This document shows positions 1-64,000 of a DNA stretch of 64,000 bases, piece after piece. Under the pieces are notes generated by a model. It ran no database searches. It worked only from the letters and a program-made list of their open reading frames with translations, and was not told the DNA's origin. Every line of letters starts with the position of its first letter. Positions within the stretch are counted from its first letter, which is position 1. Position numbers and translations under genes: made by a program. The DNA comes from Acetobacter nitrogenifigens DSM 23921 = NBRC 105050 (GTDB lineage Bacteria > Pseudomonadota > Alphaproteobacteria > Acetobacterales > Acetobacteraceae). The stretch lies in assembly GCF_000429165.1 (NCBI RefSeq), contig NZ_AUBI01000001.1, forward strand, positions 248,001 through 312,000, read 5' to 3'.

Positions 1-5
1 ACGCC

Positions 6-584
6 ATGACCGCTCCCGCCCCTTTTCGTTGCCGATGGGCGGAAACGAACGACCTTCTGCGCGTCTACCACGATGAGGAGTGGGGCGAGCCCGTGCGAGA
101 CAGCCGGGAGCTTTGGGAAACCCTCATGCTCGAAGGGTTTCAGGCTGGGCTGTCATGGCTGATCGTGCTTCGCCGTCGGGAAACCCTGCGCGCGGCCTTT
201 CGTGGTTTCGATCCAGAGATCGTAGCGCGCTTCGGGCCTGAGGATGTCGAACGCCTGATGGGGGATCCCGGAGTCATCCGCGCGCGGGCGAAGATAGAGG
301 CCGCGATCGGCAACGCGCAGGCCTATCTCGCCATGCGCGAGAAGGGCGAGGATTTCGCCGCCTTCACATGGGGCATGGTTCCCGACGCGCCGATTATAAA
401 CAGGACAGGAGCCGTCCTCGCCCAGTCGCCCGCGTCCGTGGCTATGTCGAAGGCGTTGAAAGCGCGCGGCTTTCGCTTCGTCGGTCCGGTCGTTGTCTAT
501 GCGTGGATGCAGGCCGTGGGCATGGTGGACGACCACGACCCGAACTGCTTTCGCTGCGAAGCGAACCGCGTGAAGCACGACTGA
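6..584 (+). CDS. tag: DNA-3-methyladenine glycosylase I
   Basis: A 192-residue base-excision repair glycosylase that removes 3-methyladenine from alkylated DNA in the cytoplasm. The N-terminal FRCRWAETNDLLRVYHDEEWG carries the Cys and His that bind structural zinc in the Tag family. LEGFQAGLSW holds the conserved Glu and base-pocket aromatics, and the C-terminal DDHDPNCFRC supplies the remaining His/Cys ligands. Length matches the family (about 187-195 residues), so the gene is complete, with its ATG only six bases into the window. Its upstream context is not visible. Confidence 0.95.
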   Translation: MTAPAPFRCRWAETNDLLRVYHDEEWGEPVRDSRELWETLMLEGFQAGLSWLIVLRRRETLRAAFRGFDPEIVARFGPEDVERLMGDPGVIRARAKIEAAIGNAQAYLAMREKGEDFAAFTWGMVPDAPIINRTGAVLAQSPASVAMSKALKARGFRFVGPVVVYAWMQAVGMVDDHDPNCFRCEANRVKHD

Positions 585-747
585 GCGAATTTTTTCGAAA
601 CTATTGCGACCTTACCTGGATTGTCAGTTCCATAATCCGCCCCAACAAAGCGTTCACCAGAACAGTTTGAGCTACGCTCCGGGCCGCGTACAAATCAGGC
701 GCGCGGGAAAACATGGCGTGCGCCAGCGCGACCCCGAACGAGCCGTG

Positions 748-2166
748 TCATCCATACTGCATGACGACCATCCATCCGCTCCCTCCATCACCGCCATTCT
801 GGTAGGTCGTACCCGGAGACACACAAGCGCCAGAGCCGCCAGAGCCCAATTCACCCGCGTTACCGGTCTGACCCGCTCCAGCTTCCTCTCCGCCACTGTA
901 GGGCGAACGGCTGCCTCCCATGCCGCCATAACCGAAGAAATAATTTTCGGAGATGCCGACAGCGAGCCCCGACTGCCCACCCTCCCCCTTGGAGGATACG
1001 ATGACAGTGACGCCTGACGTCGTAACCACCTGCGGGTTTCCACCTACGCCTGCGCCGCCTATCACCGCCTCTCCGGTTCCTGTGCCAATCACGCCACCAA
1101 AACCGCCGCCTAGTGTGACGAAGCTGCCTATGGACGAAGGGCCGCCACTGTTGCCGCTCATCGCGCCCGCAGAAGACTGGCCGCCCCGACCACCGCAACC
1201 AAGCGACACGGTCAGCGGGAACGAGACAAGCGACGGATCGATCGCCAGTAGAGCGTAAGCGCCCGCGCCACCGCCACCGCCGATACCCGCCTGCGTAGCA
1301 GTACAGGTCGGACAACCGCCGCCCCCGCCGCCGCCTGCCGACATAGCGATAATGGCCGTCTTGCAGCGGGGCTGAACGCTGAGCGAAAATGTATTCGCAC
1401 CGCCCGCCGTCGCGGCCGGCCCGACATACGACTGAATGCTCAAAAGATTTCCCGAAGCCCAGGACCCGACGAAGGCGGTCGTGGCCAGTAATGTCGACTG
1501 ATCGCCCGCGGCTGGCGTCGGCGCACGCGGCGAACCGATGAACAACGGTGAGTCCTTCGGCGCCAACTGCGGAATGGTTGGGTAAAACAGCGCACTATTG
1601 GCCAGAGAAATCATGGACTGCGTTACCGCAGTCGCATTCGCGGGCAGCGCGACGCTCCAGATCAGAATGCCGCCATCAGTTGGAGGCGCCGTCGTAAGCT
1701 CCAGCGTAGCGACCGCCGCCCTGATCGTCGCCTGTGAAGCCCCGTCTCCATTCGACCCCGCGAGCGTCAGACTGTCGTCCGACGCATCGACATAACGCAG
1801 CAAGGTTGCATTTGTATCTGCAGATGACAGAACAGCAGAAATATAAAACGTCTGGGCTGCATTCGTGGCGCTGAGAGTGAAGGAGGCTCCTGAACTCACA
1901 TATTGCCGGACAATCTGCGCGCTGTCCGCCGCAAGAGATCCATATGCATCGGCGTCAACAACGGCGGCGTCGTTGATGTGTCCATTTGCAACAGTCACGA
2001 CAAGGTCCTGCCCGTTGCATGTCGCGGCAAACCCCACAGCAACAGGCCCCGCCGTTCCGATTGTCGCGCCAAGCGCGTTTCCTATGGCAATCTCGACGTT
2101 ACGCTGAGCCGTAAGCGTATCAGTATCGGATATCACCTGACCTGGATAAACGATTACGCGATCCAT
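748..2166 (-). CDS. Glycine-rich phage tail-fibre-like protein
   Basis: About 472 residues from the chosen ATG (MDRVIVYPGQ). An in-frame ATG at 2226 would add 20 residues that look untranslated. The N-terminal part (VIVYPGQVISDTDTL, NVEIAIGNALGA) resembles proteins that attach to phage baseplates or tails. The middle is Ser/Thr/Ala-rich. From about residue 270 it becomes a glycine-rich tip with poly-Gly runs and paired Cys (GGGCPTCTATQ), ending in WMVVMQYG. Glycine-rich tips of this sort occur in phage tail fibres and adhesins. No lysis, capsid or terminase gene is nearby, so it is a solitary gene, possibly a prophage remnant or a moron. The function is inferred only from composition and end motifs. 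Confidence 0.6.
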   Translation of the reverse strand: MDRVIVYPGQVISDTDTLTAQRNVEIAIGNALGATIGTAGPVAVGFAATCNGQDLVVTVANGHINDAAVVDADAYGSLAADSAQIVRQYVSSGASFTLSATNAAQTFYISAVLSSADTNATLLRYVDASDDSLTLAGSNGDGASQATIRAAVATLELTTAPPTDGGILIWSVALPANATAVTQSMISLANSALFYPTIPQLAPKDSPLFIGSPRAPTPAAGDQSTLLATTAFVGSWASGNLLSIQSYVGPAATAGGANTFSLSVQPRCKTAIIAMSAGGGGGGGCPTCTATQAGIGGGGGAGAYALLAIDPSLVSFPLTVSLGCGGRGGQSSAGAMSGNSGGPSSIGSFVTLGGGFGGVIGTGTGEAVIGGAGVGGNPQVVTTSGVTVIVSSKGEGGQSGLAVGISENYFFGYGGMGGSRSPYSGGEEAGAGQTGNAGELGSGGSGACVSPGTTYQNGGDGGSGWMVVMQYG

Positions 2167-2259
2167 GATATTTTTGAATCCACTCTGAAAAGAAAATTTT
2201 ATGGAAACCGCGACCAAGACCAGCACAACCGGCCCCGCAGGAATTTTTAGAAATACTTA

Positions 2260-2460
2260 TCAGCAATACAGAGGGAGGTTTTTGAAATATTTTTCGGCCT
2301 GGGCAATTTCGATCAACGTCCTGTCCCCGAACTTGACCGCCGAAATTTTACCTTCCGCGAGCAATTTGTAGCAAGACGTTCTACCGACGCCGAACATTTC
2401 ACAAAATTGCTTAACAGAACAATATTTTTTACCAATGTTACCAGAAATAGCTTCAATCAT
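2260..2460 (-). CDS. Small helix-turn-helix DNA-binding protein (excisionase/AlpA type)
   Basis: A 66-residue protein with one winged-helix/MerR-like HTH: YCSVKQFCEMFGVGRTSCYKLL followed by GKISAVKFGDRTLIE. This is the layout of the HTH_17/excisionase (Xis, AlpA) family. Such proteins steer prophage excision or activate neighbouring phage or island genes. It lies just upstream of the glycine-rich tail-fibre-like gene on the same strand, so the two probably form a small mobile or ex-prophage module. The DNA around it is noticeably AT-richer than the flanking core genes. No integrase is present. Confidence 0.75.
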   Translation of the reverse strand: MIEAISGNIGKKYCSVKQFCEMFGVGRTSCYKLLAEGKISAVKFGDRTLIEIAQAEKYFKNLPLYC

Positions 2461-2832
2461 CTGAATACTTCCGACGGAATAAAGCGGCTACTACAGACTT
2501 CCGGTCGTCCCAAGTTCCGCATACATGTTGCTGACGCTCAGGCAGCGATCATTTTAGAAAAAATTGACCATGCCCGAAGCGGCCAAAAGCGACCGCTCCT
2601 GCATATTGAACGTCCCTAACGAACAAAGATGAAAAAACGTTCGATAACGGACAATGCCGGAGACATCCGATCACGCAACCGCTGGTGCGCGGTCCATTCC
2701 TGCTCATGAAAGAAGCCAGCGCCCCCTCACCCGAGCATCAGAAAAGTCGCAGCGACTTTACGCTGCTTCCAACCCGGTATCGTCGGATGATCAGGAAAAT
2801 CGCGCAGAACGCCCGGAAGTCCGGAAACTCAT
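2461..2832. other. Intergenic stretch without a supported gene
   Basis: 372 bases between the HTH gene and the end of pqqE. Short open frames exist on the plus strand, but they lack family resemblance and a convincing ribosome-binding site. The part next to the HTH gene is AT-rich. No clear terminator or repeat was seen. Confidence 0.5.
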
Positions 2833-3930
2833 TTATTGTGTTTTATGATTACTCATACGGCGATAAGTCAGCGGCGCATCGGCGCTCTCGGCGATCGCGG
2901 CGTCGATCCGACTTCTGTCAGGTGAACGGCGACAAACCGGGTCGGTGGCGCCTGCGTCTCCCAGCAACGCAAGAGCCTGACACCGGCAACCGCCCCAATC
3001 TTCCTCCCGCCGGTCGCACGCGCGGCACGGCTCCGGCATCCAGTCTACGCCGCGAAAGCGGTTGAACAGATCTGACTTTGTCCAGATGGATTCGAGACCG
3101 TCCTCAAGAACCGTTGGGAAGCTGACGCCCGGAATGGTCTCCGCGGCATGACAGGGCAGCACCCGACCAGATGGGCTGATGTTGATAAAGCGCCGCCCCC
3201 ACCCCCCCATGCACGGCTTGGGCTCGTCCGCATAATAATCGGGCGTGACGAAGTCGATCGCCATCTCCGCGCCGAAGCGCGCTCGCGCGGCGGCGACGTC
3301 CCTTTCGCTCTGCTCAAGTTGAGCCCGCGTTGGCAGGAGCGTCGCACGATTCTTCAAGCCCCAGCCGTAATACTGCGTGTGAGCGATCTCTACCCGACGC
3401 GCGCCCAATTCCTCCGCCAGATCGAACATCTGCGGAATACGCTCCACATTCAGACGGTGAACCACAAAATTCAACGTCAGCGGCACACCCTGCGCGACAA
3501 TCACCCGCGCCGCCTCCAACTTCCGCGCCTGCGCGTTTTTCATGCCGCCAATCAGATCCGCGCCTTCGGGCGTGACGTCCTGAAATGAAAGCTGAACATG
3601 ATCCACGCCAGCATCGACCAGCGGAATGAAAGACGCCTCATCCAGAAGAATACCTGACGTGATCAGGTTCACATACAGACCTGCTTTCGCAGCTCTTCGC
3701 ACCAGTTCCGGAAGATCCTTGCGCGCCATTGGCTCGCCACCGGAAAAATGCGCCTGAAGAACACCAAGATCCGCCGCTTCGTCCAGAACACGCATCCACA
3801 CGTCCGTCGGAAGCTCGTTTCTGACGTTTTCAAGCGCGAGCGGATTGGAGCAATATGGACACTGAAGCGGGCAACGATGCGTCAACTCCGCCAGAAGGCT
3901 CATAGGAAACGGAATTGTCATGATTTGCAC
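2833..3930 (-). CDS. pqqE: PqqA peptide cyclase (radical SAM)
   Basis: A 365-residue radical-SAM SPASM enzyme that forms the carbon-carbon bond between the Glu and Tyr side chains of the PqqA peptide, the first step of PQQ synthesis. The CxxxCxxC cluster motif is C20-C24-C27 (CPLQCPYC), followed by the SAM-contacting FSGGEP. The C-terminal SPASM region has the expected cysteines (CMGGWG, LPCHAAE, CRACDRREEDWGGCRC). It overlaps the end of pqqD by 13 bases, so the two are co-translated. The start could also be M4 or M10. It ends the pqqABCDE operon. Confidence 0.97.
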   Translation of the reverse strand: MQIMTIPFPMSLLAELTHRCPLQCPYCSNPLALENVRNELPTDVWMRVLDEAADLGVLQAHFSGGEPMARKDLPELVRRAAKAGLYVNLITSGILLDEASFIPLVDAGVDHVQLSFQDVTPEGADLIGGMKNAQARKLEAARVIVAQGVPLTLNFVVHRLNVERIPQMFDLAEELGARRVEIAHTQYYGWGLKNRATLLPTRAQLEQSERDVAAARARFGAEMAIDFVTPDYYADEPKPCMGGWGRRFINISPSGRVLPCHAAETIPGVSFPTVLEDGLESIWTKSDLFNRFRGVDWMPEPCRACDRREEDWGGCRCQALALLGDAGATDPVCRRSPDRSRIDAAIAESADAPLTYRRMSNHKTQ

Positions 3931-4205
3931 ACGAGAATCTGACGCGCCGCCAAATCCTCAACCATGTCGATGACATCACGAGCAATCAGATCCCGAGGCG
4001 CATCGTAATCCGACGCCAGAGCGTCAATGATTGCAGCCAGCGTTGCGTTTCCGTCAACACGCTGAAGAATGGAGGCAGCGACAGGGTCGACAATGAAAGC
4101 ACGCTCCGGCGCCTGCACAATCCACTGGTCACGAACCCTGTCGCGCTGCAAACGAACGCCCCGCAGAAAACCGGGAACTCTGGCCTCGAGGTCAGCGCTC
4201 ATCAT
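3918..4205 (-). CDS. pqqD: PQQ biosynthesis peptide chaperone
   Basis: A 95-residue RiPP recognition element protein. It binds the PqqA peptide and delivers it to PqqE. The RLQRDRVRDQWIVQAPERAF segment and the helical C-terminus (AAIIDALASDYDAPRDLIARDVIDMVEDL) match the winged-helix PqqD fold, and length is typical. It sits between pqqC (6-base gap) and pqqE (overlapping), the normal order of the operon. Confidence 0.95.
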   Translation of the reverse strand: MMSADLEARVPGFLRGVRLQRDRVRDQWIVQAPERAFIVDPVAASILQRVDGNATLAAIIDALASDYDAPRDLIARDVIDMVEDLAARQILVCKS

Positions 4206-4211
4206 GTAGAT

Positions 4212-4949
4212 TTACCCTGCGCGCGGCGCGAATGCGCCGGGCGGAACAAAGCCGGGCGCCACATATGCATAATCCAGAGCGTCCAGCATCGACCACAGCA
4301 CGCCGCACTTGAAGCGCAACGCGTCCATTACCGCCTGCTGCCGTTCCACCGTACGGGCATGCTCCTTCACATAGAAAAGCGCGAAGTCAGAATCACGTGG
4401 CGCCTGCGTAAGACGCGGCGTGAAATAGGCGAGCGTTTCCTCCGTGATGAAGCTATAATTTCGCAACATTCCCGATACACGTTCGCTGATGATGTTCGGC
4501 GAAAAAAGTTCGGTAAGAGACGACGCAATCGCCTCGAGTATGGAGCGTTCTCCGACGAAATGGACGTAGGCGTCGACGGCGAAGCGCGTGCCCGGCAAAA
4601 GACCGTCCAGCGATTCAACATAGTCCCTGTCCAACCCCAACCCGTCGGTCAGACGCAGCCAGCGCGCGACGCCGCCCGTGCCGGGCTCCGTGCCGTCGTG
4701 ATCCTCGATGCGGCGGCGCCACTCCCGCCGCAGTTCCGCAGTCGGCAACCGGGCAAGCAACGTGGCGTCCTTGGCCGGAATACGGGCCTGATAATAGTAC
4801 CGGTTAAGCGCCCAGGCTTGCACCTGCGCCTTGCTCAGCCTGCCGTCATGCAACGCGCGGTGAAACGGATGCAGGTTGTGATAGCGTTCGGCGCCGATGG
4901 CGCGAAGAGCCGTCTCGAGTTCGTCCGGGGTCAGAAGCCTGTCGCTCAC
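4212..4949 (-). CDS. pqqC: Pyrroloquinoline-quinone synthase
   Basis: A 245-residue cofactor-free oxidase of the haem-oxygenase-like fold. It performs the final ring closure and eight-electron oxidation to PQQ. Diagnostic stretches are YHNLHPFHRALHDGRLSKAQ, NRYYYQARIPAKDA and FTPRLTQAPRDSDFALFYVKEHA, which hold the His/Tyr/Arg active-site residues of the family. It overlaps pqqB by four bases (ATGA), indicating translational coupling. Confidence 0.97.
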   Translation of the reverse strand: MSDRLLTPDELETALRAIGAERYHNLHPFHRALHDGRLSKAQVQAWALNRYYYQARIPAKDATLLARLPTAELRREWRRRIEDHDGTEPGTGGVARWLRLTDGLGLDRDYVESLDGLLPGTRFAVDAYVHFVGERSILEAIASSLTELFSPNIISERVSGMLRNYSFITEETLAYFTPRLTQAPRDSDFALFYVKEHARTVERQQAVMDALRFKCGVLWSMLDALDYAYVAPGFVPPGAFAPRAG

Positions 4950-5848
4950 AACTCGATCCTCATGCCATCAAAAGCCACGTCCCAGCCATCACTTTCCACT
5001 CGCGCCCGTTCGGGGGAGTCCGCCAGCAGGATGGGATTCGAATTATTGATGTGGATAAAGACCTTGTGTTTCACATCAAGATCTCTGAACGCGGCGATCA
5101 CGCCATCCTGTCCGCTCACCGACATATGTCCCATACGGCGCCCCGTCTTCTGCCCCAGACCGGCGCGGATCATTTCGTCATCCTGCCAAAGCGTGCCATC
5201 GAACATCACAAGGTCCGCGCCCTTGACCCTCTCTCGAAGCGCATCGGTCATGCGCGCACAGCCCGGTATATAAAACGCTCGGACATCTCCATCAGTGATT
5301 TCCAGCCCGGTCGTCTCGCCATTTTCAACCACGGCCGCCGGATCTTCGCCCTTTTCCGCATAGAGCGGCACTTTCCCCGGCGCCGCGAACAGGCGAACTT
5401 CAAGAGTCTGCAACGTCAATGGCTCGTCGAGCGCCACGGCATGCCGACCTACGATCTCCCGGTTTAACGCTTCAAAAATGGGGTTTGCGTCGATCTGTTC
5501 AAGAACCTGGGCCGTCGCGAACAGATCAAACGGTTCGCGCTCACGGAGCGTCAACAACCCTGCAATAGTGTCGACCTCCGCGCCAGTCAGGACGACGCTG
5601 GCGATAGGTGTCGACCGCAACCCATGCTTCGGCTGCAACTCCCGCGTCGCGCCGATCTGTTGCCGGATATCAGGAGACGCGTTCACCACATGCCATCGCT
5701 CTCCGTCGCCGGAAAAGGCGATCGAGGCCTGCGTTCTGGCCGATGCGGCAGGGTCGCCCTCCCGTGCGCGGTTACAGGCGGAAGCGTTGGAGTTCCACTG
5801 GGGAAAGCCGCCTCCAGCGGCAGCGCCGAGCACAATCACTTTGAGCAT
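4946..5848 (-). CDS. pqqB: PQQ biosynthesis metallo-hydrolase PqqB
   Basis: A 300-residue metallo-beta-lactamase-fold protein that acts late in PQQ synthesis, reported as an iron-dependent hydroxylase of the Tyr-derived intermediate. The N-terminus VIVLGAAAGGGFPQWN with a following Cys is the family signature. MGHMSVSGQDG and KVFIHINNSNPILL occupy the usual metal-site positions. It starts 78 bases downstream of pqqA across a strong hairpin, which probably lowers its expression relative to pqqA. Confidence 0.97.
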   Translation of the reverse strand: MLKVIVLGAAAGGGFPQWNSNASACNRAREGDPAASARTQASIAFSGDGERWHVVNASPDIRQQIGATRELQPKHGLRSTPIASVVLTGAEVDTIAGLLTLREREPFDLFATAQVLEQIDANPIFEALNREIVGRHAVALDEPLTLQTLEVRLFAAPGKVPLYAEKGEDPAAVVENGETTGLEITDGDVRAFYIPGCARMTDALRERVKGADLVMFDGTLWQDDEMIRAGLGQKTGRRMGHMSVSGQDGVIAAFRDLDVKHKVFIHINNSNPILLADSPERARVESDGWDVAFDGMRIEL

Positions 5849-5867
5849 GTCGGTGGCTATAAACGTA

Positions 5868-5900
5868 AAACGCCGTCAGCGCGAGGCGCCGACGGCGTTT
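5868..5900 (-). terminator. Hairpin between pqqA and pqqB (attenuator or processing site)
   Basis: A perfect 10-base inverted repeat (AAACGCCGTC / GACGGCGTTT) with a 13-base GC-rich loop that can pair further. It lies wholly between the pqqA stop and the pqqB start. Only a short U-rich stretch follows in the transcribed direction, so partial termination or 3'-end protection of a short pqqA mRNA is more likely than a complete stop. Confidence 0.7.
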
Positions 5901-5926
5901 CAACCATTGAACGCTATGTTCTGGTC

Positions 5927-6007
5927 TTACTTCTTCTGACCGCAAACATAGCTGTTGATCTCCGCGCCCAGGGGCACTTCGGTGATCTTCGGTGTGTTCC
6001 ATGCCAT
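5927..6007 (-). CDS. pqqA: PQQ precursor peptide PqqA
   Basis: A 26-residue ribosomal peptide beginning MAWNTPKITEVPLGAE and ending NSYVCGQKK. It contains the invariant Glu16 and Tyr20 (E-x3-Y) that are cross-linked and excised to become PQQ. An AAGGAG ribosome-binding site lies 8-9 bases before the ATG. It is first in the pqqABCDE operon. PQQ serves periplasmic glucose, alcohol and polyol dehydrogenases typical of acetic acid bacteria. Confidence 0.97.
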   Translation of the reverse strand: MAWNTPKITEVPLGAEINSYVCGQKK

Positions 6008-6071
6008 AGCTGTGATTCTCCTTCGAAGTTAGACTCCCATGAACTATATGCCGCCATCTTTCGATATGGCG

Positions 6072-6085
6072 TCACGAAGTCGTGA
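6072..6085. promoter_or_regulatory. Palindrome upstream of pqqA
   Basis: TCACGA-AG-TCGTGA is a perfect 6-base inverted repeat centred about 70 bases upstream of the pqqA ATG, in the divergent pqqA/pepP intergenic region. A TATAGT hexamer lies between it and pqqA. The spacing suits an upstream activator or repressor site, but no regulator can be named. Confidence 0.35.
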
Positions 6086-6253
6086 ACCCTATCGAATACC
6101 GCTGTCCCGCCTTCAACGACACGCAACGCTCTCGGCGACAAGACGACCGCTTGTGGCGCATCGCCACGCCTCTCCCCCTTGTTCTAAGGTCTTGTCACGG
6201 GGCGCCTCCGCGCCCGACTCTCGTTTTGCCGCACCAGGAGTTGACCTGCCGCC

Positions 6254-8059
6254 ATGCCCGACGCTTCACCGGCCCGAACAACCGAACTCGCCCGTCGGCT
6301 CGCCGCATTGCGAGCCCTTATTGCCGAGGAGGGGCTCGACGGGCTGATCGTCCCAAGAAGCGACGAGTATCTGGGAGAATACGTGCCTGCCAGCGCCGAG
6401 CGCCTGGCGTGGATCAGCGGGTTTACCGGCAGCGCCGGAGTTGCGGCGATTCTGACGGATCGCGCCGCCGTTTTTTCTGATGGCCGCTACATCACCCAGA
6501 TGGATGAAGAGGTGGACGCCTCCTTGTGGGAAAAGCGGCACATCACGGAGACCCCGCCCCGCGAGTGGCTGTCCTCCCGGACTCAATCCGAGGTGCAGAC
6601 GCGGATAGGATATGATCCGCGCGTGATGAGCCGCGCCGCGCGCGACGCCTTGCAAAGCAGCCGCATCGAACTCGTCCCCACGTCCCGCAACCTGATCGAC
6701 GCTATCTGGTCCGACCGCCCGGCGGAACCGCTCTCGCCCGCCATTATCCAGTCGCTGGAATTCTCCGGAGTGGGCAGCGCCGAAAAGCGATCCGAACTGG
6801 CTGAGGCGCTTGCCGCCTCGGGGCACGATGTCACTGTCGTCAGCGACACGACATCTATTGCGTGGCTGCTCAACATCCGTGGCGCCGACGTGCCCAGCAC
6901 GCCCGTAACCCTTAGCACCGCGTTGCTTCACCGGGACGGACGGGTCGACCTGTTCATCGACGAGCGGAAGATCAGCCCGGAAATTCGACAGTGGCTTGGC
7001 AACGAGGTCGCCATCCGTGCACCGAATGAAATGGCCGAAGCGTTGTCCGGGCTATCCGGCAAGACGGTCGCTCTCGATCCCGCAGGAACGCCCGTCTGGT
7101 TCGAACAGACCCTCGCCGCGGCCGGAGCCAAAACTGTCGACGTTACCGACCCATGCGCACTGCCGCGTGCGCGCAAAAATCGAATCGAACAGCAAGGCGC
7201 ACGGACGGCGCACCTCCGCGACGCCGTGGCGGTCTGTCGTTTCCTTTATTGGCTCAAAAGCTCCGCCGTTGGCTCCACCGAGCTGGACGCCGCCGCCCGC
7301 CTGCAGGCTTTCCGCGCAGAAGCCCCGGAATATCGCGACGATTCTTTCACCGCGATCTCCGGCGTGGGGCCGAACGGCGCGATCATGCATTACCGGGTGA
7401 CGCCGGAGTCCAGTCGACCAATCGGCGCGGACATGGTCTATTTGATAGACAGCGGCGGACAGTATCCCGACGGCACGACCGACATCACGCGCACGGTCTG
7501 GACCGGCCCGAACGAGCCGCCAGCGGAGATCAAATCCTGCTTTACCCGCGTTCTGAAGGGTAACCTGCTGCTGGCGCGCGCCGTATTCCCTGTCGGAACC
7601 ACGGGACATGCGCTCGATTCGCTTGCGCGCTACGCATTGTGGCAGGCCAGACTCGATTTCGACCATGGAACCGGTCATGGCGTCGGCAGCTACCTTTCGG
7701 TTCACGAAGGACCACAGAGAATCGCAAAGGCGCCTAACGCCATCGCGCTGGCCCCGGGCATGATCGTCTCCAACGAGCCCGGATATTACCGGCCCGGCGC
7801 CTTCGGGATCAGACTCGAGACCCTGCTTCTGGTCTGCGAACCGGAGATCGGTCCGGACGGCAAAGCCTTTCTCTCATTCGAAACACTGACCCTCGCGCCC
7901 TTTGATCAGCGTCTGATCGACATCGACGTTCTTGGTGAGGAAGACGCCCGGATTCTCGACACGTATCACGCTCACGTCCTCGCGAGCGTTGGGCCGCTTC
8001 TACCGTCCGACGAGCGCTCGTGGCTCGCGCATGCCTGCTCCCCCATCAAGAGGAAGTGA
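6254..8059 (+). CDS. pepP: Xaa-Pro aminopeptidase (M24B)
   Basis: A 601-residue cytoplasmic metallopeptidase that removes an N-terminal residue preceding proline. It has the three-domain build (two creatinase-like N-terminal domains plus a C-terminal pita-bread domain) of the longer, eukaryote-like type, not the roughly 440-residue E. coli PepP. Metal ligands are visible: DSGGQYPDGTTDITRT (two Asp), FDHGTGHGVG (His), MIVSNEPGYY (Glu) and GIRLETL (Glu). The ATG at 6254 follows an AGGAG-type ribosome-binding site. It is divergent from pqqA. Confidence 0.92.
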   Translation: MPDASPARTTELARRLAALRALIAEEGLDGLIVPRSDEYLGEYVPASAERLAWISGFTGSAGVAAILTDRAAVFSDGRYITQMDEEVDASLWEKRHITETPPREWLSSRTQSEVQTRIGYDPRVMSRAARDALQSSRIELVPTSRNLIDAIWSDRPAEPLSPAIIQSLEFSGVGSAEKRSELAEALAASGHDVTVVSDTTSIAWLLNIRGADVPSTPVTLSTALLHRDGRVDLFIDERKISPEIRQWLGNEVAIRAPNEMAEALSGLSGKTVALDPAGTPVWFEQTLAAAGAKTVDVTDPCALPRARKNRIEQQGARTAHLRDAVAVCRFLYWLKSSAVGSTELDAAARLQAFRAEAPEYRDDSFTAISGVGPNGAIMHYRVTPESSRPIGADMVYLIDSGGQYPDGTTDITRTVWTGPNEPPAEIKSCFTRVLKGNLLLARAVFPVGTTGHALDSLARYALWQARLDFDHGTGHGVGSYLSVHEGPQRIAKAPNAIALAPGMIVSNEPGYYRPGAFGIRLETLLLVCEPEIGPDGKAFLSFETLTLAPFDQRLIDIDVLGEEDARILDTYHAHVLASVGPLLPSDERSWLAHACSPIKRK

Positions 8060-8133
8060 AAACACGCGATTGCGCATCGCGCTCCGACGCGATGCAAGGC
8101 AGAACAGGCGGCGGATGCAAGGGAGCTTCATAG

Positions 8134-9162
8134 ATGACGAACACCAAGACTATCCCCGCCACGCTGATCGCCGGCGATGGCATCGGCCCCGAGATTATGG
8201 ATTCGGTGGTCGAAATCCTCGACGCGGTCGACGCGCCGTTCGCCTGGGAAGCCCACCTGGCGGGCATGGCCGGCGTTGACGCCGTCAACGACCCCCTGCC
8301 GAAGCAGACGATCGAAAGCATCCGCAAGACAGGTCTGGCCATCAAAGGCCCGCTCACCACCCCGGTCGGCGGCGGCTTCAAGTCCATTAACGTCACGCTG
8401 CGTCAGGAGTTCGGCCTTTATTCGAACCTGCGTCCGACGAAGTCGATCATTCCGGGCAGCCGCTTCGAGAACATCGACCTTGTGATCGTCCGCGAGAACC
8501 TCGAAGGCTACTACGCGGCGATCGAGCATGTGATCCCGATGGACGGCGATCCGCGCGCCATCGCGATGAGCGGCGGCTTCCTCTCCCGCAAAGAGTGCAA
8601 CCGCATCGTCCGCTTCGCCTTCGACTACGCCCTGAAAAACGGCCGCAAGAAGGTGACGCTGGTCCACAAAGCCAACATCATCAAACAGATGTGCGGTCTG
8701 TTCCTCGAAGAAGGCCGCAAGGTCGCGGAAGAGTACAAGGGCCGCGTCGAGGTTGACGAGCGTATCGTCGACGCCTGCGCGATGCAGCTCGTCACAAACC
8801 CGTGGCAGTTCGACGTTATCGTGACGACGAACCTGTTCGGCGACATCCTCTCCGACCTGACGGCCGGTCTCGTCGGCGGTCTGGGCATGGCCCCGGGCGC
8901 GAACATCAGCGAGAAGGCGGCGATCTTTGAGGCCGTCCACGGCTCCGCGCCTGACATCGCGGGCAAGGGCGTCGCAAATCCGCTGGCGCTGCTGCTTGCC
9001 GCCGTCATGATGCTGCGCCACGTCGGACGTCAGGATCTGGCCGATCGCATCGATGCAGCGATCGCCAAGGTCATCACCGCCGGTGAAGTTCGCACCCGCG
9101 ATCTGGGCGGCACTGCCGGAACGAAGGATCTGACCGCAGCGCTGAAGCAGGCTGTGTCCTAA
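8134..9162 (+). CDS. icd: Isocitrate dehydrogenase, NAD-type (isocitrate/isopropylmalate dehydrogenase family)
   Basis: A 342-residue beta-decarboxylating dehydrogenase. It shows the family's GDGIGPEI N-terminus, the substrate segment GLYSNLRPTKS, RENLEGYYAAIEH, the Lys-bearing VTLVHKANIIKQMCGLF, the metal-binding NLFGDILSDL and HGSAPDIAGKGVANP. The short LeuB-like size and the substrate loop fit the NAD-dependent homodimeric isocitrate dehydrogenases known from acetic acid bacteria, not the 410-residue NADP enzyme of E. coli. Isopropylmalate dehydrogenase is less likely from the RENLEGYY segment. It would serve the TCA cycle. Confidence 0.85.
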   Translation: MTNTKTIPATLIAGDGIGPEIMDSVVEILDAVDAPFAWEAHLAGMAGVDAVNDPLPKQTIESIRKTGLAIKGPLTTPVGGGFKSINVTLRQEFGLYSNLRPTKSIIPGSRFENIDLVIVRENLEGYYAAIEHVIPMDGDPRAIAMSGGFLSRKECNRIVRFAFDYALKNGRKKVTLVHKANIIKQMCGLFLEEGRKVAEEYKGRVEVDERIVDACAMQLVTNPWQFDVIVTTNLFGDILSDLTAGLVGGLGMAPGANISEKAAIFEAVHGSAPDIAGKGVANPLALLLAAVMMLRHVGRQDLADRIDAAIAKVITAGEVRTRDLGGTAGTKDLTAALKQAVS

Positions 9163-9194
9163 GCTTCTTCGCCACGGCCAAGCCTATCCTGAAA

Positions 9195-9218
9195 CCGCGT
9201 CGACATGTGTCGACGCGG
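9195..9218 (+). terminator. Hairpin after isocitrate dehydrogenase
   Basis: A perfect 10-base inverted repeat (CCGCGTCGAC / GTCGACGCGG) with a 4-base loop, 32 bases after the stop codon. It has no clear U-tract, so it may be a weak intrinsic terminator or an mRNA 3'-end stabiliser. Confidence 0.6.
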
Positions 9219-9353
9219 CTTCGTCGTATACGGAGTCTATTGTCGCATCACCGGCCATGGACGGCCAAACAGATGAAAATCAAGCATATTTACCTGACGG
9301 TTACGCTTCCGTGACAGGCTTTCGCCATATAAGCGACACGGAGCCTAAAGTCA

Positions 9354-10145
9354 GTGAAGACCGCCCACGGGCTCGCCGGATCATCGCGTAGACGCCTCAC
9401 GCGCGTAACGTCCGCCAGTTCCGAAGATCGTTTTCTTTCGCCGATGCTGGCTCCACGATTTGCTCTGGACACCAAAACGCTTCGGGGCGCCGACCTTCAC
9501 CTCGATATCGCCGGACTGACCGCGCGCAGCGCACAGCGAAAACGGCGCGACGCGTTGTGGGCCTCCATAGTTGAAAGCGGCTGTTCCATCGCCGCGCGAC
9601 TTCCGCCTCACTGTCGCCTTGCGCTGCCGCTCGACTCAGTTGAGACGCCACCTGACGTCCTGATTCTTCATCTGGCGACCTCACTCATCGCCACGAAGCT
9701 GGACGCCTCACGGCTTGAACTCGAATTTGGTGAAAACACGCTCGCGTCTGAAAACGACGCCCTGTTCTACGCTTTGGCGGCCCTGCGTGACCTCGGCGTG
9801 GGATTGGTGTTCGCCGGGCTGGGCGCGGGCGTGACCAGCCTTACCCTTCTACGAGACCGCGCTTTCACCGGTCTGCTCAGCGCTCTGAAGCTCGACCGGC
9901 AGATTCTCCTGCGACCTCATACCGTCGCGGAGGCGGAGCCCCCGCTCATCCGCGCCATCGTCCGATTCGGCGCCGACTTCGGACTCACGACCCGCGCAGA
10001 CGGCGTTGATTCCCCTGAGACGCTCGCCTTTCTGACGGATGTCGGCTGCGCCGAAGGACGGGGCGCGGCGCTAGGGCATGCCGAAACTGTGCCCTGCTTC
10101 CTCTCCACGCACGGGTTCGGCGACAACGCGCACGACGAAGGTTGA
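9354..10145 (+). CDS. Degenerate EAL-domain protein
   Basis: A 263-residue protein from a GTG start. From about residue 110 it follows the EAL (cyclic-di-GMP phosphodiesterase) fold order: LELEFGENTL for the LELTE strand, DLGVGLVFAGLGAGVTSLTLLRD for the DDFG-x-GYSSL loop, LSALKLDRQIL for KlDrsfv, and TRADGVDSPETLAFLTDVGC for AEGVE. The metal-binding DD pair is replaced (AG), the N-terminal EAL triplet is absent, and the QG near the end reads RG. Catalysis is therefore unlikely; a binding or scaffold role is inferred. It is followed by a YegD-type Hsp70. Confidence 0.65.
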   Translation: MKTAHGLAGSSRRRLTRVTSASSEDRFLSPMLAPRFALDTKTLRGADLHLDIAGLTARSAQRKRRDALWASIVESGCSIAARLPPHCRLALPLDSVETPPDVLILHLATSLIATKLDASRLELEFGENTLASENDALFYALAALRDLGVGLVFAGLGAGVTSLTLLRDRAFTGLLSALKLDRQILLRPHTVAEAEPPLIRAIVRFGADFGLTTRADGVDSPETLAFLTDVGCAEGRGAALGHAETVPCFLSTHGFGDNAHDEG

Positions 10146-10199
10146 CGCCACACGGCGGACACTGGACAGGGCGAAAGACGCTCTCTATCCCCGCCGCCC

Positions 10200-11486
10200 A
10201 TGAACGACATCGCATTCTCCGAAAAGACGCGGATCGGGATCGACTTCGGCACGACGAACAGCGTCGTTGTCATACGTCAGCCCGACGGCTCAACACGCAC
10301 CGCAAGCTTCAAAAGGCCGGACGCGACGTCTGCGGAGACATGCCGCACTCTGCTGTGCTTTTGGCACGAGGAAAGCCAGGGCCGCTCGACGCGCCAGCAC
10401 GCCATTGGCGCGGAGGCGATCGAAGCCTATCTCGACGATCCCGCCGAGAGTCGGCTGATCATGTCGATGAAGTCGTACCTCGCACAGGCGAGTTTTCGCG
10501 AGACTCAGATATTCGGGCAGCGGATGACCCTTGAAAGTCTGATCGCCTCGTTTCTGCGCGAGTTGATGGCGCAGGCTGGCGTCTCCCCCGATTCCTGCGC
10601 AGTGACGGTCGGTCGGCCGATTCGCTTCGTCGGAGACGGCGCGGACGACGCGCTGGGTGAACGCAGATTGCTCGAGAGTTTCTCGCAGGCCGGCTTCACC
10701 GACGTCTCCACCCTTTTGGAGCCTGAAGCCGCCGGGTGGAAATTCGCCCAACGTCTCACCAGCCCCGCAACAGTTCTGGTCGCCGACTTTGGCGGAGGCA
10801 CAAGCGATTTCTCCGTCATGCGCTTCGATCCCACGTCCGGGAAGCCGCCCGAAGCTCTGGGTCACGCTGGCGTGGGACTTGCCGGGGACCAGTTCGACTA
10901 TCGAATCATCGACCACATTGTCTCGCCGCTGCTCGGTCGTGACAGCGTCTATCGCGTCATGGGCGGCTCTCCGCTGCCTGTCCCCATCGAATGGTACACC
11001 GCTCTGGCGCGCTGGCATCGGCTGTCGCTGATGCGCACCCCCAAAACTCTCAACGACATGGCGGAGGTAGCGCGCGGCGCCGCCGAACCGGAATTGATTG
11101 CGCGACTGATCGAACTGGTTCGCGAGCAGAATGGACAGACCCTTTACCGCGCCGTGTCCGACGTCAAAAGCGCACTGTCCTCTTCCGACCGTGCGACCCT
11201 GCGCTTCAGTCAGAAAAATTTCTCCATTGAGCAGGAAGTGACGCGCAAGGCGTTCGAGCAATGGATCGCCCCCGATCTTGCCCAATTTGAAGACGGCGTC
11301 TCCCAGGCTCTGGCCCGCGCCCAGATCGATTCGGACGGTATAGACAGAGTGTTCATGACAGGCGGAACGTCCTTCGTTCCCGCCGTCCGGGCTTTGTTCA
11401 CACGTCGTTTCGGAGAGGAGAAGGTCGAACTGGGCGGAGAGTTCGTCTCGGTTGCGGAAGGGCTGGCTCTGGCGAACCACGCGTAG
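10200..11486 (+). CDS. Hsp70-family protein, YegD type
   Basis: A 428-residue actin-fold ATPase with the Hsp70 phosphate-1 loop (GIDFGTTNSVV), connecting strand (VTVGRPIRFVG), phosphate-2 loop (VADFGGGTSDFSVM) and adenosine motif (MTGGTSFVPAVRALF). It ends without the substrate-binding domain and lid of DnaK, which makes it a YegD-like single-domain chaperone relative. Its role is unknown in general. It lies 54 bases after the degenerate EAL gene on the same strand and may be co-transcribed with it. Confidence 0.88.
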   Translation: MNDIAFSEKTRIGIDFGTTNSVVVIRQPDGSTRTASFKRPDATSAETCRTLLCFWHEESQGRSTRQHAIGAEAIEAYLDDPAESRLIMSMKSYLAQASFRETQIFGQRMTLESLIASFLRELMAQAGVSPDSCAVTVGRPIRFVGDGADDALGERRLLESFSQAGFTDVSTLLEPEAAGWKFAQRLTSPATVLVADFGGGTSDFSVMRFDPTSGKPPEALGHAGVGLAGDQFDYRIIDHIVSPLLGRDSVYRVMGGSPLPVPIEWYTALARWHRLSLMRTPKTLNDMAEVARGAAEPELIARLIELVREQNGQTLYRAVSDVKSALSSSDRATLRFSQKNFSIEQEVTRKAFEQWIAPDLAQFEDGVSQALARAQIDSDGIDRVFMTGGTSFVPAVRALFTRRFGEEKVELGGEFVSVAEGLALANHA

Positions 11487-11574
11487 CCATTCCGAAAGCC
11501 CGCCTTATGCACAACGGTGACTGGCGCCGGACGACGGTTGCCAAGGCCGAACGGCGCGGGCGAGATTGCCCGCC

Positions 11575-12978
11575 ATGAGACTCGCCGCCCGACTTCGCTC
11601 CCCCCTCCTCCGCCGTTACGTTCTGGCGCGGAGACCTTCGAATCAGGGTCCATCAGACCTGAACTTTTCCTGCCGCAACGGTAAAAGTCACGTCGATCTG
11701 GACCAGAGCGCCCTGGCGCGAATCTCGCCGCCTCGCCGCGATCGATGCAGAAGCATCCCGGCTAAAGTCACTACGCACACGAACAACTGGTCTCCGATCA
11801 AGTGGCTTTCGAGCCTGTGGCTGCCTGACACGCGCTCACGGGCGTTTCCCTCTCCGGACGCCTTGGCGCTACTCGCCAGCGCCGCAGTAGCCGCACTGGC
11901 GCCGACAGACCTCCATGCCGTGCCTATGCCAACTGCGCCCGAGGCCTCAGCAGCAGACCTCACACCTATTTTTACCTCCAGCACCCAGCTTTGGGACGCG
12001 GTAGTCGCTCTGCCCGATGGCCGCGTGGCGTTGCAGGCTCCACGTTGGCTCGGCGGAAACGGCCCGCAACTCAGTATCGCCCGCGAGAGCGAAGCGCCCG
12101 CAGCGTATCCGAACGCTTTATGGAACGCCGTTGACGGTCCCGTGGAAGAACATTTCGTGGCTCTGACCGGCATAACGCTCGCGCCGGACGAACACCTGTG
12201 GGCAGTGGACAGCGGCGTTCCCGATCGCGAAAAGCCGCCAAGCGCCGGCGCGCGCCTGATCGACATCGACACGCGCAGCGACAGCGTGACGCGCGTGTTG
12301 TCCATCGACCCCGCCGTGCTGCGCCCAGGCAGCATCCTCGGCGGCATCGCTATCCACGGACGGACGGCCTACGTGCTCGACTCCGGCGTCGCCGGTCTTC
12401 TCGTCATCGATCTGGGAAGCGGCGTCGCGCAGCGTTTCATGGACCATCACCCTGCGCTGACTGCAGGGCGGCCGATTCAGGCGAAGGACGGCGTAGTCGC
12501 GGCGCCGGACGGGCGCCCTATCGCCATCGACGCGAGCCTTATCGCCATCAGCCCCGATGGAAAATGGCTCTATGTTCAAGCCTATTGCGGACCGCTCTAT
12601 CGCGTGAACACCGCATTGCTCGACGATCCTGCGTCCACTGGAGCAGCGTTTCAGGAAGCGGCGACGCTTTGGTACAAAACCGGCGCTCTCGGCGGACTGG
12701 CGGTTGGCCGCGACGGAACCCTCTACTGGTCAGATACCGGCACAGGCAGCGTCGACAGCTACACGGCCGGCCGCATCCCGCATCACCTGATCACCGACCC
12801 TCGCCTGACATGGCCGGGCGGCCTTGCGCTCGCGCCCGATGGCCGCCTCCTTGTCCCGGCGGCGCAGCTCGATCGCGCCGCTCGCTTTCACCAGGGACAC
12901 TCGACAATCGTGTGGCCGGAAACAGTGTACGCTCTTCGCACCCCGGCGGACGCGACCTCCGACATCCTGCGTAAATAG
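11575..12978 (+). CDS. Exported major-royal-jelly/yellow-like beta-propeller protein
   Basis: Up to 467 residues. From about residue 125 it is a six-bladed propeller-like sequence with MRJP/yellow or SMP-30 features: LTGITLAPDEHLWAVDSG, GGIAIHGRTAYVLDSG, DASLIAISPDGKWLYVQ, GGLAVGRDGTLYWSDT and WPGGLALAPDGRLLVP. A hydrophobic stretch (DALALLASAAVAALAP) precedes the propeller and looks like an export signal. The preceding roughly 90 residues are Arg-rich and unlike a protein, so the true start is uncertain. The ATG at 11575 is used, with a TTG at 11566 also possible. The substrate is unknown; a lactonase-type activity is possible. Confidence 0.7.
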   Translation: MRLAARLRSPLLRRYVLARRPSNQGPSDLNFSCRNGKSHVDLDQSALARISPPRRDRCRSIPAKVTTHTNNWSPIKWLSSLWLPDTRSRAFPSPDALALLASAAVAALAPTDLHAVPMPTAPEASAADLTPIFTSSTQLWDAVVALPDGRVALQAPRWLGGNGPQLSIARESEAPAAYPNALWNAVDGPVEEHFVALTGITLAPDEHLWAVDSGVPDREKPPSAGARLIDIDTRSDSVTRVLSIDPAVLRPGSILGGIAIHGRTAYVLDSGVAGLLVIDLGSGVAQRFMDHHPALTAGRPIQAKDGVVAAPDGRPIAIDASLIAISPDGKWLYVQAYCGPLYRVNTALLDDPASTGAAFQEAATLWYKTGALGGLAVGRDGTLYWSDTGTGSVDSYTAGRIPHHLITDPRLTWPGGLALAPDGRLLVPAAQLDRAARFHQGHSTIVWPETVYALRTPADATSDILRK

Positions 12979-13027
12979 GACGCCGCCGCCTATTCGCGGG
13001 CGAGACCAGACGGGTTATATTGGACCC

Positions 13028-14428
13028 ATGCGTTATCTCTCGACCCGCGGACACGCGCCTGTTCGCTCCTTCTCCGACGTTCTCCTCGCAGGCCTCGCCG
13101 ACGACGGCGGGCTCTACATGCCCGAAAGCTGGCCACAGTTTTCCGCCGATGAGTGGCGCGCCATGCGCGGCCTGCCTTACCCGGAACTCGCCGCCCGCGT
13201 TATCGCGCCCTTCGCTGAAGGCTCAATCTCTTACGAGACCCTGCTCGAATTGTGCCGCGACGCCTACGCGCGGTTCGATCATGCCGCCATCGTGCCGTTG
13301 GTGCAGGTCGAAGACGGCCTGTTCGTGCAAGAGCTGTTCCACGGCCCGACGCTTGCCTTCAAGGACATGGCGATGCAGTTGCTCGGGCGGCTGTTCGACC
13401 ATGTGCTGACTGAGCGCGACGAACGCGTAACCATCGTCGGCGCGACCTCCGGCGACACAGGCTCTGCTGCGATCGAGGCTTGTCGTGGCCGCGACCGGCT
13501 GACCGTCGTGATTTTGCACCCGGAAGGCCGGACGTCCGAAGTTCAGCGTCGGCAGATGACGACCGTGCTGGACGCAAACATCGCGAACATCGCGGTGGAG
13601 GGCACGTTCGACGACTGCCAGGATCTGGTGAAGGCGATGTTCGCCGACGCCCCGTTCCGGACGGAGATGCGCCTTTCGGCCGTCAATTCGATCAATTGGG
13701 CAAGAATTGCGGCCCAGATTCCCTATTACGTCTACTCCGCCCTCGCGCTCGGCGCGCCGGACCGGGAGGTGTCGTTCGCCGTTCCGACCGGCAATTTCGG
13801 CAACGTGCTCGCCGCTTGGGCCGCGCGCCAGATGGGGCTGCCGATACGGCGCCTCTGCGTCGGGTCAAACCGGAACGACATCCTGACCCGCTTCCTCAAC
13901 GCGAACGACATGTCGACGCGAGAGGTCGCGCCCAGTCTGTCCCCATCAATGGACATCCAGGTCTCTTCGAACTTCGAGCGCCTGTTGTTCGAACTTCTGA
14001 ACCGCGACGCCGCAGCATGCGAGCGTCTAATGACCGGGTTTAGAGCGACCGGCAAAATGGACGTGCCGGACGAAGTCTGGAGTTCTGCGCGGGAGCTGTT
14101 TTCCGGTCTCGCCCTTGACGATCAGGCGACTGAAACCGAGATTCAGAGGCTCCACAGAGAAAGCCTCTACCTCGCCGACCCGCATAGTGCGATCGGCGTC
14201 GCGGCGGGCCGCAAATATCGGGAGGCAGGCTGCCCCACGGTCGCCATGGCGACCGCACACCCGGCGAAATTCCCAGACGCCATGCGGGCCGCCATCGGCG
14301 TCATTCCGGCGCTTCCTCCTGCGCTCGCCGATCTCTACGAACGGGAGGAGCGTTATCGCGTCGTCCCCAATCGCCTTGACGTCGTGGAAGACGCCGTGCG
14401 GATCGGCGCCCTGCACAACGCCCGTTGA
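13028..14428 (+). CDS. thrC: Threonine synthase
   Basis: A 466-residue PLP enzyme that converts O-phosphohomoserine to threonine. MRYLSTRGHAPVRSFSDVLLAGLADDGGLYMPE is the characteristic N-terminus and fixes the start. GPTLAFKDMAMQLLG carries the PLP lysine, VGATSGDTGSAAIEACRG binds the phosphate, and VPTGNFGNVLAAW and SNFERLLFE follow as in the longer type-1 threonine synthases. The upstream reading frame overlapping the MRJP-like gene has no protein character. Confidence 0.95.
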   Translation: MRYLSTRGHAPVRSFSDVLLAGLADDGGLYMPESWPQFSADEWRAMRGLPYPELAARVIAPFAEGSISYETLLELCRDAYARFDHAAIVPLVQVEDGLFVQELFHGPTLAFKDMAMQLLGRLFDHVLTERDERVTIVGATSGDTGSAAIEACRGRDRLTVVILHPEGRTSEVQRRQMTTVLDANIANIAVEGTFDDCQDLVKAMFADAPFRTEMRLSAVNSINWARIAAQIPYYVYSALALGAPDREVSFAVPTGNFGNVLAAWAARQMGLPIRRLCVGSNRNDILTRFLNANDMSTREVAPSLSPSMDIQVSSNFERLLFELLNRDAAACERLMTGFRATGKMDVPDEVWSSARELFSGLALDDQATETEIQRLHRESLYLADPHSAIGVAAGRKYREAGCPTVAMATAHPAKFPDAMRAAIGVIPALPPALADLYEREERYRVVPNRLDVVEDAVRIGALHNAR

Positions 14429-14466
14429 TTTCCCCGAAGCGGCGCGCCGTTTTTTTCAGGATCACC

Positions 14467-15732
14467 ATGACCGACCCTATTCAACAGACCCGCCTGTCTT
14501 CCGGCCTGACCGTTGTCACCGAGCGTATGGAGCGCGTCGAAACGGTGTCATTCGGAGCCTATGTCGCGACCGGCACCCGTAACGAGCGTCAGGAAGAAAA
14601 CGGCGTCTCGCATTTTCTCGAACACATGGCGTTCAAGGGCACGGCCACCCGTTCGGCGGTGCAGATCGCCGAAGAGATCGAGAATGTCGGCGGACATATC
14701 AACGCTTACACCGCGCGGGAGCAGACGGCATATTACGTCAAGCTGTTGAAGGGCGACCTCGCTCTGGGCGTCGACATCATCGGCGACATCCTGACCCATT
14801 CGTCGTTTGAAGCCGAAGAAGTAGAGCGTGAGCGTGGGGTCATCCTGCAGGAAATCGGGCAGGCCAACGACACCCCCGACGACATTATCTTCGATCATTT
14901 TCAGGAAACGGCGTTTTCCGCACAGCCCATGGGCCTGCCCACCCTCGGCACCGAGGACCTCATCCGCGAGATGAGCCGCGAGACGCTGATGTCCTATATG
15001 CGCACGCACTACACGCCCGAGAACATCGTGGTCGCCGCCGCAGGCAATCTCGAGCACGAACGCGTCGTCGATCTCGTCGCGCAGCATTTCGCGGATCTAC
15101 CAACCTCAAGCCTGCCTCCACGCCTGCCCGGCCTCTATACGGGCGGCGAATTCCGCCGCGAGAAGGACCTCGATCAGGCGCATATCGTGCTGGGCTTTCC
15201 GTCAGTCGGCTACGGCGACGACGACTATTACCCGGCGCTCCTGCTCTCGACCCTGCTCGGCGGCGGCATGTCGTCGCGACTGTTCCAGGAAATTCGCGAA
15301 AAGCGCGGACTGGTGTATTCTGTGTATTCGTTCAACGCGCCGTTCCTCGACAGCGGCCTGTTCGGCATCTACGCCGGAACGGGAGAGAAAGAAGCAAGCG
15401 AGCTTCTTCCCGTCACCATGGCCGAACTCCGCAAGGTCCAGCGTGAGGTCGGCGAAGGCGAACTGGCCCGCGCACGCGCGCAGCTCAAATCCTCCTTGCT
15501 TATGTCGCTGGAAAGCACGGGCAGCCGTTGCGAGCAAATCGCTCGGCAACTCCAGATTTTCGGCCGCCTCATCCCAATCGACGAAACCGTACGCAAGATC
15601 GACGCCGTGACCACGGCCGACGTCTGCCGCGTTGCAACGCGAATATTCGGCGGTTACCCGACCCTGGCCTCCATCGGTCCCGTAAGCGGCGTGCTTTCGC
15701 TCAGTGCGCTTCAGGAGCAACTCGCCGCATGA
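14467..15732 (+). CDS. M16 family zinc peptidase (mitochondrial processing peptidase-like)
   Basis: A 421-residue inverzincin with the HxxEH zinc motif in VSHFLEHMAFKGTATR and the third ligand Glu in the downstream ENVGGHINAYTAREQTAYY region. It also has the Arg/Tyr motif near SSRLFQEIREKRGLVYSVYS. Length equals the single-chain bacterial processing-peptidase beta-like enzymes of alphaproteobacteria. The start at MTDPIQQ follows an AGGA ribosome-binding site. Its TGA overlaps the ATG of pmbA by four bases, so the two proteases are probably translationally coupled. Confidence 0.93.
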   Translation: MTDPIQQTRLSSGLTVVTERMERVETVSFGAYVATGTRNERQEENGVSHFLEHMAFKGTATRSAVQIAEEIENVGGHINAYTAREQTAYYVKLLKGDLALGVDIIGDILTHSSFEAEEVERERGVILQEIGQANDTPDDIIFDHFQETAFSAQPMGLPTLGTEDLIREMSRETLMSYMRTHYTPENIVVAAAGNLEHERVVDLVAQHFADLPTSSLPPRLPGLYTGGEFRREKDLDQAHIVLGFPSVGYGDDDYYPALLLSTLLGGGMSSRLFQEIREKRGLVYSVYSFNAPFLDSGLFGIYAGTGEKEASELLPVTMAELRKVQREVGEGELARARAQLKSSLLMSLESTGSRCEQIARQLQIFGRLIPIDETVRKIDAVTTADVCRVATRIFGGYPTLASIGPVSGVLSLSALQEQLAA

Positions 15733-17072
15733 CCAACGCGCCTCTCGACCTCGCCTGTGACCTTGTCGCGCGCGCGAAGAAAGGCGGAGCCGACGCGGCT
15801 GACGCCGTATTTATCGGCGGAACGTCGCTGGGCGTAGGCGTCCGCTACGGCGCTACTGAAGAATTGGAACGGTCGGAGACGACCGACCTTGGCCTGCGCG
15901 TATTTCTTGGACGTCGCGCAGCCATCGTCTCGACGTCAAACCTCGATCCTGCCGGCTTCGAAGCGCTTATCGAGCAGGCTCTGGCGATGGCCCGCGTCTT
16001 GCCCGAAGACGCTCACGCCGGTTTGCCGGACAGCGCAGCGCTGATTGGGCGTATCGATCAGAACGATCTCGATCTTGTCGACCCAACTGAACCAGCGGTT
16101 GACGCGCTTCTTGACCGCGCGCGCGCGGTCGAAGACGCGGCGCGCGCCATTGGCGGCGTAACCAACACCTCAGGCGCCAGCGCAAGCTGGGGCCGTAGTG
16201 AAGTGGCGCTGGCGAGCACTCTTGGCGTCGCCGGCCACTACGCCCGCACGAGCCATTCCATGTCCATCAGTGTGCTGGCGGGCGAAGGCACTGACATGCA
16301 GCGGGATTACGATTACGATTCCGCCGTACATCTCAGCGATCTTGGTGACCCTACCGCCGTCGGCACTAGCGCAGGCCGCAAGGCAGTGGCCCGTTTGAAC
16401 CCGTCGCGACCGCGCACCGGCGCATTTCCGGTCGTTTTCGATCCACGCATCTCAAACAGTTTCCTGGGGCATCTGAGCGGCGCGATCAACGGGGCTTCGA
16501 TCGCACGCGGCACATCCTTTCTCAAAACGAAGCTTGGTGAGCGTATTTTCGCGGACGGCGTCTCCGTCATCGACGATCCGACGCGCAGGCGCGGCGCGCG
16601 CTCTCGCCCGTTCGACGGTGAAGGCCTTCGCTGCGAGACGCTGTCGCTTGTCGAAGACGGCGTCCTGCAAACCTGGGTGTTGGACAGCCGAAGCGGCAGA
16701 CAACTCGGATTGCGTAGCAACGGCCGTGCTACGCGAGGGGCGTCCTCTCCTCCATCGCCGGGATTGACCAACCTGTTCTTTACGCCGGGACAGGAAACAC
16801 CCGAAGCATTGATGTCCGATATTCAGGAGGGCCTCTACATCACTGAGATGATGGGTTCCGCCATCAACGGCATTACCGGCGATTACAGCCGTGGCGGCGC
16901 AGGTTTCATGATCCGCAATGGACAACTGGCCGAACCGATTGCCGAATTCACAATCGCCGGCAATCTTTTGGACATGTTCGCCCGTATAAGATTGGCCAAC
17001 GATCTTCGTTTCCGCTTTGGTTCGGACGCTCCTACCCTGCGGATCGACGCGCTAAGCGTGGCCGGAGCCTGA
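15729..17072 (+). CDS. pmbA: Metalloprotease PmbA/TldE
   Basis: A 447-residue partner of the TldD/TldE peptidase complex. It shows GVRYGATEELERSETTDLGLRVFLGRRAAIVST at the N-terminus, VVFDPRISNSFLGHLSGAINGASIARGTSFLK in the middle and ITGDYSRGGAGFMIRNGQLAEPI at the end, all conserved in the family. TldD/E process modified peptides and take part in antitoxin turnover. The zinc-binding HExxxH belongs to TldD and is not expected here. It starts inside the stop codon of the M16 peptidase. A strong hairpin follows. Confidence 0.92.
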   Translation: MTNAPLDLACDLVARAKKGGADAADAVFIGGTSLGVGVRYGATEELERSETTDLGLRVFLGRRAAIVSTSNLDPAGFEALIEQALAMARVLPEDAHAGLPDSAALIGRIDQNDLDLVDPTEPAVDALLDRARAVEDAARAIGGVTNTSGASASWGRSEVALASTLGVAGHYARTSHSMSISVLAGEGTDMQRDYDYDSAVHLSDLGDPTAVGTSAGRKAVARLNPSRPRTGAFPVVFDPRISNSFLGHLSGAINGASIARGTSFLKTKLGERIFADGVSVIDDPTRRRGARSRPFDGEGLRCETLSLVEDGVLQTWVLDSRSGRQLGLRSNGRATRGASSPPSPGLTNLFFTPGQETPEALMSDIQEGLYITEMMGSAINGITGDYSRGGAGFMIRNGQLAEPIAEFTIAGNLLDMFARIRLANDLRFRFGSDAPTLRIDALSVAGA

Positions 17073-17086
17073 GCTTCCAGGGACAG

Positions 17087-17120
17087 ACGTCCTGTTCGCA
17101 AGTACATGCGAACAGGACGT
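17087..17120 (+). terminator. Long perfect hairpin after pmbA
   Basis: A 14-base perfect inverted repeat (ACGTCCTGTTCGCA / TGCGAACAGGACGT) with a 6-base loop, 14 bases after the pmbA stop. There is no U-run behind it. It probably ends or protects the M16-pmbA transcript, and a protein-binding palindrome is the alternative. Confidence 0.7.
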
Positions 17121-17189
17121 AACGTCTTACCGGACGCTTGCGCCCCTGTGATCGCGAAGCTCTCTGTTTAATTCCTGAGGAGACCTCCA

Positions 17190-18110
17190 CTGTTCGCCTT
17201 TTCCCGCCGCAGTTCCGCCCTCGCGGCAGCGCTTCTCGTTCTGGTGTCCATCTCACCGTCAATGGCGCGTCCGGGCGGCGGCGGATCAATGGGAAGTCGA
17301 GGCGGCAGGACCTGGTCCGCGCCCGCGCCGACCCGCACGGCGCCGTCGGGGGCCATGCCTATGGACCGCACCATTGCGCCTCCCGCCTCCCCCGGTTCCG
17401 CCATTCCTGGCTACGGCGCGCCCTACAGGAGCGGCGCGTCCTCAATGATGGGCATGCGACACCCGTTTCTGCGCGCTTTTGCGGGCGGGATGCTCGGCGC
17501 AGGGTTGTTCGGTCTGATCACAGGCCACGGTTTCTTCGGTGGAATCCACGGCCTTTTCAGCTTTATCTGGTTTCTCCTCCAGATCGCCGTAATAGCGCTC
17601 ATCGTGCGCTGGCTGTTCAGGAAGTTTGTCAGTCGTCGTGCTTCGGCGCCGTCCCCTTTCGGCGCCTCCCCCTTCTCAGCGACCAGGAACGGTGGCAGCG
17701 CGCCTCTCCAGATAAGCTCCGAGGATTATCAGGCCTTCCAAAGACTGCTGCTCAACATTCAATCTGCGTGGAGTCAGCAGAATATTCGTGCGCTGCAAGG
17801 TATGGCGACGCCCGAAATGGTTGGGTATTTCAACGAGCAACTCAGCGGACTGACCAGCCGTGGCGAGCGCAATATCGTCTCTGACGTCCAATTCATTCAG
17901 GGCGATCTGGCCGAAGCATGGTCGGAAAACGGGTACGATTACGCCACCGTAGCGATGCGCTACAGCCTGATCGATCTTACGACGGATATGACCGGACGTG
18001 TAGTCGAAGGCAGTTCGACTGAACCGGTGACGTTGACCGAACTCTGGACATTCATTCGACCGTCACGCGGCGGCGCATGGCTTCTGTCGGCGATTCAACA
18101 AACACGGTAA
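17190..18110 (+). CDS. Tim44-like domain membrane protein, probable CTG start
   Basis: About 306 residues. The only ATG/GTG start with good length (GTG at 17244) cuts into a signal peptide. Reading from CTG at 17190 gives LFAFSRRSSALAAALLVLVS then ISPSMA before the mature RPGGGGS, and GAGGAG lies exactly 7 bases upstream. A stop codon at 17169 excludes longer forms. A Gly/Ser/Pro-rich linker follows, then hydrophobic segments (AFAGGMLGAGLFGLITGHGFFGG, LFSFIWFLLQIAVIALIVRWLF). The C-terminal Tim44/TIM44-like domain (YQAFQRLLLNIQSAWSQQNIRALQGMATPEM to the WTFIRP end) resembles the mitochondrial import motor lipid-binding domain. Bacterial roles are poorly known. Confidence 0.8.
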   Translation: MFAFSRRSSALAAALLVLVSISPSMARPGGGGSMGSRGGRTWSAPAPTRTAPSGAMPMDRTIAPPASPGSAIPGYGAPYRSGASSMMGMRHPFLRAFAGGMLGAGLFGLITGHGFFGGIHGLFSFIWFLLQIAVIALIVRWLFRKFVSRRASAPSPFGASPFSATRNGGSAPLQISSEDYQAFQRLLLNIQSAWSQQNIRALQGMATPEMVGYFNEQLSGLTSRGERNIVSDVQFIQGDLAEAWSENGYDYATVAMRYSLIDLTTDMTGRVVEGSSTEPVTLTELWTFIRPSRGGAWLLSAIQQTR

Positions 18111-18121
18111 TTTTTTGCACT

Positions 18122-18149
18122 TATCCTGCCACCCACAATTGGCAGGATA
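18122..18149 (+). terminator. Hairpin after the Tim44-like gene
   Basis: A 10-base perfect inverted repeat (TATCCTGCCA / TGGCAGGATA) with an 8-base loop starts 11 bases after the stop. A short T-rich patch (AGTTGTT) follows. Probable intrinsic terminator. Confidence 0.65.
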
Positions 18150-18507
18150 GTTGTTAAAGTTCGGCGCGCCTTATCTCTTCAGACTCTGGCGGCCTTACAT
18201 CTATCTGCAGCGATAGCTTGCCGCTTAAGGTCCCTGATTGCGGGGCTGCGGCGATCCTGCAAGCTGTCGTCGCTCACTGCTTCAATAGTTTTCGTTTTGA
18301 ACATTTGAAGACCACAATGCATCGGAAGATAAAGCTTTCGGGTGCGAACTCCAGGCGTAGACGGTCACGCGTTTTATCTTCCCGGACGTCCCGTCTCTGA
18401 TAAGAGATTTTACTCAGAAAAACTCCTACGTTCAGTTCACCGCGCCATGTCACGCCAACATGTATTCCGCTTTCCGCGCGGGCATATCCAGATCCTTGCC
18501 TTGAAAA
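18150..18507. other. Intergenic stretch without a supported gene
   Basis: About 360 bases between two converging genes. It holds only a 60-residue plus-strand frame with no family resemblance or good ribosome-binding site. No tRNA, repeat or second terminator was recognised. Confidence 0.5.
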
Positions 18508-19005
18508 TTATCTACGCCCTAATTCCGACTTGGCGCCCCCGACTTCCGAAGGCGGAGGATCATGGTCCCACTCGTCAGCAATTTCTTTGAGACGGCGGGT
18601 AATTTCATTTTTTTCTTTATTGAAACTGTATTGCTTCGATAGCTTGGCGACGAGCAGAGCCGCTTCCAGAACGAACCACCCCAATCCGGCAGACAACCAC
18701 GCTGTAATTGGCACAACAGGGTCCGTCAAAAGACGAAGCGCCGTGTCGACCGATCCCTCTGAAAGCCATAATTGGTACATGGGACTGATTGCCGCCGCGA
18801 ATTCATACGGCAACATCATCCTCACGAGCGCCTGATTCTGCGATCGATCAAAAAAATACGCTACAATCAGAGGAAGAAACAAAACCACCGCCAGGAGTAA
18901 ATAGCCCGGCAGCCATGCGAGCGCCGCGCCGCAGGCCAATCCATGGACCCATTTCATGGAGTGCCCCATCCGGGCCGCAACGGTCACGATATAACTTCCA
19001 GACAC
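18508..19005 (-). CDS. Small membrane protein linked to the pseudokinase
   Basis: 165 residues. Hydrophobic segments lie at WLPGYLLLAVVLFLPLIVAYFF (about 30-51) and TAWLSAGLGWFVLEAALLV (about 100-118). They are followed by a charged cytoplasmic C-terminal helix (YSFNKEKNEITRRLKEIADEWDHD). No family is recognised. It starts 22 bases inside the end of the upstream pseudokinase gene, so the two are almost certainly translated together and may form one membrane-associated module. Confidence 0.7.
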   Translation of the reverse strand: MSGSYIVTVAARMGHSMKWVHGLACGAALAWLPGYLLLAVVLFLPLIVAYFFDRSQNQALVRMMLPYEFAAAISPMYQLWLSEGSVDTALRLLTDPVVPITAWLSAGLGWFVLEAALLVAKLSKQYSFNKEKNEITRRLKEIADEWDHDPPPSEVGGAKSELGRR

Positions 19006-20972
19006 AGCGATCCAATAGCTGCCAGAGCGCCCAGCGCCGTCGCCACCTGCAGCATTTCCGCGCGAAGTGTCGGAGACACATCAGGCAGTTTTTTTCCCAA
19101 TGCGATCTGCTCCTGCGTCAAGCGACGCATTTCGTTTTGAGCGACGAGCCAGTCCGAGCGATCTTTCGCGACCGAGCGCGGATCCACAACAACCTCCGCC
19201 ATACGCGCAAGATCTCCGCTTTCCGCAGCAGCAGCCAGTTCCTCCCCACGCCGGGTTCGCGTGGTCCGATTGCGCCACAACTTCAGAGATGGCGTCAGAT
19301 GCGGGAGAATTTTTCGTGCAACCCCTAAAAGAGGCCCGGTCTGGTATCTCGACTGCATCTGAGCGAGAAGAGCCAAATCCTTCAACCAAGGCAAATAGCC
19401 ATCGCCGCTTTCGTTCCCGAACTGCTCAATCAGGCCGCTACGATCTCCCCGGGCCAAAAGGAAGGCGGTCATCTGGCGATCAAGAAGCCCTCTCGTCCCA
19501 GACGTCGTCGGTGTGAATTCACCATTTAACCATTGCAAGAGCGCCCACGCGGCCGACAGTCGCTTTCCTGCGCAATCCGGCGATAGACAGGACTGACCGG
19601 GATTGAGCAAATAAGTCAGCCTGCCAATATCGGCCACTCGCTCCACGCGCCCATTGTGCAGGGCTGCGTGCACAGTCTGCGCGGCAATATTTTGGCCCGT
19701 AATCGAAGTCGCTTGCGCAAAGCGCAATAGGCCACCTGCCTGAGCCGCCTCCAGTATCAGTCTCGGAAATTCAGGGCCGGCCTGCACACCACCGGACATG
19801 AGTGAAGCAGTTGCAATCATGCCGATGGCGTCTATCCAAAACCATTCACCTTGCCAGTGCAGCGGCAAGCTCGGATCAAGAACCGCGATGATCTCCATCA
19901 AGACAGAAGGCGACGGGGCGGCATCCTCCGTCATCGTCAGTTCCTTGCCTATCGCGGTCATCCGAGCGGCAACCGCCGTCAACCCGAGTTCATGCGTCAA
20001 CCAGCGCTCAATCACACCGCGCCGCACGAGATTGGCTAGCGCGATAGGATTCCGAGCGCCATGCCACGCCAACGCGCGGGTCGTTCGCACCTGCGCCGAC
20101 CCCACACGAATTGGGGCGTCTGCTGAAACCTGCTTTCGTGCTGTGAAAGCTTTCCGTTCAGAAACATTCAATAAATCCGCTGGCGCCGGACGGGCGTCCG
20201 GGTCATCCGCCAGCATCGCGGCCAGCAGCCCGGCGACTTCGGGCGAAAGAGAAAGATGACCGGCAAGGACGTCGAAGCTTCCTCGAAGAATACGCTCTTC
20301 TATATTGGTGTCTGGGTGCGTCGGAGACTGAAGGCCGCTGCCTCCCCCGAGCAACCAGACCGAAAGAGCGCCCAGTGAAAATACGTCATCCGCGATCGTG
20401 CCCGCCCCACGTGCAGCCGGAGAACATAGCAAAGATGACAGTGGCTCGAATTGGCCTGGCTGAAGGAATGCAGGGGGAGCGGCGAGGCCAGGTCCCAGCT
20501 TTACGGGCGCCCGCCCCCCTGGGTCGAAGACGTTATCAGGCCGAATTGCCCGGTGCGTTATTCCCGCAGCGTTATATGCATGAAGAACCGCGGCGATGGG
20601 CTGTATCACCCGTTCGAGAAGCGCGCTTTCCGACCAGCCCGTGTTCTGCGAAAGCGGCGCCCCGTTCGGTGCGTCGCAAATTATCCAGATCGAACCGCTG
20701 GCTTCATCCACTGCATGGGCCGCGAGAAGATGGGGCGAGCGGACGCGCGCCATCTGTGACGCTTCGGCGCGGGCTGGCTGAAAGGCCGGTGGAGCGAGCG
20801 CGACAAGGGTCGCCTGTGCGGAAAGTGCATCTTTGACCGCATAAGCCGGACACCCGGCCAGATCGGGCAGACGCCGAGTGGCGTCGATCACATAGCGATC
20901 TTCAACTGTGATGCGATCGGAATCGGCGCTACGGCCGTCGCCTGTATCTGGGCTAAAGTCGTCCTCCGCCAT
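18984..20972 (-). CDS. Protein-kinase-like pseudokinase
   Basis: 662 residues. Residues about 25-290 follow the Ser/Thr kinase fold order: a hinge-like GSIWIICDAPNGAPL, then ITHRAIRPDNVF where kinases have HRDLKPEN, KLGPGL where they have DFG, ADDVFSLGALSVWLLGG as in kinase helix F, and ADDPDARPAPADLL at the end. The catalytic Asp of HRD is Ala, the DFG Asp is absent, and the VAIK lysine position reads TLVAL. It should not phosphorylate in the usual way. The remaining 370 residues are helical, ending in a hydrophobic segment (VATALGALAAIGSLCLEV). It overlaps the membrane-protein gene downstream. Related proteins of acetic acid bacteria are uncharacterised as far as I know. Confidence 0.7.
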   Translation of the reverse strand: MAEDDFSPDTGDGRSADSDRITVEDRYVIDATRRLPDLAGCPAYAVKDALSAQATLVALAPPAFQPARAEASQMARVRSPHLLAAHAVDEASGSIWIICDAPNGAPLSQNTGWSESALLERVIQPIAAVLHAYNAAGITHRAIRPDNVFDPGGRAPVKLGPGLAAPPAFLQPGQFEPLSSLLCSPAARGAGTIADDVFSLGALSVWLLGGGSGLQSPTHPDTNIEERILRGSFDVLAGHLSLSPEVAGLLAAMLADDPDARPAPADLLNVSERKAFTARKQVSADAPIRVGSAQVRTTRALAWHGARNPIALANLVRRGVIERWLTHELGLTAVAARMTAIGKELTMTEDAAPSPSVLMEIIAVLDPSLPLHWQGEWFWIDAIGMIATASLMSGGVQAGPEFPRLILEAAQAGGLLRFAQATSITGQNIAAQTVHAALHNGRVERVADIGRLTYLLNPGQSCLSPDCAGKRLSAAWALLQWLNGEFTPTTSGTRGLLDRQMTAFLLARGDRSGLIEQFGNESGDGYLPWLKDLALLAQMQSRYQTGPLLGVARKILPHLTPSLKLWRNRTTRTRRGEELAAAAESGDLARMAEVVVDPRSVAKDRSDWLVAQNEMRRLTQEQIALGKKLPDVSPTLRAEMLQVATALGALAAIGSLCLEVIS

Positions 20973-21076
20973 ACTGCCCTTCGCGTCTTTAACAACGCGA
21001 TGGACTGTAAGGCGGCGATCTTAACAGAGTGCTTATGCTACGGAGCAAACGCCGCAACGTTCACCCGGGCATTACT

Positions 21077-22366
21077 TCATGCGTCAAACGGGTCGCGCAC
21101 CAGAATCGTGTCGTCGCGCTCGGGACTGGTCGAGAGCAACGTCACCGGAGCCTCGACCAGCTCCTCAATACGACGAACATATTTCACAGCCTGCGCCGGA
21201 AGATCCACCCAGCTCCGGGCGCCCTTCGTCGAACCAGCCCACCCCTCGATCGTCTCATAGACAGGCTTTATGCGCGTCTGCGCTGCTGAGCCGGGCGGGA
21301 AACGGTTAATGACCTCGCCGTCCAGTTCATAGCCGACGCAAACACGAATTTCTTCCAGCCCGTCCAACACGTCCAGCTTTGTCAGGGCAAGGCCGCCGAC
21401 CCCGCCAACGCGAACAGCATGACGAACAAGCACGGCGTCGAACCAGCCGCAGCGACGCGGACGGCCTGTCACGGTGCCGAATTCATGTCCACGCTCTCCG
21501 AGCCGACGACCGATATCGTCATGCAGCTCACTCGGAAACGGCCCCTCGCCCACGCGCGTCGTATAGGCCTTGGCGATGCCAAGCACGAAACCTGCCGCAG
21601 ACGGTCCCATTCCCGAGCCCGTGCCGGCGTTCGAAGCGACCGTGTTGGAACTGGTGACGAACGGGTATGTGCCGTGATCGACGTCGAGCATGACCGCCTG
21701 AGCGCCCTCGAACAGGATCCGACGGCCAGCCTTCCGTTCGCTTTCAAGAAAATCCGCGACCGGCGCCATGAACGGCAGAACCCGAGGCGTGAGGCGCTCA
21801 AGATGTGCGATCAGATCGGCCTTTTCAAAGGTCGGGGCGCCCAGCCCTGCGAGAAGCGTGTTGTGATGCAGCAGAAGCTCGTCGAGCTTCCAGTCCAGCG
21901 TCTCAGGTTCAGCCAGATCGCAAAGCCTGATCGCGCGGCGCGCCACCTTGTCTTCGTACGCAGGGCCGATCCCGCGCCCGGTGGTGCCGATCTTGCGATC
22001 ACCACGAGCCGCCTCACGCGCACGATCGAGAGCACCATGCACGGGCAGGATCAGCGGCGCGCTCTCCGCGATCTTCAAGGTTTCCGGGGTGACGTTCAGT
22101 CCCTGCGCGGTCACCCGGTCGATCTCGGTCAGCAGCGCTTCAGGATCGACGACGACGCCGTTGCCGATGACGCCCATCTTGCCGCGCACCAGCCCCGACG
22201 GCAGCAGCGACAGCTTGTAGACCTGATCCCCGACCACCAGCGTATGGCCAGCGTTGTGACCGCCCTGGAAGCGCACGACGACATCGGCGCGGCTGGCCAG
22301 CCAATCGACGATCTTGCCTTTTCCTTCGTCACCCCACTGGGCGCCGATGACGGTGACATTGGACAT
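21077..22366 (-). CDS. purA: Adenylosuccinate synthetase
   Basis: A 429-residue GTP-dependent ligase joining IMP and aspartate in AMP synthesis. [17 protein letters not shown] holds the phosphate-loop and catalytic Asp, GGHNAGHT is the second signature, and [36 protein letters not shown] and GVGPFPSEL-type segments follow as expected. Length is normal. It is on the same strand as hisZ, 113 bases downstream of it. Confidence 0.97.
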
Positions 22367-22479
22367 GACGCAGTTTCTCCGCGATGTGCTCCCGTCCCTT
22401 CAGGGTCGGGTGGATACCGGCGTCGCCGAGGTCTGGAGAGACGCCGACGATAAGCCGCAACAGGGTTGAATGAAAGGGA

Positions 22480-23628
22480 TCAGGCGATCGGCAACAGGTT
22501 ACCGTCTCGCGCGACATAAGAACAGGACAGACGCCGGGCCTCTTCTTCCGGGCGGTCGTGGGGCTCAAGAGCCGCTACAGTCACCCGCCCGCCTTCTCGC
22601 ACTGCCTGCGCGAAGGCGGAATCCGTTCCAAAAGGAAGATAGACACGATCAGGCCTCGCCCTGCGCGGCGCTGCGCGAAATAGCGCCCCCGGACGAAAGG
22701 TCAGACCGCAAGCCGGCTCATTATCGTTGCAAAGGTAACGCCCGCCGCGCCCCAACTCCTCGCGCGAACCGGCTGCATACACCGTGACGCAAACGCCGGT
22801 GTGGTATTTCCACCCGCGAAACTCCACGGGATCCACCGTCAGGCGCAGCTCCGGCGATCGCACGCGAACGGCTTCAACGGACGCTTTCAGACGCTCGCTG
22901 TAAGCCCGCGCCGTCGCAGGCAACGACGCTGCGTCCAGAGCGGCAAGCGCCTGATCGGCTTCCCCTGCTGCGCTGAGCAGGGCGATGAGCGTGTCGGCGG
23001 CCGATCCCGCGTAACGCGCCACGGCGGCCGCATCCTTGCGATCAAGCGCATGCATCAGCGTCGTCCGCGTCGCCGCGCTCAACCCAAGTCCGTCGATCAG
23101 CGACGGAACGAGAAGCGGCATCGTAAGGTCGAAAGAGACGCCCGGCACGCCAAGTCGGGCAAGCGCCTCAGCCGCCACGCTGACGACCTCTGCATCGGCC
23201 GCCGGGCTGTCCGGACCGATCAACTCGATCCCGGCCTGCCCGATCTGGCGCTCGCTCTGTCCCGCCACGCCGCCGCCGACAACCACCGTCTGCCCGGCGT
23301 AAGAAAGGCGAAGCGGGCGCGGAGCGCCATCGAGACGGGTGGCCGCGATGCGGGCGATCTGCGGGGTAATGTCCGGTCGGAGCGCCATCATGCGCCGCGT
23401 ATCCGGGTCCATCAGGCGAAACGCCTGATCAGCCACGGCGGCGCCTGAGGCGGTCAGAAGGGAGTCTTCGAACTCCAGCAAAGGCGGCGCAACCCGCTCG
23501 TATCCATGCCCACCAAACACGGCGAGCAGAATCTCCGTGCCCTCTGCTTCCGCTTCGGCGTCAGGAGGCAGGAGATCGACGAACCCGGCGGGGAGCAGCG
23601 CCGGGGATAGGGGCGGATCGAACGTCAT
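22480..23628 (-). CDS. hisZ: ATP phosphoribosyltransferase regulatory subunit
   Basis: A 382-residue class-II aminoacyl-tRNA-synthetase-like protein without tRNA charging activity. It forms the octamer with short-form HisG for the first step of histidine synthesis. LPAGFVDLLPPDAEAE, YERVAPPLLEFEDSLL, FRLMDPDTRRMMALRPDITPQIARIAATRL and FRGWKYHTGVCVTVYAAG match HisZ, whereas true HisRS has longer motif 2/3 regions. No hisG lies in this window. In several proteobacteria hisZ precedes purA, as here. Confidence 0.93.
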   Translation of the reverse strand: MTFDPPLSPALLPAGFVDLLPPDAEAEAEGTEILLAVFGGHGYERVAPPLLEFEDSLLTASGAAVADQAFRLMDPDTRRMMALRPDITPQIARIAATRLDGAPRPLRLSYAGQTVVVGGGVAGQSERQIGQAGIELIGPDSPAADAEVVSVAAEALARLGVPGVSFDLTMPLLVPSLIDGLGLSAATRTTLMHALDRKDAAAVARYAGSAADTLIALLSAAGEADQALAALDAASLPATARAYSERLKASVEAVRVRSPELRLTVDPVEFRGWKYHTGVCVTVYAAGSREELGRGGRYLCNDNEPACGLTFRPGALFRAAPRRARPDRVYLPFGTDSAFAQAVREGGRVTVAALEPHDRPEEEARRLSCSYVARDGNLLPIA

Positions 23629-23717
23629 GCCGGGGTCATATCACCGCATCAGGAAAACGTCATGCCCGAGGCGCGCCCGACCAGGATGATATGGCGGGCG
23701 GCAGCGGGCAGTGGGGC

Positions 23718-26180
23718 TCAGGAGCGAAGCGTCGCGCCCGTCGCCTTGGCGACCGCAGCAACGATCCGGGCCGCGACAGCCTCGATCTCCGCATCGGTCA
23801 GGCTCGCATCACGCGGCTGAAGCGTCACTTCGACGCCAACCGATTTCGATCCTTCCTGCACTTTCGGCCCTTCATAGACGTCGAAAAGCGACACGCCCAC
23901 GATCAGGTTCCGCTCTGCACCTCGCACGGCGCGCAGAACGCTCTCCACCGCCGTCTCCTTGTCGGCAAGGAAAGCGAAATCACGACGGACGGGCTGGAGC
24001 GGCGACAACGCCGGAGCGTTTTTGCGGCGACGCTTCGGATCGGCGATGCGATCGAGGAAAACCTCACAGGCCGTGACGGGGAAGTCGACGCCCGCCTCTT
24101 TCAGCACCGACGGATGCAACTCGCCGAACCAGGCGAGCACAGCCTTCGGACCAAGGCGAAGCGCGCCGGAACGACCCGGATGATAATAGGACGGCGCATC
24201 GGCCGTCGTCGTCAGCGCTTCCGCCGCCACACCGAGCGAGAGAGCAAGATCGATAGCATCCGCCTTGGCCTCAGCGAAAGTCATCGGCAAGCCGCCGCCG
24301 CCGGGCGCGCGAGGCGTACGGCCAGCACGCAACGCAGCCGCGACCGTCGCTTGCCCGCTCTCGTCGAACGCGCCGCCAATCTCGAATAGTGCGACGTCTG
24401 GCCATCCGCGAGCAGCATTACGCTTCGCCGCCGAAAGAAGTCCGGGCAGCGGAGACGGCCGCATCTGGTCCAGATCCGCCGCAATCGGGTTGAGCAGGCG
24501 CAGGCTTTCAGGCGCGCCGCCAAAACGCAGCGCCTCTTCGTGCGAGATGAAGGAAAACCCGATGGTCTCCATCAACCCGCGCGACGCGAGAACGCGGCGA
24601 GCGCGCGCCACACGGCCCAGAGCAGGGCTTATCGCTGCAGCAGGCACTGGCGAGAGCGCTGGCAACGCGACCGGTGCGACGTTTTCCAGCCCTTTAATAC
24701 GCAGGATTTCCTCGATCAGGTCGCATTCCGGCTCAATCGCTGCCACTTTGGCGACAAGCTCCGCCTGTCGTTCCGCTGAAAGGCCCGGATCGGGATCCAG
24801 CAGAACCGGCTGCGCCACGTCGTTGCGCCAAGAGGGAACTGCGACCGTCACGCTGTCCTCATCGCGCCGCAACGTCTCGAACCCCAGATGCCCAAGGATC
24901 GTCACGCACTCATCAGGCGGCACGGCGAGGCCGCCGAGTTCGGCGACGCGCCTGAACCGCAAGCTGGCCTCTCGCCGCCACTCGGGCTGAGTACCCGCCG
25001 ATACGACCTCGCTCGCCTCGCCGCCACACAGGTCAATGACAAGGCGCGTCGCCGCTTCCAGCGCCGCGACCGGCAGCGCCTGATCGACGCCACGTTCGAA
25101 GCGGTGACGGGCGTCGGAGTGGATTCCTAGCCGCCGTCCGCTCAGTGCAATTTTCACAGGATCGAAGATAGCGCATTCGATGAAGACGTCGGTGGTGGCG
25201 TCGGTCACTTCCGTCGCCTCTCCGCCCATGATGCCCGCGATGGACTGAACGCCAGCGCCATCGGCGATCACGCAGTCATCGGAGTTCACGATATAGTCGC
25301 GTCCATCAAGCGCGCGGATCGTTTCTCCACCGCCCCGGCAAACCGTCAGCACGCCGCCCTTGATGCGGTTCACGTCGAAGACATGCAACGGCCGACCGAG
25401 GTCGATCGACAGCAAATTCGTGACGTCCACCAGACGCGAAATGGATCGCAGGCCGATCGCCTCAAGCTTCTCGCGCAGCCAATCCGGGCTGGGACCATTT
25501 TTGACGCCACGAACGGTTCGCCCCAGCACCCACGGGCAGGCTTCGGGGTAGCTGATCGCCCATTCGACGGGAGACGCGAAAACGCCCTCAACCGTCTCTG
25601 CGAGAAACGTCTTGAGTGTCCCGACGCCAGCCGCGGCGAGATCCCGGGCGACGCCATGGACGGAGAGCGCGTCGCCACGGTTTGGCGTCACGGCGATCTC
25701 AATCACTGTGTCGTCCAGGTTGGCAAAATCCGCATAGGACTGGCCCGGCAGCGTATCCGCAGGCAGTTCCGCGATGCCGTCCGTGTCCTCGCCCAGACCA
25801 AGCTCCCGAAGCGAACACAGCATGCCGTTGCTGGTCTCGCCGCGAATTTTGCCAGCCTTGATGGTGATGTCGAGGCCAGGGACGTAAGCGCCCGGAGGCG
25901 CGAAGATGACAGATATCCCCTCGCGCGCGTTCGGCGCGCCGCAAACGACCTGCACCTCCCCAATGCCGGGACCGGCGTCGACCTGACACACGCGAAGACG
26001 ATCCGCGTTGGGATGCTGAACGGCCTGAAGGACACGGGCCGTGCGGAACGGCGCCAAAGCCGCGCCAAGTTGCTCGACTGACTCGACCTCAAGGCCAATC
26101 CGGTTAAGCGCCAGGCAGAGCTCGTCGACAGAGGCGCGCGTGTCCAGGTGGTCGCGCAGCCATGAGAGCGTGAATTTCAT
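23718..26180 (-). CDS. pheT: Phenylalanine-tRNA ligase beta subunit
   Basis: An 820-residue subunit of the alpha2-beta2 phenylalanyl-tRNA synthetase. The N-terminus MKFTLSWLRDHLDTRASVDEL is followed by an EMAP-type tRNA-binding domain (VQVVCGAPNAREGISVIFAPPGA). Then come the B3/B4 editing domains (RPLHVFDVNRIKG), B5 (GRRLGIHSDARHRFERGVD) and the C-terminal anticodon-binding ferredoxin fold (PPVRRDF-like LQPVRRDFAFL). It starts three bases after the pheS stop. Confidence 0.97.
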   Translation of the reverse strand: MKFTLSWLRDHLDTRASVDELCLALNRIGLEVESVEQLGAALAPFRTARVLQAVQHPNADRLRVCQVDAGPGIGEVQVVCGAPNAREGISVIFAPPGAYVPGLDITIKAGKIRGETSNGMLCSLRELGLGEDTDGIAELPADTLPGQSYADFANLDDTVIEIAVTPNRGDALSVHGVARDLAAAGVGTLKTFLAETVEGVFASPVEWAISYPEACPWVLGRTVRGVKNGPSPDWLREKLEAIGLRSISRLVDVTNLLSIDLGRPLHVFDVNRIKGGVLTVCRGGGETIRALDGRDYIVNSDDCVIADGAGVQSIAGIMGGEATEVTDATTDVFIECAIFDPVKIALSGRRLGIHSDARHRFERGVDQALPVAALEAATRLVIDLCGGEASEVVSAGTQPEWRREASLRFRRVAELGGLAVPPDECVTILGHLGFETLRRDEDSVTVAVPSWRNDVAQPVLLDPDPGLSAERQAELVAKVAAIEPECDLIEEILRIKGLENVAPVALPALSPVPAAAISPALGRVARARRVLASRGLMETIGFSFISHEEALRFGGAPESLRLLNPIAADLDQMRPSPLPGLLSAAKRNAARGWPDVALFEIGGAFDESGQATVAAALRAGRTPRAPGGGGLPMTFAEAKADAIDLALSLGVAAEALTTTADAPSYYHPGRSGALRLGPKAVLAWFGELHPSVLKEAGVDFPVTACEVFLDRIADPKRRRKNAPALSPLQPVRRDFAFLADKETAVESVLRAVRGAERNLIVGVSLFDVYEGPKVQEGSKSVGVEVTLQPRDASLTDAEIEAVAARIVAAVAKATGATLRS

Positions 26181-26183
26181 CGA

Positions 26184-27257
26184 TCAGAACCCCTCGTGCA
26201 GCATCGCCGGCGCCAGCGGATCGACGCCGTAATGGCGGAGCCACCGCACATCGCTTTCATAGAACGAACGAAGGTCGGGAATACCGTTCTTCAACATGGC
26301 CAGACGCTCGACCCCCATGCCAAAGGCGAATCCCTGCCACTCGCTGGGGTCGAGACCGCAATTTGCAAGAACGCGGGGATGGACCATCCCGGAACCGAGA
26401 ACTTCCAGCCAGTCTTCGCCCTCGCCGATCTCGCCGGTTGCGCGCGACCAGCCGATATCGACCTCCATCGAAGGCTCGGTGAACGGAAAATAGGACGCCC
26501 TGAAACGGACCGGCAGATTGGGCTTGCCGAAGAATACGCGCAGGAACTCGATCAGGCAGCCTTTCAGGTGCCCCAGCGTAATCTCGCGATCAATCACGAG
26601 CCCCTCGCACTGATGGAACATAGGCGAGTGCGTGGCGTCGTGATCCGCGCGGTAGGTGCGGCCGGGCGCGATGATGCGGATAGGGGGTTTCTGTCCGAGC
26701 ATCGTGCGTATCTGCACGCCCGAAGTCTGGGTACGCAGGACCCGCTCGACATTCGGGCCGCCTGGAGACGGCGGCAGATAGAACGTGTCCTGATCAGTGC
26801 GCGCGGCGTGATGCGCCGGGGTGTTGAGCGCCGAGAAATTATGCCAGTCGGTCTCGATTTCCGGCCCTTCAGCGACGGAAAACCCCATCGCGCCGAAGAT
26901 CGCGGTGATTTCTTCAATGGCGCGGCTGACGGGGTGGACGCCGCCGCGTTCGGTCAGCTCGACAGGCAGGGAGACGTCAACGCGTTCCTCCGCCAGACGC
27001 GCGTTCAGCGCTTCGGCCTCGATTTCCTGCCCACGGGCCTCGATCGCCTTGCCCAGTTCGTCGCGCAATTTGTTCAGCCGCACGCCGGCCGCTTTGCGCG
27101 CCTCCGGGTCCATACGGCCGAGTTGTTTGAGCAGTTCGGTCAACCTGCCCGACTTGCCCAGGACGCCAACGCGCACCGCGTCCCAGTCCCGGACGTTCGA
27201 AGCGGCCGAAAGCGCAGCCAGACATTCCTGACGGAGTGTGTCTACGTCGTCGCTCAT
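26184..27257 (-). CDS. pheS: Phenylalanine-tRNA ligase alpha subunit
   Basis: A 357-residue catalytic subunit. It has the N-terminal coiled coil (LNKLRDELGKAIEARGQEIEAEALNARLAEERVD), class-II motif 1 (GGVHPVSRAIEEITAIFGAMGF), motif 2 (RTYRADHDATHSPMFHQCEGLVID) and motif 3 (GMVHPRVLANCG, FGMGVERLAMLKNGI). It is first of the pheS-pheT operon. The roughly 260 bases upstream, shared with the divergent exported-protein gene, are GC-rich and contain no recognised leader peptide. Confidence 0.97.
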   Translation of the reverse strand: MSDDVDTLRQECLAALSAASNVRDWDAVRVGVLGKSGRLTELLKQLGRMDPEARKAAGVRLNKLRDELGKAIEARGQEIEAEALNARLAEERVDVSLPVELTERGGVHPVSRAIEEITAIFGAMGFSVAEGPEIETDWHNFSALNTPAHHAARTDQDTFYLPPSPGGPNVERVLRTQTSGVQIRTMLGQKPPIRIIAPGRTYRADHDATHSPMFHQCEGLVIDREITLGHLKGCLIEFLRVFFGKPNLPVRFRASYFPFTEPSMEVDIGWSRATGEIGEGEDWLEVLGSGMVHPRVLANCGLDPSEWQGFAFGMGVERLAMLKNGIPDLRSFYESDVRWLRHYGVDPLAPAMLHEGF

Positions 27258-27521
27258 TCTGACCTCGCTTGCCTGTGGACCCGCGCGGGCCTCGTTCTGT
27301 GTCTAGGGGCGGATAGCCTCTCCGCGCCGCCGAGAAAAGCCCCGAAGCCAAAAGCCGGGCTGCGCCAGCCGCCAGCATGCGACAGGCACAACCGGCCTAA
27401 ACGCATATGTCGGGCCGCCCGAGCCTTGTGGCCAACCGTCGCTCCCCGGGCCCGTCAACGGGACGCGTATGATTTTGGCGTTTCGCGATCTCCTTCCGCA
27501 CGTCCCGAAAGCGAAGCCGAA

Positions 27522-29711
27522 ATGCACATCATGGACGACGAGATGCCCCCTCTTAGATACCGATATATTGTGAAATTCACGACATCCACGGCGCTATCAA
27601 TGCGCGCCGCGCCCGCATTGGCAGGACTGGCGCTTTTTCTTTCGCTTGCGGACGCCGCCAGCGCGGCCTCGACATTACAAGTCACATCCATCAACGCCAG
27701 CGCACTTATCGCCGGGACGGGTCAGACGCTCGGCGGTCTGGTTACGGCCGAATCTCAGGCGGCCGCGGCCGTCGCTACGGCCCAGAGCACGGCAACGCAG
27801 GCCAACGCCAGCGCCAACGCGGCCATACCCTTGTCGCAAAAAGGCGCCGCAGGCGGGGTCGCCACACTCGACGCCTCCGGCAATGTGACTGCGCCGCTCT
27901 CGACGACATCAGCCGCTGCGTCCCTCAGTTCGACTATCGGATGGAATTCCGCGCTGACATGGGCGATAAACTCCGGAACTGGCACACAGTACGCCAACCC
28001 CAAAATAGCGGCCAACCAGCCGTGGCAAATGGGAACGGACTCGTCAGGAACAGCAGTGTATGACGACTACCTCCCTCCCACGCATCTGCGTCTCGGCGGG
28101 TCGCAAGAATTCGACGGAGTTCCGCTCTTTGTGCACAACGTTCCCTATGGTCCAGACGACATGGGGGTGGTTGATGGCGTCTTCATGCAATCTGAGAACA
28201 TGCGTGGTTCGGAGGCTGGCGTAGGACCTGACGGCGCGAGCGGAATTGCGTCATACGACAATTTCGACGCCGTGGCGCGCTACACCTTCGCCGGAACCAA
28301 TTCCCCGATTTTCGTCGCCACCGGCGCCGCGGTCACAGCGCCGGACGGCCTGACGCACACGCCGACATTCACCGCGACCGGCGCCACCTTCGCAAATCCG
28401 CTTCCTGCATCTTGGTCCAACTGGATTACCAACCACCCGCACGTACGGATGATGACCAACGAACTGGGCTCATCGAGCGGATATATCAAAACCTACGCGG
28501 GACAACTCACAGGTTACACGACCAACTCCGCAGGACTCGTAACAGCAATCAGCACCGACGGTTGGCGTATTTTCAACGCATCCGCTTCGACAACCAACCA
28601 GATTCCCGGGACAAGCACTGTAGACGGCTCTACCGCTGCCCTGGATACCGTATGGTCTGACTTTCAAGCGCCAGCGATCATGTTTGGGGTCTACACAAAA
28701 GCATTTGGCGAAAACGTCATATGCTCGCTCCCCGGCCCTACTCCGAACGCATCCCCCGGAGATATCAACTATCCCACCGGCAACGCCAACAATCAGGTGC
28801 GTAGCTGCGAAGGAATTGAATATGATCTCTGGAATAATGACACCACTGGAAACACCGCATATATGCGCGGCATAACCGTAGCGTATAGCGGAAACACGTC
28901 GCCCACAGCGGACAGTTACGATATGGATCTCGCTGGCGGCAATGCAACTATGCTCAACATCGCGGGCGAGTGGTATTCGGCAAATATTTCCTCGCGCCCC
29001 TTTTCATCCGCTGGTTATGGCGGTCCGGCTTATGCGGCAGGTTCGCAGTCAGTCATTGCCGATTTTGATCAATCCAATCGCCCGGGATGGGATGCTGACT
29101 CAGCGTTTCCTACATATTCGCACAACATGAGAGTGACTCTGTGGAATACACGCAACACAAATGACACCTCCAACACCAATGACTACAACGATATCACAAC
29201 AAGTCTCGGCGTACAGGTCGATGGCCATGCCAGTCCGACATTAGCCATGGATGGTACCATACAAGAACATTTGGAATTCAATCCGAGTAATTTTCCGAAC
29301 GGCATCGCACTATGCGGGTATCAGATCTGCGGTTTCGCTATAAATGGTTCCGGTAACGCACAGTTTAGTGCCGATGCGAATATATTATCTGGAAAATCAC
29401 TTCTGTTCACGAATACAAAAGGAACACAGATAGGCTCACTTTACGGCGGCACGGACGGTGCGATACATATTAGTTCTACAACAGGAAGCACAGGTATTAT
29501 TGCGGTTGCCGCAAAAATACGCGCAAGTGGAGCTATAAACGCTGGGAACGTGACTTACTCTACTTTGCCCTCATCCAGCGCAGCCGTCGGCGATCAAGAT
29601 TACTGCACCGATTGCTACTCCACATCGAATTCATCAGCCACAAAAGGCGTTCCCGTATGGTGGAACGGATCAAACTGGACCGACGCCCTAGGCAATACTG
29701 TAAACCATTAA
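27522..29711 (+). CDS. Large exported tail-fibre-like protein
   Basis: About 729 residues from the ATG at 27522. In-frame ATGs at 27531 and 27600 are alternatives, and the last gives a clean signal peptide (MRAAPALAGLALFLSLADA before SAAS). Ala/Ser/Thr-rich repeats (about 50-140) of the kind found in phage tail-fibre shafts lead to a large Gly/Asn/Tyr-rich domain. A C-terminal segment (TKGVPVWWNGSNWTDALGN) resembles the chaperone-free tips of tail fibres. A signal peptide is unusual for a phage protein and suggests an exported or surface protein. The sequence becomes AT-richer toward its 3' end, merging into the AT-rich flagellar region. The function is unknown. Confidence 0.7.
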   Translation: MHIMDDEMPPLRYRYIVKFTTSTALSMRAAPALAGLALFLSLADAASAASTLQVTSINASALIAGTGQTLGGLVTAESQAAAAVATAQSTATQANASANAAIPLSQKGAAGGVATLDASGNVTAPLSTTSAAASLSSTIGWNSALTWAINSGTGTQYANPKIAANQPWQMGTDSSGTAVYDDYLPPTHLRLGGSQEFDGVPLFVHNVPYGPDDMGVVDGVFMQSENMRGSEAGVGPDGASGIASYDNFDAVARYTFAGTNSPIFVATGAAVTAPDGLTHTPTFTATGATFANPLPASWSNWITNHPHVRMMTNELGSSSGYIKTYAGQLTGYTTNSAGLVTAISTDGWRIFNASASTTNQIPGTSTVDGSTAALDTVWSDFQAPAIMFGVYTKAFGENVICSLPGPTPNASPGDINYPTGNANNQVRSCEGIEYDLWNNDTTGNTAYMRGITVAYSGNTSPTADSYDMDLAGGNATMLNIAGEWYSANISSRPFSSAGYGGPAYAAGSQSVIADFDQSNRPGWDADSAFPTYSHNMRVTLWNTRNTNDTSNTNDYNDITTSLGVQVDGHASPTLAMDGTIQEHLEFNPSNFPNGIALCGYQICGFAINGSGNAQFSADANILSGKSLLFTNTKGTQIGSLYGGTDGAIHISSTTGSTGIIAVAAKIRASGAINAGNVTYSTLPSSSAAVGDQDYCTDCYSTSNSSATKGVPVWWNGSNWTDALGNTVNH

Positions 29712-29730
29712 ATCCATAAATATTAAAAAA

Positions 29731-29764
29731 TCAGTGAGAACGCGCTTTTGAGCGCGCTCACTGA
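29731..29764 (+). terminator. Intrinsic terminator after the exported protein gene
   Basis: An inverted repeat TCAGTGAG / CTCACTGA encloses an inner stem CGCGCT / AGCGCG with a TTTG loop and a 2-base bulge. It starts 20 bases after the stop, and T-rich sequence follows. It may serve both converging transcripts, this gene and flhF. Confidence 0.85.
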
Positions 29765-29892
29765 GCCTCCCAATTATAATTTTATTCTTTTAACAAGACA
29801 TAGTTAAAAAACATATCTCATCTCAATAGATCGCCTTTCCCTACATAACATACAAAATTTTTCTTAAATTGAAGATTGTGCTATGAAAAATA

Positions 29893-30669
29893 TCAATATA
29901 TTTCCCTCCCCAACATAGCAGGATCACCCTGATGAAGCAATCTCGAACTCAAATACTCTGGAGTAAGTCGTCTTAATCCCTCTACGATATTCGAACCGAC
30001 GCCCGCTTCCGTCAATGCCAAACCACATGCAGCGGCAGCAACAATGTTTCCAACACGCCGGCTTTGATCGAATTTAGTTGCGATCATCATTTTGGTCCGA
30101 GCTTTTTGAAATATCTCCGCTATATCAGCTGACTCTTCAGCGTCCATACCAGCTGGAAGCGTAAGACATAGCTGCGCCCGCGCAATTGCGCGAATTTCAA
30201 CAAGAATAGCGTGAGCGTCAGCGCCATAAACGTCTAACGCTTCGGTATCTATTAGAACAGGTTGCCCATCCTTGCGTTCACGTAAAATCAACTTTAAACT
30301 CGAAACATCAATAGCATGAAAGTACTGAATGTTCAGTTGCGTCATATGGGCCTGTAATACACGAGCACCAATCGAGATCGCACGCTCCACACTTATGACA
30401 AGCGGCTGAGCACCACCAGCTTTCAAACGAGCTGCTAGCTTCACGACTGTAAGTGTTTTACCGGAGCCCGCGCCTCCCACCAAAGCTATGGGGGATTTTC
30501 CCGGAAGAAAAGAAAATTTTCCAAATGATATTATATTACACAAAGAACTCTGTAGGTACTTCTGGTTAAAATTTGAGGCCAAAATTTTTGGAACACCATG
30601 CCACAGTAATCTCTCTAAGATCTCTAAATCTTTACCGTCGTTTCGCACTACACACACCTCATACATCAC
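29893..30669 (-). CDS. flhF: Flagellar SRP-like GTPase (short form)
   Basis: 258 residues. The P-loop is VGGAGSGKTLTVVKLAARL, followed by an insertion-box-like stretch, the VLIDTEALD switch, and the TKFDQSRRVGNIVAAA motif of the SRP-GTPase family, which binds guanine. The end (GLALTEAGVGSNIVEGLRRLTPEYLSSRLL) is FlhF-like. FlhF places polar flagella and recruits FliF. The usual basic N-terminal domain of FlhF is almost missing: only about 55 residues precede the G domain, so this is a shortened version. Codons are AT-rich. It lies 446 bases after flhA on the same strand. Confidence 0.8.
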   Translation of the reverse strand: MMYEVCVVRNDGKDLEILERLLWHGVPKILASNFNQKYLQSSLCNIISFGKFSFLPGKSPIALVGGAGSGKTLTVVKLAARLKAGGAQPLVISVERAISIGARVLQAHMTQLNIQYFHAIDVSSLKLILRERKDGQPVLIDTEALDVYGADAHAILVEIRAIARAQLCLTLPAGMDAEESADIAEIFQKARTKMMIATKFDQSRRVGNIVAAAACGLALTEAGVGSNIVEGLRRLTPEYLSSRLLHQGDPAMLGREIY

Positions 30670-31115
30670 GACACAGAATTCATTGTTGATTTCGTATCAG
30701 AAATTCATTGACTTTAATTTTCATGCCAAACTGCATAAAATCTGCAATTGTACTTTATTAAAACATTACTAAATCGAATTTGAAATCTGGATTTTATACA
30801 GAACTTTTCATTTCTTATTAATAATAAAAAAATTATAAATATACCTTTCTAAAACATTCGGACGATCTGGAGTAAAATCACACAATTGAACAACCAGAGC
30901 CTCTTTATCGGGTCAACCGCTTCCATCCGATCGAATTATGCTTTAGGCACGTCGTATCGACGCCCAAAGAAATCGAATTTTATCCGTCTAACAAAAAATC
31001 GCTTCAAAATAAAAGCCTCATGAATTAAAAACATTTTTCAAAAAATCACCAATCATTAAGTACAAAATATTAACTATACAAATAGAATATCATACAATAA
31101 AATTACGGACAAAAT
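30670..31115. other. AT-rich intergenic stretch between flhA and flhF
   Basis: 446 bases, very AT-rich with only a slightly GC-richer island at about 30890-30960. No open frame or RNA gene could be supported. It presumably holds the flhA 3' end and the flhF promoter, but no convincing -35/-10 or sigma-54 -24/-12 pair was found. Confidence 0.5.
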
Positions 31116-33224
31116 TTAACGAATTGTTGCAATAGTTTTTATTTTAGCACGTGGCGCAATTTCAGTTTGAGCGAGGACTGGAGTCGTCAACCTCAATCTT
31201 TCCAATATAGCGTGAACAGCAGTCCTAATTCCTCCGCCAACAATCAAAACAGGCACCTCTCCCACTCCAGCTGTTTGATCCAAAACAGCCTTTAAGCGAC
31301 CAATAAGTTCATTCAATTTTGAGGGAGCTAACGCCAATTGCCTATCATCTGGGGGGCCGACCATGCTGTCCTGAAGCAACTCCTCCCACTCCGAACTTAG
31401 GGCAATCAAGGGAATATAACCATTAGGCCCGGTATAAGCCGCGCTAATTTGTCTACACAGTCGCGTCCGAACATGTGAAGTTAATTGCGACACAGAACGC
31501 ATGCCCTGACCACATCCCTCTTGTATGCTTTCAAGGATCGCAGAAATGTCCCGAATAGAGACTCTCTCGGATAGTAACCCCTGCATTACACGTTGCACCG
31601 CACTCAACGATATTTGGGACGGAATCAGATCTGAAACAAGTTTTTGTTGATCTCGCGGTATTTCGTCGAGAAGTTTTTGCATTTCTGAATATGTTAGCAA
31701 ATCCGAAATATTTTCGCGCACTAACTCACTTAAATGAGTAATAATAACACTAACAGGGTCAACAACTGTATAGTTTTTAAAGGTAGCTTTCTCACGCAAG
31801 CTAACATCAACCCATATTGCTTGAATGCCGAATGCTGGCTCCCTCGTTTCTTCGCCCGGCAAATCAGGCATACCGCCTTTGGAATTCATAACCAACAAAC
31901 GATTCGGACGAACCTCTCCGCCACCAACTTCAATTTCTTTAATCTTTAAAGAATATTTATCCGAACTTAACTGCAAATTATCTTGAATTCTAATGGATGG
32001 CAATATGAATCCCAGTTCCGTAGCGATTGTTTTTCTTAAAATTTTGATTTGCTCCGCAAGCTGTGGATTTTCTCCACCAGCTAAACCTAATAAGCCAAAA
32101 CCTAATTCCAAACGAATCATGTCAATTCTAAGGGATTCTGCTATCGGCGGCTCGACGGACGTGAGAGAAACCTGCGCGGTCGAAGATATATCCTCGACCT
32201 CACTGACCGGGCGCTTATATCTTGACCATGCGGCCGCTCCACACATCCCTCCCAAAGCCAAGAACGGGAGCGTTGGTAGACCAGGTATGACCGCAAGTAT
32301 CATCGCAACACTTCCGGCAAGAGCAAGCGGTTTCGAGCCCCCCCCTAACTGTCGTACCAACGTAACATCAGCCCCTCCCTCAGTACCTCCTTTTGTAACC
32401 ACGATACCGGATGCAGTCGAAACCAGCAGCGCCGGAATTTGTGACACAAGACCGTCACCAATAGTTAGCGTTGTAAATGCCGACGCAGCATCTCTCAGCG
32501 GCATCCCGTGTCGAATTACACCAATCGTCAGCCCACCAAGAATATTGATCGCAGTAATAATCAAACCTGCAATCGCATCACCCCTCACAAATTTAGCGGC
32601 GCCATCCATAGAACCATAAAATCCACTCTCTTCTTCCAATTCGCGACGTTTCTTACGGGCTATTTTATCTGAGATCGCCCCAGACGCTAATTCTGCGTCG
32701 ATAGCCATTTGCTTTCCAGGCATAGAATCCAGAGAAAATCGAGCGGCAACTTCCGCAATGCGACCAGACCCCTTTGTAATTACCATAAAATTTACAATAA
32801 GAAGGATTGAAAAGAGAATTCCACCTATAACAACGTCCCCTCCCATCAAAAAACCACCGAATGCGGCTACAACATGCCCCGCTGCATACACACCTTCGCT
32901 TCCATGCGCCAAAATCAAGCGGGTAGTCGCAACTTCCAGGGAAAGTCTCAACAAAGTTGTTAAAAGCAACAGTGTTGGGAATGATGTAAAATCTAATGGT
33001 TTTTTTAAAAAAAGTGCCACCATCAAAATTAAAACTGACGAAGTGATGGAAATAGATAAACCGGTATCAAGAATGAACGTGGGTAGAGGAATAATTAAAA
33101 TAGACAAAAGAGCGGTCACCGCCAACGCCAGCCCTACGTCCGTTCCTGGAACGAGCCGTTTCCACGCCCCAGAAGTAATATTCTTAATTTTAAATAGTTT
33201 ATTAATATTTCTATAAATTATCAT
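31116..33224 (-). CDS. flhA: Flagellar export gate protein FlhA
   Basis: A 702-residue component of the flagellar type III export gate. The N-terminal half contains about eight membrane segments (VGLALAVTALLSILIIPLPTFILD, ITSSVLILMVALFL, AFGGFLMGGDVVIGGILFSILLIVNFMVI). Its conserved loop ARFSLDSMPGKQMAIDAELASGAI precedes the FlhA cytoplasmic domain that docks chaperone-substrate complexes. Length is typical (about 690-700). It starts 42 bases downstream of flbD. Codon use is much more AT-rich than in the flanking core genes. Confidence 0.95.
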   Translation of the reverse strand: MIIYRNINKLFKIKNITSGAWKRLVPGTDVGLALAVTALLSILIIPLPTFILDTGLSISITSSVLILMVALFLKKPLDFTSFPTLLLLTTLLRLSLEVATTRLILAHGSEGVYAAGHVVAAFGGFLMGGDVVIGGILFSILLIVNFMVITKGSGRIAEVAARFSLDSMPGKQMAIDAELASGAISDKIARKKRRELEEESGFYGSMDGAAKFVRGDAIAGLIITAINILGGLTIGVIRHGMPLRDAASAFTTLTIGDGLVSQIPALLVSTASGIVVTKGGTEGGADVTLVRQLGGGSKPLALAGSVAMILAVIPGLPTLPFLALGGMCGAAAWSRYKRPVSEVEDISSTAQVSLTSVEPPIAESLRIDMIRLELGFGLLGLAGGENPQLAEQIKILRKTIATELGFILPSIRIQDNLQLSSDKYSLKIKEIEVGGGEVRPNRLLVMNSKGGMPDLPGEETREPAFGIQAIWVDVSLREKATFKNYTVVDPVSVIITHLSELVRENISDLLTYSEMQKLLDEIPRDQQKLVSDLIPSQISLSAVQRVMQGLLSERVSIRDISAILESIQEGCGQGMRSVSQLTSHVRTRLCRQISAAYTGPNGYIPLIALSSEWEELLQDSMVGPPDDRQLALAPSKLNELIGRLKAVLDQTAGVGEVPVLIVGGGIRTAVHAILERLRLTTPVLAQTEIAPRAKIKTIATIR

Positions 33225-33265
33225 AATTATTCCGCTCCACGCGCCGCGTTCTTATATCATTTCAA

Positions 33266-34600
33266 TCATTGTTCCGTGGCTAACCCTAAAGATGGTCGCG
33301 GCACACTCGCCCCTTTACTAGCATAATTTCGTAATTTGTTCCGAAGAGCACGAATGGAAATACCTAAAATAGACGCCGCATGTGTTCGATTTCCGTCAGT
33401 ATATGTGAGCGTATCTAAGATTAGAGCCTGCTCGACATCATCGACACTACTTCCAACCCACGGGTTTGAGTTTACTGCCGCCTTCTCGGTACCTCGAGAA
33501 GATGAAACTTCAGCGACGTTAAAATCCTCGACATTTATTACATCGCATGAAGATAAGAGAACTGCTCGGTGAACAGCGTTCTCTAGCTCTCGAACGTTAC
33601 CTTTCCAAATTCCATTAGTAAGTATCTCATTAGCTTTATCGCTGATGGCCCGCGTCGGTAGACCGTTTAATTTGCAGTATTTCTTACTAAAGTGCTTTGC
33701 GAGCGGAACAATGTCGAGCCGACGTGACCGCAGTGGTGGCACTGTAAGCGAGACGACGTTCAATCGAAAATATAAATCTTCACGAAACCGTCCGTATTTT
33801 ACTTCACTTTTCAGATCACGATTGGATGTTGCTATTATCCTGACATCTAGCGGAATTGATGCGTTACCACCCAGTCTATCTACTTCGCGTTCTTGTATCG
33901 CACGCAAAAGTTTGGCCTGCATCCGTACATCCATTTCGCTTATTTCATCGAGAAGCAAAGTTCCACCATTTGCCGCTTCAAAGCGCCCAACTCGACGGGA
34001 AAGAGCGCCACTAAAGGCCCCTTTTTCGTGTCCAAACAACTCAGATTCGATAAGAGTGTCTGGCAAAGCTGCGCAATTAAACGCCAGGAACGGGCCTTTA
34101 TTTCTGTGCGATTTTTTGTGAATGTATCTAGCTAAAACCTCTTTCCCTGTTCCAGACTCACCGCACACAAGCACAGAGGCGTCAGAAACAGCTACCTTCT
34201 GAACCAGAGACAACAATTGTGACATGGCCGGATCAATACTTATCAATTTGTGTGATTCGTGCGCCACCTCTTGCAAAAAAGAAGCTATTAAATCTGCGTC
34301 AGGGGGAAGAGGTAAGTAATCCTCGGCTCCATCTGAGATAGCCTCTGCCGCCAATGCTGCATTCGCTGGTCCACAAGCTAGTACGGGGACATGAATGCGC
34401 TGGCTCGCAAGTCCATTCACAAGTGAGCGAATTCCGCACTCAACCTCGCAAATAGCAAGATGATGATTTCCGTGTGAGCAAGCCCGATCTATCGCTTTGG
34501 AAACGGTTTCCTCGTGATCTACCTGTATGCCTCGCCCGATGACGACATTCGCAGCCTGCCCGAGTCGCCCCCGGAGACACCCGACGATAAGAACACGCAT
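33266..34600 (-). CDS. flbD: Sigma-54-dependent flagellar regulator FlbD
   Basis: 444 residues. It has a receiver-like N-terminus without a convincing phospho-acceptor Asp (LAICEVECG), an AAA+ domain with Walker A GESGTGKE, the sigma-54 contact loop GAFSGA (GAFTGA with T to S) and Walker B GGTLLLDEISEM, and a Fis-type HTH (DGNRTHAASILGISIRALRNKLRNYA). Position inside a fli/flh cluster and a degenerate receiver fit FlbD of alphaproteobacteria, which activates late flagellar genes and represses fliF. It would bind enhancer-like sites near flagellar promoters. Confidence 0.88.
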   Translation of the reverse strand: MRVLIVGCLRGRLGQAANVVIGRGIQVDHEETVSKAIDRACSHGNHHLAICEVECGIRSLVNGLASQRIHVPVLACGPANAALAAEAISDGAEDYLPLPPDADLIASFLQEVAHESHKLISIDPAMSQLLSLVQKVAVSDASVLVCGESGTGKEVLARYIHKKSHRNKGPFLAFNCAALPDTLIESELFGHEKGAFSGALSRRVGRFEAANGGTLLLDEISEMDVRMQAKLLRAIQEREVDRLGGNASIPLDVRIIATSNRDLKSEVKYGRFREDLYFRLNVVSLTVPPLRSRRLDIVPLAKHFSKKYCKLNGLPTRAISDKANEILTNGIWKGNVRELENAVHRAVLLSSCDVINVEDFNVAEVSSSRGTEKAAVNSNPWVGSSVDDVEQALILDTLTYTDGNRTHAASILGISIRALRNKLRNYASKGASVPRPSLGLATEQ

Positions 34601-34609
34601 ATTAAATTC

Positions 34610-34933
34610 TCACGTTTTTTTTTCTGATTTTATTATCTCGGTCATAGTCACTCCAAGTCGACTTTCATCAACCATAACGACTTCACCACGCGCGATCAGT
34701 CTGTTATTTACATATATATCGATTGCCTCGCCCACCCTCCGATCTAATTCCACCACTGCTCCCCTACCAAGCTTCAGAAGTTGGCTTACTTGTATCGTTG
34801 ACTTACCCAGAACAGCACTAACTGTTACCGGAATATCGTACACTGCCTCGAGATTATGCGCTTGATTGCCGCTGGCCTCTACGGCGCCAATGTCCAGGTC
34901 GGTTAGCTCATTTAACATAGTCAGATCGCTCAT
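34610..34933 (-). CDS. fliN: Flagellar motor switch protein FliN
   Basis: 107 residues. The C-terminal SpoA/surface-presentation domain (VYDIPVTVSAVLGKSTIQVSQLLKLGRGAVVELDRRVGEAIDIYVNNRLIARGEVVMVDESRLGVTMTEII) is near full identity to the FliN pattern and covers most of the protein. FliN forms the lower C-ring with FliG/FliM and docks FliH. It sits 22 bases after the fliH C-terminal frame. Confidence 0.95.
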   Translation of the reverse strand: MSDLTMLNELTDLDIGAVEASGNQAHNLEAVYDIPVTVSAVLGKSTIQVSQLLKLGRGAVVELDRRVGEAIDIYVNNRLIARGEVVMVDESRLGVTMTEIIKSEKKT

Positions 34934-34955
34934 TTATTACTCCTATACTTTCAGA

Positions 34956-35369
34956 TTATTTGGTAAAGTCACCTGCGACATACATGAGTATATCTTTTGT
35001 TGCGGATTCGACATCTCGAATCAAATGGCCATCCGGCCAAATTATTTCTATATCCGAAGGACCTAATTTCTCAGATTGTTCGACAGTTATCCACGGAGCT
35101 TGGAAAATCTTTGAAACATCGTCATGCTTAGTAATCGCGTCGAATGTCAGTGGATTAATTATCACTGTAATTTTGAAATTATTTTCCAATAGAGGCAATA
35201 TTTTATTACAAATACCAGCTACCACATCTTCTGCGGCAATATTCTCAATGACAGGGAATGTCGAAAAAAAGGAATAAAACAAGGATTTAGATAGTGATTC
35301 AGAATAAATTTTTACTTCACTCAAAAACAATTTATCTAAATTGCAGATTTTTTCACGTATTTTTTTAGG
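34956..35369 (-). pseudogene. fliH: fliH C-terminal reading frame (-1 frame)
   Basis: An open frame from 35369, with no ATG/GTG start near its beginning; the first usable start is a TTG at 35330. Starting from Ile at 35360 it encodes 134 residues. The part FSTFPVIENIAAEDVVAGICNKILPLLENNFKITVIINP through the VEQSEKLGPSDIEIIWPDGHLIRD end is the C-terminal domain of FliH, the regulator of the export ATPase FliI. It overlaps the upstream fliH frame in the -1 phase at an A7 run. The joined product would have about 225 residues, a normal FliH length. It is either frameshift-expressed or broken, or a sequencing error in a homopolymer. Confidence 0.75.
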
Positions 35370-35632
35370 CTATATTGAATTTCTTCTTTTTCTTTTTTAT
35401 TTGCATCTTCAATCATTTTTGTATTCGAGAGCGCCACCGCCTCCGCGACCGCGTGGTTCAAATGCTCTTGCGAATAAATCAACTCTTCCAGACTCTCGGC
35501 AGGAATATTTCTTGCTATCTCCTTATCCACTTCGTTTTCTACGTCTTTCTTTTCTACAACATTTTCCGAAAAATCGTCTCCAAAAGTAAATTTCTTAAAA
35601 AATGACACTCTACTATTTTCAACCCACATCAT
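35336..35632 (-). CDS. fliH: fliH N-terminal reading frame, ends in premature stop
   Basis: 98 residues starting with an ATG that overlaps the fliG stop by four bases (ATGA). The middle (SLEELIYSQEHLNHAVAEAVALSN, then a Lys/Glu-rich coiled coil) is like the N-terminal half of FliH. After Lys91 the frame runs through YVKKSAI to a stop. The codons at 35360-35368 read CTA AAA AAA, an in-phase A AAA AAA slippery heptamer. A -1 shift there continues directly into the C-terminal FliH frame. Without a shift this would be an N-terminal fragment without the FliI-binding domain. Confidence 0.75.
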   Translation of the reverse strand: MMWVENSRVSFFKKFTFGDDFSENVVEKKDVENEVDKEIARNIPAESLEELIYSQEHLNHAVAEAVALSNTKMIEDANKKEKEEIQYSLKKYVKKSAI

Positions 35633-36651
35633 AAGATCACTTCGTTATTTTCAGATGTAGGAGTGATGTCTATTTCCCCTTGATTGGCCAACATTTTGAC
35701 CGTTGCGACTATTTCGGCTTGAGCCGCATCGACATCTTTCACTTTCACTGGACCCAGAGATTGGATTTCGTCTTGCAAAATTTTTCCCGCTCTTCCGGTC
35801 ATTGCTGACAGGAACAATCTTCGCACATCTTCCGATGCGCCTTTCAGTGCTAAGGGCAGACGCTCTCGATCCGCATCTCTCATCACTCTCATGATTGACT
35901 CCGGCGGAAGTCTTTTCATATCTTCGAAAGTAAACATAAGAGCTTTAATACGTTCCGCATCTTCAAGATTTCGTCTTTCCAGGGCATTCATAAACTGCCC
36001 TTCGATTTTTCTTTCGAAGCTATTGAATATTTCAGCGAGAAGTTCGTGGCTATCTCTCTTTGTAGATCGCGCCAGATTCGCAATAAATTCAGAGCGTAGC
36101 GTCGCTTCTACGCTGTCGATCACGTCACGTTGAACGTTTTCCATACGCAACATACGAAGCATTACATCGACTGCGAATTCTTCCGGTATAAGCGACAGCA
36201 CTCTGGCCGTTTGAGCAGGATTCAAACGACTAAGAATTACGGCTACTGTCTGCGGATATTCGTTTCGCAGGTAATTCGCCAAAACATTTTCAGGAACATT
36301 AGCTAATTTGTCCCACATCGTTCTGCCGGCGGGACCACGTATCTCTTCCATAATCTGGCTGGCCCTATCATCCGACAACGCCCTGCGCAGAATTTTTTCC
36401 GTAGTCTCGTAAGTCCCGACGATCATATCGGTAGATGAAATTGATTTCGTGAATTCTTTACATATAGATTCAACAGTTTCCGCTGGCACTGCTCCGATCG
36501 TCGCCATGGCGGACGAAATTTCCCGTATCTCACTTTCATGCATGAGAGCGATTAACTGCGCAGCGCCTTGATCACCGAGCGCCAGCATGAGTATCGCGGC
36601 TTTTTGGGGGCCTGTTGCCTCTAACTTACCAAGCATAAGACTAACCTTCAA
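35629..36651 (-). CDS. fliG: Flagellar motor switch protein FliG
   Basis: 340 residues, the family length. The N-terminal domain (GPQKAAILMLALGDQGAAQLIALMHE) binds FliF. EEFAVDVMLRMLRMENVQRDVIDSVEATL and the middle EHPQ-like region contact FliM. The C-terminal torque helix (MRVMRDADRERLPLALKGASEDVRRLFLSAMTGRAGKILQDEI) has the charged Arg/Asp/Glu pattern that works against the stator. It overlaps fliF by 11 bases and fliH by 4, so the three are one transcript. Confidence 0.96.
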   Translation of the reverse strand: MKVSLMLGKLEATGPQKAAILMLALGDQGAAQLIALMHESEIREISSAMATIGAVPAETVESICKEFTKSISSTDMIVGTYETTEKILRRALSDDRASQIMEEIRGPAGRTMWDKLANVPENVLANYLRNEYPQTVAVILSRLNPAQTARVLSLIPEEFAVDVMLRMLRMENVQRDVIDSVEATLRSEFIANLARSTKRDSHELLAEIFNSFERKIEGQFMNALERRNLEDAERIKALMFTFEDMKRLPPESIMRVMRDADRERLPLALKGASEDVRRLFLSAMTGRAGKILQDEIQSLGPVKVKDVDAAQAEIVATVKMLANQGEIDITPTSENNEVIL

Positions 36652-38305
36652 GCTGGGGCGTAAGCCACGTGCGCAGGATATTCAGACTTTCTTCAGGATT
36701 TGATATCGCCAGATCGCGCACTCTCTTGATCGCTGAAGCCTTGAGACGCCCATCTATTCCGGCCAGACTGACAAATTCTGCGGAACCTTCATCTGGCCCC
36801 GTCAACGCAAGTTGCGTGACCGGTTCGTAGGCAAGCGCTTGGGACGCCTGGGCGGCCGGGCTTGCCAAAGCGTTACTGCTCACGTCTTGCCCGCTCAGTG
36901 ACGCCTCGACATCCGCGTTCACGGCGGCGACGGCAATACTTTTGCGTAGTAATGGTCGCGCGAAAAATATCAACGCGAGAAAAACCAGAAGCCCGGGAAG
37001 AACAGACTGCACAATGTGCATGACATCGGCTCTGTCAAACGACGTACCCAGCCACCCGTGAATTTCAACCGGCGAAGGCGCTTCCTCACTAAACTTCATT
37101 GAAACGACGTTAACGACATCTCCCCGTTTTTCGTCATAACCAATCGCTGACTTGGCAAGCGTGGTCACGCGGTCAATGGTCGCCGCGTCCAAGGGCGTCC
37201 AGACCGGCTTGCCATCTGCGCCAAGTCGAGTGACCCCATCGACTATCACGGCCAGACTGATGCGTTGCAGCCGTGGTTGCGTCTGCACCAGCGTCTTCAC
37301 CCGTTTCCCTATTTCGTAATTGTTAGTCTCTTCTCTGCGGTCGTTCTGGCTACCGCTTTTAGCCTGACCCGCATTCGCGTTTGGAAGATTATTGGAAACC
37401 GTAACGTTCGGTTGAGCGTCCGTATTAACGCTCTTGTCAGTCGTTGTCTGTTGAGATCGCAACACCTGCTGATCAGGATCATAACTCTCCTGAGTATCTC
37501 GTACTTCATCGAGGTTCATCGTCACCGAAGCTTCCGCGCGGACATGCGACGCCCCCAACGCCGGCGCCAGCATCGTCTCCACCGTCTGCGCCAGGTGCGT
37601 CTCCATCGCCCGCCGCTGCTCTTCGACGGCCTGAATTTCGCCTCGTGCACCCGATTTATCGCCTGCCTTAGCGAGAACGTCACCACGATTATCCACGACC
37701 GAGATGTTGTCTGGACTCAAGTCAGGCACGGCAGCAGCGACAAGGTTAAGCACTGCCTGCACGCCCTCCGCATCCAGCCTCCCGCCTCCCATTGTAAGGA
37801 GAACGCTCGCCTGCGCGGCCTGTCTCTCGGTCGAAAACAGCTCTCGATGGGGAAGCACCAGATGCACGCGAACGCCACGAACCCCACGGATCAGGCGTAT
37901 CGAGCGCTCCAATTCGCCTTCCAGCGCTCTGGTTTCCTGGATGTTCTGCTCGAACTGCGTCGTCGTCATCGAGTTTGCGTGGTCAAATATCTCGTATCCG
38001 ACTGAGCCGCCGGACGGCAGACCGTCACGCGCCAGAAGCAGACGCGCTGCCGCAATTTGATCACGCGGAACCTGTATGCTGTCCCCTTGAGGCGAGACGA
38101 CGTGCTGGATGTGAGCCTTGTCGAGATCTTCGGCCATTTGAGCCGCTTCATGGAGATCGAGATCGCGATACAGCAGCGACATCGGCTCCTGAGAACCGCG
38201 GAGGGCCAAGGCACCCAGAAGCCCCAGCAACCCGACGGCGACGACGCCCAGCGTGATCAGACGCGGAACACCCAGTGACCGAAGACTGGCAAGAATATCC
38301 TTCAC
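36641..38305 (-). CDS. fliF: Flagellar MS-ring protein FliF
   Basis: 554 residues with the two membrane helices of FliF (TLGVVAVGLLGLLGALAL near residue 18 and VLPGLLVFLALIFFARPLL near 430). The periplasmic ring-building motifs are DLDLHEAAQMAEDLDKAHIQH, GLPSGGSVGYEIFDHANSMTTTQFEQNIQETRALEGELERSI and RVHLVLPHRELFS. A C-terminal FliG-binding tail follows. It is the first gene of the fliF-G-H-N cluster. The start is GTG, inside the shadow of a 24-base perfect palindrome. GC content here is clearly higher than in the downstream flagellar genes. Confidence 0.96.
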   Translation of the reverse strand: MKDILASLRSLGVPRLITLGVVAVGLLGLLGALALRGSQEPMSLLYRDLDLHEAAQMAEDLDKAHIQHVVSPQGDSIQVPRDQIAAARLLLARDGLPSGGSVGYEIFDHANSMTTTQFEQNIQETRALEGELERSIRLIRGVRGVRVHLVLPHRELFSTERQAAQASVLLTMGGGRLDAEGVQAVLNLVAAAVPDLSPDNISVVDNRGDVLAKAGDKSGARGEIQAVEEQRRAMETHLAQTVETMLAPALGASHVRAEASVTMNLDEVRDTQESYDPDQQVLRSQQTTTDKSVNTDAQPNVTVSNNLPNANAGQAKSGSQNDRREETNNYEIGKRVKTLVQTQPRLQRISLAVIVDGVTRLGADGKPVWTPLDAATIDRVTTLAKSAIGYDEKRGDVVNVVSMKFSEEAPSPVEIHGWLGTSFDRADVMHIVQSVLPGLLVFLALIFFARPLLRKSIAVAAVNADVEASLSGQDVSSNALASPAAQASQALAYEPVTQLALTGPDEGSAEFVSLAGIDGRLKASAIKRVRDLAISNPEESLNILRTWLTPQLEG

Positions 38306-38307
38306 GT

Positions 38308-38331
38308 AAGGCTTTCCGATCGGAAAGCCTT
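38308..38331. promoter_or_regulatory. Perfect palindrome at the fliF translation start
   Basis: AAGGCTTTCC-GATC-GGAAAGCCTT is a 24-base self-complementary sequence ending two bases before the fliF GTG. Its second arm carries GGAAAG, the only plausible fliF ribosome-binding site. As RNA it can hide that site; as DNA it can be an operator. FlbD-type repression of fliF is known in Caulobacter, but its site consensus was not verified here. Confidence 0.55.
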
Positions 38332-38590
38332 TAAGTGGTTCGACCCGCTGGGCTGTAATAACGTAAAGGAAATGTGGCGCACGATCGTCCGTTTCGGCAA
38401 AGCGTGATTTGACTGGACGATTGTGCTTGCCGGGCCTTACCCGACGGTTAATGCCTCGGCATTTTGTGCCGGGTAGGTCGTATTCGACCGCGCTTGCGAC
38501 GCAATGCCTGACAGAAAATCAGTTGCAATCCGCGTCCGCAAAAATTCGACGTCCCTCCACCCAGGAGGGGTTAACTCTAGATATCGACTG

Positions 38591-38983
38591 TCAGACGTGA
38601 AAACTCTGACCGCAGCCACACCGGCCCTTCTCATTGGGGTTGGCAAACACGAAGCCCGACTCCATTTCCCCGCTGTGGTAATCCATCTCCGACCCGATCA
38701 GGAAAAGCGTAGCCTTGCGGTCAACAAGGACCGTGACGCCCTTGTCCACTATCCGCTCGTCCCCACTCTCCCCTTCCTCGGGTACGAACGTCATGTCGTA
38801 CGCTTTGCCCGAACAACCCTTCGTCGTCACCGATATCCGCAGCAACTGTCCAGCGTGCGCATTGGCGTAAAGGGTCTTCAACCGATCCGCAGCGGCGTCT
38901 GAAACCGTCATCAATGGCGGTAACGCACGCCGCGCGGTCTGCTTCGTTTCAGTGGCTATTACGGAGTTCTGTTCGGCGCTCAT
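38591..38983 (-). CDS. sufA: A-type Fe-S carrier protein (SufA/ErpA/HesB)
   Basis: 130 residues with the three cysteines of A-type carriers: LRISVTTKGCSGKAYDM and, at the C-terminus, GRCGCGQSF. The start is placed at 38983 because GGGAG lies 7 bases upstream. An ATG two codons earlier would leave the ribosome-binding site one base away. It is the last gene of the suf operon and probably hands Fe-S clusters to apoproteins. ErpA or IscA is an equally possible name. Confidence 0.9.
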   Translation of the reverse strand: MSAEQNSVIATETKQTARRALPPLMTVSDAAADRLKTLYANAHAGQLLRISVTTKGCSGKAYDMTFVPEEGESGDERIVDKGVTVLVDRKATLFLIGSEMDYHSGEMESGFVFANPNEKGRCGCGQSFHV

Positions 38984-38997
38984 GTCCATACTCCCGC

Positions 38998-39432
38998 TCA
39001 AAACATGTTCAGCATCAGACGGGCCTCGTCGCTCATGCGCGACATGTCCCACGGCGGATCCCACACGACTTCGACGTCCGCCGAGGCCACGCCCCGCACT
39101 TTCTCGACGGCGTCCTTCACCTGCAAAGGAAGCTCCTGCGCACTTGGGCAATTCGGCGCAGTCAGGGTCATTTCCACCTTCACCTTACCATCATCATGAA
39201 GATCGATGGCGTAGATCAGCCCCAGTTCATAGATATTCACCGGAATTTCCGGGTCATGCACGGTCGCGATCGCCTCGATCACCGCATCTTCCGATGGCGC
39301 GCCGAAACTCTCTGGCGCTGGCGCTTCGCCATCCGGCGTCCAATGTCTCAGTTGCGACGAACTCTCCACCTCGAGACGATCTTCGGGCTTCGTGGCGTCC
39401 ATCGCCGCAGGCGTCTGATCCAGATCAGTCAT
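38998..39432 (-). CDS. sufT: SufT / MIP18-family Fe-S assembly factor (DUF59)
   Basis: 144 residues. The DUF59 core is VIEAIATVHDPEIPVNIYELGLIYAIDLHDDGKVKVEMTLTAPNCPSAQELP, with the conserved DPEIPVNIYELGLIY and TAPNCP. The end VVWDPPWDMSRMSDEARLML is also typical of the suf-linked form. The N-terminal 45 residues are linker-like. It overlaps sufU by 8 bases. SufT matures Fe-S proteins in SUF-only bacteria. Confidence 0.93.
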   Translation of the reverse strand: MTDLDQTPAAMDATKPEDRLEVESSSQLRHWTPDGEAPAPESFGAPSEDAVIEAIATVHDPEIPVNIYELGLIYAIDLHDDGKVKVEMTLTAPNCPSAQELPLQVKDAVEKVRGVASADVEVVWDPPWDMSRMSDEARLMLNMF

Positions 39433-39850
39433 GGCCGAGCGCCTCCTCCAGCGCAGTCCAGGGCAACGTCGCACATCGCAGGCGCGACCGATGGGTCTTC
39501 AAAGGCAAAAACGCAGCCATGGACTCAGGCAGATCGTCCAGTTCCACAGGTGAACCATTACCGAGCATGTGGTGAAACCTCCCTGCCATATCAAGAGCCT
39601 CGGACAACGTGCGGCCTTCTATCGACCCGGCCATCAGATCGGCCGAAGCAGCGCAAATAGCGCAACCCTTCGTGACATGCCGGGCGGCGGCGATACGATC
39701 GCCGTCCACACGCACGCCCAAAGCAATCCTGTCGCCGCAGAGCGGGTTGTTCCCTGCCGCCTTAACCGTTGCGTCGGCGAGTTCTCCCGCATGACGCGGT
39801 TCGCGCGCACGGCGAACGATCAATGTGTCGTACAGCGAATCTCCGTCCAC
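39425..39850 (-). CDS. sufU: SufU-type sulfur-transfer protein
   Basis: 141 residues of the NifU/IscU fold with three Cys ligands: NPLCGDRI, HVTKGCAICAASADLMAGSI and RLRCATLPW. The DSLYDTLIVRRAREPRHAGEL N-terminus matches SufU. SufU binds zinc and accepts persulfide from SufS. It follows sufS by nine bases and overlaps sufT. Confidence 0.93.
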   Translation of the reverse strand: MDGDSLYDTLIVRRAREPRHAGELADATVKAAGNNPLCGDRIALGVRVDGDRIAAARHVTKGCAICAASADLMAGSIEGRTLSEALDMAGRFHHMLGNGSPVELDDLPESMAAFLPLKTHRSRLRCATLPWTALEEALGHD

Positions 39851-39859
39851 GGCCCGCCC

Positions 39860-41110
39860 TTAGACGAAAAAGCTGCGGATGCGCGCTAGCGTCTCCGCCA
39901 GCACGGTGATTTCCGCCTCGGTCGTATACACGCCAAAACTGGCGCGCGCCGTTGCATTCAGGCCGAGACGCCGCATCAGCGGCTCCGCGCAGTGGTGTCC
40001 CGCGCGCACGGCGATGCCGTTCCGATCAAGCAGGGTCGCAATGTCGTGCGGATGAACGTCTTCCATCGTAAACGAAACCACGCCCCCACGATCCGCCGGT
40101 CGACCGACGATCTTGAGCCCCGGAACCTCCGGCAACACCCGCAAGGCGTGTGCCGTCAGCGCCGCCTCATGCGCAGAGATGGCGTCGAAACCCACTCCCT
40201 CGACCCAGTCAATCGCAGCACCCAACCCGACCGCCTCGACGATCGCGGGCGTGCCGGCTTCGAACTTCGCCGGCGGCGGCGCCCAGGTTGAATGCTCGAA
40301 CGTGACAGTGGAAATCATGTCGCCGCCGCCCATGAACGGCGGCATTTCCTCCAGCAACTCCCTGCGCGCCCAGAGCGCCCCGATCCCGCTCGGACCGTAC
40401 AGCTTATGCCCGGTAAACACATAGAAATCCGCATCGAGCGCACGAACGTCAACGCGCCGATGAACTACGGCCTGACTGCCGTCGAACAGGATTTTCGCGC
40501 CCGCCGCATGCGCCATATCCGCCAGACGTCGCGCAGGCGTCACGGTCCCGAGCACGTTCGACATGTGCGTTATTGCTACGAGAGCCACCTTTCCGTCGGA
40601 CAGCTGGTCCCCATACGCCTCAATATCGAGATCGCCGTCATCGGTGACAGGCGCAACGCGCAGTTCAACGCCCACACGATCACGTAGCAACTGCCACGGG
40701 ACAATGTTCGAATGATGCTCCATCTCGGAGATCAGGACGGCCTGTCCGGGTTTCAACAGTGAGCCAAACGAATAGGCGACCAGATTGATCGCTTCCGTGC
40801 TGTTGCGCGTGAAGACAATTTCCTCTCGCGCATTGGCGCCGAGCAGCGTCGCCACCCGACTGCGCGCGACCTCGTACGCCTCGGTGGCCCGCTCGCTCAT
40901 CCAGTGCAGGCCGCGATGGATGTTGGCGTATTGCGTCCGCATCATCGTCGACATCGCGTCGATGACGGCGTCAGGTTTCTGGGCTGAAGCCGCGCTGTCG
41001 AGAAACACCAGCGGCTTTCCATGCACCGTTTCCGAAAGGATCGGAAATTGTGCACGCAAATGAGAAAGATCAGCCACGTTCTTCGTCTCGAGCGTCGTGT
41101 CGCCAATCAT
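39860..41110 (-). CDS. sufS: Cysteine desulfurase SufS
   Basis: A 416-residue PLP enzyme of the group II desulfurases. It has the PLP lysine in YVFTGHKLYGPSGIGALWARR, the His stacking residue in LISEMEHHSNIVPWQLL and the reactive Cys in RAGHHCAEPLMRRLG. It delivers sulfur from cysteine to SufU. It overlaps sufD by four bases. Confidence 0.96.
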   Translation of the reverse strand: MIGDTTLETKNVADLSHLRAQFPILSETVHGKPLVFLDSAASAQKPDAVIDAMSTMMRTQYANIHRGLHWMSERATEAYEVARSRVATLLGANAREEIVFTRNSTEAINLVAYSFGSLLKPGQAVLISEMEHHSNIVPWQLLRDRVGVELRVAPVTDDGDLDIEAYGDQLSDGKVALVAITHMSNVLGTVTPARRLADMAHAAGAKILFDGSQAVVHRRVDVRALDADFYVFTGHKLYGPSGIGALWARRELLEEMPPFMGGGDMISTVTFEHSTWAPPPAKFEAGTPAIVEAVGLGAAIDWVEGVGFDAISAHEAALTAHALRVLPEVPGLKIVGRPADRGGVVSFTMEDVHPHDIATLLDRNGIAVRAGHHCAEPLMRRLGLNATARASFGVYTTEAEITVLAETLARIRSFFV

Positions 41111-42456
41111 TCCGACGCCTCCCCCGCATCTTGTCCCGCACCCTGCAGGCGCCCGATCCGTAGCGAAAGCGCCGCGCCTAACGCCGTGTCCAGAAGCGCT
41201 CGCCCGGCTTCGTCTTCATGCAGGTCAAGCACTTCGAGCAGAAACGCCTCGACCAGAATGCGTCGCGCCTGCGCTTCAGGAACGCCGCGACTGCGCAGGT
41301 AGAACAACTGCTCGTCGTCCAACGCGCCAACCGTAGCGCCATGACTGCACTTGACGTCGTCGGCGTAAATCTCAAGTTCCGGCTTGGCGTCAATCTCGGC
41401 GTGCGGCGACAGCAGCAGCGCCTGATTCATCTGATAACCGTCAGTTTTCTGAGCAATCTGATGAACGTGCACCTTGCCCTGAAACACGCCGCGCGCGTGA
41501 TCGGTCAGCACATTGCGGATTGTCTGCCTAGAGATGCAGTCCGGCGCCGCGTGCGTGATGACGCTCGTGATGTCGCCGACTTGTTTTTCGCCCAGCAACT
41601 GTGCACCGTTCACATGAACAGCCGCCTTCGCACCGGAAAGGCGCGCATGGACCTCATGCCGTGCAAGATCTGCGCCAAGGCCCAGCGTGAAGCTGTCATA
41701 GGCGCCGCGCGTCGCAATATTGGCGTAAACCGTGGCGAGGTGCGTCGCCCCGGCCGCCTCCTTCTGCACCTTCACGTGCGTGAGCTTCGCGCCCTCCCCG
41801 ACATCGCAGGTCAGGACAGGGTTGTGAAAATACGTCGCCGCGCCTGCGCCACTTCCGCTCGAAACGGCGAGTTCGATCAGTTCCAGCGACGCGCCAGCCC
41901 CAAGAGAAACACTATGTCGAGGATGGAAAGAAGCGGCCTCATCGCCCGCAAATGCGACCGATACGAGGACGATCCGCCCTGCGGCTACGCCCTCCGCCAC
42001 CGACAGACACACGCCATCCACCGCCAACGCCGTGTTCAGCGCCACGAGAGGCTCGCGCTCCGGCGTCGCAAGCGCGTCGAATTCCGGCGACGCCAAGAAG
42101 CGTTCGAACGTCACGCCCTCTGGCAGGGCCACGCCATTCGCTGGTGACGACAGTTCTGGCGCAAACCTTCCGTTGACCAGAACAAGACGCGGCGTGGACG
42201 CCAGCAATCCATCGCGCGGCAAGGACTCGTCGAGCGCGCGCCCGACTAGGTCCGCGTCAAAAGACGCCGCGGCCTCCCGAAATTCATGCCCTGCGAGCGG
42301 CCGCAGATGCGTGTAGCGCCAAGCCTCCACACGCGGCCCCGGAAGGCCCACGCGTCGCAGTTCTCCAACCGCCGCGTGGCGGATCGGATCCTCAATGCCG
42401 TCCAGTCGCGCCTCGAATGGCGCCAGACTGCGGCCAACAGGCGCTATCGCGTTCAT
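41107..42456 (-). CDS. sufD: Fe-S scaffold subunit SufD
   Basis: A 449-residue beta-helix protein that pairs with SufB on SufC ATPase dimers. The C-terminal core (DHARGVFQGKVHVHQIAQKTDGYQMNQALLLSPHAEIDAKPELEIYADDVKCSHGATVGALDDEQLFYLRSRGV) is diagnostic of SufB/D, with the CSHGAT turn. The N-terminal half is more variable, as usual for SufD. It overlaps sufC by 4 bases. Confidence 0.96.
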   Translation of the reverse strand: MNAIAPVGRSLAPFEARLDGIEDPIRHAAVGELRRVGLPGPRVEAWRYTHLRPLAGHEFREAAASFDADLVGRALDESLPRDGLLASTPRLVLVNGRFAPELSSPANGVALPEGVTFERFLASPEFDALATPEREPLVALNTALAVDGVCLSVAEGVAAGRIVLVSVAFAGDEAASFHPRHSVSLGAGASLELIELAVSSGSGAGAATYFHNPVLTCDVGEGAKLTHVKVQKEAAGATHLATVYANIATRGAYDSFTLGLGADLARHEVHARLSGAKAAVHVNGAQLLGEKQVGDITSVITHAAPDCISRQTIRNVLTDHARGVFQGKVHVHQIAQKTDGYQMNQALLLSPHAEIDAKPELEIYADDVKCSHGATVGALDDEQLFYLRSRGVPEAQARRILVEAFLLEVLDLHEDEAGRALLDTALGAALSLRIGRLQGAGQDAGEASE

Positions 42457-43223
42457 GCCGCCTCCGCCAGGAACGACGCATAACCCTGCACGTCGATTTC
42501 CTTCGCCAGTTCTGCGCCGCCGCTGTGAACGATGCGGCCACGCGCCATCACGTGAACGCGGTCAGGGTTCAGATAATCCAGCAGGCGCTGATGATGCGTG
42601 ATGACCAGCGCCGAGAATGTCGGAGACCGGAGCGCATTCACGCCGTCGGCAACGATACGCAGGGCGTCGACGTCCAGGCCGCTGTCCGTCTCGTCAAGAA
42701 TGGCGAGGCTGGGCTGCAGCATTGTCATCTGCAGCACCTCGTTGCGCTTCTTCTCTCCGCCGGAGAAACCGACATTGACGTTGCGCTTCAGCATCTCGTC
42801 AGACATCGAGAGCTTCTTTGTCGCCGCGCGAACGGTTTTCAGAAATGCTACGGCATCCAGCTCCGCATCGCCCCGCGCGCGACGCACGGCATTCACCGCC
42901 GTGCGGAGAAAATTGGCGTTGTTGACGCCGGGTAGCTCGATCGGCGCCTGAAAGGCGAGAAACACGCCAGCAGCCGCGCGCTCTTCCGGCTCCATCGCCA
43001 GCAGGTCCTGCCCCTTGAAGGACACAGAGCCGGACGTCACCTCGTAGTCCTCACGCCCGGCGAGGACATAGGACAGCGTCGACTTGCCCGATCCGTTCGG
43101 CCCCATGATCGCATGGACTTCACCCGGAGCAATGATCAGATCCACGCCACGGAGAATTTCCTTCGGCGCGCCGTCGGCGTCGATTCTGGCGTGCAGACCG
43201 GAAATATTCAGAAAATCACTCAT
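42453..43223 (-). CDS. sufC: Fe-S assembly ATPase SufC
   Basis: A 256-residue ABC-type ATPase. It has Walker A GPNGSGKSTL, a Q-loop in FLAFQAPIELPGVNN, a signature in VGFSGGEKKRNEVLQM and Walker B LAILDETDSGLD. The start is the ATG of MSDFLNISGL, which has GGGAG 7 bases upstream. The longer frame would put that site inside the coding region. SufC powers the SufBCD scaffold. Confidence 0.96.
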   Translation of the reverse strand: MSDFLNISGLHARIDADGAPKEILRGVDLIIAPGEVHAIMGPNGSGKSTLSYVLAGREDYEVTSGSVSFKGQDLLAMEPEERAAAGVFLAFQAPIELPGVNNANFLRTAVNAVRRARGDAELDAVAFLKTVRAATKKLSMSDEMLKRNVNVGFSGGEKKRNEVLQMTMLQPSLAILDETDSGLDVDALRIVADGVNALRSPTFSALVITHHQRLLDYLNPDRVHVMARGRIVHSGGAELAKEIDVQGYASFLAEAA

Positions 43224-43321
43224 ACCATGGCTCCCGGAGTGATCGTCTGGCCAAGACGCCATGACGATAACCTATTCCTACTACGTTGCTTCGCGACCGC
43301 CCGGAGCGGTCGCCCGATATT

Positions 43322-44812
43322 TTACCCGACGCTGCCTTCAAGGCTGATCTGAAGAAGTTTCTGCGCCTCGACAGCGAACTCCATCGGCAGTTCCTTGAGC
43401 ACGTCCTTGCAGAACCCGTTGACGATCAGACCAACAGCATCTTCTTCCGAAAGTCCGCGCTGACGGCAGTAGAACATCTGATCCTCGGAAATTTTCGAGG
43501 TTGTCGCTTCATGTTCCACGCGCGCCGCCATATTCCGGTTCTCGATATACGGAACCGTGTGCGCGCCGCACTGATCGCCAATCAACAGGCTGTCGCACTG
43601 CGTGAAGTTCCGCGCGCCGGACGCTTTCGGCAGAATACGGACCAGACCGCGATACGTGCTGTCGGAATGACCGGCGCTGATCGTCTTGGCGATGATCGTC
43701 GAGCGCGTGTTACGCCCGATATGAATCATCTTCGTGCCGGTGTCGGCCTGCTGGCGATTGTTGGTGACGGCGACAGAGTAGAACTCACCCACGGCCCCTT
43801 CGCCCTGCAGAATGCAGGACGGATATTTCCATGTGATCGCCGAACCCGTCTCGACCTGCGTCCACGATATCTTTGACCGCGCACCGCGACAGGCGCCGCG
43901 TTTCGTGACGAAGTTGTAGATGCCGCCGAGACCATTCTCGTCGCCCGGATACCAGTTCTGCACGGTGCTGTATTTGATGGAGGCGTCCTCCATCGCAACA
44001 AGCTCGACGACCGCCGCGTGAAGCTGATTCTCATCGCGCATCGGCGCGGTGCATCCTTCCAGATACGAGACCGAAGCCTTGTCCTCGACGATGATCAGCG
44101 TGCGCTCGAACTGCCCCGTGTTGCGGGCGTTGATGCGGAAATACGTCGACAGTTCCATCGGGCAACGCACGCCCTTCGGAACGTAGACGAACGACCCGTC
44201 CGTAAAGACGGCGGAATTAAGCGCCGCGAAGAAATTGTCGCCGACCGGCACGACGCTGCCGAGATACTGGCGCACCAGGTCGGGGTAGTCCCGAACGGCC
44301 TCCGAAATCGGGCAGAAGATCACGCCAGCCTCGGCCAGCGTCTTGCGGAAAGTCGTGGCGACGGACACGCTGTCGAACACCGCATCGACCGCGATCGGCA
44401 TCCGGGCTTCCTCGCCCTCCGGAACCTCGACGCCCGCAAGCAACGCCTGCTCATGGAGCGGAATGCCCAGCTTTTCATAAGTCCGCAGAAGCTCGGGGTC
44501 GACTTCGTCCAGAGACTTCGGGCCGGCCTTCTTCTTCGGCGCGGCGTAATAGTATGCGTCCTGATAATCGATCGGCGGATGCGAGACCTTGGCCCAGGTC
44601 GGCTCTTCCATCGTCTGCCAGGCGGCGAACGCAGCCAGACGCCAGTCGAGCAGCCATTGCGGCTCCTCCTTGCGCGAAGAGATCAGGCGGATGGTGTCTT
44701 CGTTAAGCCCCTTGGGCGCGAAGTCCATCTCGATGTCGGTCTCAAACCCCCATTTATAGGAGGATTGCCCGAGCTTCTCGACCTGTTCGCGGGTCTCTGT
44801 AACAGCTGGCAT
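43322..44812 (-). CDS. sufB: Fe-S scaffold subunit SufB
   Basis: A 496-residue scaffold subunit. Landmarks are [90 protein letters not shown] and [27 protein letters not shown]. All match SufB and include conserved Cys and Glu/His residues of the SufB-SufD interface. It begins five bases after the regulator stop, in the same operon. Confidence 0.97.
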
Positions 44813-44817
44813 CTATC

Positions 44818-45318
44818 CTATCCTCCCACCGCGCCGGTAAAATCGGCCACTCTGCCGCGCGTCGCGGCCATATCTGCACATGCTTCGTCTGACTTCACCC
44901 GCGTGCCGCGCGTCCGTCCGCTGGTCTCCGCCATACGGGCGAGGGAGATGCCGGACAAGGCTTCATGAATCGCGTCATTCACCGGATCCCAGCAGCCATA
45001 AAGCGCGCAATCCGGTCCGACCTCGCACCCTGCTCCACCGCTGACGCAAGCAGTCAGGGAGATCGGGCCGTCGATCGCCGCAATAACGCGCGCGACGGAA
45101 ATCTCCTCAAGCGGCGCCGCCAGACGGTACCCACCGCGAGCACCCCTCTGGGACGCCAGAAGACCGTCGCCCGCCAGCGTCTTGAGGACTTTCGCTACGG
45201 TCGGCTCCGGCACGCCGGTTTCCGCCGACAGCGTGGACGACGTCACGACGCCATCCAGTCGTCCCAGTTCGACGAGTGTCCTGACGGCGTAATCGGTTAG
45301 TTTCGACAGCCTGAACAT
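44818..45318 (-). CDS. Rrf2/IscR-type regulator of the suf operon
   Basis: 166 residues from MFRLSKLTDYAVRTLVEL, which has AGGTGA upstream; a longer frame from 45363 lacks one. A winged HTH (TLSAETGVPEPTVAKVLKTLAGDGLLASQRGARGGYRLA) is followed by cysteines suited to bind an Fe-S cluster (CVSGGAGCEVGPDCALYGCW). As first gene of the suf operon it most likely reports cluster status and represses its own operon. The names sufR or iscR cannot be chosen from sequence alone. A matching operator lies in its promoter region. Confidence 0.9.
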   Translation of the reverse strand: MFRLSKLTDYAVRTLVELGRLDGVVTSSTLSAETGVPEPTVAKVLKTLAGDGLLASQRGARGGYRLAAPLEEISVARVIAAIDGPISLTACVSGGAGCEVGPDCALYGCWDPVNDAIHEALSGISLARMAETSGRTRGTRVKSDEACADMAATRGRVADFTGAVGG

Positions 45319-45351
45319 ACGAAGGTCACCTGCTGAAACGGCGTCGCTGCC

Positions 45352-45379
45352 ATTAAGGACCAAATCAGTCCTGTTTCAA
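45352..45379 (-). promoter_or_regulatory. Predicted suf operon promoter with IscR-like operator
   Basis: On the minus strand TTGAAA (45374-45379) and CTTAAT (45352-45357) form a -35/-10 pair 16 bases apart. Between them lies GACTGATTTGGTC (45358-45370). It fits the E. coli IscR type-1 core GACTRnnnYAGTC except for one base (A to G). The outer AGGAC...GTCCT forms a palindrome. Binding there would block RNA polymerase. This is inferred by eye. Confidence 0.6.
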
Positions 45380-45461
45380 CGAGACAGATGCTTCGCCGAC
45401 CTCGATCCGTCAAGGGGGCACACCATTACGTGACGCGCCCTCACCTGCCGCAAACCAGTGA

Positions 45462-48326
45462 TCAGCCGAACGCGCCTATATTGTGCGCGATGGCGATGCT
45501 GACCTCACGCACAATATCGAACATCGCGCGCATGGGGCGGAAAATGTAGTCGTGCTCATAGGTGTAAGCGTTTTCCACCTGCGGCCCGGCCGGTTCGTGG
45601 AAATCGAATTCCGGAGCACGATCTCCCCGAGGAAACACGGCATCCAGTTCGCGAAGCACCGACGGAATTTCAAGGCAGAGTATCCGCCGCATCATAACGT
45701 CGCGCGTGAAAGCGCCACGCGGCATGAAGAACGGGATCTGCGTCGCCAGAAGCCAGATGCGCTCGATCATCGCGATCCGGATCGCATGCAACCCGCGTTC
45801 GGTCGCGCTCATGGACGGCGCGTCGGGCCACGCCGCGCGTAACGCAAGATGATCGGCCTGAATACGTCGAAACATCGACTGCGTGTCGGCCCAGAAATCG
45901 AGCTTCTCCAGATCATGCATCACCGCGAGATAGGGGCCGCGGCGCGCAGCCTCATCCTCTGCTGTCGCACGATCCAGCCAGTACCCCGGATCAAGCAGAG
46001 AGATCACGCTGCGCAGCACCTGATCGTCCGAATGCGCCAGCGCGTGCGCCGCGAAATCCAGCGCACGGTGAAAACGCGGACTGCCGTCGCGGAAGGAGTC
46101 GAACGTCTCCGGATGCCGGTGCGCCGCCGACCCCAGCCCCTGAATGGTGTTGGCGCACCAGCCAAGCTGCTGAAGAATCGCGTTGTTGGGGATAGCGCGC
46201 AACTGGCTCGGATGCGTGATGCGCGGGGTCGCCCCGCCGCCCTCGCTCTGTCGGGCCGCCGGACGCGAGCCTGTCTTGTCGATCAACGACGGACCAAACG
46301 CCCCGAGCAGATCAGCGTAGCCCGGATCGTCCACCAGAGACGTCATCCCCTCGGCGATGGTGGAGAAAAAATCGGCCGAGAAATCAGGCTCGTCATAGAC
46401 AGGATCCCGCTCCCGACGCGGCGGCGTAAACACATGCTCCGCGATGGTCGCGATGCAGGCCCCCGCCAGTTCAGGCGTGCCGAACAGCAGATAGCCGTCG
46501 CCGCCCTGAAAAGCGCTCTCCTCCCGATATCGCAGCCCCAGCTCCGCGAAACGTGCGCGAACATGCGGCGGCGAGAGATAATCGAGCCTGTCCGACAGCC
46601 TGAACGGATGCGCGCCACGCCCGATGCTTTCGCCGTGGGTGTCGAACAGGATGACCTCGACGTCATGCAGATCCCATTTCTGCAACAGATCCGCGATCTT
46701 CAAACGAAGACGTTCGATCAGATACGTGGCGGCAAGCTGCCCGACATAACGGCCTGAATCGGAATATCCGAACTGAAGGCTCATCTTCCCTGTCTGGCGC
46801 AGGTAGTCGCGCCAGTGCGGCGAACGCAATGCCTCCTCGACGATCTGCGCTCCGCCCATCAGGGCCTCTCGCGTTTCGAAAAGCGGCGATATCTCCACCT
46901 TGTCGGCAATGCCGAAATGCCGCGCAAGCCACAGCGCCGCCAACAGCGTGTAGCCGCTCTCCGTCTCCGCCACGAGGAAACGCACCGGCGTAGCAGTGTC
47001 CACGTGCTTGACGATCTGCGCGATGGTCATCATCAGCCGCGCCGCGGAAGCCTGCTCGACCAGCAGCGCCCCAAAATCGACCGGCGTCGCCGTCACCGTG
47101 TCCAGCGCTTCGTTGATGCGCGACAGAAGCGCGCGGCGATGGGTCGGGTTGGCCGGATCGTCGGTCAGCCGCAGACGCTGACGCAGCACATTATGAATTT
47201 GGGTGGCGTTGAGCCGCGTATGGGTTTGCGCCGCCGCCATGCCGTGCGCCAAAAACCCTGACCGCGCCACTGCGAGTCCCAGTTTCGCATCGTCCGGCGC
47301 AATGTCGATAGCGTCCTGCAGCGCGTCCGCCAGAGCCTGCGGGTCCGAGATGGCGTCAGCCGCCCGGTCGACAATCAGCGCCGCAAATTCAAGCGCCGCC
47401 GCCGGATCGGCGCTTTTCGGCGTCGCGGCGATCTGCGCCTCGACCGTGTAGATCGCACGCGAAACCCTGCTGATCAGCGCCGCAGCGTCGACGCCGCTCT
47501 GCTGCACCTGCGCGCGTAGACGCTGAAGCTGGAACAGCTTCATCCGCAAACGCAGCCGCATCGTGTCCCACCAGCCAATGTCGGTGCGGCCGTCTGTGTC
47601 GTAACCCACCCAACTCGTCAGGATCAGCGGCTTCGGCGTGAGCGTCGTCCAGTTATCGGGCCAGCGTTCGCGCGCCTCTCGCAGCAGATCCGTCACGAAC
47701 GTGTCGATCGCATCCCGCCCCCGCAGGATCGCGTCGGACGCCAGACCGAACTCTTCCTCAAGCGTCGGCGGACCTGAACGCCGGTGGGTCTCGAACGCTG
47801 GAGCCGCACCCGGCGGCGTCGGCAGGGAGGCGCACTCTGCGAGCGCCGCATAGACCGGGTTCGCCACGGCAAATGTCGGGTGAGCCGTGAAAACCGCCGC
47901 GAATCTTGTGCGCTCGACCGCCGCGCGAAATGCGTCCAGCCCGCCGCCGTCCGGCGCGGAGGCCGCCTCCTCTACGATATGGGCGGCAACCCCAGCCAGC
48001 CGTTCCGCCGTATCCGCCGCCGCCGCGCCACCCGGATAACGGTGCAGCCGGGTGGCGCGCCGCAGGAACGCCTCGTCGCGCAGGAGCCGCACGACTTCGC
48101 GCAAATCGTCCACCGAGAGACGCTCGCGATCAAGCATCCATTCAAGGCGACTTACCAGCGTATGGAGGCTTGGCCCCGATTTCGCGCCAGAAGCGTCATC
48201 GCCAGCAATTTGGGTCTCCCCCGCCAGCAGGAAGAGCGCCGCACGCGCAGCGTCCGTCATGCCGCTATGCCCCGACAGGTTCTGGGCAGACGGAGTCCGG
48301 GAGTCGGCGGGCGACGTATCGGCCAT
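45462..48326 (-). CDS. ppc: Phosphoenolpyruvate carboxylase, divergent
   Basis: About 954 residues from MADTSPADSRT. The upstream 223 codons in frame have no protein character. PEPC landmarks are present: FTAHPTFAVANP for the catalytic-His motif TAHPTE, ILTSWVGYDTDGRTDIGW for GSWxGGDRDGN, GYSDSGRYVGQLAAT for GYSDSAKDGG, LFDTHGESIGRGAHP for FHGRGGSVGRGG, and RAIPNNAILQQLGW. The enzyme replenishes oxaloacetate, which is important in acetic acid bacteria with a partial TCA cycle. It differs from E. coli PEPC at several active-site neighbours. The start could be later (MTDAARAAL). Confidence 0.85.
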   Translation of the reverse strand: MADTSPADSRTPSAQNLSGHSGMTDAARAALFLLAGETQIAGDDASGAKSGPSLHTLVSRLEWMLDRERLSVDDLREVVRLLRDEAFLRRATRLHRYPGGAAAADTAERLAGVAAHIVEEAASAPDGGGLDAFRAAVERTRFAAVFTAHPTFAVANPVYAALAECASLPTPPGAAPAFETHRRSGPPTLEEEFGLASDAILRGRDAIDTFVTDLLREARERWPDNWTTLTPKPLILTSWVGYDTDGRTDIGWWDTMRLRLRMKLFQLQRLRAQVQQSGVDAAALISRVSRAIYTVEAQIAATPKSADPAAALEFAALIVDRAADAISDPQALADALQDAIDIAPDDAKLGLAVARSGFLAHGMAAAQTHTRLNATQIHNVLRQRLRLTDDPANPTHRRALLSRINEALDTVTATPVDFGALLVEQASAARLMMTIAQIVKHVDTATPVRFLVAETESGYTLLAALWLARHFGIADKVEISPLFETREALMGGAQIVEEALRSPHWRDYLRQTGKMSLQFGYSDSGRYVGQLAATYLIERLRLKIADLLQKWDLHDVEVILFDTHGESIGRGAHPFRLSDRLDYLSPPHVRARFAELGLRYREESAFQGGDGYLLFGTPELAGACIATIAEHVFTPPRRERDPVYDEPDFSADFFSTIAEGMTSLVDDPGYADLLGAFGPSLIDKTGSRPAARQSEGGGATPRITHPSQLRAIPNNAILQQLGWCANTIQGLGSAAHRHPETFDSFRDGSPRFHRALDFAAHALAHSDDQVLRSVISLLDPGYWLDRATAEDEAARRGPYLAVMHDLEKLDFWADTQSMFRRIQADHLALRAAWPDAPSMSATERGLHAIRIAMIERIWLLATQIPFFMPRGAFTRDVMMRRILCLEIPSVLRELDAVFPRGDRAPEFDFHEPAGPQVENAYTYEHDYIFRPMRAMFDIVREVSIAIAHNIGAFG

Positions 48327-48450
48327 AAAAAATCTCACACGCAGGAAGTGGGGGCCGAGGGTTTCACGGCCACACATTCGGCGCAATGCCAGAGCGACAT
48401 GCGAAACGGCGTTTGGGGCGCCGTTCACGGGGATGCTATCAGGCGAGGCC

Positions 48451-49743
48451 ATGAACGCACAGACCTCACCAGACGACGACGCACGCCGGGCGCTCATCCG
48501 GCAAAAACGTATGGCTACCGGAATGCTCGGCGGAATGGCCGTCGTGACGCTGGCGGGGTACATTCTCCCTGCGCGCGGGTGGCTCTCCGAATCGCTCTGG
48601 ATAGACACGCTTCGAGCTGGCGGCAGGGCGGGAATTGTCGGCGGGCTGGCCGACTGGTTCGCCGTGACTGCCCTGTTTCGACAGCCTCTGGGCCTGCCCA
48701 TTCCGCACACGGCGATCATTCCGGCCCAGAAAGAACGTCTCGGGCGCGCGCTGGGACGCTTCGTCACGACGCAGGTGCTCACGGAGGCTGAGGTTGATCG
48801 GGTTCTGTTGAACGCCGATCTTCCCGGCATCGTCGCCCGACTGCTTGCCGACCCGACGACAGCCGAATCGCTCACGCGGGGAGCGATCGGCATGGTTCCG
48901 AACGCGCTGGAACGGCTGGAGGACGGTCGCGCCGGAGCGGCCCTGGGGCGCAGCCTGCCGGTATTGCTCGGGGGAGCCAACCTCGCTCCAGTCATCGCGC
49001 GCGCCCTGCGCGCATTGGTGGAGAGCGAACACCATCAGGAGGTTCTGTCTTTCCTCGTCGGGCAACTGAAGTCGATGTTGCAATCGAAGGAAGCCGCCCT
49101 TCGTGTAACGATCGAAGATCGGGTGCGCGAACAGGGCGGACGGCTTCTCAGCTGGGCGATCGGCGGATCGATCGCCACGAAAGTGCTCGTGGCGGCCGCA
49201 GAGGAACTCGACCGCATCAACCCGCGGGATTCCGCCCTTCGCGAAGGATTCACCGCCTGGGTCCGGGCCGAAATCGACCGGATCGAAAACGATCCCGAGC
49301 GCGCCGACGAACTGTCACGCTCACTGCGCGATGTCTTCCACCACGATTCCATGGTGACCTGGGGGGGAGATCTCTGGGCGCGTTTGCGTCGCATGATCAT
49401 CGAAGATACGGAGCGCAACGACGGCTGGATCGCCACTATCGTCCGCGAAACGCTGGCGCGTCTGGCGGTGCAGGCGGAGCAAGACCCGTTAATGCGCCGC
49501 CGTATCGAGGACAGCGTCCGCAAGACGGTCTGGCGCGCCCTTCCCACGCTGCGCGATCGCCTCGGCGACTTTATCGCAGGCGTGGTCGGAAACTGGGACG
49601 CGGCGGCGATCGCCGACAGGCTGGAACTGCGGGTCGGGCAGGATCTGCAATATATCCGCATGAACGGCACGCTGGTGGGGTTCGGCGTCGGCGCCGTGCT
49701 GTCGCTCGGGTTGCGGATGGTTTTCGGTGTGGTCGGACAATAG
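48451..49743 (+). CDS. DUF445 membrane protein
   Basis: 430 residues. There is an N-terminal hydrophobic segment (ATGMLGGMAVVTLAGYILPA), then the DUF445 hallmark GIVGGLADWFAVTALFRQPLGLPIPHTAIIPAQKERLGRALGRFV. Long amphipathic helices and a C-terminal membrane segment (YIRMNGTLVGFGVGAVLSLGLRMVF) follow. The ATG at 48451 fits, and the frame upstream to 48052 is antisense to ppc. DUF445 proteins are of unknown function. It is divergent from ppc. Confidence 0.85.
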   Translation: MNAQTSPDDDARRALIRQKRMATGMLGGMAVVTLAGYILPARGWLSESLWIDTLRAGGRAGIVGGLADWFAVTALFRQPLGLPIPHTAIIPAQKERLGRALGRFVTTQVLTEAEVDRVLLNADLPGIVARLLADPTTAESLTRGAIGMVPNALERLEDGRAGAALGRSLPVLLGGANLAPVIARALRALVESEHHQEVLSFLVGQLKSMLQSKEAALRVTIEDRVREQGGRLLSWAIGGSIATKVLVAAAEELDRINPRDSALREGFTAWVRAEIDRIENDPERADELSRSLRDVFHHDSMVTWGGDLWARLRRMIIEDTERNDGWIATIVRETLARLAVQAEQDPLMRRRIEDSVRKTVWRALPTLRDRLGDFIAGVVGNWDAAAIADRLELRVGQDLQYIRMNGTLVGFGVGAVLSLGLRMVFGVVGQ

Positions 49744-49978
49744 CCAGTCAGTTTCGTCCTCGGAAAAAGAAACTCCTCCGCGTTCCAGACGCTTAATCGA
49801 CCAAGAACGGGCGTTGAGCGTTTCAAGGATTCGCGAATGCGCCGGTTGTTGTCGTTCGGCCGAATTTTGGGAACGACCCCTCGAAGGTTATGCTTGCGCG
49901 CCAGAACGTGCCGACGCCCACAGGCGCCGAGCCAAGGTTTGGGTCGGACGGCGCGTGGCAATTGTAAGGAGTGGAATT

Positions 49979-50335
49979 ATGAAAGCAGTTCTGTCGAAGG
50001 TCGTCCTGACCGCTACGCTCGCCATCGCGGCGCCTGCTATCGCCATATCCGGGGCTTCTTTCGCTTCGGCCGAAGAGCACCATCACCACCATCATCACCA
50101 TGATGGCGAGATGTCGAAGAGCAAAAAGACCCCGACGAACGCAACCGAAGACCTGAACGCCCGTAGCCTGGCCGCTGCTCAGCAAGACAAGGTTCCGTCG
50201 ATCGGCGCAACTGCCCCCACAACGGCTCCAGTCGCTCCGACGGTCCCTTCAGTCGCCGCTGGAACCGGAACGGTCGCCCCGGCAGCTCCTGCAACGCCTG
50301 ACGTTTCGACACCCGCGAGCGCCTCCGGCAACTAA
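49979..50335 (+). CDS. Small exported histidine-rich protein
   Basis: 118 residues. A signal peptide (MKAVLSKVVLTATLAIAAPAIAISGASFASA) is followed by EEHHHHHHHHDGEM, a run of eight histidines just after the predicted cleavage site. An Ala/Pro/Thr/Val-rich tail (TTAPVAPTVPSV) follows. AAGGAGT lies 8 bases before the ATG. The His run would bind divalent metals (Zn, Ni, Cu) in the periplasm, but no metal transporter or sensor is adjacent. No family is recognised; a 12-base hairpin follows the gene. Confidence 0.8.
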   Translation: MKAVLSKVVLTATLAIAAPAIAISGASFASAEEHHHHHHHHDGEMSKSKKTPTNATEDLNARSLAAAQQDKVPSIGATAPTTAPVAPTVPSVAAGTGTVAPAAPATPDVSTPASASGN

Positions 50336-50362
50336 CCCGATCCGTATCCCCAGAGTAGGAAA

Positions 50363-50394
50363 ATGCAGGCGGCGTTTTACTTCGCCGCCTGCAT
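50363..50394 (+). terminator. Strong hairpin after the His-rich gene
   Basis: A perfect 12-base inverted repeat ATGCAGGCGGCG / CGCCGCCTGCAT with an 8-base loop. It begins 27 bases after the stop and lacks a U-tract. It may end both this transcript and the converging MarR-GNAT transcript. Confidence 0.75.
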
Positions 50395-50443
50395 CAGACG
50401 GCAGCGACTTTACCCCGTCAGATGATTGCTGCGACGCTCAACG

Positions 50444-51364
50444 CTACAACGTCCGCAACCAGGTCTCCCCCTGTACGGGTTCGCCAAATTTGGTGTGGGT
50501 CTCGACTTCCGTAAGGACGAACGCGTATCTGGAATATAACCGACGGGCGCCCTCCAGAACGGTATGCGTCCAGAGAATCAGGCTCTCATACCCCGCCTCT
50601 TTCGCGAAACTCACACACCGACCGATCAATTCGGCTCCGACGCCCCTGTTTCGCGCAAACGGTTCGACGTACAGCAAGCGCAGGCGCGCCTGCCCCCCGC
50701 CTTCATCCGTGACCATCACGGAACCGGCCATAACGCCGTCGAGTTCGGCGACCCAGCACGCATCCCGTCCGGGCCGGTAATCACGCAGGAAACTGGCGGC
50801 CGTCGTCGTGACAAGCACCTCCAGCGGCGCGCCCCAGCCATTCTCCTGAGCGTAGAGCAGCGATTGCCGTGCAGCGATCATCCCGACGTCACCGCTTCGA
50901 AACGGTCGCACATTCAGGACTTCGCCCGATGACGGGTCGAGCCTGAGCCGCGCCATCGTGAGACCCGCTGTCACGTCGCCAGCGCCCCAGCCGTCAAGAT
51001 CGGCAAGCATGGCCGTCGTCGCCTCGATCTGGCGGCGGTCCAGTTCCTGAAAAGCCGCCGAGCCTTCCGACGTCAGCGTAACAGTTTTGGCGCGGGCGTC
51101 GTCACTTTCCTGCCATCGAACAATCCAGCCCTTGGCTTCGAAGCGCGCGAGCATTCGGCTCATCTGCGCCGCGTCCATATCGAGCCGCCGCTTCAGTTCG
51201 CTGGCCTGCGCGGCGTCCGCGCGCGCAATCTCATGCAACAGTCGCGCCTCGCCCAGCGTCATGTCGGCACCGAGAAATCGTGCGTTAAGAGCGCCGACCG
51301 CGCGGGTGTAGAACCGGTTGAAGGTTCTTACAGATGTGACAAAATCTTCCATGCGGCAGAGCAT
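50444..51364 (-). CDS. MarR-GNAT fusion regulator/acetyltransferase
   Basis: 306 residues. The N-terminal MarR winged helix (residues about 8-145; ADAAQASELKRRLDMDAAQMSRMLARFEAKGWIVRWQESDDARAKTVTLTSEG) is followed by a GNAT acetyltransferase domain (about 155-306; VAELDGVMAGSVMVTDEGGGQARLRLLYVEPFARNRGVGAELIGRCVSFAKE). The latter has the acetyl-CoA-binding R-N-R-G-V-G loop. Such fusions exist in several bacteria, but substrates are unknown. It starts near an extensive palindromic operator and probably autoregulates. An in-frame ATG at 51352 is an alternative start. Confidence 0.85.
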   Translation of the reverse strand: MLCRMEDFVTSVRTFNRFYTRAVGALNARFLGADMTLGEARLLHEIARADAAQASELKRRLDMDAAQMSRMLARFEAKGWIVRWQESDDARAKTVTLTSEGSAAFQELDRRQIEATTAMLADLDGWGAGDVTAGLTMARLRLDPSSGEVLNVRPFRSGDVGMIAARQSLLYAQENGWGAPLEVLVTTTAASFLRDYRPGRDACWVAELDGVMAGSVMVTDEGGGQARLRLLYVEPFARNRGVGAELIGRCVSFAKEAGYESLILWTHTVLEGARRLYSRYAFVLTEVETHTKFGEPVQGETWLRTL

Positions 51365-51376
51365 GGATCAAATTAG

Positions 51377-51411
51377 TTGACTGAGTCAATATCAATATAT
51401 GACTCAGTCAA
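51377..51411. promoter_or_regulatory. Double palindromic operator upstream of the MarR-GNAT gene
   Basis: TTGACTGAGTCA and TGACTCAGTCAA form a perfect 12-base inverted repeat with an 11-base AT-rich centre. Each half (TGACTGAGTCA, TGACTCAGTCA) is itself nearly palindromic, so two MarR dimers could bind side by side. It ends 13 bases upstream of the start at 51364 and lies between the MarR-GNAT and hemA genes. Confidence 0.8.
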
Positions 51412-51435
51412 CAAAAGATAATGCGCCTGCGTTAA

Positions 51436-52731
51436 TCATGCAGCTCGCGCAGTTCCCTCGGCCCCGGGCCGCAACCCCTCTTCTGTCAGCAGACGCAAGA
51501 GTGCCGTAACCATCTGATCCATCATTTCATCAGTGTGGTACGGCCCCGGCGTCAGACGCAGACGCTCCGTTCCCTTGGGCACCGTCGGGTAATTGATTGG
51601 CGTCGCATAAAGACCATACTCATCGAGCAGGCGACGGCTGATCTTCTTGCACAATTCCGCGTCCCCTACCGGAACCGGCACGATATGGCTCGCCGTCATC
51701 ATGAACGGCACGCCCGCAGCGCGCATGCGACGGCGGAATTCGTTCACCCTCTCAAACATTTTCTCGCGACGCCAGTTCTGGGCGCGCACCAGTTTCACGC
51801 TGGCTAACGCCGCGGCGGCGATCGAGGGCGGCAACGACGTGGTGAAAATGAAACCCGACGCGGATGAACGGAGATAATCGACGATCTGAGCCGAAGCCGT
51901 GATGTACCCGCCGTGAACGCCGAACCCTTTGGCCAGCGTGCCCTCGATGATGTCGACCTGATCGGCGACGCCGTCACGCTGGGAAACGCCGCCGCCTTCG
52001 TCGCCGTAAAGACCGACGGCATGCACTTCGTCGAGGTAGGTCATCGCGCCGTATTTCCGGGCGAGAGCGCAGATCCCGGCGATGTCCGAAACGTCGCCGT
52101 CCATCGAATAGACGCTCTCGAACGCGATCAGCTTGGGCGCATCAATCGGAGCTGCGGCGAGCCTGGCCTCAAGATCGGCAAGGTCGTTATGTTCGAAAAT
52201 GACGGTCGTCGATCCGCGAGCGCCCTTGATGCCAGCGATCATCGAGGCGTGGTTGCACCGGTCGGAAAAGCAGATCCAGCCAGGCATTGACGTAAGGATG
52301 GTTTGCAGACTGGCCTGATTCGACACGTAGCCGGAGACGAACAACAGGCCCGCCTCCTTGCCGTGCAGCGCGGCGAGTTCGGCCTCTAGACGTTTATGCA
52401 GGGGGCTGGTGCCTGCGATATTCCGCGTTCCGCCCGCGCCTGCGCCGTGCTCGCGAATGGCGGCGATCGCAGCTTCGCAAACTTCCGGCTCGACGCCCAT
52501 CCCAAGATAATCGTTAGAGGACCACACGACGACTTCCCGCCCCTCGGGCGTCTCGCCGGGAGCCGGATCCATCTCTTCCTCGTAAACCGGATAACGAGGA
52601 GCCTGACGAGCCAGCGGCGTGAAGCTGCGGTAGCGGCCCTGTCGTCGTATGTCTTCAAGAGCTTCGTCGCAGAAATCGTAAAACGGGTGTCGCGCGTTCC
52701 GGATAGTCACCCAGTCTACTCCTGTCTTCAT
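51436..52731 (-). CDS. hemA: 5-aminolevulinate synthase
   Basis: A 431-residue PLP enzyme condensing glycine with succinyl-CoA, the haem-precursor route of alphaproteobacteria. Conserved parts are [64 protein letters not shown] and the Lys motif [14 protein letters not shown]. It is on the minus strand, with the MarR-GNAT gene downstream on the same strand. Haem supplies the cytochromes of the strongly respiratory acetic acid bacteria. Confidence 0.96.
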
Positions 52732-52864
52732 CGGTGGGCCGACGACGATGCATAACCGCCGAAACGCGGATGGCGTCTATCGAGCCACAGGGGCCGCAGC
52801 GCATTACGCCCTGCGGCGGCGACACTACGCCAGATCGGCTGACGCAGCGGCGAGGATTAGTCGT

Positions 52865-53431
52865 TCAGCGCACATACACCCGGATACGCGGGCTTGCCAC
52901 ACCGGAATTGGGCATAGCCGTCATCTCTATCTGTGCCGGGGAGGCGCCGCCCGCGACAATCGCGTTCGCCACCGCCTGTCCGTCGTTCGTCGTCAAACGC
53001 GCAAGCGTGGCGCGATCAGCGTCCGCGTCAGCCCCCGGCGGGGCGAGAGCCTGCACACGGAAGAGAATATTGGGCTTGCGCGCCAGAGCACGCTTCACGA
53101 TGGCCTCCAGCGGCCCCTGCCAATCTGCGACAGGCGTTCCCGCGATGACCTCCACCAGCGGCGGGACAGGCGGCGGACCGGGCGGCGGCGGCGGCACGAT
53201 GACTTTTGGGGGGCGGCTTGCCGTATGATCGAAGGTCCGCTGGTCCACCAGCTTGCATCCGGGGAGCGACAGGGCTGCAGCCGTCAGCGACAGTCCGGCG
53301 AACGACCGGCGAGGCAGCCCGTCGCCTGCTTTCCCGGAGATTACGGGCTTCGCCTGAACGGATGTTGCAACAGCCGATGACGCTGTGGTCTTTATGGCGG
53401 CGGAACGACGGAATAGGGCTCGGAACGGCAT
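52865..53431 (-). CDS. Proline-rich Tat/lipoprotein-type exported protein
   Basis: 188 residues from the ATG at 53431; an ATG at 53488 is also possible. PRRSFAGLSLTAAALSLPGC resembles a Tat-type twin-arginine signal ending in a lipobox (LPGC), so the mature protein would be a lipoprotein. A proline run (PPKVIVPPPPPGPPPVPPL) acts as a spacer. A roughly 100-residue domain follows (FRVQALAPPGADADADRATLARLTTNDGQAVANAIVAGGASPAQIEMTAMPN), which has an OmpA/DUF-like feel but is not recognised. The n-region is long for a signal peptide (about 45 residues). Confidence 0.65.
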   Translation of the reverse strand: MPFRALFRRSAAIKTTASSAVATSVQAKPVISGKAGDGLPRRSFAGLSLTAAALSLPGCKLVDQRTFDHTASRPPKVIVPPPPPGPPPVPPLVEVIAGTPVADWQGPLEAIVKRALARKPNILFRVQALAPPGADADADRATLARLTTNDGQAVANAIVAGGASPAQIEMTAMPNSGVASPRIRVYVR

Positions 53432-53527
53432 GGCGGGACGGTTGCAGGAACCGCGCCAAGGAGCAAGAGTGCATGAGGTGACGATCATGAAGCGATTTTC
53501 CCGTTCCGGCGCGACGTCCCCGCGTGA

Positions 53528-55807
53528 ATGTCTGACGATCCGTTTATGAGCGCGCCGGATCTCCCGGAAAAAAGGGCTCCTAAAAGCAGGCGGCCCGACC
53601 GCGAGATGATTAGCGCCGATTTTTCTTCCGGCGCAGGACGCGATTTTCGCTCGGCCATACGCTTCGCGCGCGCTGCACGCGCGCAGAGCTCCGGCGAAAC
53701 CGGCATATCCTTCGGGCATTCAGGCGTGAACGCGCTCTATCTCGTCGTCGCCATACTATGGGAGCGGTTTCTCCGCTTTGATCCATCTGCCCCCGCATGG
53801 GCGGACAGCGATCGATTCTTCGTCTCCTCCATGCGGCTTTCTCCCCTGCTTCATGCCTTTCTGCGTCTGACAGGAGCGCCGGAACACAACGTTGCCGCTC
53901 ACCATGGAAATGGTTACGCGATCGGCATGACAGCCGGCCTGGCCGGACAGGGCGTTGCGGCGGCTGTCGGCATGAGCCTGACAGAAAAGATGCTCGCCGC
54001 ACGTTTCGGGCAGTCCCTCGTCGATCACCGCACTTGGCTCCTCGCCACCCCCGCCGATCTTGACGCAGGCGTTGCGCTTGAAGCGTCCGCAATTGCCGGA
54101 CGCTTTCGCCTCGACCGGCTCACCGTGATCGTCGGCGACGCGTTCACGCGTTCCTCTACCCACGATCTAAACCTTGCGATCGACCGGATCGAGGCGTCTG
54201 GCTGGGCGGTCCGACGCGTCGCGGCGAACGATGCGAACGCCCTGGGCGCCGCGCTCGCATCGTGTCAACGGAGCCGACGGCCGAGTCTTCTGGTTTGCGA
54301 CGGCGATGACGATGGAACGCAGGTTTCCATCGTGGACGACGGCGAATACGAACTGGTCGGTCCGTGGAGCGTGACCGCGCGGCGCGGTCGCGTGGCGCGG
54401 CATACATGGCTGCGTCGTCTCGCGCGCCACAGGTTGCGAGCGGAGTTCGAGCGCACCACCGAATCGCGCGCAATGCCACGCCTGATAGACGATTGGCGCC
54501 GGGCATGGGCTACGGTTGAGCATACTCCGTCAGTCGAAGCTTACCACGTCGAGGACGAGCGAGCGGCCCGGTCGATTGTACGCGACGGGCTTCGTGGACG
54601 CGACATTCTGACGATGCTTCTGCCCGAATTCGTTTCAATGTCGGCAGGTGGCGATTCTTCACGCCACGTTGGCAAGGATTCGCGCTCCCCGGCAGCTTCG
54701 ACGACGTCTTCAGGGCGGCGTCGAAGCAAGGCGGCGCATACGAATTCTGACATTTCTACAACGCCTCTCGTCGTCCCCGGCGAGCCTCTGTTCTTCGGAG
54801 CCCGCGAACCCGCGATGGTCGGGTTGATGAACGGATTGTCGCAGCATGGCGGTGCGCTCGCTTGCGGCGTGGCGACGCTATCGATGGTCGATCGCATACG
54901 CCCGGCGCTCCGTTTCGCCGCGCTGGCGGGACGACGGATGCTATGCCTGCTGGTCGAGGACGATCCTCAGACCGCCGCCGATTTGTGGCCGACGGTCGAA
55001 GAACTCGCGAGTCTGCGAGCGATGCCGAATCTGGCTCTTTTTCGGCCCGGCGACCGTCAGGAAGTGATCGCCGCCTGGGAGATGGCCCTGGAATGGCGCG
55101 ACGGCCCAGCCGTTATCGTTCTGGGGTTAAGTCCTGCGACGAAAGGCGACAGCGAGGGCAGTATGACGGACGATCCGCATGGGGACGCGCCGCCGCCAGC
55201 GAGCCTGATGACATTTGCGGCGGCGCATGGCGGTTATGTGCGCGCCGAAGCGCCCGGTGGCCCGATGGCCCGGCAAGCCACCATCATCGCATCCGGCCCG
55301 GAACTGGCGATCGCCCGAGAGGCGCAGGTCCTTTTGATGCGTGACGACGTCCGCGTCGCCGTCGTGTCACTTCCATGCTGGGAGCTATTCGCGCGACAAG
55401 ATAGCGCCTATCGTGCTGCCGTGCTCGGTTCAGCGCCGCGCGTCGCGATCGAGGCGGCGTCCGGCTTCGGCTGGGAACGATGGCTTGGGTTTGAGGGCGT
55501 GTTCATCGGACGGAACGACTTCGTGTCGTCCCCCGGCCAGAAAACGCTCTACGGCAATTTCGGGATCACTCCCGAGGGAGTACGCGATCGGGTGCGCCAA
55601 CTTCTGGGTTCACGAGTTTCGGAATCCCGGATTCCGGGCTTGCAGAGCGACGGCGCCGCCATGACGGAACGCACGTCCGGCGCGCACAGGGCCGGAACCT
55701 CCAACCACCGGACCGACCCCCGCCATACGGTCAAACGCGACGCCTCGCCACGACGCATTGTCACGGGGCAATCAGAAAAAGACGGAGACAGTTCAGATGG
55801 CAATTAA
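53528..55807 (+). CDS. Transketolase-like protein lacking the ThDP motif
   Basis: 759 residues aligning along transketolase. [63 protein letters not shown] and the GAREPAM segment with the conserved Glu are all recognisable. However, the GDG...N thiamine-diphosphate/Mg motif (GDGCMMEG in E. coli) reads TPADLDAG. The DDN strand reads VGDAF. The histidine motif HDSIGLGEDGPTHQ reads [13 protein letters not shown]. Normal transketolase activity is therefore unlikely. It overlaps gap by 11 bases, where a real transketolase gene is usual. The C-terminal 60 residues are a hydrophilic tail. Confidence 0.8.
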
Positions 55808-56819
55808 GATCGCGATCAACGGATTTGGCCGTATCGGCCGCCTCGTGCTGCGCGGAATCATCGAAAGCGGGCGGACGGACGTCATCCCGACCGTCATCAA
55901 CGACCTCGGCAGCGTCACCGACAACGCGCATCTGCTGAGCTATGACAGCGTGCACGGCCGATTCCCCGCCGATGTCCGCGTCGAGGGCAACAGCCTGATC
56001 ATCTCGGCCAACGGCCGGACCTGGGATCCGATCGTCGTGTCTGCGGAGCGCGATCCGTCAAAGGTTCCGCTTCAGGGCGTAGACGTCGCCATGGAATGCA
56101 CCGGCATTTTCACCACCAAGGAAAAAGCCGCCCCGCTGCTCGCCGCCGGCGCGCGCAAGGTCATCATCTCCGCCCCCGCCGACAGCGTGGACGCGACCAT
56201 CGTCTACGGCGTGAACCAGAACACGCTGACCTCGGACATGACGGTGATCTCCAACGCCTCCTGCACCACCAACTGCCTCGCGCCCGTGGCGAAAGTCCTC
56301 GACGACGCATTCGGCATCGAGCGCGGCTACATGGTCACGATCCACTCGTACACGGGCGACCAGCGCACGGTCGACACGCTACACAAGGACCTGCGTCGCG
56401 CCCGCGCCGCCGCCCTGAACATGATCCCGACCTCCACTGGCGCCGCACGCGCGGTCGGGCTCGTCCTGCCGCACCTGAAAGGCAAGCTGGACGGCACCGC
56501 CATCCGCGTACCGACCGCCAACGTTTCCCTCGTCTCGCTCGACTTCGTGCCGAAGACCATTCCCGCGTCGGTGGAAGCTGTTAACGAGGTCGTCAAGAAG
56601 GCGTCCGAAGAAGGCCCCCTGAAGGGCGTTCTGGCGTACAACACCGCGCCGCTCGTCAGCTCGGATTTCAACCACGCCATCGCGTCGTCGACGTTCGACG
56701 CCACGCAGACCTCACTGGTCGACGGTGGCAAGCTCGTCCGTATCTGCACATGGTACGACAACGAATGGGGCTTCTCCAACCGCATGTCCGACACTGCGGC
56801 GGTGTTCGGGAACCTCTGA
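55797..56819 (+). CDS. gap: Glyceraldehyde-3-phosphate dehydrogenase, type I
   Basis: 340 residues. [17 protein letters not shown] is the NAD-binding fingerprint. [17 protein letters not shown] holds the catalytic Cys with the following His region. [26 protein letters not shown] and [12 protein letters not shown] complete the pattern. It performs the oxidative step between triose-P and 1,3-bisphosphoglycerate. The start overlaps the transketolase-like gene by 11 bases, and pgk follows after 149 bases with a strong hairpin between. Confidence 0.98.
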
Positions 56820-56838
56820 CCCGTCCGATGACGCAGTT

Positions 56839-56876
56839 CCCGCGCGACGCTCTCCGGTGACGGAGCGCCGCGCGGG
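56839..56876 (+). terminator. Hairpin between gap and pgk
   Basis: CCCGCGCG / CGCGCGGG pair across a further inner stem (CGCTCtCCG / CGGAGCG). It starts 20 bases after gap and has no U-tract. It probably adjusts gap versus pgk mRNA levels. Confidence 0.55.
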
Positions 56877-56968
56877 GCGACGACCCTGCCCTACGGGTCG
56901 TCTGTGAATTTAGGCACGGGCGCGCAGACGCCACCATGACGCTCCGGCGGGGCAGGAAGGATTTTTCC

Positions 56969-58192
56969 ATGACGACGCTTTCTTTCAAGACACTGGATTC
57001 GCTTGATCCGCGCGGAAAAAAGATCCTGCTCCGCGCCGACCTGAACGTGCCGGTGCGTGACGGCGCCATTACCGACCTGACCCGCATCGAGCGTCTGGCG
57101 CCCACGATCCGGGAACTGGCCGACAAGGGTGGCCGCGTGATCGTGGTCAGCCATTTCGACCGCCCCAAGGGCAAGCCCGTGCCGGAAATGTCTCTGGCCC
57201 CGATTTCTGATGCCCTCGCCAAGACTCTCGGCCACAGCGTAACGTTCGTGCCGGATTGCCTGGGCGATGTCGCAGCGAAAGCGGTCGCCACGATGGCTGA
57301 CGGCGATGTCGTCGTGCTGGAAAACACCCGCTTCTATCCCGGCGAAGAGAAAAACGACCCGGACATGTCGAAGGAGCTGGCTTCTCTAGCCGATGTCTAC
57401 GTCAATGACGCCTTCTCGGCGGCGCACCGCGCCCACGCCTCGACCGAAGGCGTCGCGCACCACCTTCCGTCTTTCGCCGGCCGCCTGATGGAAATCGAAC
57501 TCGGCGCCCTCGAAACCGCGCTCGAAGCGCCGGAGCGCCCTGTTGGCGCGATCATCGGCGGGGCGAAGGTCTCGACCAAGCTCGACCTGCTTAACAACAT
57601 GATTGAGAAGGTCGACGTTCTGGCGGTCGGCGGCGCCATGGCGAACACGTTCCTCGCCGCGAACGGGCTTTCGGTCGGCACGTCGCTGAAAGAAGAGGAG
57701 ATGCTCGATACCGCGAAGGCCATCCTGGCCAAGGCGCGCGAGCGTGGTTGCGATCTGGTGTTGCCTGTCGACGTCGTCGTCGCAGCAGAATTCATGGCTG
57801 GCGCGCCCACCAAGATCGTCCCCGTCACCGCCATTCCCGAAGGATGGATGGCGCTCGACGTCGGACCGGAGACGGTCGCCCTGCTGAAATCGAAGCTGGC
57901 CTCGCTGAAGACGCTTGTATGGAACGGCCCCCTCGGCGTGTTCGAATTGCCTCCATTTGATGAAGGAACCAACGCCGTAGCGCAGGAAGCCGCCCGCCTG
58001 ACGAAGGAAGGCAAGCTCAAGACCGTCGCTGGCGGCGGAGACACCGTCTCCGCGCTACGCCACGCGCACGTCCTGCACGACATGTCCTATGTTTCTACTG
58101 CGGGCGGCGCGTTCCTCGAATGGCTCGAGGGCAAGATTCTTCCCGGCATTCAGATGCTCCGCGCAATCGGGCAGGAAGCAGTGCCTCTCTGA
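56969..58192 (+). CDS. pgk: Phosphoglycerate kinase
   Basis: A 407-residue enzyme. [82 protein letters not shown] and [13 protein letters not shown] are the family signatures. The ATG of [12 protein letters not shown] follows a GGAAGG ribosome-binding site; a frame upstream to 56936 is not needed. It makes ATP from 1,3-bisphosphoglycerate. Confidence 0.98.
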
Positions 58193-58857
58193 CAAGCATT
58201 CAATCTCTTTTGCTGACAGGAGACAAACCGCGCAGGCGGCCCATGCAGGGCTTGCCTGCGCGGCCTTAGCTCCTGATACGGTTTGGCATACGCAAGAGAT
58301 TGTTTCCCCGATGATCGGTCGTGGCGCGCCTCGACGTCCTCCCACGTAAACAACAGCTCTATACGTGAAGCCCTGGAGTGACTGCGCGGTTATCTCAGCC
58401 TTAACGATTTACCACTACCACAATGGGCGGGTTTCTACGTTTTGGCTTTACTGTTCTGATGCTTTCGACCAACCTTTTAAGCCTGCTTTCATCGCCCGCC
58501 GATACAGGCGCCAGACGGACGGCAGCAAGGTCGTCCACGTCGGCGATCACACCCAACACAATGTCCGATGAAACCCAATCACGGGCCACCGGAAACGCGC
58601 TCACCGTCGCACCTACCGGCGCCCCTCCCCCTTTCCGAAGACGAGGCGCGCTTCTCGATATCCTTGTATAGACGTCGGGTGCCCACTGCCGCGCTTCTGA
58701 CAGGCGGCCGAAACTGCGACTGCGCCATTTGGCCGCCTGAGCTACACGCCAAAACAGCAGTCGCCGCATATGCTGAAAACGTGACCGACGTATCCGTTTT
58801 GACAACACTGAATACGACTTGTGATCTGCTGACGCTCTCGATACAAAGGCGCGTGTC
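58193..58857. other. Gene-poor stretch with a hairpin and a possible gene remnant
   Basis: 665 bases after pgk. CCGCGCAGGC (58228-58237) and GCCTGCGCGG (58254-58263) form a 10-base stem, a probable pgk terminator. A minus-strand frame (58401-58808) becomes protein-like only in its last roughly 60 residues (RDWVSSDIVLGVIADVDDLAAV, KRLVESIRTVKPKRRNPPIVVVV). These recall the end of a Rossmann/B12-binding-type domain and may be a decayed gene. A plus-strand frame at 58423-58671 overlaps it. Neither is annotated as a gene. Confidence 0.45.
58228..58263 (+). terminator. Hairpin after pgk
   Basis: A 10-base perfect inverted repeat with a 16-base loop, 35 bases after the pgk stop and without a U-tract. 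Likely the 3' end of the gap-pgk transcript. Confidence 0.6.
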
Positions 58858-59164
58858 GTCCGCGTAGCTCAGCAGGATAGAGCACAGGATTCCTATTGAA
58901 TTGGGCGTCGCGAGGGGAAACCACGCGGCGGAATCGCTCAAATTCGGGGAACGCTTGACCCTCTCGGGTTGTGCCGATCCCGAGCCAAGCCCGACTCTCT
59001 GAGACGGGAAGGTGTAGAGACTGGACGGGCGACGCCTAAAGGCTTCACGGTCTACGGCGAAGGGACAGTCCAGACCACGAACGCGGGGCCTGCGCCACGC
59101 GGCGGCGAAAGCCGAAGTGGTATGAATCCTGGGGCCGTGGGTTCGAATCCCGCCGCGGACACCA
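58858..59164 (+). tRNA. tRNA-Arg(CCT) interrupted by a group I intron
   Basis: The two exons (58858-58894 and 59125-59164) join into a complete cloverleaf. Acceptor GTCCGCG pairs with CGCGGAC. The D-arm is GCTC/GAGC. Anticodon stem CAGGA/TCCTG encloses the loop TTCCTAA with anticodon CCT. The variable loop has 5 bases. T-arm GTGGG/CCCGC encloses TTCGAAT. Discriminator A and an encoded CCA follow. The interruption falls directly after anticodon base 36. The tRNA reads AGG codons and depends on splicing of the intron to be functional. Confidence 0.95.
58895..59124 (+). ncRNA. Self-splicing group I intron (IC3-like) in the tRNA-Arg anticodon loop
   Basis: 230 nt between U36 and A37, ending in the terminal G expected of group I introns. 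The guide GGG can pair with the exon triplet CCU (terminal U-G pair). P2 is CGTCGCG / CGCGGCG capped by a GGGGAAACCA-type loop. Core elements are visible: CCGAGCCAAGC (about 58980), AGAGACTGGACGG (59016-59028) and GACAGTCCAG (59064-59073). They match the well-studied Azoarcus tRNA-Ile intron and the Agrobacterium tRNA-Arg(CCU) intron class. No homing endonuclease is encoded. Splicing is inferred, not shown. Confidence 0.93.
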
Positions 59165-59415
59165 ACTTTCGCGAAATAATATTGAAAAATATCCTCTTAT
59201 AAAAAAGTGTTTTGTAATCCCGCTCAATTTTACACAGCGCAACCTTGCGGGCGAGGTCGATAACTGACAACCAAAACCGCTGAAGTCGTCAGCGCGAACG
59301 CCACACTCCAGATAGGCTTTCGACAGGGAGGACGGCGGAAATTACCGCTATGCCAGCAGTTTCCAATATTTCTGCGCAGCCGTGCGGCATACCGCAAACA
59401 ATCTGTGACTTACAC

Positions 59416-59448
59416 CGTCTGTTTTGAGGTCAAACATCAAAACAGACG
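59416..59448 (-). terminator. Terminator overlapping the stop codon of the zinc-ribbon gene
   Basis: CGTCTGTTTTGA and TCAAAACAGACG form a perfect 12-base stem with a 9-base loop. On the minus strand the first arm contains the last codons and the TGA stop itself. There is little U behind it. Confidence 0.65.
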
Positions 59449-61761
59449 CAATCCCGGTAACATATGGCTAAGAGGACCGAACCACCGCCAGGCGGCTATC
59501 ACACTCGCGGCAGCGCAAACACCGCTGACGACCCATGCGTTTCGCCAAAATTCCGGACGTTCGATAGCAGGACGCTTGACCGTGCCCCCGCGGCTAAGAA
59601 TATCTGTTCGAAGCTTGGCGGCAATGTCTTCCGTCGGACCGGGAGGCGGCTCGCGGGTGGCGTGAAGATTGAACGGCTCATGATCGGAGGACGTAAAAAA
59701 CTCATCCTCGCCATCTTGTTCATATGTATCGAACGCGGCCCATACAGGCCTATCCGCCTCCAGTTCGTCCCCGTGTTCCGTTTCCGGCGCCGTGTAATGT
59801 TCTTCGGTATGCTCCACTGAAGATTCATCGAGAGTGCGACTCCATGACGGAATCCACGGCACAGCCGCCGGAGCGTCGACTTCCTTCTCGACGTGCGGTT
59901 GAGGCTCCGCCGCACGAGATTGAGCCTCCAACCCTTCCGCATATGCCGATTCAACCGCCGCACGGCCCATTCGCGCCGCGCGCAGACGCGTGACCACATC
60001 ATCGAACGCCCCGTGCGCTGGCCGTTCGTTGGTTGCAGGCGCAGGGGCTTCGGGATGCGTCGAAGGTTCGGGCGCACCCGCAAAGCCCGACACGGCGCTT
60101 TCCGGGTCGGAAAGTTCGGCTCGCTCAGGCTCCCGGTGCGCCTGTTTCGACTCCCAGTCGTCCAACGCCGCTTCGTCCAGATGGGACATTCCGCCGGACA
60201 AATGATCCAAAGGCTCACTTGCCCGCTCATCCGTCACCGCTAACGCGGCGTCGTGATTATCACGATGAATATCAGCGTTATCGTGGAGGACATCTTGTTC
60301 TGGCTGCGCCTCACCGTCAGCGGGGGCCTCATGATTCTCAACCTGGCGTTCGTCGAGCGTGGCCGAATCGACGCCCTCGACCAACACTTCGCCGTCACGA
60401 GCTTCGTGGAACTCGTTATGAACCGCCTCAGCGACGTCGTTGTGTTCTGACGCAAACGGCCGTTGCTCATCTTCTGAGCCCGAAGCGCCATGAATGTCGT
60501 GCGGCAGATCGGCGGTCAGCGGTTCCGCCAACGCTTCACCATCGTCACCGGAAGTGGCCGAGCCGAAGCTTTCGTCTGTTACTGGAGCCGCAGCAGCAGA
60601 GGCCTCTACGACCTGCTCGTCGGACCAAGCCTCGGCAGCCAGATTCTCATCATAATGAGTATCGGCATATTCCGGGCTTTCGTCCGGAAGTTCATCCATT
60701 CCATGAGACGCCGACTCAGGTTGGCCCGCTTCAGGCTCTGCTTGAGGCGCATCGAGCAGAGCCTGATGCCCGGGCTGTTCCTGATATTCGGAGACCTGCG
60801 CGTCTTCACCCTGGAGCGCTTCGAACTGTGCATCATGGTCGCCGTCGCCCGACCGTTCAGCGACCGGCTCTCCTACCCCCTCAGCGGCATCTGCGACCTG
60901 ATCGACCGGAGCGGGCTCGAGATCCGAGGCTACTTCTTCAGCAACCGCCTCATCCTCAACCGGCACGGCCTCCGATCTCGTCGTTTCTTCCCGTGAACCA
61001 TCGTCCGTGCTGGTCGCATCTTCAACCGCCTCAGCCTCAGACAATGCAGAGTCATCAGCCTCGGCATCATGAACTGATGACGAGAAATGGTCAGCCAGCA
61101 CTTCGGTGGCCGGGGCAGCGTCGCCGCTCTCATCCGAGGCGCCGCCATCAATCCCCGCCGAAACGGTCGGCTCGACGGCCGCCTCGGGCGCTTCTTCCAG
61201 GGGGGCTGGCTCCGACCCTACCTGCTCATGCATTTGCAGCGATGAGACGCCGCCAATGTCGAGGGTGTGATCTTCGCCTGAAGCGACATCCGAACCCGAC
61301 TGCTCCCTGGTGGAGACATGATCAGCAGCGCCGTGATCTCCAGAGGAAAGCTCGGCGCTCCCGTGGTCATTCTGGACGTCGGATGCGACCTCATCCGCGT
61401 TTGCCTCTGGCTGAGCGGACGTAACAACTTCAGCGGTCGGAGCCTCTGCCTGACCTACCGGCGGCACATCCTCAACATCTTTATTTAAGGCGCCGTCGAC
61501 GGGGGGCGTCTCTACGGCAGCCGCTTCGCCTGTATTTTCGCCAGCCTCACTTGTCGGCTCAACGCCCGTTTCGACCGCATTCTCGACTGTCGGGCTGGCT
61601 GAACTTTCCGGGCGCGCCTCTTCAACGTCGGTTTTCTCCCTCGGGACGGCCGGGACGACCCAATCCGTGCCGCAGCCGGAGCATTTGAGAGTCCGATCTT
61701 TCCGCAAAAATGACGCGGGCACATTGTACTTGATGCCGCAGGACGGGCATACGATCAGCAT
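59437..61761 (-). CDS. Acidic zinc-ribbon protein with a C-terminal membrane anchor
   Basis: 774 residues. The N-terminus MLIVCPSCGIKYNVPASFLRKDRTLKCSGCGTDWVV is an MJ0042-type zinc ribbon with two CxxC pairs. Residues about 45-690 are a very acidic, Glu/Asp/Ala/Ser-rich, low-complexity region (repeated VEDEAVAEEVA-like units) that should be disordered. Near the end RPEFWRNAWVVSGVCAAASVIAAWRWF is a single membrane segment. Short forms next to ftsE are common in alphaproteobacteria; this one is unusually long. It is divergent from ftsEX. Confidence 0.85.
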   Translation of the reverse strand: MLIVCPSCGIKYNVPASFLRKDRTLKCSGCGTDWVVPAVPREKTDVEEARPESSASPTVENAVETGVEPTSEAGENTGEAAAVETPPVDGALNKDVEDVPPVGQAEAPTAEVVTSAQPEANADEVASDVQNDHGSAELSSGDHGAADHVSTREQSGSDVASGEDHTLDIGGVSSLQMHEQVGSEPAPLEEAPEAAVEPTVSAGIDGGASDESGDAAPATEVLADHFSSSVHDAEADDSALSEAEAVEDATSTDDGSREETTRSEAVPVEDEAVAEEVASDLEPAPVDQVADAAEGVGEPVAERSGDGDHDAQFEALQGEDAQVSEYQEQPGHQALLDAPQAEPEAGQPESASHGMDELPDESPEYADTHYDENLAAEAWSDEQVVEASAAAAPVTDESFGSATSGDDGEALAEPLTADLPHDIHGASGSEDEQRPFASEHNDVAEAVHNEFHEARDGEVLVEGVDSATLDERQVENHEAPADGEAQPEQDVLHDNADIHRDNHDAALAVTDERASEPLDHLSGGMSHLDEAALDDWESKQAHREPERAELSDPESAVSGFAGAPEPSTHPEAPAPATNERPAHGAFDDVVTRLRAARMGRAAVESAYAEGLEAQSRAAEPQPHVEKEVDAPAAVPWIPSWSRTLDESSVEHTEEHYTAPETEHGDELEADRPVWAAFDTYEQDGEDEFFTSSDHEPFNLHATREPPPGPTEDIAAKLRTDILSRGGTVKRPAIERPEFWRNAWVVSGVCAAASVIAAWRWFGPLSHMLPGLRLF

Positions 61762-61974
61762 CCGGCTTCCTCTCTGGCGCTACGGACGAACCTTCCCCGC
61801 GTCGCCGTAATTCGCATCACTACTATGACCAGAACCTGTTCCTAATTTCTAAACGACGTCGCCATCATCGGGCTCGGGGAGGCTTCCCATCGACAGGCTT
61901 CGTTTCTCCGCGTTATGCTCTACTGTGCCGTCTTATAAAATATCAGTTAACACCATTCTGAGACGTATACCTAG

Positions 61975-62685
61975 ATGATCCGCCTGAGCAACGTCACCTG
62001 GCGATATGGATCGCCCACGCGACGCGTTGCGGGCGGACGAAGTGCGGATCCGGCCACAGCACTCTCCGGCGTGACGTTTTCGGTTCCACAGGGTGGTTTC
62101 CGTTGGCTTTTAGGGCCGTCCGGTGCGGGAAAATCATCTCTGCTGCGCCTTCTCCATCTTGAAGCCCTGCCGCAATCCGGAGAGCTTGAAATCCTCGGAA
62201 CCCATGTGGGCGTCGATGTGAAACGGGCGACGCTTGCACGGCTGCGTCAACGTGTGGGTATGGTCCATCAGGACTTTCGCCTGATGCCCACGCTCTCAAT
62301 CAGCGATAACGTCGCCCTTCCGCTGCGTCTGGAACGGCGAGACGAAGCCGCAGTTGCAGACGAAGTCGCCGCCATTTTGCGTTGGGTCGGTCTTTCGGAA
62401 CGCAGCGGCGCCTTACCTGCGGAGCTGTCGGGCGGCGAGCAGCAGCGGGCGGCGATTGCACGCGCGGTCATCGCACGTCCCGGCGTGGTTCTCGCCGACG
62501 AACCGACCAACGCGCTGGAAGAATCCCAGTCCAGCCGCATCGTCGGCATGTTGCGAGAAGTGTCCGCTCTCGGCGCCACCGTAATCGTCGCCACCCATAA
62601 CGATGCTCTGGTACGACGCTTCCCCGCCCCTGCGCTGCGTCTTGAGCGTGGCCGCCTGACCACCGATGAATCGAGCACGCCATGA
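61975..62685 (+). CDS. ftsE: Cell division ATP-binding protein FtsE
   Basis: A 236-residue ABC ATPase. Walker A is GPSGAGKSSLLRLL, the Q-loop is in GMVHQDFRLMPTLS, the signature is LSGGEQQRAAIARAV and Walker B is VVLADEPTNALE. The usual DEPTGNLD of FtsE is altered at its tail. With FtsX it controls septal wall hydrolases. It begins directly at its ATG, 213 bases from the divergent zinc-ribbon gene. Confidence 0.95.
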   Translation: MIRLSNVTWRYGSPTRRVAGGRSADPATALSGVTFSVPQGGFRWLLGPSGAGKSSLLRLLHLEALPQSGELEILGTHVGVDVKRATLARLRQRVGMVHQDFRLMPTLSISDNVALPLRLERRDEAAVADEVAAILRWVGLSERSGALPAELSGGEQQRAAIARAVIARPGVVLADEPTNALEESQSSRIVGMLREVSALGATVIVATHNDALVRRFPAPALRLERGRLTTDESSTP

Positions 62686-62743
62686 CGCGGCAGGAGAGGT
62701 GTCCGCGAAAGGCGTCCTGGACAAGCACAGGACGGGACGGCCG

Positions 62744-63826
62744 ATGAGCGAAGCGCGGGGACGCCGTAGAGACGGTCTTGCATTGTCACGCGCCCTGCCC
62801 GACCGAAGTCTTCTGGCTATGGTCGCGGCGATGAGTCTTCTCGCCAGCCTGACCTACGCAGGCGCCGTAGGCGCGCGCGCCTTGTCGTCCCGCTGGGCTG
62901 CAGGCGCAGCCAATCTGGTGACTGTGCAGGTGCCGGACCCCGAAAAACTGCCCGCCGACACAGTTTCCGGGTCGGCGGCGAGCGTAAGCAAAGCCACGGC
63001 GCACGGCGACGGAGCCTCCAGCGCCTCATCTGCGCTCCCGGCCTCTCAGGTGGAGAAACAGAGCGGCGGGCAGAATGCGGCGAAGCCGGACATGACCCGC
63101 GCAGCCGCGATTGAGGCCGTCTTGCAGGCGTCGCCCGACACGCAGCTGGTCCATCGCCTGAACGCCAGCGAAATCGACAAGCTGCTCGCCCCATGGCTCG
63201 GCGCAGCCGGAGCGTCCGCACTGCCGCTACCGGCCGTCATAGAGGTTCATCTCTTTCACAGCGCGAAGCTGTCCGCCGACACGATCGCCTCCATCGCCAA
63301 AATCGCGCCAGGCTCATTGATCGAACGCAATGACGCTTGGCGTGTGCGCCTTCTCGACATCGCACGCAGCCTTCTGGCCTGTGCTGCACTGGCCATTCTT
63401 CTCGTCGGCGCAATCGGGGCGGCCGTCATTGCCATGGCGACACGTCTCGGTCTTGGCGCGCGTCGGGAAAGCATCGAAATCCTGCACGGCCTGGGCGCGG
63501 TTGACGGCTATGTGGCGAGCCGCTTCGCCCGCCGCGTAGCCGGACTTTCTCTTGCAGGCGGCATGGCCGGAACCTTGCTCGCGCTTCCGCCCCTGGCCGG
63601 GATCGCACGCCTTATGGCGCCGCTCTCGGGCGGCGGAGCCCTAAATTTTGGAAGCGGAGAAACGGGCTTCAGCATAGCCGAAACGATGACCGCGCTCACA
63701 ACGTTATGGGGGGAGACGCCACCGGCGCTTTTGTGGGGGCTCGGCGTCGTGCCCTTCGCCGCCGCCTTCATCGGCTGGATCACCGCCCAGGTGATGGTCC
63801 GCGTATGGCTTCGTCGTCTTCCCTGA
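62744..63826 (+). CDS. ftsX: Cell division protein FtsX
   Basis: About 360 residues from MSEARGRRRDG. A start at 62666 inside ftsE would add 26 residues, and the choice is not certain. It has an N-terminal membrane segment (LLAMVAAMSLLASLTYAGAVGA), a periplasmic region rich in Ala/Ser with LLDIARSLL, and three C-terminal membrane segments (LLACAALAILLVGAIGAAVIAMATRLGLGARRESIEILHGLGA, AGLSLAGGMAGTLLALPPLAG, ALLWGLGVVPFAAAFIGWITAQVMV). The RRESIEILHGLGA loop binds FtsE. Confidence 0.92.
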   Translation: MSEARGRRRDGLALSRALPDRSLLAMVAAMSLLASLTYAGAVGARALSSRWAAGAANLVTVQVPDPEKLPADTVSGSAASVSKATAHGDGASSASSALPASQVEKQSGGQNAAKPDMTRAAAIEAVLQASPDTQLVHRLNASEIDKLLAPWLGAAGASALPLPAVIEVHLFHSAKLSADTIASIAKIAPGSLIERNDAWRVRLLDIARSLLACAALAILLVGAIGAAVIAMATRLGLGARRESIEILHGLGAVDGYVASRFARRVAGLSLAGGMAGTLLALPPLAGIARLMAPLSGGGALNFGSGETGFSIAETMTALTTLWGETPPALLWGLGVVPFAAAFIGWITAQVMVRVWLRRLP

Positions 63827-64000
63827 CCGCGCCGTCCCGACGGCGCGGACCACTATTCCGACTGCTGTCCACGCTCTGCGTCGGGCTACTCGTCTGGGTC
63901 GGGGGGTTCGTATGGTTCGCGTTCGACGCTCTGAGACCTGCCGCGCCTCCGCCAGTTTGCGACGGGATCGTAGCCCTCACCGGCGGCACGGGACGGGTGG
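63805..64000 (+). CDS. DUF218/YdcF-type membrane protein, cut by the window end
   Basis: The first 65 codons are visible (MASSSSLTAPSRRRGPLFRLLS then LCVGLLVWVGGFVWFAFDAL). The N-terminal membrane helix and the following PPPVCDGIVALTGGTGRV match the DUF218 (ElyC/SanA/YdcF) start, where D-x-IVxLTGG begins the domain. The start overlaps the ftsX end by 22 bases, so it is probably co-expressed. The rest lies outside the window. Confidence 0.7.
   Translation, partial: MASSSSLTAPSRRRGPLFRLLSTLCVGLLVWVGGFVWFAFDALRPAAPPPVCDGIVALTGGTGRV

Follow-up and report, generated by a model that had tools for sequence, protein, structure and literature searches.

The window examined here, a 64-kb stretch of the Acetobacter nitrogenifigens genome, contains a tRNA-Arg(CCU) gene whose anticodon loop is interrupted by a group I intron. 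When introns are allowed, ARAGORN calls exactly one gene in the window, tRNA-Arg(cct) at 58858-59164, with the insertion at ttcct|aatcc, between U36 and A37; run without introns, it reports no tRNA in the 64 kb. As a control, 50 random 64-kb sequences with the dinucleotide frequencies of the window yielded one intron-aware call in total. The joined exons (77 nt) take a regular tRNA fold with an encoded CCA. The coordinates, the 230-nt length and the insertion site after U36 given in a preliminary description of this DNA are thereby confirmed. The features of the locus are as follows.

58858-59164 (+): tRNA-Arg(CCU) gene with group I intron and encoded CCA end (ARAGORN with introns)
58858-58894 (+): 5' exon, last bases ...TTCCT (U36); the joined exons fold as tRNA-Arg(CCU)
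58895-59124 (+): group I intron, 230 nt (RF00028, 35.9 bits; 36-sequence alignment and pair counts)
58900-58902 (+): guide AUU, P10 partner of the 3' exon AAU at 59125-59127 (36/36 sequences)
58903-58905 (+): internal guide GGG, forming P1 with exon CCU at 58892-58894, U.G at the splice site (36/36 sequences)
58907-58929 (+): P2 hairpin with GGAAAC loop (compensatory changes in 5/8 pairs)
58934-59032 (+): P3 (58934-58939 with 59027-59032), with P4, P5 and P6 inside (pair counts)
59017-59071 (+): P7 (59017-59023 with 59066-59071), the guanosine site, with P8 between its strands (P7 paired in 36/36)
59075-59120 (+): P9 (59075-59078 with 59117-59120) with two side hairpins, one GAAA-looped (alignment and pair counts)
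59124 (+): terminal G of the intron (G in 36/36 sequences)
59125-59164 (+): 3' exon (ARAGORN with introns; joined-exon fold)

The guide AUUGGG is complementary to CCU|AAU, so that P1 and P10 span the exon junction. The insertion directly after CCU, the U.G pair of P1 together with the terminal G, and the P3-P8 core with its P7 are all features of the tRNA-Arg(CCU) intron family, the subgroup of which we take to be IC3, the label used in the tRNA-intron literature. Of these parts, the guide GGG, hairpin P2, both strands of P7 and the final G of the intron had been proposed earlier and are as described there. The two longest open stretches within the intron (76 and 75 codons) match no Pfam family, so that nothing points to a homing endonuclease gene.

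Rfam finds nothing at this locus at the gathering score. In E-value mode, with 801 bases searched, RF00028 matches at 58882-59087 with 35.9 bits and E = 2.1e-7, the gathering score being 50; judged by that curated threshold, the covariance check set out in the preliminary description formally goes against the intron. In a control on 20 loci, however, none of the 19 other Arg, Lys or Thr intron loci reached this cut-off, and the tRNA-Leu(UAA) locus alone passed. Since all 19 also fall below it, the RF00028 cut-off is strict for introns in these three tRNAs, and reaching it does not define membership of the family. The folding energy is likewise unremarkable (z = -1.2; 13 of 100 shuffles fold equally well or better) and does not by itself set the locus apart, so the evidence for the intron is comparative. 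A P1-P10 structure drawn by hand on one row of an alignment of 36 copies from the genus is paired in 92.9% of 2375 cells, as against 30.4-43.5% when the partners are moved by 1-3 columns. The covariation score of the alignment is 0.290, versus 0.144 for shuffled data; a further measure, the number of further pair types, does not exceed the shuffles. Relatedness among the rows can inflate the shuffle test, and is retained in the slide control. P1, P10, P6, P7 and P9 are invariant across the 36 species-level copies, with compensatory changes in P2, P3, P5, P6a, P8 and the side hairpins of P9. In a set of 17 cores from introns in tRNA-Arg, -Lys, -Thr and -Leu the paired fraction is 96.3%, and five of the six P3 pairs and the last P7 pair have changed on both sides.

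The intron is near universal in Acetobacter. A DNA search of 61 genomes (this one and 60 others) matched the locus in 36 of 37 members of the genus, and a core covariance model, trained with the window intron included, found a match in 48 of 49 genus genomes and in 49 of 385 genomes sampled evenly across the class. The exception in the DNA search, G015, is a 1.5-Mb congener (96% complete) with 39 tRNA matches, in which neither an intron core nor a tRNA-Arg(CCU) was found. In four genomes of other families tRNA-Arg(CCU) has no intron, and its anticodon arm is identical to that of the joined exons. The pgk gene, confirmed by a domain match to PGK, adjoins the intron-bearing gene in only 11 of 30 loci, and unbroken descent in place is therefore unsupported. 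In one congener (G021:C1:2229869-2229914, locus L087) a 46-base exact copy comprises the end of the Arg intron and most of the 3' exon, without CCA; it lies far from the tRNA gene and looks like an old attachment-site scar. Another genome (L085, G047:C24) has an uninterrupted tRNA-Arg(CCU) and, about 0.8 kb away, a degenerate tRNA-Arg-like copy whose loop reads TTCTTAA.

Two cores occur in eight of the 49 genus genomes, the second being, when typed by P1/P10 pairing, in a tRNA-Lys in six and a tRNA-Thr in two. Elsewhere in the class the apparent hosts, typed partly by hand, include tRNA-Thr(GGU), tRNA-Thr(CGU), tRNA-Lys(CUU) and perhaps tRNA-Leu(CAA) (L122, L126-L128; L138, L140; L101, L112, L115; L132, L144). 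Typing scored P1/P10 pairing, a simpler procedure without pairing having given many false isotypes; 8 of 64 rows stayed untyped, and L142 and L143, cut by contig ends, were excluded. For implausible or tied typings either the second reading or that of the simpler procedure was chosen by hand (among others L080, L097, L099, L102, L118-L121, L131, L135 and L140).

No second tRNA-Arg(CCT) is present among the 43 tRNA matches of the A. nitrogenifigens genome (a 51-contig draft, 99.91% complete), and the only high-identity matches to the 77-nt joined tRNA in this genome are the two exons of the locus. The preliminary description saw here a ribozyme controlling an essential or rare-codon tRNA. AGG is indeed rare: 33 long ORFs of the window, chosen mechanically, contain 58 AGG among 16,458 codons. 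The tRNA-Arg(UCU) that ARAGORN finds in the same genome should read AGG by wobble; because this tRNA is present, and because G015 shows no tRNA-Arg(CCU), the term essential is unsupported. As to control, we found nothing in its favour and no sign of regulation.

Taken as a whole, these data leave us close to certain that the insert is an intron of the Arg(CCU) family between U36 and A37, one that would be spliced out and would be a mostly inherited, near-neutral element. This explanation draws on the observed anatomy, the conservation in the genus, the covariation and the intronless relatives with the joined anticodon arm. From group I chemistry, the guide AUUGGG would pair with CCU in the transcript to form P1, and a guanosine bound at P7 would cut after the U of the P1 U.G pair. 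With the AAU of the 3' exon held by the guide through P10, the freed 5' exon would attack after the terminal G, joining the exons to a normal tRNA and releasing the intron. The window intron is predicted to be self-splicing; it has probably been inherited mostly with the genus, as a near-neutral passenger. That the gene is a tRNA-Arg(CCU) with a group I intron in its anticodon loop and without an endonuclease gene, as proposed at the outset, is supported by the comparative tests together with a published relative that is spliced.

The same genome contains a second group I intron (L074, G000:C8:23673-23958, minus strand), inside the anticodon of tRNA-Lys(UUU) at CTTT|TAA. A query with the joined tRNA-Lys(UUU) gives, at high identity, only the two separate halves, both here and in five congeners that bear the same intron; five other congeners tested have an uninterrupted tRNA-Lys(UUU) at 97-99% identity. 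The sole uninterrupted lysine tRNA among the 43 matches is tRNA-Lys(CUU). AAA codons are read by tRNA-Lys(UUU), and since no intact copy was detected in this draft assembly, AAA decoding should depend on splicing by the ribozyme; the tRNA is probably indispensable. When named genomes were scanned by pattern for Lys introns, 42 stretches were returned, of which 36 have a strong core, three a weak one (18-21 bits) and three none; the strong cores include records from Acetobacteraceae, Sphingomonas, Tistrella, Skermanella, Neomegalonema, Magnetospirillum, Gammaproteobacteria and Acidobacteriota.

A tree of the cores (140 columns; 88 hand-chosen rows, 10 of them drawn from the 36 Arg rows in alignment A1), in which the bootstrap had not settled and long branches were flagged, groups the introns by host tRNA, with 16 changes for 8 labels versus 52.6 when shuffled. 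Forty Lys and four Thr rows fall together (44 rows, support 96/96), one further Lys row (L139) is placed elsewhere, and 16 Arg rows from Acetobacter and other genera stand apart (98/98). The Thr(UGU) introns of Acetobacter group with the Acetobacteraceae Lys(UUU) introns (support 99/83), at a node where long branches were flagged as meeting. Given the separation of the Lys/Thr rows from the Arg rows, a move of the Arg intron into tRNA-Lys inside the A. nitrogenifigens genome was considered and is not favoured.

The two Acetobacter Thr introns lie in a prophage. In genomes G006 and G065 the intron interrupts a tRNA-Thr(UGU) at CTT|GTAA (L191 9955-10245, with the junction piece at 11715-11732; also L192 and L203). 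In G006 this gene has an integrase gene on either side, genes for spanin and baseplate proteins further along, and cysS adjacent; the G065 stretch is about 90-92% identical over most of its length. In G001 an intact tRNA-Thr(UGU) adjoins cysS. The host tRNA-Thr(UGU) of G006 and G065 is in two pieces on different contigs, ...ACCGCCTTGTAA|element and element|CTTGTAAGCGGT..., the two junctions share the 7-base loop core CTTGTAA, and an integrase gene adjoins one of them. A sequence pattern, which would miss genes outside it, finds no other uninterrupted tRNA-Thr(UGU) in either genome; a further match, on G006:C11, was judged by eye not to be a tRNA. The element thus splits the host gene within its anticodon loop and brings a copy of its own, with an intron placed within the same 7 bases. 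As in tRNA-dependent lysogeny, a short integrase core lies inside the host tRNA, which is not rebuilt. That no other uninterrupted copy matches the pattern is consistent with the prophage tRNA being required for lysogeny.

The prophage intron, used as query, matched 26 records, among them Gordonia phage Daredevil, where the match is next to the integrase gene. At 1340-1651 of the Daredevil stretch L329 (NC_048021.1) intron-aware ARAGORN finds a tRNA-Lys(UUU) with a 238-nt intron, and no gene by default. An uninterrupted copy of 16 of the 17 bases that make up the anticodon arm after splicing, CGGACTTTTAATCCGC, lies about 150 bases from the tRNA on the integrase side and is presumably attP. In the printed description of the phage, as far as it was available, Daredevil encodes no such tRNA and forms clear plaques; the plaques may be evidence against a functional tRNA-Lys or may have another cause. 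The IMG/VR contig L236 has the same order: a tRNA-Lys(CUU) with an intron (6025-6311, minus), a possible core ACTCTTAA, and an integrase gene (6618-7784, plus). By our own estimate about 0.01 matches of this kind, 8 bases long, would be expected in the gap, though several words were looked at.

Three loci thus fit a function for such introns that we put forward tentatively, namely that they can shield a tRNA gene against integrases. A temperate phage that destroys its host tRNA at the anticodon loop would carry the integrase core twice, once in the replacement tRNA. A self-splicing intron within that core would remove it from the DNA and restore it in the RNA, and so would hide the phage tRNA from the phage's own integrase. 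The loci are the Acetobacter prophage of G006 and G065 (tRNA-Thr(UGU), core CTTGTAA, intron CTT|GTAA), Daredevil (tRNA-Lys(UUU), likely attP CGGACTTTTAATCCGC, intron CGGACTT|TTAATCCGC) and L236 (tRNA-Lys(CUU), intron ACTCT|TAA, with ACTCTTAA as the possible core in the gap that separates the tRNA from the integrase). Introns in chromosomal tRNA genes, such as that of the window, could protect the host gene likewise. If true, this would be a benefit for introns usually regarded as selfish, and one that is testable in phage-host pairs.

For the window intron itself, retention as a protection of the anticodon loop, a common integrase target, from phages and islands is the least improbable of the alternatives, and an unlikely one. 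The genus is under attack of this kind, a prophage having split an intronless tRNA-Thr(UGU) in the anticodon loop in two congeners, and the Arg intron is present in 48 of 49 genus genomes; such retention is also expected, however, from descent with rare exact loss. No integrase aimed at the loop of tRNA-Arg(CCU) came to light in this analysis, and the 46-base copy in G021 hints that the Arg gene can still be targeted through its 3' end. A reading of the intron as dead, in a tRNA pseudogene, with AGG left to tRNA-Arg(UCU) alone, is very improbable. The presence of that tRNA and the lack of a detected tRNA-Arg(CCU) in G015 would suit such a state, but a dead element would lose the invariant P1, P10, P7, P6 and P9 and the compensatory changes of the other helices seen in the 36 copies, and the tRNA body is intact. 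Removal by a protein endonuclease, as for archaeal and eukaryotic tRNA introns, can practically be dismissed: the insert is in the anticodon loop, one base off the canonical site, but it has a group I core and guide pairing, and archaeal-type introns are short and need another motif and an enzyme not known from bacteria.

Related cores occur in many viral contigs. The core pattern matches at least 119 IMG/VR stretches, and the core covariance model confirmed the core in all 80 tested of these (L207-L286); it also marks one in Agrobacterium phage Atu_ph07 (L328). Of 73 rows typed (the 71 strongest of the 80, the nine weakest being dropped, and two phage records), 50 were assigned to a tRNA, 36 of them to tRNA-Leu(UAA), and 23 stayed untyped; isotypes called once are unsure. 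A crude motif search flagged an integrase near one of 50 viral loci; it is insensitive, leaving unflagged L329, whose integrase gene runs off the end of the stretch. With so few integrases nearby by this crude count, the proposed shield need not explain most phage tRNA introns. PHROGs identified one integrase (L236) and two homing-endonuclease-like proteins (L261 and L271) among ten hand-picked neighbouring ORFs. An exact second copy of the ligated 11-base loop region occurs in two of 50 loci (L329 and L285; 0.2 expected), and that of L285, which has no known integrase, may be due to chance. Among plasmids, 1272 of 72,556 records match the query at 60-90% identity, none over more than 80% of its length. 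Both of the records looked at, pCTX-M3 (NC_004464.2; L326 2523-2660, core score 142.8 bits) and L327, have a group I intron, unannotated, next to an aac(3)-IId resistance module.

By itself the window locus is ordinary, and its value is one of annotation: as had been suspected of standard tRNA scans, an existing tRNA is missed by default ARAGORN and by RF00005, and its intron by the Rfam cut-off. Default scanners likewise leave intron-bearing genes out of the tRNA counts for phages, which bears on the published statement about Daredevil. The wider interest lies in the anticodon-splitting Lys intron of this genome and in the phage cases, which are testable and for which the literature searched, in part, holds no report. 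In that literature, covered mostly through titles, abstracts and passages, we found no group I intron described for tRNA-Lys or tRNA-Thr of proteobacteria, nor for any phage tRNA. A passage of PMC6784885 mentions introns of unclear type in tRNAs of Lak megaphages, including tRNA-Thr(TGT), and a 2014 review, in the part available, places all phage introns then known in protein genes (PMC3984707).

The window intron is real, was correctly read, and belongs to a family that is already known, including in Acetobacter. A table footnote in PMC4596401 records one tRNA-Arg split by a group-I-like sequence in several acetic acid bacteria, naming Asaia bogorensis, Acetobacter pasteurianus, Gluconobacter oxydans, a Komagataeibacter and Gluconacetobacter diazotrophicus. 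Passages of PMC7717549, which cites Reinhold-Hurek and Shub (1992) and Paquin, Heinfling and Shub (1999), describe the tRNA-Arg(CCU) intron family and report that its Bartonella member, BbgpI, self-splices. As far as those passages describe the alphaproteobacterial tRNA-Arg(CCU) introns of Agrobacterium and Bartonella, the window intron shares with them the host tRNA, the site next to CCU, the guide, the core, the small size and the lack of an endonuclease gene, and differs in species only. With the tRNA-Leu(UAA) intron, aligned here as L079, it has in common the core, P7, the GAAA-loop hairpins and the U.G at the 5' splice site, whereas host tRNA and site are different, the Leu(UAA) site being after U34. 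The arrangement of the G006 and G065 prophage is what PMC10865867, in the passages available, calls tRNA-dependent lysogeny; unlike the cases described there, the prophage tRNA is interrupted within the core by a group I intron.
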